Source: a virus | Length of the DNA stretch: 20,158 bases | IMG/VR virus record: IMGVR_UViG_3300022839_000116 | Coordinates: 1 to 20,158 of that record | Direction: 5' to 3' (one strand) | Shown: positions 1 through 20,158 of the stretch, one piece after another | How the letters are laid out: every line of letters begins with the position of its first letter | Position numbering within the stretch: position 1 is the stretch's first letter | Made by a program: the position numbers and the translations under genes | Notes under the pieces: generated by a model | What the model was told of the DNA's origin: nothing | Database searches by the model: none | Seen by the model: the letters and a program-made list of their open reading frames with translations, nothing else

Positions 1-1
1 G

Positions 2-70
2 AGAGAATGGCAGAGAGCTATTATGAATGAGTCAGCAGATGAGATTAGAGAAAGGTTGGGGATAGGGTGA
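2..70 (+). CDS. C-terminal end of a truncated upstream gene
   Basis: An open frame enters from the left edge and ends at TGA 68-70, giving 22 residues that finish in SADEIRERLGIG. The TGA shares its last base with the ATG of the next gene (TGATG), the coupling style used repeatedly in this window, which supports this being a genuine gene end. Too little is present to suggest a family. A methionine at position 23 could in principle start a 15-residue peptide, but a longer gene cut by the window is more likely. Confidence 0.5.
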   Translation, partial: REWQRAIMNESADEIRERLGIG

Positions 71-252
71 TGAGGACATTTTTTGCAATTGTATCTTTAA
101 TCTGCGTTTTAGGTGGGATCGCTTTTCTCGTTGCTGGGTTACTTTTCCTTATATGGGAATTAGTTGGTTCTACTGGTCAAGTTGGATTCGGTTTAGTATT
201 AGTTGGTTTCCTTTTTTGTGTTGTAGGTTCCTTATTTGCTAAAGGGTTTTGA
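70..252 (+). CDS. Small two-helix membrane protein
   Basis: This encodes 60 residues. Two hydrophobic stretches (about residues 4-29 and 38-55) are separated by a short polar loop containing GSTGQ, so a hairpin of two membrane helices is expected. The start is placed at ATG 70 because it overlaps the previous stop as TGATG; an in-frame GTG at 67 is the alternative. No catalytic motif is visible. Size and topology would fit a holin, an antiholin or a superinfection-exclusion membrane peptide, but no lysin lies nearby to support lysis. Function is unassigned. Confidence 0.6.
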   Translation: MRTFFAIVSLICVLGGIAFLVAGLLFLIWELVGSTGQVGFGLVLVGFLFCVVGSLFAKGF

Positions 253-258
253 CAAGTC

Positions 259-351
259 ATGATCTCTAGCAGCATAATCATACCTGTCGTATTAGTTGCA
301 GGTTCATTAGCTTGGTTTATTATAAAAATGATAAGGATATCGGATGAGTGA
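259..351 (+). CDS. Tiny single-span membrane peptide (30 aa)
   Basis: ATG 259 opens 30 codons ending at TGA 349-351. The peptide begins MISSSIIIPVVLVAG and has one hydrophobic segment (about residues 5-22) followed by a short charged tail (KMIRISDE). It overlaps the next gene by 8 bases and directly follows the other small membrane protein, so the two may work as a pair. The purine-rich AAAGGG upstream is a plausible though distant ribosome site. It is very short, so the call rests on context and hydrophobicity. Confidence 0.45.
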   Translation: MISSSIIIPVVLVAGSLAWFIIKMIRISDE

Positions 352-592
352 AGAGTTAACGGATGATGTAATACGCGTTATGGACTACTGTCACCCTGAT
401 AAAGTTACTGTGTGGAAGGCTGATTGGAATTCAGACATTCATATTTTTGAAAAGCCTCATTATCATTGGTACTGGAAGCTTAGCTATGCAGATAAGCAAT
501 TGTATTTACATTTAGGCGAAGCATCATTTTTACATCACAAACATATTATCTCTAAAGCATTAAAAAAATCACGAAATAACTTTACATCTTAG
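344..592 (+). CDS. Hypothetical protein, His/Trp/Tyr-rich
   Basis: This encodes 82 residues. The start at ATG 344 is supported by AAGGA (332-336) a few bases upstream and by the 8-base overlap with the preceding peptide. The middle is unusually rich in aromatic residues and histidine (HIFEKPHYHWYWKLSYADK, then LHLGEASFLHHKHI), which suggests a compact beta-rich fold, and the C-terminal tail is basic. The histidine clusters could bind a metal, but there is no recognised metal-binding motif. The family is not recognised. Confidence 0.6.
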   Translation: MSEELTDDVIRVMDYCHPDKVTVWKADWNSDIHIFEKPHYHWYWKLSYADKQLYLHLGEASFLHHKHIISKALKKSRNNFTS

Positions 593-643
593 GTACAATA
601 TATTACACTACAAGCAGATAAACAAATTATATGTGAGGATTAA

Positions 644-1300
644 ATGAGCGATAGTATTGAGAATGATGAGAAGTTTAGAAAGCTTGTGCAGAGACTTTTT
701 TATGAGCGTGAGCAGGTTCGTACTTCTAGGGAAGTTATATGGGATTTAAATAATTGCGGTCTTCTTGATAAGAATATTGCCGTTAAATTAGAAGATATTA
801 ATCGTGATGTGAAAGTAAAGTCTGAAACTACATTAAAGCACATATTCAAATACATTGACCGACGTGTTGAGCGTGCCGTGGCTCAAGAGCGTAAGGTGCA
901 ACAGGTTGATAAGTTAAAGGAATTATATGAAAAGTTTGATGAAGACCGCAAAGAAAGGCTTAGGATAGACCGTAACGGCAACTGTGTTTTCAATTTTAAA
1001 GAACTTCCTTTGTGTCTTTTCGATGACTTAAATCGTCTTTTGATTCAAGAAATATTAAGGATTGATCCTGCTCTTTTGATGATAAAAGACCATTCTATAG
1101 GTTTTGAGGGTTTAATTTATGAAAGTTTAATGGAACTTGAAGAAAGAACTATTGTGGTTTTTTTCCGTTTTGATGGAATGCGTTTAGAGCTTCGATTTAA
1201 ATCGGATAATGGATTAATTGAAATCAATCTTCCAGAAATAGCCAAATACTTTTCAGATGAAGTTAACAAAATAGCACGTGGAAAATATGTACCAAAATAA
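644..1300 (+). CDS. Hypothetical protein with a helical N-terminus
   Basis: This encodes 218 residues with a good GAGGA ribosome site just upstream of ATG 644. The first half (about residues 1-105) is highly charged and looks helical or coiled-coil (ERAVAQERKVQQVDKLKELYEK). The second half looks alpha/beta. Residues from about 115 resemble the next gene's product: an NFKEL motif, a hydrophobic IVVFFRF strand, an IEINLPEI strand and a terminal DEVNKIARGK. The two genes are therefore probably diverged tandem paralogs. The 3' end overlaps the next start. Function unknown. Confidence 0.7.
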   Translation: MSDSIENDEKFRKLVQRLFYEREQVRTSREVIWDLNNCGLLDKNIAVKLEDINRDVKVKSETTLKHIFKYIDRRVERAVAQERKVQQVDKLKELYEKFDEDRKERLRIDRNGNCVFNFKELPLCLFDDLNRLLIQEILRIDPALLMIKDHSIGFEGLIYESLMELEERTIVVFFRFDGMRLELRFKSDNGLIEINLPEIAKYFSDEVNKIARGKYVPK

Positions 1301-1718
1301 TATTGTGAAAATTAATTTTAAAGATCTGGATTCATTTGATTGGAATGGTTTGGGATCAGAGATTAACAATCTTGCTAAAAGAAAGTATCCTTTAATGTTT
1401 ACGCTTGAAAAGGCACATATGTGGACTGTAAGGGAAATATCTTTTAAGGGGTCTGTCGTTGAATTTTCTTTATTATTTTTCTTTAAATTAAATGAAGAGA
1501 CTTATCAAGTCGCAGTTCCGAGTATTTATCAATGGGTAACAAATGAAATTATTGTTATCGATATTAATGACATTTTGTATAAAGCTCACAAAGAAGTTAA
1601 CGCCATTGTCAGCAGAGTTATGAATGAAGTTAACTCCACTGTTAGGCGAGATATGAGAGACAAAGAAGTTAACGCCATTATCAGGCAAGCTATGGAAGAT
1701 GCAAATGCACCAGAATAA
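1287..1718 (+). CDS. Hypothetical protein with a C-terminal EVN repeat
   Basis: This encodes 143 residues from ATG 1287; GTG 1278 is an alternative start. The body (NFKDL near the N-terminus, then a very hydrophobic FSLLFFFKL strand and IIVIDINDIL) parallels the second half of the preceding protein. The C-terminus carries three copies of a ten-residue unit, EVNAIVSRVM, EVNSTVRRDM and EVNAIIRQAM, separated by one and three residues. The units are amphipathic and probably helical, which suggests an oligomerisation arm. Membership in a known family is not recognised. Confidence 0.6.
   Translation: MYQNNIVKINFKDLDSFDWNGLGSEINNLAKRKYPLMFTLEKAHMWTVREISFKGSVVEFSLLFFFKLNEETYQVAVPSIYQWVTNEIIVIDINDILYKAHKEVNAIVSRVMNEVNSTVRRDMRDKEVNAIIRQAMEDANAPE
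1593..1694 (+). repeat. Three in-frame 30-base repeats
   Basis: Copies at 1593-1622, 1626-1655 and 1665-1694 all begin GAAGTTAAC and end in ATG. They are separated by 3 and 9 bases, so the reading frame is kept. Each encodes one EVN-x6-M unit. Copies 1 and 3 are closest, sharing GAAGTTAACGCCATT. The pattern looks like recent local duplication inside the gene. Confidence 0.85.
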
Positions 1719-1932
1719 ACCTACAGCTCCTATTGTTTATGTAAACAAACATGGTAAGAAGATTGAAGTAGATAAAGAATCAACTGAAACATTATCTATT
1801 GATTTAACAAAAGCTGAGTTAGCTATTATGCAAACGCTTGTTAATAGGTCTTATTTTAATTGTAATTGCAATTTAGATAAGGAAGTTGTGCAGGGAATTG
1901 TGTTGAAAGTAAGGGATAAGTTGAATGGATGA
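1705..1932 (+). CDS. Hypothetical small protein
   Basis: This encodes 75 residues from ATG 1705. An in-frame ATG at 1699 exists, but the GGAAG at 1694-1698 is properly spaced only for 1705. The protein has a beta-like N-terminal part (PIVYVNKHGKKIEVDKES), a predicted helix (KAELAIMQTLVNRSY), a cysteine pair in NCNCNLD and a final helix. Two cysteines separated by one residue are not enough to argue for a metal site. It overlaps its upstream neighbour by 14 bases and its downstream neighbour by 8. Function unknown. Confidence 0.55.
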   Translation: MHQNKPTAPIVYVNKHGKKIEVDKESTETLSIDLTKAELAIMQTLVNRSYFNCNCNLDKEVVQGIVLKVRDKLNG

Positions 1933-2149
1933 TTTCGAACAATATAAACTTTCTTTGGTTAGTGTCCTTGAAGGGATAAGGGAAGATATATTGTCTCTAC
2001 ATGGTGACATTTACATGGCTCGTGGCATGGCTCATGGCATGGCTCATGGCATTAGGCTTTCTGTGGAAGCAATTAAAAGAGGTGTCGGCGAGCCCATAGA
2101 TTACTCGTCAGATTTAGATGTGTTATTAATAGATAAGGATAAACAATGA
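1925..2149 (+). CDS. Hypothetical small protein with a GMAH repeat
   Basis: This encodes 74 residues. ATG 1925 has AGGGAT about eight bases upstream and overlaps the previous gene by 8 bases. The N-terminal region looks helical (YKLSLVSVLEGIREDILSLHGDIY). Residues 31-42 are a perfect-length tandem repeat, MARG-MAHG-MAHG. The acidic C-terminus ends in DKDKQ. It ends in an ATGA overlap with the next gene, indicating coupled translation. No known domain is recognised. Confidence 0.55.
   Translation: MDDFEQYKLSLVSVLEGIREDILSLHGDIYMARGMAHGMAHGIRLSVEAIKRGVGEPIDYSSDLDVLLIDKDKQ
2015..2050 (+). repeat. 12-base tandem repeat, three copies
   Basis: ATGGCTCGTGGC at 2015-2026 is followed by two identical ATGGCTCATGGC units (2027-2038 and 2039-2050). 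The unit keeps frame and encodes MA(R/H)G. Each unit contains an ATG, but none has its own ribosome site, so internal starts are unlikely. Confidence 0.9.
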
Positions 2150-2313
2150 ACATTGTATCAATTAAAGATATAGCTAATGGCGTTTACACAGATGGGTTTG
2201 GGAATATAAAAAAACTTCCAGAAAATGAAATAGACAGAAGCTTAATAGCTAAAGCAGTTCAGAAAAGAACTCGCAAAGCAAAGCGTAACAAGTCTAACAT
2301 AGGTAAAAAATAG
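2146..2313 (+). CDS. Small basic protein (55 aa)
   Basis: ATG 2146 overlaps the previous stop as ATGA, and AAGGAT lies just upstream. The 55-residue product starts MNIVSIKDIANGVYTDGFG. It ends in a strongly basic tail (QKRTRKAKRNKSNIGKK), the sort of tail that contacts nucleic acid or the ribosome. The family is not recognised. Coupling and the good ribosome site make it a credible gene despite its size. Confidence 0.55.
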   Translation: MNIVSIKDIANGVYTDGFGNIKKLPENEIDRSLIAKAVQKRTRKAKRNKSNIGKK

Positions 2314-2317
2314 CAAA

Positions 2318-2348
2318 ATTTACCCACGTTATTTTTATATGGGTAAAT
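2318..2348 (+). promoter_or_regulatory. 9-bp hairpin just upstream of a ribosome site
   Basis: ATTTACCCA (2318-2326) and TGGGTAAAT (2340-2348) form a perfect 9-bp stem with a 13-base AT-rich loop. It lies immediately after one gene's stop and 3 bases before the GGAGGA that serves the next gene. No T-run follows, so a simple intrinsic terminator is unlikely. An RNA element affecting initiation or processing, or a DNA operator, are both possible. Confidence 0.45.
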
Positions 2349-2367
2349 AATGGAGGAATTTGGATAT

Positions 2368-2661
2368 ATGGAGATTAAAATTATCAGGCTAGGTGAGCCA
2401 GAAGTTCCATTTGATCATTTTGATGCTGCTGTTGAGCCATTAACACAACAAGAGCTTGCTCATATACATACGAGCGCAAAAGAAGCTCTTGTTGTGATGT
2501 TTGGTGATGATACTATTAAACTTAATGATGAATATGTTTCTTTGCAAAAGCAAATATCCAGAGACAAAATTCATGAGACAAAGAGTCCTGAAAATACTAA
2601 GATAATCATGAGAGTTAAAGAGATTAAGTCTGAGTTGAAGAAGAGAGGATATTTTAGATGA
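2368..2661 (+). CDS. Hypothetical protein
   Basis: This encodes 97 residues. ATG 2368 is preferred over ATG 2350 because the strong GGAGGA at 2352-2357 sits ten bases before 2368, whereas ATG 2350 overlaps that site. The protein begins MEIKIIRLGEPEVPF, has a central helix with the segment AHIHTSAKEALVVMF, and ends in a charged helical region (ENTKIIMRVKEIKSELKKRG). It overlaps the next gene as ATGA. The family is not recognised. Confidence 0.6.
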   Translation: MEIKIIRLGEPEVPFDHFDAAVEPLTQQELAHIHTSAKEALVVMFGDDTIKLNDEYVSLQKQISRDKIHETKSPENTKIIMRVKEIKSELKKRGYFR

Positions 2662-2948
2662 TTGACAGCGATATTAAAAAGTTAAGGGAATACGCCCTAA
2701 ATGGTGGTTATCCTGCTCGTCCTGAAGAAAAAATTACAGTAGAATCTATGTCGATGATTGCAATGGTCATATATGAAGTTAGCACTAAGGAACACGATCA
2801 TTATGGTTACTGCCAATATTATACAGACAGAAGATTTTACCTTCTGCGAGATAATGCGTATAAAGAATACCATAAACGCCTCGATAATGATGAAGAAGCG
2901 GCTTTCTTTGTCCGCAATATAGAAGATATGGAGGATTGCAATGAGTGA
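2658..2948 (+). CDS. Hypothetical acidic protein
   Basis: This encodes 96 residues with GAGAGGAT upstream and an ATGA overlap with the previous gene. The sequence is helical and acidic, with a tyrosine-rich centre (HDHYGYCQYYTDRRFYLLRD) and an acidic end (RNIEDMEDCNE). No catalytic pattern is seen. The last eight bases overlap the next start, so translation of the three genes from 2368 onward is probably coupled. Function unknown. Confidence 0.6.
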   Translation: MIDSDIKKLREYALNGGYPARPEEKITVESMSMIAMVIYEVSTKEHDHYGYCQYYTDRRFYLLRDNAYKEYHKRLDNDEEAAFFVRNIEDMEDCNE

Positions 2949-3090
2949 AGATAATCCGCATCCCTTAATCTATGAGTATATCGAGCCTCCTGTTGAACAC
3001 TCTAAAACTCCTAATTATTGTCCTGTGGTATGGCTTTCAGAAGAAGAGATTAAGAAGTTGTATCCTAAGAAATTGTATCCTAAAAAATAG
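2941..3090 (+). CDS. Small protein with duplicated LYPKK end (49 aa)
   Basis: ATG 2941 has an excellent GGAGG upstream and overlaps the previous stop. The 49-residue product begins MSEDNPHPLIYEYIEPP, has a proline-rich first half and a short helix (WLSEEEIKKLYP). It ends in two copies of LYPKK encoded by an imperfect 15-base tandem repeat at 3058-3087. The family is not recognised. The strong ribosome site supports it as real. Confidence 0.5.
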   Translation: MSEDNPHPLIYEYIEPPVEHSKTPNYCPVVWLSEEEIKKLYPKKLYPKK

Positions 3091-3118
3091 AAACTCATAA
3101 ACTTATGGAAAATGAGAA

Positions 3119-3304
3119 ATGACTAAACCTAAGAAAATATATAAAGTTTACACTGATTTAGGTGATGGTGGTGAATATATGTGCCTCCTTTACACTAAAG
3201 CAAAAACAGCGTTGAAAGATCTTCATGGACGTGAGAAGAAAAGTAGAGATTATCAAGACAATGAGGAACATTATATGCACGAAGTAGAGGTTATCACAGA
3301 ATGA
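3119..3304 (+). CDS. Hypothetical small basic protein
   Basis: This encodes 61 residues starting MTKPKKIYKVYTDLGDGGEY and ending in an acidic HEVEVITE. The pattern suggests a small beta-alpha-beta fold with a charged exposed middle (GREKKSRDYQDNEEHY). The ribosome site is modest (GGAAAATGAG). The bases around the start (3111-3127) recur exactly at the start of the gene at 3483. It overlaps the next gene as ATGA. Function unknown. Confidence 0.55.
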   Translation: MTKPKKIYKVYTDLGDGGEYMCLLYTKAKTALKDLHGREKKSRDYQDNEEHYMHEVEVITE

Positions 3305-3486
3305 CTAAAGCAGAGCTAATAGAAGCGTTGAAAGACTTTCCAGATGACTGTCATGTTATAATTAATACGATGAATATTTTTAAATATGACATTAGGTATG
3401 AAGAGTGCAATAGCCTGATAAGCGTTAATAAGCTAACTACGGATTGCGCGATATTAATTGTTTTATCAGGTGGTAATGAGAAATGA
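3301..3486 (+). CDS. Small phage protein, KELIEALKDFPDD type
   Basis: This encodes 61 residues. The N-terminus, MTKAELIEALKDFPDD, followed by a short strand (CHVIINTM), matches a pattern I recognise in many small uncharacterised phage proteins that begin with a helix, then PDD and a beta strand. That resemblance is from memory, not a search. It has ATGA overlaps at both ends, so it belongs to the coupled run. No function has been established for the pattern as far as I know. Confidence 0.6.
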   Translation: MTKAELIEALKDFPDDCHVIINTMNIFKYDIRYEECNSLISVNKLTTDCAILIVLSGGNEK

Positions 3487-3635
3487 CTAAAGACCAAACA
3501 TATTATCTCACCAACCATTTAAAAGATCATAAGAAACGGATTAAGATGGATATGGAGATTTATAATTGTTCAGGTTTGGTTAAGGTGATAGAGTCGCTAG
3601 ATGAAGTTATTAAAGAGTTAGAAGGAAAAAGATAA
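3483..3635 (+). CDS. Hypothetical small helical protein (50 aa)
   Basis: ATG 3483 overlaps the previous stop (ATGA), and its own TAA 3633-3635 overlaps the next ATG (TAATG). The 50-residue product begins MTKDQTYYLTNHLKDHKK and ends in a helix, VIESLDEVIKELEGKR. It is charged and probably entirely helical. The start region shares a 17-base exact repeat with the gene at 3119. Function unknown. Confidence 0.5.
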   Translation: MTKDQTYYLTNHLKDHKKRIKMDMEIYNCSGLVKVIESLDEVIKELEGKR

Positions 3636-3862
3636 TGCTTGACGAACATACGCTATATTCTCCTGAAAAGGGTGAAGAAATTAAAGAGATAACATCAGAC
3701 ATAGTATCATTATTAGATGGGCTTGATCCAGAGGTTTCGTTTATTAGTTTAATAGCAGCATTGATGATCATTATTAAACATAACCCAACAGCGTTCTTTG
3801 ATGAAACTTCTGCTGTTAAATTAATCAAACACCTTGGGAGAAAGGATTCTAAATATGCTTGA
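3635..3862 (+). CDS. Hypothetical small protein
   Basis: This encodes 75 residues. GAAGGAAAAAGATA provides a ribosome site before ATG 3635. The N-terminus is acidic, the middle is hydrophobic and probably helical (FISLIAALMIIIKHNP), and the C-terminus is basic. The hydrophobic stretch could be a membrane helix, but the surrounding pattern also fits a buried helix in a small soluble protein. A minus-strand frame across it is only a shadow. Function unknown. Confidence 0.55.
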   Translation: MLDEHTLYSPEKGEEIKEITSDIVSLLDGLDPEVSFISLIAALMIIIKHNPTAFFDETSAVKLIKHLGRKDSKYA

Positions 3863-4046
3863 TTTAGATAAATACAAACAAAACCCATACGAAATAGAAC
3901 AATCTGTTTTAGAGGCTTTGCCTATGAAGGATATAGTTGAATTAACTAGTTATATTAATAATACTTTCGCAGAAATTATGGATATAATGAAAGTTCATAA
4001 AGCTAATATAGACAAGGTTAAAGTTATTCTTAAGGGTAGTTCTTAG
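3855..4046 (+). CDS. Hypothetical small helical protein, last gene of the cluster
   Basis: This encodes 63 residues. ATG 3855 is chosen over a TTG at 3834 because AAAGGAT lies about seven bases ahead of it. The sequence looks mostly helical (EIEQSVLEALPMKDIVELTSYINNTF, then AEIMDIMKVHKANIDKVKVIL). It ends the overlapping small-gene run and is followed by a non-coding gap with its own promoter, so it probably closes the operon. No terminator hairpin is obvious after it. Function unknown. Confidence 0.55.
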   Translation: MLDLDKYKQNPYEIEQSVLEALPMKDIVELTSYINNTFAEIMDIMKVHKANIDKVKVILKGSS

Positions 4047-4059
4047 GATAAATAATCTG

Positions 4060-4089
4060 TTGACAGTGCAATATATTGCATGACATAAT
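4060..4089 (+). promoter_or_regulatory. Sigma-70-type promoter with palindromic spacer
   Basis: TTGACA at 4060-4065 and CATAAT at 4084-4089 are separated by 18 bases. The spacer contains the perfect 14-base palindrome TGCAATATATTGCA (4067-4080). A start point about seven bases after the -10 element would fall near 4096-4097. The palindrome's position between the two elements is a classic place for a dimeric repressor to block polymerase. It drives the rtcB unit. Confidence 0.7.
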
Positions 4090-4096
4090 TTATGTG

Positions 4097-4190
4097 GGTT
4101 GGGTGTAAGTTAAACGGCCATGGTGACGTTGACAAAGTAAACTCCCACTATGTGGGAAATGAGGAATGCCAAACCTCCACCCACCCAACC
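4097..4190 (+). ncRNA. Structured 5' leader of rtcB, candidate cis-acting RNA
   Basis: GGTTGGGTG (4097-4105) can pair with CACCCAACC (4182-4190), a perfect 9-bp helix closing a 76-base interior. Inside it, TCCCAC-TAT-GTGGGA (4143-4157) is a 6-bp hairpin and GAGG (4161-4164) can pair with CCTC (4174-4177). The outer helix starts almost exactly where the promoter would begin transcription. The leader ends 27 bases before the rtcB GTG. It also contains two tiny frames, MVTLTK (4120) and a 17-codon proline-rich one (4150-4203), neither with a good ribosome site. I do not recognise a known riboswitch class. Confidence 0.4.
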
Positions 4191-4217
4191 AACCAAATAT
4201 TAAGTTAGGATTGATCT

Positions 4218-5414
4218 GTGAAATATATTCATTCAAAAAAACCTATTAAAATGTGGACTGATTACGTTCCTGTTGAAGAACAGGCATTGCAACAAATTAT
4301 GAATATCTCTCAAATGCCGTTTATCCATAAACACATTGCCATTATGCCAGATGTTCATTATGGGATTGGTGCAACTGTTGGGTCTGTAATCCCTACAAAA
4401 GGGGCTATTATCCCAGCTGCTGTAGGTGTTGATATTGGTTGTGGTATGATGGCAGCAAAAACATCTTTGACTTCAAAAGACCTTCCTGATGATCTAGCTG
4501 GTTTACGTTCTCTTATTGAGGCTGCAATACCTGTTGGGATGAATAGATTTCAGGAAAGCAATCTACCTTATATTAGTAGGCTTTATTATGACCAGCACTG
4601 CTCAAAATCATATGATAAGATAATTGCAAGTCATCCAAAAATTGCAGTAAATATGAGCCCTGCATACCAATTAGGAACTCTTGGTTCTGGTAACCATTTT
4701 ATAGAACTGTGTTTAGACAAAGAAGATGCTTTATGGATTATGCTTCACTCAGGGTCTCGTGGAGTTGGGAACAGGATTGGAACATATTTCATATCTAAAG
4801 CTAAAGAAGAAATGGAAAAGTATCATATAGATAGTTACCTTCCCGATAAAGATTTAAGTTATCTTGTCGAGCACACAGAACTTTTCGATGATTACATAGA
4901 GGCTATGGAATTTGCTCAATCGTATGCTTTACTCAACAGAAATGCTATGTTTATATCTGTTTGGGGAATACTTTCGAAGTTTTTTGATAGAAATGTTGAA
5001 TATAAAGAAGAGGCAATCAATTGCCATCACAACTATACAACGCGGGAGAACCATTTCGGTGAAAATGTTTGGTTAACTCGTAAAGGTGCTGTTAATGCTT
5101 CTAAGGGTAAATTGGGTATTATCCCTGGGTCTATGGGCGCAAGGTCGTTTATTGTGCGCGGCCTAGGCAATACTGAGTCATTTAATTCTTGTTCCCATGG
5201 TGCAGGTCGTGTAATGTCGAGAACTCAAGCTAAAAAGGTGATTTCTCTTGAGGAGCACATTCAAGACACAAAAGGTGTTGAATGTCGTAAAGATGTTGAT
5301 GTTATTGATGAAACTCCAAAGGCTTACAAGAACATTGAAGATGTCATGAAGTCTCAAGAAGACCTTGTGGAAATTGTATATGAACTTAAACAAATATTAT
5401 GCGTGAAAGGTTAA
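4218..5414 (+). CDS. rtcB: RtcB-type RNA-splicing ligase
   Basis: RtcB joins RNA ends bearing 2',3'-cyclic phosphate or 3'-phosphate to 5'-OH ends, using GTP and Mn2+. The 398 residues are close to the roughly 408 of the E. coli enzyme. All key positions are present: D72 and C75 in VDIGCGM, H160 in GSGNHFIEL, H177 in HSGSRGVGN, H271 in HHNY as metal ligands, and H327 in SCSHGAGR as the residue guanylylated in the family. Translation starts at GTG 4218 with AGGAT upstream. It is the first gene of a three-gene unit behind a dedicated promoter and leader. Phage RNA ligases usually repair tRNAs cut by host anticodon nucleases; that role is inferred here. Confidence 0.95.
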   Translation: MKYIHSKKPIKMWTDYVPVEEQALQQIMNISQMPFIHKHIAIMPDVHYGIGATVGSVIPTKGAIIPAAVGVDIGCGMMAAKTSLTSKDLPDDLAGLRSLIEAAIPVGMNRFQESNLPYISRLYYDQHCSKSYDKIIASHPKIAVNMSPAYQLGTLGSGNHFIELCLDKEDALWIMLHSGSRGVGNRIGTYFISKAKEEMEKYHIDSYLPDKDLSYLVEHTELFDDYIEAMEFAQSYALLNRNAMFISVWGILSKFFDRNVEYKEEAINCHHNYTTRENHFGENVWLTRKGAVNASKGKLGIIPGSMGARSFIVRGLGNTESFNSCSHGAGRVMSRTQAKKVISLEEHIQDTKGVECRKDVDVIDETPKAYKNIEDVMKSQEDLVEIVYELKQILCVKG

Positions 5415-5416
5415 CA

Positions 5417-5764
5417 ATGGATAGCTTCACAATATTCACATGGGCTCTTACAGCTTCCACAATAGCTGGGACTTATTTAAACAGTAAGCAAAACAAGTAT
5501 GGCTTCCTCGTATGGGGTTTGTGTAACATGCTTTGGCTTGGTGTAGACTTTACACGTGGTATATATGCGCAAGCTGCGTTATATGTAGTGTTTATAGGGT
5601 TTAACATATACGGCTGGCAGCAGTGGGGTAAGAAGGATTTTGACATAGTTATGTATGAATCACATGATATAGATAATCTTATCGTTAGATTAGAAAAACA
5701 TAAACTTAATATTAATGACACTCGGTGCTTAATAGAAATTCTTAAACGATTGCCAAGATATTAA
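5417..5764 (+). CDS. PnuC-like small membrane protein
   Basis: This encodes 115 residues. ATG 5417 is chosen over ATG 5399 because AAAGG sits seven bases before it and it starts just after the rtcB stop. Residues about 4-70 contain two to three membrane spans with the pattern WGLCNMLWLGVDF, a second span AALYVVFIGFNIYGW and QQW. The tail is soluble, charged and helical. The Trp-rich spans and the final GW-x-x-W resemble the C-terminal part of PnuC, the nicotinamide riboside/mononucleotide transporter. It is about half the usual length, so it may work as an oligomer or have another ligand. Being next to rtcB suggests a shared role in infection metabolism. Confidence 0.65.
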   Translation: MDSFTIFTWALTASTIAGTYLNSKQNKYGFLVWGLCNMLWLGVDFTRGIYAQAALYVVFIGFNIYGWQQWGKKDFDIVMYESHDIDNLIVRLEKHKLNINDTRCLIEILKRLPRY

Positions 5765-5782
5765 CAACGAAAGGGAAACGCA

Positions 5783-6022
5783 ATGGAAGATAAAGAAGAT
5801 AGAAAGAATTGGAAAGTAGGTCCTATAAACGTAGCTAAAGCTCTTATAGATATAGAAAAAAGAGGCGACGACTCGTTAATTTTTCTATATTCGATGTTTC
5901 TTAGCTCCAAATCACTTAGGGGAGAATTCATTGATTACTGTCGTATAGTTGAGGAAGCTCATAAAGACATTTTAAATGAAGAATTAATGTTGCAGAAACA
6001 ACAAGAGGATGCTACAAAGTAA
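5783..6022 (+). CDS. Hypothetical small helical protein
   Basis: This encodes 79 residues with AAAGGGAAA upstream of ATG 5783. The sequence is charged and mostly helical (EDKEDRKNWKVGP, then SLIFLYSMFLSSKSLRGEF and HKDILNEELMLQKQQEDATK). It is the last gene before a strong terminator, so it is cotranscribed with rtcB and the PnuC-like gene. It is small and lies ahead of the terminase, so a terminase small subunit was considered. It has no helix-turn-helix-like segment and the terminator separates the two, so the idea is weak. Confidence 0.6.
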   Translation: MEDKEDRKNWKVGPINVAKALIDIEKRGDDSLIFLYSMFLSSKSLRGEFIDYCRIVEEAHKDILNEELMLQKQQEDATK

Positions 6023-6148
6023 ATACTGGCAGCGATCGAGCTTAGTATGCTACGGCAACATCAAAGGCAGGTTATAGCTTCCATTCTCACATCGGTATGC
6101 TATAAGTCAGTAAACAATATCTGTTAGCATTAATCCTTTTGTTAATTT
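6023..6148 (+). other. Non-coding 3' region of the rtcB unit
   Basis: No credible frame is seen in these 126 bases. They contain a direct repeat GTATGCTA (6046-6053 and 6095-6102) and a 7-bp inverted repeat TTATAGC/GCTATAA (6072-6078 and 6099-6105) with a 20-base loop. They run straight into the terminator, so they form a long 3' untranslated tail that could be processed into a small RNA. No tRNA arms can be fitted. Confidence 0.35.
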
Positions 6149-6181
6149 AAAGAGTCTCCTTAAAACGGAGGCTCTTTTTTT
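6149..6181 (+). terminator. Intrinsic terminator after the rtcB unit
   Basis: AAAGAGTCTCC (6149-6159) pairs with GGAGGCTCTTT (6167-6177) over 11 bp with one G-T pair, around a TTAAAAC loop. A run of T follows to 6181. It separates the rtcB unit from the packaging genes. Confidence 0.9.
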
Positions 6182-6367
6182 ATGTCTAAATCATTAAGGT
6201 CTACCCAAAAATATTAATAAATGTGTTGAGGTCTGGTCACTTAACCTATTGACAATTTGCCAAATGTATGACTGCGTAATCATGACAAGGTAATAATATT
6301 ACAAAAATACCTTGCACTTAGTAATATTGTTATTCCATTAAGCTTGAATCAGTGTTAACAATCAATT
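6182..6367 (+). promoter_or_regulatory. Intergenic control region before the terminase gene
   Basis: These 186 bases hold no gene. A TTGACA (6249-6254) is followed at once by the near-palindrome ATTTGCCAAAT, echoing the layout of the other two promoters, but no good -10 lies at 16-19 bases. CAAGGTA (6286-6292) and TACCTTG (6308-6314) form a 7-bp inverted repeat enclosing the smaller palindrome GTAATAATATTAC (6290-6302). A late-gene promoter is expected here because of the terminator just upstream. The exact elements are not decisive. Confidence 0.35.
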
Positions 6368-7837
6368 ATGATTGAAGAATTCCAGAATCTTTCTCCTGAA
6401 GACTTACTGTATTGCTATAATGAAGCGATCGAGCGTCAAGCAATTGATGATCATATTAACTTTAAATACTACGCACCCTCACCTAAACAACTTGAGTTCC
6501 ATGCAACAGGTCCAGTAGCTCGTGAACGAATGTTTCGTGCGGCTAACCGAGTGGGCAAAAGCTTTTCGGTTTCAAGAGAAGGAGCAATGCACTTAACGGG
6601 AATTTATCCCGATTGGTGGAATGGGCATCGTTACGCTAATCCTATTAACATGTGGGCAGGTGGCGTAGCTGAAAGAGAAATGGCTCAGCTAAAAGAATAT
6701 TATATAGGTAATTTAGGTAAGCCTGGGGCTATTCATTCAAGTCTTATAGTTAAACAAGATTTAGCTCAGAACTTATATTACATACAGCATGTTTCTGGTG
6801 GAATTTCACGTCTTAGAATCAAGACATATAAACAAGGCCATGAAGCTTGGCAAGCCGAAAACGTAGACCTTATACATCTCGACGAAGAACCAACAAACAG
6901 TAAAATATATGATGAGTGCATAACGCGTACGGCTTCTGTAACTCCTGATCATTACGGCATGATTATGCTTAGTATGACGCCTCTCCATGGCATGACTAGT
7001 CTGATGTTAAAGTATATGGACAGAGCAGTATTCGACGATAACGGTCATGAGATTGACACAGTTCGTGTACGTGCTGGTGAAGTCATTAATGAGCGAGTTT
7101 ATATAACCGCTAATCATGATGAAGCTCCTCATTTAAGTGAAAAAGAAAAGAAAAGACTATACTCTTCATATGACCCTGTTGTCAGAGAAGCTAGAACGAC
7201 TGGTATCCCTTCTCTAGGGTCAGGTCTAATATATCCAATTAACGAACGAAGACTCGTTTGTGATCCATTTGAAATCCCTGATTATTGGCCGCGATGCTAT
7301 GGCATGGACTTTGGCTGGCACAACACTGCGGCTATTTTCGGCGCGCATGACAAAGAAAATGATGTTCTTTACCTTTATGCAGAATATAAGGCTGGTCACT
7401 TAACGCCGCATCACCATGCGGCGCATATCCTTAAACTAGGTGCAGATTGGATGCCTGGTGCTTATGACTATGCTGGAGAAAGTGCTAGTGCGATTACTGG
7501 GGAAAACGTTGTTGATCTATATCGCAATGAAGGCATTACGAATTGGGTAAGAGCTGACAAGAAAGTTACTGAAGGTATTTATAACGTTTTACAACGTATG
7601 GAAACTGACAGAATAAAGATATTCAGTCCTTTAAGAAAAACATTGGCTGAATTAAGACAATATATTCGTGATGACAATGGCAAGGTGGTCAAAGATGAAG
7701 ACCATATAATGGATGCATTACGCTATCTCGTAATGTCAGCTCTTCCTATCGCTCAAGTAAAATCTTCAATACTTAAAAAATACCAAATACCTATCCAAAG
7801 CCACTCTATGGGTCAAGGTAATTGGATGATGAGGTAA
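6368..7837 (+). CDS. terL: Terminase large subunit
   Basis: This is the ATP-driven DNA packaging motor and headful nuclease that docks on the portal. The 489 residues show an N-terminal ATPase with a Walker A-like AANRVGKS (58-65), Walker B DLIHLDEE (167-174) with the catalytic acidic pair, and an SMT coupling motif (202-204). The C-terminal RNase H-like nuclease has D314 in YGMDFGW, D367 in GAYDYAG and the DHIMDA motif with D445 and D449. The set is complete, so it should be active. Only a weak ribosome site precedes ATG 6368. No small subunit gene is recognised beside it, which is unusual. Confidence 0.95.
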   Translation: MIEEFQNLSPEDLLYCYNEAIERQAIDDHINFKYYAPSPKQLEFHATGPVARERMFRAANRVGKSFSVSREGAMHLTGIYPDWWNGHRYANPINMWAGGVAEREMAQLKEYYIGNLGKPGAIHSSLIVKQDLAQNLYYIQHVSGGISRLRIKTYKQGHEAWQAENVDLIHLDEEPTNSKIYDECITRTASVTPDHYGMIMLSMTPLHGMTSLMLKYMDRAVFDDNGHEIDTVRVRAGEVINERVYITANHDEAPHLSEKEKKRLYSSYDPVVREARTTGIPSLGSGLIYPINERRLVCDPFEIPDYWPRCYGMDFGWHNTAAIFGAHDKENDVLYLYAEYKAGHLTPHHHAAHILKLGADWMPGAYDYAGESASAITGENVVDLYRNEGITNWVRADKKVTEGIYNVLQRMETDRIKIFSPLRKTLAELRQYIRDDNGKVVKDEDHIMDALRYLVMSALPIAQVKSSILKKYQIPIQSHSMGQGNWMMR

Positions 7838-7840
7838 CAA

Positions 7841-9655
7841 ATGAAATTATCAGAATCTAGAGAAAAAGCATTATCAGACGCCAAGATACAGTTGTCTACT
7901 ATGGGTGGCAATCCCTTGTATCAGAAATGGCGTACTGCTGCTATTGAAAGCTTCAACTTCTATGACGGTATTGGACAATATAGTCCTGAAGTTATGAAGA
8001 GGCTTAGAATACGCAAGCAGGATACTATTGTCGTCAACAAAGTACGAAGCATGGTCAATCAGGCTTCAGGTATGGAAATTAACACACGAGGTAACATAGC
8101 GTTTTCGCCCCAATCTAACAGAGAAGAAGCCGAGCAACTAACTAAAGCATTGACTCATTTTGGTTTTGCTATTCAAAAGAATCAGAATTATTCATTCAAA
8201 GGATCTTTGAGATGCCGAGATTTGCTTACATGTGGTCTTGGGTGGTCGAGAACCGTTTATCAAAACAATCAATTCTTCTATGATTACATTAACCCTCTGA
8301 ATGTCATATACGATGCTGACGACTTCAGCCCTCAGTTAGAGAATCAGCGTGGTTTAATCTATATGCACTGGATGTCTCCAAACGATGCTAAAGCTGCTTG
8401 GTCTAAATTTGAAAAACAAATAGATAACATATCTAAGAATGATTTTGATAATGCGGGGAACTTCACTTCTGAATATTTTAACCGCAACACTCCTTTCATT
8501 AATATGAGTAATGTAGGAAGCAACGGAACAACTCTTCAAATTAACGAATGTTTCAAAAAACAAGCATGTGACTATTATCATGGTCTTGATAAACATGGAT
8601 ATTATTTTGAAACATATGATGAAGAATATGCCGAGAAGATAGCTGAAAAGAAATCTGAAATTATTGAAGAGAAAGGTACGCGGATCATGCGTACAGTATT
8701 CTGCAATGATATTCTGTTTGAGTATGGTCCTCTCACTCCAAGCTTACCTAGACAAGACTTCCCTTTAACGCCTGCGGTTTGGTTAAGAAGAACATGTGAT
8801 GGTGTTCCTGTCGGCTGGATGGAAGATTTTAAAGACCTACAAAGGCTACTTAACTTCACAAAGCTTAAGCAAGTTATGTCTCTCAATTCTGCAAGAGCTC
8901 GTATTGATGTAAATGCTATTCAGGGTATGAGCGCAGAAGAAATAATGGAACAGGTTCAAGACCCTTCTGGAATCTTGTTCACTACGGGTCAAGGTCCTGT
9001 TGAAATTACGCCTAATATTGATATTTCAGAAGCCATGATTAAAGCTTCTGAGCGTCTTGATTACGAATTGCAACAAGTATCTGGAATGTATAGTGACTCC
9101 ATGGGAGATACCACCAATGCGCAAAGTGGTGTCGCTATTAAAAGAAGGCAAATTGCCTCTTCAAAGAACTTAGCGTTTGGATTTGATGCTTTTACATACG
9201 TTAAAGAGCGTGAAGGTAAGCTTCTTCTTGATCTAATGCAAGGATGTGGACTCGAAAATGTTCTTGTCAATATTGTCTTGGATGATGATGAAAAAGATGA
9301 CTTCATCATGAATATGGTTCGTGAAAGTGACGGAAAAATACTAAATGATGTTCGTACTATTCCAGCGGATGTGTATGTGGAAATTGTTCCTGACTTCGAC
9401 TCGTCTACTCAAGAGCGTCAGGAAATTCTTAAAGAGTTATTACAGAATCCAATTGCTCCGATCCTTCTGCAAAACAAACCTCTTCTTAAAGAATATATCG
9501 GCGCACGCAATGTCGACAAAATAGCTGAAGCTGCTCAACAAATTCAACAACAGCAGAATGAACAACAGTTAGCTATGAAGGGTGTTTCTTCAGGGGCTCC
9601 CCCACAAAGTGTAGATTCAATTAACCCTACACAATTAGGTAATGTTGATGTCTGA
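7841..9655 (+). CDS. Portal protein, P22-like
   Basis: The portal forms the dodecameric ring at one capsid vertex through which DNA enters and leaves. This encodes 604 residues starting three bases after the terminase stop, with GAGGTAA ahead of ATG 7841. The N-terminal region (WRTAAIESFNFYDGIGQYS, then VVNKVRSMVNQASGMEIN) and the mid-region with CRDLLTCGLGWSRTVYQ and NPLNVIYDADDFSP follow the P22-type portal layout. The C-terminus is Gln-rich (QQIQQQQNEQQ), as in a helical barrel. It is shorter than P22's 725-residue portal, so the barrel may be reduced. The patatin gene begins inside its last codons. Confidence 0.9.
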   Translation: MKLSESREKALSDAKIQLSTMGGNPLYQKWRTAAIESFNFYDGIGQYSPEVMKRLRIRKQDTIVVNKVRSMVNQASGMEINTRGNIAFSPQSNREEAEQLTKALTHFGFAIQKNQNYSFKGSLRCRDLLTCGLGWSRTVYQNNQFFYDYINPLNVIYDADDFSPQLENQRGLIYMHWMSPNDAKAAWSKFEKQIDNISKNDFDNAGNFTSEYFNRNTPFINMSNVGSNGTTLQINECFKKQACDYYHGLDKHGYYFETYDEEYAEKIAEKKSEIIEEKGTRIMRTVFCNDILFEYGPLTPSLPRQDFPLTPAVWLRRTCDGVPVGWMEDFKDLQRLLNFTKLKQVMSLNSARARIDVNAIQGMSAEEIMEQVQDPSGILFTTGQGPVEITPNIDISEAMIKASERLDYELQQVSGMYSDSMGDTTNAQSGVAIKRRQIASSKNLAFGFDAFTYVKEREGKLLLDLMQGCGLENVLVNIVLDDDEKDDFIMNMVRESDGKILNDVRTIPADVYVEIVPDFDSSTQERQEILKELLQNPIAPILLQNKPLLKEYIGARNVDKIAEAAQQIQQQQNEQQLAMKGVSSGAPPQSVDSINPTQLGNVDV

Positions 9656-10637
9656 TCCTAATACACTCCGTATCCTGTCTATTGACGGTGGTGGCATGCG
9701 TGGGACGTTTAGTGTTCAGTGGATGCAAGAGTTTGTTAATTTGTGGGGAATCAACCCAAATGAAATATGGAAATACTTTGATGTTGTTTGTGGAACAAGC
9801 GCAGGTGGATTGCAAGTTCTAGGTTACGGAGGTGGTTTATCCCCGGCTGACCTTATGGCATTCCTTGAAAGCGCAGGTCCATGGATATTTTCTACCTCCT
9901 CAGTTGTTCCAGGTGTTAGAGCAACTTATTTAGATAAGCTAGCTACGATGATACTTGGTGGCTCATTTTATCCTAATACAAATTTTATAAGTGAACTTGA
10001 TGGATTGTTTGGCAATCTGAACATGCAAAACCTTAACGTAAACTCACTTATCACCTCATACAATGACAATACTGATACTCCTGTTCTTTTCTCTAATAGA
10101 ACTTTTCCTCAGTCTTCAGGGGCGAATGAATTAATGAAGAATGTTGGTCTAGCCACTTCTTCTGCTCCATTGTATTTTCCTCCTGCAAACTGGGCGGGTA
10201 TAAACTTTCGTGATGGTGCTTGTATAAAAAACAACCCTGCGCTGTTGGGATATATGCTTGGCAACGTTGTTAAGCCTAATGCTAATCGCACATGTATATT
10301 AACCATTGGTTCTGGTCTTGGGGACATAGGGTTTGATCAACCTTCTGAAACCCCTCCCCCTCCTGACGAAAGCAATATGGCATATGTGTTCAGGCTTTTA
10401 TCTGTTCTTATTACAGGTCCTCAAGAAACAGATGCTGTGCTTTTAGAGAATCTTGATCAATACACTCTACAGAATATATACACCTACAGGGCTAACGCTC
10501 AACTAGACCCTGACCTTGATACCGAATTAGACAACACAACACCTGAATTTATTGCTTACATGAAAAACCTTGCAACGACTACATTTAACAATGATCTGGT
10601 TAAGATATCGGATTTTCTAGCTCATTTGACGTTATAG
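9648..10637 (+). CDS. Patatin-like phospholipase
   Basis: Patatin-family enzymes are lipid acyl hydrolases with a Ser-Asp dyad. The 329 residues carry the oxyanion-hole motif DGGGMRG (13-19), the nucleophile elbow GTSAG with S51 (49-53), the conserved ATSSAPLYFPP block (169-179) and the DGA motif with D189. The catalytic set is therefore complete. ATG 9648 is preferred over 9642 because AGG at 9637-9639 is correctly spaced. There is no signal peptide or membrane span. The gene overlaps the portal stop and is followed by fibre genes, so it is probably expressed with virion proteins. It could act on host membranes during entry or exit, or be an intracellular effector. The position is odd for a P22-like map. 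Confidence 0.9.
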   Translation: MSDPNTLRILSIDGGGMRGTFSVQWMQEFVNLWGINPNEIWKYFDVVCGTSAGGLQVLGYGGGLSPADLMAFLESAGPWIFSTSSVVPGVRATYLDKLATMILGGSFYPNTNFISELDGLFGNLNMQNLNVNSLITSYNDNTDTPVLFSNRTFPQSSGANELMKNVGLATSSAPLYFPPANWAGINFRDGACIKNNPALLGYMLGNVVKPNANRTCILTIGSGLGDIGFDQPSETPPPPDESNMAYVFRLLSVLITGPQETDAVLLENLDQYTLQNIYTYRANAQLDPDLDTELDNTTPEFIAYMKNLATTTFNNDLVKISDFLAHLTL

Positions 10638-10639
10638 CC

Positions 10640-12466
10640 ATGAAGTATATGCCAGGATTCACAGATTTCTTTATGTCGCCAGTTACAGGGCGCATTAAGA
10701 TTTCTGCATTTCCTGATTTAACTCAGAATTATGTTTGGATTGGAAATCGCAATGATCGTCCTATCCCCAGTCCTATTATTCTAGACTTACGTTTAGAGAT
10801 TATTGATCTGCGTAATAGATTGTCCAAGACTCGCTTTATATTACAAGCCGCATCTCCTAATTTTGATAGCTCTCAAGCTCTGAATGAGCTGATACCAGGC
10901 ATATTGAAACACGATGAAGGCATTGTTTCTATTGCAATTCCTTGGGTTGATTATGTTCCGCCTATTCTCCCTGAGAAAAACATTTGGATTGGTAATTCTG
11001 ATGATGTCCCTGAGCCATACCCAAGAATATTTTTAGAAAATCTTCCGTCAATGTTAAGCATTGATCCCACAAAACTATTAGGAGCGTATAACTTATATAG
11101 GGGAAGCCCTAACCCATTGTATCTTGGTGAGCCTGAAATTGTTAAGACCCTTCATATAACAAACATGGCTGACTTATCAGAAGGTTATTTGTGGATAGGA
11201 ACAGACTCATCTAATCCTTTGAACTTTGGCTCCAATCGTCCTGTTGAAATTAAAATACTTCCTTTAGACAATATGGCCAATCTTCCTCATGATAAAATAT
11301 GGCGTGGTGATATTAGTGATCGTCCTGTTCCGTCAGATGCCCTCACTGAACTCGAAAATGAAGTAGAACAAGTCAAGGAAGATATTGATGAAATAAATAC
11401 TGAACTTGGTGATATTAATAATGATATAGATAATATTAATGATCAAATAACAGAAATCAATACTGAACTCGGAGATATAACTACAGAACTTGGAGATTTA
11501 CTTTCGGAAATATCTTCAATACTCGAATCCATAGCAACTATTACTTCAAATATATCAAGTATATTGGATGCAATTGCTACATTGACCGCTCAAATGACTG
11601 GCGTATTAGAAGCTATAGCTACTATTAACACGCAGATTACAGGTATCCTCGAAGCCATAACTTCAATTAATACGCAGATATCAACTCTCTTTGAGGCTAT
11701 AACTCAAATCAACGTTGACTTAGGCGGGATAAATCTTCGTTTAGATGGTATTGACGTATCTCTGGGCGGTTTGCAGGCTCAAATAGATACAAATGTGGCC
11801 TCTGGACTAGATCATTTAGCAGACCTTCAATTGCAAATTGATACCGGCATTGCGTCAGGTATGGATCATCTAGCGGTTATCAACGGTCAGATAGCAGATA
11901 TCAATGATCAGATAACCGACCTGACAAATGATATTGATACTATAAACACCACAATCACAGATATTCAGAACGATATCACAACTATCAATAGCCAAATTTC
12001 AACAATTAATAGCCAGATTACCACTATTAACACAGCGATATCAGATATCGAAGGTGACATAACAGATATTCAAAATGATATCAGCACTATTAATACAACA
12101 ATCACAGATATTCAAGGTGACATTACTACGATACAGGGAGATATCACCACAATACAAGGTGACATTAGTACAATAAACTCTCAGATCACCACAATACAAG
12201 GTGACATTAGTACAATAAACTCTCAGATCACCACAATACAAGGTGATATCACGAACATAACTGACGTATTAATACCAGCTGTCTATACTTATGTAGACAA
12301 TGCAATTACTAACATCACTAACAATTTTATTGCTGGTGGCGTTATTGATATGAACGATAACAGAATTACTAACCTGCCATGCGATCCAGTGGAAACTAAC
12401 GATGCCGTTAGCTTTTGCTTCTTGTGGCACATTTTACACGACGAGGTAACTATAACATGGTCATGA
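10640..12466 (+). CDS. Long coiled-coil tail fibre protein
   Basis: This encodes 608 residues. The first 235 contain four spaced copies of a Trp-Gly motif: YVWIGNRNDRPIPSP (31-45), NIWIGNSDDVPEPYP (114-128), LWIGTDSSNP (184-193) and IWRGDISDRPVPS (220-232). Residues about 235-555 form an extended heptad array of Ile-rich units (INSQITTIQGDIS type), as expected of a trimeric coiled-coil shaft. The end has IDMNDNRITNLPCDPVETNDAVSF, a widespread phage-fibre motif. No strong ribosome site is seen at ATG 10640, so it is probably coupled to the patatin gene three bases upstream. A role in host attachment is inferred. Confidence 0.8.
   Translation: MKYMPGFTDFFMSPVTGRIKISAFPDLTQNYVWIGNRNDRPIPSPIILDLRLEIIDLRNRLSKTRFILQAASPNFDSSQALNELIPGILKHDEGIVSIAIPWVDYVPPILPEKNIWIGNSDDVPEPYPRIFLENLPSMLSIDPTKLLGAYNLYRGSPNPLYLGEPEIVKTLHITNMADLSEGYLWIGTDSSNPLNFGSNRPVEIKILPLDNMANLPHDKIWRGDISDRPVPSDALTELENEVEQVKEDIDEINTELGDINNDIDNINDQITEINTELGDITTELGDLLSEISSILESIATITSNISSILDAIATLTAQMTGVLEAIATINTQITGILEAITSINTQISTLFEAITQINVDLGGINLRLDGIDVSLGGLQAQIDTNVASGLDHLADLQLQIDTGIASGMDHLAVINGQIADINDQITDLTNDIDTINTTITDIQNDITTINSQISTINSQITTINTAISDIEGDITDIQNDISTINTTITDIQGDITTIQGDITTIQGDISTINSQITTIQGDISTINSQITTIQGDITNITDVLIPAVYTYVDNAITNITNNFIAGGVIDMNDNRITNLPCDPVETNDAVSFCFLWHILHDEVTITWS
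12143..12246 (+). repeat. 42-base perfect tandem repeat in the fibre shaft
   Basis: Two exact 42-base units (12151-12192 and 12193-12234) are flanked by 8 more matching bases upstream (from 12143) and 12 downstream (to 12246). The unit encodes 14 residues, exactly two heptads. The surrounding shaft is built of looser versions of the same unit. Exact identity points to recent duplication. Confidence 0.95.
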
Positions 12467-13251
12467 GTAATATAACAGTTGAAGCAATCGATCCCGATTG
12501 CAAAGTTTTAGGAGCAGATCAAAAGTTTATATATGGGGATACGGACGCCATAGTTAAGCTAAGAGCTTTCAGCGAGTTTGTCCCTACTGTCTTAAACGAT
12601 TCAGTAATTGATGAGGAGTCAAGAAACGTAAACTTATCTGGTTTCCGTTGGAAGCATACCACCAAAACTACCGATAGTAGCAATTACGGACGGTTAAAGC
12701 TTCAGTCCTTCATTAATGATGATGCGGGATCTGACATCCTTGAATATGATCAAACATCCCTTAAGCTATCTGTTCCTCTCGTTTCTACGCAGACTACATA
12801 CGGAAGACGCCCTGGTGGCTCTTTTTTTATGAATGGCAATACGACAGATACGGCTGGTTTATCTGCTGATGCGCCTACAAAAGTTCTGGGAAGCACTACT
12901 TCAGCATCTTTAGTAGACGTTGGTATGTTTGCCAGCAACAGGTTAACTTATGTTCCTTCCATTTCCGGTGTTTCTCAAACATTTTTGATTTCGGCTAATA
13001 TTACTTTCCAAAATATGGACACAAGCGCGGGACTTGCTTCTTTCTATATCTATAAGAATGGAACTACACCACTTGGTGTTAAGTCTGCTGTCACTATGAC
13101 AGCATCAAGCACAAATAGTATGTTTGTGAATGTTCAGGTTCGAGAAACTTTAGCTCCAAATAATTATGTCGAAATATGGTGCTCAAGCTCTGTAGCGTCT
13201 ACAGCAGGAATGAGAGTCACATACAGCTACCTAACAATGAATGCGGCTTAA
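12457..13251 (+). CDS. Fibre/spike tip protein, paralog of the next gene
   Basis: This encodes 264 residues. The start is ATG 12457, with GAGGTAA at 12443-12449; it overlaps the coiled-coil fibre stop. The N-terminal domain (KLRAFSEFVP, NLSGFRWKH, SNYGRLKLQSF) resembles that of the next gene. A conserved TTYGRRPGGSFFMNGNT segment then leads to a C-terminal beta-rich domain (FLISANITFQNM, FYIYKNGTTPLG, NNYVEIWCSSS). That pattern suggests a jelly-roll or C1q-like receptor-binding head. The two proteins share this order of parts, so a duplication is likely. Confidence 0.75.
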   Translation: MVMSNITVEAIDPDCKVLGADQKFIYGDTDAIVKLRAFSEFVPTVLNDSVIDEESRNVNLSGFRWKHTTKTTDSSNYGRLKLQSFINDDAGSDILEYDQTSLKLSVPLVSTQTTYGRRPGGSFFMNGNTTDTAGLSADAPTKVLGSTTSASLVDVGMFASNRLTYVPSISGVSQTFLISANITFQNMDTSAGLASFYIYKNGTTPLGVKSAVTMTASSTNSMFVNVQVRETLAPNNYVEIWCSSSVASTAGMRVTYSYLTMNAA

Positions 13252-13260
13252 GTATTTATC

Positions 13261-15003
13261 ATGGCAGACACTATCACTAGATTCACAGCAGGAGCGATTG
13301 TTCCTGCATTAGAAGTATGGGGTGGTTATCAACGATTTGAATTTGATGATCATTTTGTAAAGTTACAAGCATATAACAAATTTGTTCCATTTGGCGGTAA
13401 CTCCTCGGTTACATCCATAGAATCCATCAATAATAATCTTGCGGGGTTCAGGTTTAGGCATGTTACTGATCCCACATCTCCTAACAATTATGGCACATTC
13501 TCTCTGAACTTTTTTAATAATGCAGCAGATACAACTGGAACAAATATATTTATATACGAGTTGGGAGACTTCCATTTTGCGGAAGCTGTTTCTATGCTGC
13601 AAAACCTCACAATGATGGGTAACAGAATTATAAATGTTGCTGCGGGGATAGCTGGAACAGACGCAGTTAACGTAGATCAAATGAATGCAGCAGTTGCCAT
13701 AGGAGGTTCGGTTACATTAACAGGAGATGTAACGGGTTCAGGAACGGCCGGAACGCCTTTTGCCACAACGCTTACTTTAAGGCTAAACGAAATACTAGTT
13801 CCTAACGGTGATGTTTCTTTGAATAGCAAAAAGATTAACAGTTTAGCCAATGGGACGCTCAGTTCTGATGGTGTGAATTTAGGCCAAATGAACTCAGCTA
13901 TTTCGTCTGCGGTTTCAGCTGGAACCATTACATTAACAGGTAACGTTACAGGTTCTGGAACAGTTGGAAGCTCATTCGCAACCACGCTTACTTTAAGGCT
14001 AAATCAAATATTAACCCCTAACGCTGCTGTTAACATGAGCTCCCAAAATTTAGTGAGCGTTGGCAATATAGGTGTTGGGGTTGCTTCTCCTACACTCGGC
14101 ATACAATTTCCAAATACGGTAGATGATTGTAAATTATGCCTGTATCAAAATTCAGCAAACAGCTTTCAAGTTTACGGTTTTGGTGTAACGCCTGCTACTC
14201 TAAAATATAGCGTTGGAAACTCTGTGGCTTCACACGTTTTTTATTGTGGAGCATCGAGCACTACTTCCACTGAATTGTTCAGAATAACAGGAACAGGGAA
14301 TGTTGGTATTGGTGGCGTCACATCACCCAATGTGTCCCTTCAATTCACGGACGTTATTGACACATGTAAGATATCTTTATACCAGACTGCTGCTAATAAA
14401 TTCCAAGTTTTCGGTTTTGGAATAACTAGCGGAACTTTGAGGTATTCTGTTGCGTCAGCTTCTAATGCCCATGTGTTCTATGCAGGCACCTCAAGCACGA
14501 CCTCTGCTGAGATGTTTAGAATTGAATCGAATTACGCAACTGTTGATGAGGGCGTCGGGACTATTTATGGTCGCAGACCTTCCGCTCATATAAGTATGTA
14601 TGCAGGCAATACGAATACAACCTCAGTTGGTTTGTGGGTTAAGTTAAACTGCTCTACTACGGCTACTGCGGGAGCAGTTCAATGCTCTACTTCAGCAAAT
14701 CGCATAACATTTACCGGATCTGATTTGGGAACCGCTTGTGTGGGTATGGTGTCAGGAAGTGCAACTCTTTCATTTTCAGTGGATGCTAGTTCTCTTATCG
14801 GAATATACAAGAATGGCACCACACTATTAAATTCTGCTGTTACATCACTTGGCATCGTTACTAGTGGGAGAGGTTATACGATAACGATTCCCAACATAAT
14901 GGTTTCTCTTTCGCCGGGGGATTACGTTGAAATTTGGGCTCTTACAAATGCGTCTGGAACGATTACGACTCAACACATGAACTTAGCTTGGCATGCCGTT
15001 TAA
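13261..15003 (+). CDS. Large fibre/spike protein with internal duplications
   Basis: This encodes 580 residues. The N-terminal domain (VKLQAYNKFVP, NLAGFRFRHV, NNYGTFSLNFF) and the C-terminal part (TIYGRRPSAHISMYAGNT through IGIYKNGTTLLNS and GDYVEIWALT) match the shorter preceding gene. Between them lie two sets of repeats. A 72-residue-period pair contains TLTGDVTGSGT and TLTLRLN (about 151 and 223). A 79-residue-period pair runs from about 280 and 359, with QVYGFG/QVFGFG and HVFY-x-G-x-SSTTS motifs. Such repeats are typical of phage fibres. No peptidase S74 chaperone end is seen. The ribosome site is weak. Confidence 0.8.
   Translation: MADTITRFTAGAIVPALEVWGGYQRFEFDDHFVKLQAYNKFVPFGGNSSVTSIESINNNLAGFRFRHVTDPTSPNNYGTFSLNFFNNAADTTGTNIFIYELGDFHFAEAVSMLQNLTMMGNRIINVAAGIAGTDAVNVDQMNAAVAIGGSVTLTGDVTGSGTAGTPFATTLTLRLNEILVPNGDVSLNSKKINSLANGTLSSDGVNLGQMNSAISSAVSAGTITLTGNVTGSGTVGSSFATTLTLRLNQILTPNAAVNMSSQNLVSVGNIGVGVASPTLGIQFPNTVDDCKLCLYQNSANSFQVYGFGVTPATLKYSVGNSVASHVFYCGASSTTSTELFRITGTGNVGIGGVTSPNVSLQFTDVIDTCKISLYQTAANKFQVFGFGITSGTLRYSVASASNAHVFYAGTSSTTSAEMFRIESNYATVDEGVGTIYGRRPSAHISMYAGNTNTTSVGLWVKLNCSTTATAGAVQCSTSANRITFTGSDLGTACVGMVSGSATLSFSVDASSLIGIYKNGTTLLNSAVTSLGIVTSGRGYTITIPNIMVSLSPGDYVEIWALTNASGTITTQHMNLAWHAV
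13712..14031 (+). repeat. 216-base-period direct repeat in the spike gene
   Basis: TTACATTAACAGG occurs at 13712 and 13928, and the 20-base ACGCTTACTTTAAGGCTAAA occurs at 13768-13787 and 13984-14003. The offset is 216 bases (72 codons) in both cases. The stretches between have diverged but keep the protein pattern, so the duplication is older than the 42-base one in the fibre shaft. Confidence 0.85.
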
Positions 15004-15028
15004 AAGCAATATTATTACCTTTTATTCG

Positions 15029-15058
15029 TTGACATTTGTAATATAATTATCATATAGT
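15029..15058 (+). promoter_or_regulatory. Sigma-70-type promoter before the scaffold unit
   Basis: TTGACA (15029-15034) and TATAGT (15053-15058) are 18 bases apart, the same spacing as the promoter before rtcB. The start point would be near 15065. The whole spacer is one arm of a long inverted repeat. It would let the scaffold and its neighbours be transcribed separately from the fibre genes. Confidence 0.7.
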
Positions 15059-15083
15059 CGAATTGTTGATAATTATATTACAA
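15036..15083 (+). repeat. 17-bp perfect inverted repeat around the -10 element
   Basis: TTGTAATATAATTATCA (15036-15052) is the exact reverse complement of TGATAATTATATTACAA (15067-15083), with a 14-base loop that contains the -10 element. The right arm touches the AAGGAG ribosome site (15082-15087). It could be an operator for a dimeric repressor. In RNA read through from upstream it could form a hairpin next to the ribosome site. Confidence 0.9.
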
Positions 15084-15093
15084 GGAGCTATTT

Positions 15094-15300
15094 GTGTCTG
15101 ATACCGTTACGACCCCTCAAATGAAAGATGATGTCCAATCTCTCAGCGTTTTCTTCCAAGTTATTTTCCAATCTGCTTCTCAATTGTCTGGTATGCCAGA
15201 TCCTTTAGCACCTGAATATATCGCGTTGAAGAATTTGATGAAGCATAACTGGGCTGAATTTGAAGCTATTTTCAAAAGGTTAGAATCTGACATTGGCTAG
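15094..15300 (+). CDS. Small virion-module protein (68 aa)
   Basis: The start is GTG 15094, six bases after a strong AAGGAG. The 68-residue product looks all-helical (VQSLSVFFQVIFQSASQLSG, then YIALKNLMKHNWAEFEAIFK). It is the first gene behind the inverted-repeat promoter and overlaps the next gene by 8 bases. Being just ahead of scaffold and capsid genes suggests a role in head or tail assembly, but no family is recognised. Confidence 0.65.
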   Translation: MSDTVTTPQMKDDVQSLSVFFQVIFQSASQLSGMPDPLAPEYIALKNLMKHNWAEFEAIFKRLESDIG

Positions 15301-15682
15301 TCCATATCAGTTTCCATGGGTTAATTTCTGCGCTCCTATGCGTGAAAGTATGGACAGTTCGGAGACTTTGTTTTACACAGCTCCCGCTGTCACCTTTTTT
15401 GATAGCATTATTATCACGAACCTAACAAATAGAGAAATATTCATTGATTTTCGATTGTTGGGTGAAAGAATACGGCCAGAAGGAAACGATCCTGTCGTTG
15501 AAAAGCCATGGGTAGCTTATAAGCGTTTAGTTCCTCCTTATAGCACTATTGAGCTTATGCCTTCAGCTCACTCTGCTCTCATTTTAGAAGCTGGAGATTT
15601 CGCATATTTAAACTCCGATTCTTCCGGCAACAAATTTAGCTATATAATAGCAGCCCGTCAATTTTTAGAAACAAGTATTTAG
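15293..15682 (+). CDS. Hypothetical beta-rich virion-module protein
   Basis: This encodes 129 residues from TTG 15293, the only start that gives overlap coupling with the previous gene; ATG 15339 is the nearest in-frame ATG and would remove the conserved-looking N-terminus. The sequence alternates strands (VTFFDSIIITNLTNREIFIDF, then YKRLVPPYSTIELMPS and ALILEAGDFAYL), which suggests a beta-sandwich. Small beta-sandwich proteins in this part of a phage map are often decoration, head-tail or fibre-attachment parts. That is inference only. Confidence 0.6.
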   Translation: MASPYQFPWVNFCAPMRESMDSSETLFYTAPAVTFFDSIIITNLTNREIFIDFRLLGERIRPEGNDPVVEKPWVAYKRLVPPYSTIELMPSAHSALILEAGDFAYLNSDSSGNKFSYIIAARQFLETSI

Positions 15683-15691
15683 AGGTAAACA

Positions 15692-16651
15692 ATGTCAGAT
15701 ACATTTGATCTTAAAGAGATTTTCAACAAAAGACCTGCTCCTGTTCTTGCTGATCCAAAAGAGTCAAAAGCGGAAGCTCCTGTAAAGGAAAAGGAAGAAG
15801 TTATCAAGAAGACAAAGAAAGAGCCTGTTGAAGAGGATGAGGAAGAAGAAGATGAAGAAGATTCTCCTAAAAAACAGGTTGATGAAAGCAAGTCAGAAAA
15901 AGTCGGACAAAAGCTTGACAGAAATCGGGATGATGATGAAGACGACAACCCTAAAGAAAAAGTCCCTGATTATAAAGTAGAGAATGAAAGACTTCAAAGA
16001 ACACTTAGGGATACTCAAAAGTCGTTCCACGAAGATCGAAAGAAGCTATCCGCTTATAAAAAAACAGTCAACAAGTTCATCGATGATGGCGTTCTTACTG
16101 AAGATGAGGCGCAAGTTTTGCTTGATCATACGCAATTCGAAGGTGAAGTTGTCAATGAATCTAAGACACTCATAGCCCGTTATTCTGAAGTTTGGGACAA
16201 AGAAATTGGCAATATTAAGAAATACAACAAGAAAGATGTTCCTCATATTGAACAATGTATCCGAGCTTTCCAACATATGTATGATACTTCCACCGCAAGT
16301 GAGCGGGAAGATATCCTAGATGACTTGTCTAATTATGAAGATGACGAAATTGAGTTTACCAACAGGATGCTCGCACTCGGCAGTGAATACAACGATGATG
16401 TATACTCCGATCTTAAAGATGCTGGCGGCATCCGTAATGTAAAAGCTAAATATCAAGATAAAATTGATGATCTACAAAAAGAGCTTGACAAGATTACAGA
16501 GAAGTATAATAAATTAAAGAAGAAGCATTCTGACTATGATGCCGAACCTGCTAACTTAAGAATTTCTTCAGGTGCAGCTTATGTCGGTGATACGAAGAAT
16601 GATTCGTTAGACTTTGGAAAAATGTTTAAAGACAAGTTCCATCGTCGTTAA
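15692..16651 (+). CDS. Capsid scaffolding protein
   Basis: Scaffold proteins guide coat subunits into a procapsid and then leave or are degraded. This encodes 319 residues with AGAGGTAA before ATG 15692, close to P22 gp8's 303 residues. It is highly charged and helical. It has an acidic Glu/Asp run (about 48-58), a central coiled coil (YKVENERLQRTLRDTQKSF), a second one (DKIDDLQKELDKITEKYNKL) and a basic C-terminus (KMFKDKFHRR). In P22 the basic C-terminal helices bind coat protein, so the same job is likely here. It directly precedes the capsid gene. The call is from composition and position rather than sequence identity. Confidence 0.8.
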   Translation: MSDTFDLKEIFNKRPAPVLADPKESKAEAPVKEKEEVIKKTKKEPVEEDEEEEDEEDSPKKQVDESKSEKVGQKLDRNRDDDEDDNPKEKVPDYKVENERLQRTLRDTQKSFHEDRKKLSAYKKTVNKFIDDGVLTEDEAQVLLDHTQFEGEVVNESKTLIARYSEVWDKEIGNIKKYNKKDVPHIEQCIRAFQHMYDTSTASEREDILDDLSNYEDDEIEFTNRMLALGSEYNDDVYSDLKDAGGIRNVKAKYQDKIDDLQKELDKITEKYNKLKKKHSDYDAEPANLRISSGAAYVGDTKNDSLDFGKMFKDKFHRR

Positions 16652-16877
16652 GGGTTTTTAGATTTCTTACCTTTGTTATTGAATTGGGCATTCCCGGTCG
16701 GCAAAGTCGCTTTCTAAAGCCAGTCTGAGCTTACTAGACGCGAAATTCTAGAATGAGACGACACTAGTCTTACCTCACTCTATCGAACGTACCTTACCTC
16801 AGTATGTAAAGAAAAAAATGGTTATCCACATATGGTTTGTGGATTTGTTATTTAATTTTTACGTATAGAGGTTTTCT
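16652..16877 (+). other. 226-base non-coding leader of the capsid gene
   Basis: No frame is supported here. The segment 16685-16800 is less AT-rich than its surroundings. It contains many short inverted repeats, such as the palindrome ATTCTAGAAT (16745-16754) and GTCTG/TAGAC. The motif CTTACCTCA occurs twice (16769-16777 and 16793-16801), with CTTACCT again at 16666. A hairpin ATCCACA/TGTGGAT (16824-16830 and 16838-16844) precedes a T-rich stretch. An RBS, AGAGG, lies before the capsid ATG. It is probably an untranslated leader with regulatory structure. No clear promoter was found. Confidence 0.45.
16824..16844 (+). terminator. Possible weak terminator or attenuator hairpin
   Basis: A 7-bp stem, ATCCACA with TGTGGAT, encloses a 7-base loop and is followed by TTGTTATTTAATTTTT. 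The stem is short and the T tract interrupted, so at most partial termination or a stabilising 5' hairpin for capsid mRNA is expected. Confidence 0.3.
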
Positions 16878-17987
16878 ATGGCTTATATTCCAGCACTACC
16901 AAACGGATTTTCTACATCCGAAATTCCAGTACACATCAGTCAGGAGTTCTTTAAAGAAACTCTACTTGAAACTAACATGTCCCCATTTATGGGAGCAGAC
17001 GAACAATCTATCGTTCAATTACGACGGAAACCTAATGGCTCCGGTCCTACAGAGACTTTTAACCTAATCCGTGAACTTGATTACAAAAATGTAATTAAGG
17101 GATTTGACCAAATTTCAGGTAAGGGGCAAAACTTAAAGTTCTATTCCGATACTCTTACTGTCGAGTTCCAGGCTCAAGAACCAGCTAAATTATCTGGCGT
17201 TCAAGTTGTTGATATGCAGACCCCTTTGCCTATTTTTGAGCAATTACGACCACAGCTATCTACATCTAGCAAACGGAACCTGACTTATTCCATTTTAAAA
17301 GCAGCTACTTTTGATAACTATCCAGACTTAACGCAAGGTCCTGTTGCCGAACGTGTCTTGTATGGTTCTGGCAATGCTTATAATGTAAGCATTACTGGCG
17401 CGGTCACTGCAATGAACGGAACTGCTTGGGATGAGAGTGGCGCGTCTGTAGATGGTATCAAAAAGATGCGAAACATAGCAGTTACGGGCGGTCTCCAGTA
17501 TCAAGCTGAAAAACGTATTAGCCCTTATATGCTCCATACAAAGAACAATACGCCTTCTCCTTTCTACTGTTATTTCATGGACACCGAATCCCTTGCAGGG
17601 CTTCAGGCTGACCCCAAGTGGAATGCTCAATACCAACGTGGCGTTATTGAAATGGCTAACCAGCCGTCTCTTTTCAATGGTGCTTATTTCCAAGGTCAAA
17701 TTGGCAACATCATGATCTACGAAATGCCTGAGCTTGGTGATTTCCGCGTTACCGCTGGTGGAAGAACTGCGGCATGGAACCTATTTTGTGGCGCGCAAGC
17801 TATCGGTTGCGTATGGCACAAAGACCCATGGTTCGGCGAAGAGTGGAGCAACATGCGCACTGTCGTTGAAATGGCCGTTATGGAAATGAGAGGCATCAAA
17901 GCTCTTAAATTCCCATCATACAAAGCTAACAACCAAGCCGTTGTTATTGAAAACGGTATGATCCACAATCTCGTACAAATCGGCTAA
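16878..17987 (+). CDS. Major capsid protein, N4-gp56/DUF4043-like
   Basis: This is the coat subunit of the icosahedral head, presumably in the HK97 fold. The 369 residues start at ATG 16878 with AGAGG upstream. The N-terminal part (FFKETLLETNMSPFMGAD) and the C-terminal part match the layout I know for N4-gp56/DUF4043 coat proteins. C-terminal blocks include YFMDTESLAGLQADPKWNAQ, then NQPSLFNGAYFQGQIGNIMI, LFCGAQAIGCVW and DPWFGEEWSN. It lies directly after the scaffold gene and a long leader, and is cotranscribed with the next gene up to a terminator. The P22-like gene order with this coat type is a mosaic. Confidence 0.9.
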   Translation: MAYIPALPNGFSTSEIPVHISQEFFKETLLETNMSPFMGADEQSIVQLRRKPNGSGPTETFNLIRELDYKNVIKGFDQISGKGQNLKFYSDTLTVEFQAQEPAKLSGVQVVDMQTPLPIFEQLRPQLSTSSKRNLTYSILKAATFDNYPDLTQGPVAERVLYGSGNAYNVSITGAVTAMNGTAWDESGASVDGIKKMRNIAVTGGLQYQAEKRISPYMLHTKNNTPSPFYCYFMDTESLAGLQADPKWNAQYQRGVIEMANQPSLFNGAYFQGQIGNIMIYEMPELGDFRVTAGGRTAAWNLFCGAQAIGCVWHKDPWFGEEWSNMRTVVEMAVMEMRGIKALKFPSYKANNQAVVIENGMIHNLVQIG

Positions 17988-18005
17988 AGAAAGGAATTTT
18001 ATATT

Positions 18006-18428
18006 ATGGTCGCTGTTATTAGACACGCTGAAATTGTAAACACAACCGGAGCTGTTGTTGCTCCTGGTGGAGCAATTGTAGAAATTGGTCAAGACAATTC
18101 TCTTCAATCTGTTACTCGCACCTTGGCAGCAATAGATGTCGGGAGCACTGCTGGGAAAATCCAACATGCCAATGGAATGATTTTTGCTGAATTCAGAGGG
18201 GCTACGATTAAATCGGTTAGCTTTGATGTTCAGAGAGACGCCGCTGGTGATGGAACTGGTTTCTTCTACAATTTTTATTACCTTACTGATCAGAGAGCAT
18301 ACGTTGGGTATAAAATTGTTACGTCCAATGGAATAAGCACACTTTTCGTAAGAGATGGTGGTGCAGGCAATGGTCTTCTTGTCGCTACCGATAAGATCGT
18401 TGCAAAAATCGAACTCGGCAATACTTAA
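18006..18428 (+). CDS. Capsid-associated protein, candidate decoration protein
   Basis: This encodes 140 residues with AAAGGAAT upstream. It is rich in Gly, Ala and Val, with many short predicted strands (AVIRHAEIVNTTGAVVAPGG, then IKSVSFDVQRDAAG and YVGYKIVTSNG). It lies 18 bases after the capsid gene and just before a strong terminator, so the two should be made in linked, high amounts. That fits a head decoration or cement protein, but no motif proves it and the family is not recognised. Confidence 0.65.
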   Translation: MVAVIRHAEIVNTTGAVVAPGGAIVEIGQDNSLQSVTRTLAAIDVGSTAGKIQHANGMIFAEFRGATIKSVSFDVQRDAAGDGTGFFYNFYYLTDQRAYVGYKIVTSNGISTLFVRDGGAGNGLLVATDKIVAKIELGNT

Positions 18429-18434
18429 AAGATT

Positions 18435-18464
18435 GGGGGTATGTGAAAGCATATCCCCTTTTTT
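18435..18464 (+). terminator. Intrinsic terminator after the capsid pair
   Basis: GGGGGTATG (18435-18443) pairs with CATATCCCC (18450-18458) over 9 bp with one G-T pair, around a TGAAAG loop, followed by six T. It is GC-rich for this genome. It separates the capsid pair from the adaptor genes. Confidence 0.92.
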
Positions 18465-18491
18465 AAATGTTAATATTAAAGGTTAGTATCA

Positions 18492-19160
18492 ATGGATGTT
18501 ACTGAAATTCTCAAGATTTTAGCCACATTAAGCATAGGCTTAGATGATATTGACGTAACTAATGAAAATGATAGCGATGTAATTGTATTCTTGAGATATA
18601 TCAATCTTGTTTATATTCAATTATTAAATGCTACCGCTTCTGAAAATCCTTTAATCGTTAAATTGCATGAAAAATTAGACTGTACTGATGGCGTTCTTGC
18701 TCCTACATCTAAACCAATATTCTTTCCTAAAGTTATTTATGACATTTCATCTAACACGCCTTTAATGGGTACTTTAGAAGGTGATGTTCTACAAAAAGAC
18801 CCTTCATTAACGCAAACAGGTTCGCCTTTCCAATGGTACTATTCCAATGGCGATATCAACGTTTACCCTTTGGCTACGAGTTTAGTTGTGAATGGTGGCG
18901 GATTTGGTATTAGGTATATTGCCCAGCCTTCTTTGTTAAAACTCACCTCTTTAAGTTCGGATATATTAATCCCGCCTATGTATCAGCAAATATTAGCGGA
19001 TGGTGCAAGTTATTATGTTTTCCAATCTGAAACTGGTTTTAAAGACCAAGGTAAGATGATGTCAGCTCAAGCTAAGTGGGAAGACGGAAAAAGACAGCTG
19101 TTCTCTTATATGAAAAACATAAGCGGCAAAAAAATACTCTCAACGTATAGTCCCGTCTGA
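18492..19160 (+). CDS. Head-tail adaptor protein, P22 gp4-like position
   Basis: Adaptors seal the portal after packaging and receive the tail. This encodes 222 residues with AAAGG ten bases before ATG 18492. The C-terminal part (LIPPMYQQILADGASYYVF, then TGFKDQGKMMSAQAKWEDG) is a pattern I associate with phage adaptor or connector proteins, an all-helical end containing a GA-x-YYVF motif. The position after the capsid gene matches gp4 in P22, though at 222 residues it is longer than gp4's 166. It shares one base with the next start (TGATG). The assignment rests on pattern and position. Confidence 0.65.
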   Translation: MDVTEILKILATLSIGLDDIDVTNENDSDVIVFLRYINLVYIQLLNATASENPLIVKLHEKLDCTDGVLAPTSKPIFFPKVIYDISSNTPLMGTLEGDVLQKDPSLTQTGSPFQWYYSNGDINVYPLATSLVVNGGGFGIRYIAQPSLLKLTSLSSDILIPPMYQQILADGASYYVFQSETGFKDQGKMMSAQAKWEDGKRQLFSYMKNISGKKILSTYSPV

Positions 19161-20158
19161 TGATATACGAAGCTGGATATACTGTTGTTGAATTGCACCC
19201 GGCCACCAAGGGAATGAACCTTAACACGGCTCCTGAGCTGCTTAAGCAAGAGTATTCAACTTATATTGAAAACATTATGCCCGACTCTCTTGGTGAGGGT
19301 AAGGTACGACATGGAACAGCTTCATTCGCTGATGTTGTTGGTGAGTCAGTAGTTGACAAAGTTATTAAAGCTTTCCCTTTTACGGCTAACGATGGTAGCA
19401 AGCAGCAAATCCTTTATTATAACGGATTAAAGAATTTTGCTGAGTTTACAAACTTAAGAATTATTTCATCTAATACTATTTTGGTTACAAGCCCCAATGT
19501 TGGTTTGTTTAAGCCAGATACGTTTTTGAGGGTGCAGTATAACTATGGTGAAGAAGCTGATGCTATCTATTTGATAACAAACATTGTTCCTGTCGCAGGT
19601 CATGCTAACTCAGTCTACGTAGAGGTTGAGGATAATAGTTTCCCTGACAATCTTGTTGATTTCTATTCGCAAGCCGTTAATCCAAACCCGCAACGTATTA
19701 GTAGCACTTCATTTAGCATAACAGTTCCTGCTGATTTCATTGCAGAAGCATACTATTTTGAGGGACAGAAATTAAAACTATCCATTGATGGTTTTCCAAC
19801 CAATCTTGTTATTGCAGTTGGCGGAGTTGATGACACGGTTGAAGGTGAAATAACCTTTATAACAACCCTTCCTAATGTCCCTGCTTTTACTAATGCTAAC
19901 GAACGACTTTTAAGTTATGAATCCCTAACCCCTTCTGTGTCTGTTATTTATAATTCCTATGGCTACATCAAAGTCTTGGATATGAAGACAAAGACCCTTC
20001 TTGGAGGTGCTGATCAGACTATTGAAAATTTGTCAGTAGCTTGCGTTCCACGTTCTGAATGCTTTGCGAAGCGTTTGTGGATATTCAACGGCGTTGACGA
20101 TGTAATGATATGGGATGGTGCGGTTTTAAAGGTATATGAAGAGCCTGTAAAAGAAAGA
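19160..20158 (+). CDS. P22 gp10-like tail hub/DNA stabilisation protein, partial
   Basis: The frame is open from ATG 19160 to the window edge, 333 residues without a stop, so the C-terminus is missing. It starts MIYEAGYTVVELHPATKG and is beta-rich throughout. It contains the segment CVPRSECFAKRLW (about 295-307) followed by FNGVDDVMIWDG, a pattern seen in phage stabilisation and tail hub proteins built of repeated beta blades. The order capsid, adaptor, then this gene matches gp5, gp4 and gp10 in P22. Its start overlaps the previous stop, and no ribosome site of its own is seen, so it is coupled. The family call is moderate. Confidence 0.65.
   Translation, partial: MIYEAGYTVVELHPATKGMNLNTAPELLKQEYSTYIENIMPDSLGEGKVRHGTASFADVVGESVVDKVIKAFPFTANDGSKQQILYYNGLKNFAEFTNLRIISSNTILVTSPNVGLFKPDTFLRVQYNYGEEADAIYLITNIVPVAGHANSVYVEVEDNSFPDNLVDFYSQAVNPNPQRISSTSFSITVPADFIAEAYYFEGQKLKLSIDGFPTNLVIAVGGVDDTVEGEITFITTLPNVPAFTNANERLLSYESLTPSVSVIYNSYGYIKVLDMKTKTLLGGADQTIENLSVACVPRSECFAKRLWIFNGVDDVMIWDGAVLKVYEEPVKER

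Follow-up and report, generated by a model that had tools for sequence, protein, structure and literature searches.

The transcript that carries rtcB in this phage is predicted to begin inside a perfectly paired 9-bp helix, and stems at the corresponding position follow a similar promoter in related phages. We analyzed a virus record of 20,158 bases (the window, the whole stretch of DNA examined) and give a probability of about one half to the reading that the rtcB leader is a 5'-terminal stem shielding the transcript start, that the promoter and stem together are fixed in this genomic slot, and that rtcB was placed behind them. By its form the leader belongs to a known kind of element, the 5'-terminal protective stems, and it may share their function. 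RppH, RNase E, or the corresponding host enzymes require an unpaired 5' end; with the first nucleotides paired, the triphosphate would be hidden from them, and a hidden 5' end would make the transcript long-lived. The promoter-plus-stem design would be a standing part of the slot, used in the relatives before tRNA and tRNA-like genes, and in this phage rtcB would have been placed behind a promoter and stem that already existed.

The window contains the terminase gene (6368–7837), the portal gene (7841–9655), and capsid genes. The RNA ligase gene rtcB (4218–5414, plus strand) has a GTG start codon with AGGA at 4207–4210, and is followed on the same strand by a gene for a short PnuC-like membrane protein (5417–5764; its reading frame is open from 5399) and by a gene encoding 79 amino acids without an assigned family (5783–6022). 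Upstream of the leader lies a plus-strand gene of 63 amino acids, also without a family (3855–4046), which was used as the marker of the slot. An intrinsic terminator-like site on the plus strand (6149–6177) is the probable end of the transcript begun at approximately 4097, which probably carries rtcB, the PnuC-like gene, and the small gene. The region between the small gene and the terminator (6023–6148) was considered as a second RNA and rejected, as its folding z was -0.66 and its Rfam matches were all below the cut-off. A patatin-like phospholipase gene (9642–10637) adjoins the portal gene, and the related contig L084 contains an open reading frame of similar length and look 3' of its portal gene. 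A search of bacterial genomes with the portal gave no match pointing to a host, and the terminase search gave 10 distant relatives from mixed phyla that were 31–50% identical over the best segment. Among the portals of the phage collection, the one with the best coverage came from a Megaira phage (24%).

A sigma-70-type promoter, TTGACA-18 nt-CATAAT with TG before the -10 box, is located at 4060–4089 on the plus strand and matches the consensus at 11 of 12 positions. The +1 position derived from this promoter is approximately 4096–4097, at an offset of 36–37 from the -35 box, and we infer that transcription starts at approximately 4097. A perfect 14-bp palindrome, TGCAATATATTGCA, lies between the -35 and -10 boxes (4067–4080) and is a possible operator; it is absent from L084 and from the contigs of the L087 group. 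In the fold prediction, GGTTGGGTG (4097–4105, plus strand) is perfectly paired with CACCCAACC (4182–4190, plus strand). This 9-bp helix had been described in the first-pass annotation and was found where it had been placed, as were the two plus-strand hairpins enclosed by it, one of 6 bp with a loop of 3 (4143–4157; 4143–4148/4152–4157) and one of 4 bp with a loop of 9 (4161–4177; 4161–4164/4174–4177). An irregular hairpin of 7 pairs (4109–4133), missing from that annotation, is also enclosed by the helix. When the start was set at 4097, the probability of being unpaired was ≤0.02 for each of the first 9 nucleotides, and when it was set at 4096 the value for the first nucleotide was 0.24. The 3' end of the helix is 16 nt upstream of the rtcB ribosome-binding site, with which neither arm overlaps. 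Folds extended to 4260 or 4300 contained an AT-rich hairpin, separate from the 9-bp helix, that paired the rtcB start codon and most of the AGGA.

The total folding energy of the leader was mildly unusual. The z value of 4097–4217 was -1.44 (17 of 200 shuffles were equally good) and that of 4097–4195 was -2.24 (4 of 200), while energies as low were found in 3 of 1003 sliding 99-mers of the window, or, once G+C had been regressed out, in 24 of 1003. A stem as good at the transcript start occurred in 9 of 2000 shuffles with Watson-Crick pairs only and in 15 of 2000 with G-U pairs allowed; 14 of 2864 sampled window positions carried an equally good stem. In this test the 5' arm had to begin 35–39 nt past the start of the -35 box, a range picked after the window stem was seen; as a check, stems were scored at 150 offsets around the promoter. 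The best window stem in that scan began at offset 37, which is the predicted +1 and leaves few unpaired 5' nucleotides, and the best stem of the 150 offsets began at offset 31–38 in all four sources tested. These results indicate that bulk folding barely exceeds chance, whereas a stem positioned where the transcript is predicted to start does exceed it. A phage leader that merely happens to fold, under its C-rich stretch (4174–4194), is a quite unlikely explanation: z values of just -1.4 to -2.2, the z ≤ -1.44 reached by 10 of the 78 other phage rtcB leaders, and the equally good stems at those 14 of 2864 window positions are consistent with it, whereas the location of the window stem at the predicted +1 and the stems at the same offset in two other lineages argue against it.

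We collected the relatives by searching viral contigs with the terminase and the portal, which gave 14 contigs (L083–L085, L087–L091, and L093–L098) with terminases 56–63% identical to that of the window. A nearly identical phage (L082, 99.5% identical over the shared part) begins at window position 6107 and hence does not include the leader region. Homologues of the 63-amino-acid gene were found in 10 of the 14 contigs and were not found in L095 and L097; L094 and L096 begin too near the terminase gene to be judged. A TTGACA box lies 3' of this gene in 8 of the 10 (L084, L085, L087–L091, and L098), each with a possible -10 box at the spacing of the window that is, by eye, weaker than that of the window. 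In the other two, L083 and L093, no TTGACA box was seen by eye 3' of the gene and the terminase gene comes directly next. From the -35 box onward, the window has 24 of 37 bases in common with L084/L085 and 17–18 of 37 with L087, L089, and L098.

In all 8 relatives with the TTGACA box, the transcript would begin in a stem of 10–18 bp located 35–38 nt from the -35 box. The stem of L084/L085, AAACATGCCA/TGGTATGTTT, has 10 bp at offset 38 and was matched by 10 and 11 of 2000 shuffles, and that of the six contigs of the L087 group, which has 17–18 bp around GTAAACACAT/ATGTGTTTAC at offset 35, was matched by 0–2 of 2000. The 8 relatives represent two lineages, or three when the window is counted, and searching with the loop conserved in the L087 group returned the same six contigs only. 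With the start at offset 36, the first eight nucleotides were mostly paired in the window, L084, L087, L089, and L098; with the start at offset 37–38, the 5' ends of L087 and L098 were partly open. In regards to L088, the 5' end was open in the 120-nt fold (125 of 150 shuffles were at least as closed at offset 36, and 148 of 150 at offsets 37 and 38), and the stem was restored once the whole tRNA-like gene was folded along with it.

The stems of the relatives were in register under MAFFT (12 pairs, 7 distinct rows), with 95.2% of cells paired compared with 29.8–59.8% when the alignment was slid by 1–3 columns, and RNAalifold predicted the same stem. Two pairs were changed on both sides (C-G/U-A and U-A/C-G), and these compensated changes fall between the two lineages and thus amount to few events. 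The covariation score was equalled in 2 of 500 shuffles; the double-change pairs and the further pair types did not exceed those of the shuffles (304 and 463 of 500, respectively). The helix of the relatives passed the refutation test put forward in the first-pass annotation, which looks for mismatches that lack compensating changes. This pairing is present in the stem of the relatives, to which nothing in the window leader could be aligned beyond the promoter, so the covariation supports the design and not the window's own pairs. A blastn search of 4031–4230 against 84 loci gave no significant leader homologue, the best match being the promoter region of L084/L085 (E = 0.11). A scan of viral contigs for GGTTGGGTGNAAGTTAA gave 13 matches, which were rejected as leader homologues and read as chance; blastn of 4031–4230 aligned 17–20 bases at the pattern (E = 0.005–0.21).

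The genes behind the promoter differ among these phages. In L084/L085 the slot holds tRNA-Met and a 92-nt RNA resembling DUF3800-V, followed by a PnuC-like gene. The DUF3800-V-like RNA (L084:5523–5614 and L085:790–881) adjoins tRNA-Met, scored 28.2 bits against a cut-off of 37.4 (E = 7e-4), and carries ACCA behind an acceptor-like stem of 7 bp. The slot of the L087 group holds tRNA-like genes, some of which were found by ARAGORN with an unreadable anticodon: those at L087:476–548, L089:5148–5220, and L090:1534–1606 were given a two-letter anticodon (ta), and their loop apparently has 8 nt. Other tRNA-like genes (L087:554–658 and L088:6542–6645, also in L091 and L098) have good acceptor, D, and T arms, and a long hairpin, variable from phage to phage, stands in place of the anticodon arm; they are natural tRNA-scaffold RNAs and possibly decoys. 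A hammerhead type III-like sequence (37.9 bits against a cut-off of 48.5, E = 1.8e-6) is located just 3' of the tRNA array in L089 (5329–5397). Self-cleavage by hammerheads leaves ends of the type that RtcB joins, and no rtcB was found in this L089 locus.

In the window, rtcB occupies the position that is held by tRNA and tRNA-like genes in the relatives. The nearest rtcB found (L002, 77% identical) lies among other genes and lacks a leader of the window type. No TTGACA promoter was found upstream of it, its best plus-strand sites having 9 of 12 matches, and its upstream 121 nt folded with a z of -1.57 and without a stem at a known start. We therefore rejected rtcB as the carrier of the leader. 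We also rejected the idea that phage rtcB genes generally have folded leaders, since the mean z was 0.03 over 78 of the 80 loci surveyed (the upstream sequence of L022 and L023 was too short for inclusion). In 10 of the 80 loci (L021, L042, L043, L050, L054, L059, L062, L071, L073, and L075) a tRNA-Pro was present no more than 400 nt from rtcB, and 15 of 80 had any tRNA that near, counts that may include near-duplicate loci and that use an assumed gene end for downstream distances. Because the nearest rtcB is without the leader and the stems of the relatives precede tRNA genes, the leader goes with the promoter and the slot, not with rtcB. The link to rtcB or the NAD genes that the first-pass annotation had drawn is not supported by the same observation, since a structure whose counterpart in the relatives precedes tRNA genes does not travel with either.

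That annotation had proposed a structured leader responding to a ligand or to RNA. Its structural part was borne out, in that a strong promoter is present and the first bases are paired; its sensing part was not. We consider a leader sensing NAD, a tRNA fragment, or another ligand very unlikely. The products of the adjoining genes handle RNA ends and perhaps nicotinamide mononucleotide, which would suit such a sensor, and the expression of rtcB answers tRNA fragments in some bacteria, but it does so through the protein RtcR according to PMC7790460. Rfam 15 gave nothing at the gathering threshold for the leader, and at E ≤ 10 only two spurious minus-strand matches; no covariance model of a riboswitch or T-box matched. 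No intrinsic terminator of the kind needed for an attenuator was found on the plus strand of 4097–4217, the helix does not reach the ribosome-binding site, the nearest rtcB has no such leader, and the hairpin of the relatives has no rtcB behind it.

Control of rtcB by a leader peptide with a Pro-Pro-Pro stall is extremely unlikely. The two short frames described earlier do exist, one of 17 codons plus stop (MWEMRNAKPPPTQPTKY; 4150–4203, plus strand) and one encoding MVTLTK (4120–4140), and the longer one, with its PPP run, stops 14 nt upstream of the rtcB start codon. Against its translation, neither frame is preceded by a Shine-Dalgarno sequence, the start codon of the longer frame falls in the 6-bp hairpin, across its loop and stem, and its length was equalled or exceeded in 1245 of 5000 shuffles, as expected by chance. 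The codons of its Pro run come from the helix, on its C-rich 3' side. The suggested translation-stall frame is probably not a gene.

Three further readings were considered. The 94-nt folded RNA may be a product of its own, released and stable, either as a small phage RNA or as a worn tRNA-like relic of the slot. We regard this as unlikely. The window element is similar in size to the slot RNAs, ending in a helix and a short C-rich tail, and the tRNA-Met with its 92-nt DUF3800-V-like neighbor (28.2 of 37.4 bits) and the tRNA-like genes of the L087 group, some with enlarged anticodon arms, are precedents. Yet ARAGORN found 0 tRNA genes in the window, no Rfam tRNA model matched 4000–4260 at E ≤ 10, no T-arm was seen by eye, the AACCA tail is out of phase with a 7-bp acceptor plus CCA, and DUF3800-V (RF02964, cut-off 37.4 bits) did not match the leader. 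The stem could instead be a processing signal at which RNase III or an enzyme like it would trim the RNA ahead of the tRNAs or rtcB. This proposal, which we hold to be quite improbable, draws on the L088 hairpin directly adjoining the tRNA-like gene and on the 17–18 bp of the L087 group stem; the stems of the window (9 bp) and L084 (10 bp) are short for RNase III, and sequence cannot reveal a cut site. Finally, the slot may be an exchangeable RNA-defence cassette in which the +1 stem yields a long-lived carrier transcript, while the phages exchange what lies behind it: tRNAs, tRNA-scaffold RNAs whose anticodon arms are rebuilt and which may act as decoys against the tRNA nucleases of the host, and here RtcB. 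The large window leader would itself serve as a decoy or guide RNA. We judge this decidedly unlikely.

In regards to the protective terminal stem, several observations count against it. The window stem does not align with those of the relatives, its overall fold is only mildly better than shuffles, two of the 10 relatives with the marker gene show no TTGACA box in the slot, and the 5' end of L088 is open in the 120-nt fold. Moreover, plain end protection needs no enclosure of 76 nt with inner hairpins, as found in the window, where the stems of the relatives enclose 18–31 nt. If the protective reading is true, a phage family keeps a paired transcript start while swapping the genes behind it, and the role of the 5' end in phage RNA stability becomes testable. 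It would also link the rtcB of this phage to the tRNA slot, which is consistent with tRNA repair as its task. A sensor would have been more surprising but is not what the evidence suggests.

A literature search on structured phage leaders and riboswitches together with rtcB and tRNA surfaced only a review of leaderless mRNA translation, and we claim no wider absence. PMC7790460 describes RtcR as a protein sensor of tRNA fragments and a transcription activator. The window resembles the RtcR-controlled rtcBA operons in that rtcB is under special control, but it has a sigma-70-type promoter, and the scanned window proteins showed neither RtcR nor RtcA. With NAD-I, NAD-II, and other riboswitches of Rfam 15, the window shares a leader before an operon with a PnuC-like gene; unlike them, its leader has no covariance-model match and no expression platform. 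The leaders of ompA and papA are reportedly 5'-terminal stem-loops that stabilize bacterial mRNA, also when appended to bla. The window stem differs from these in enclosing 76 nt with inner hairpins, its end protection is predicted from sequence, and the stems of its relatives precede tRNA and tRNA-like genes. It is like them in that the stem begins with the first nucleotides, no 5' end is left unpaired, and a strong promoter lies ahead.
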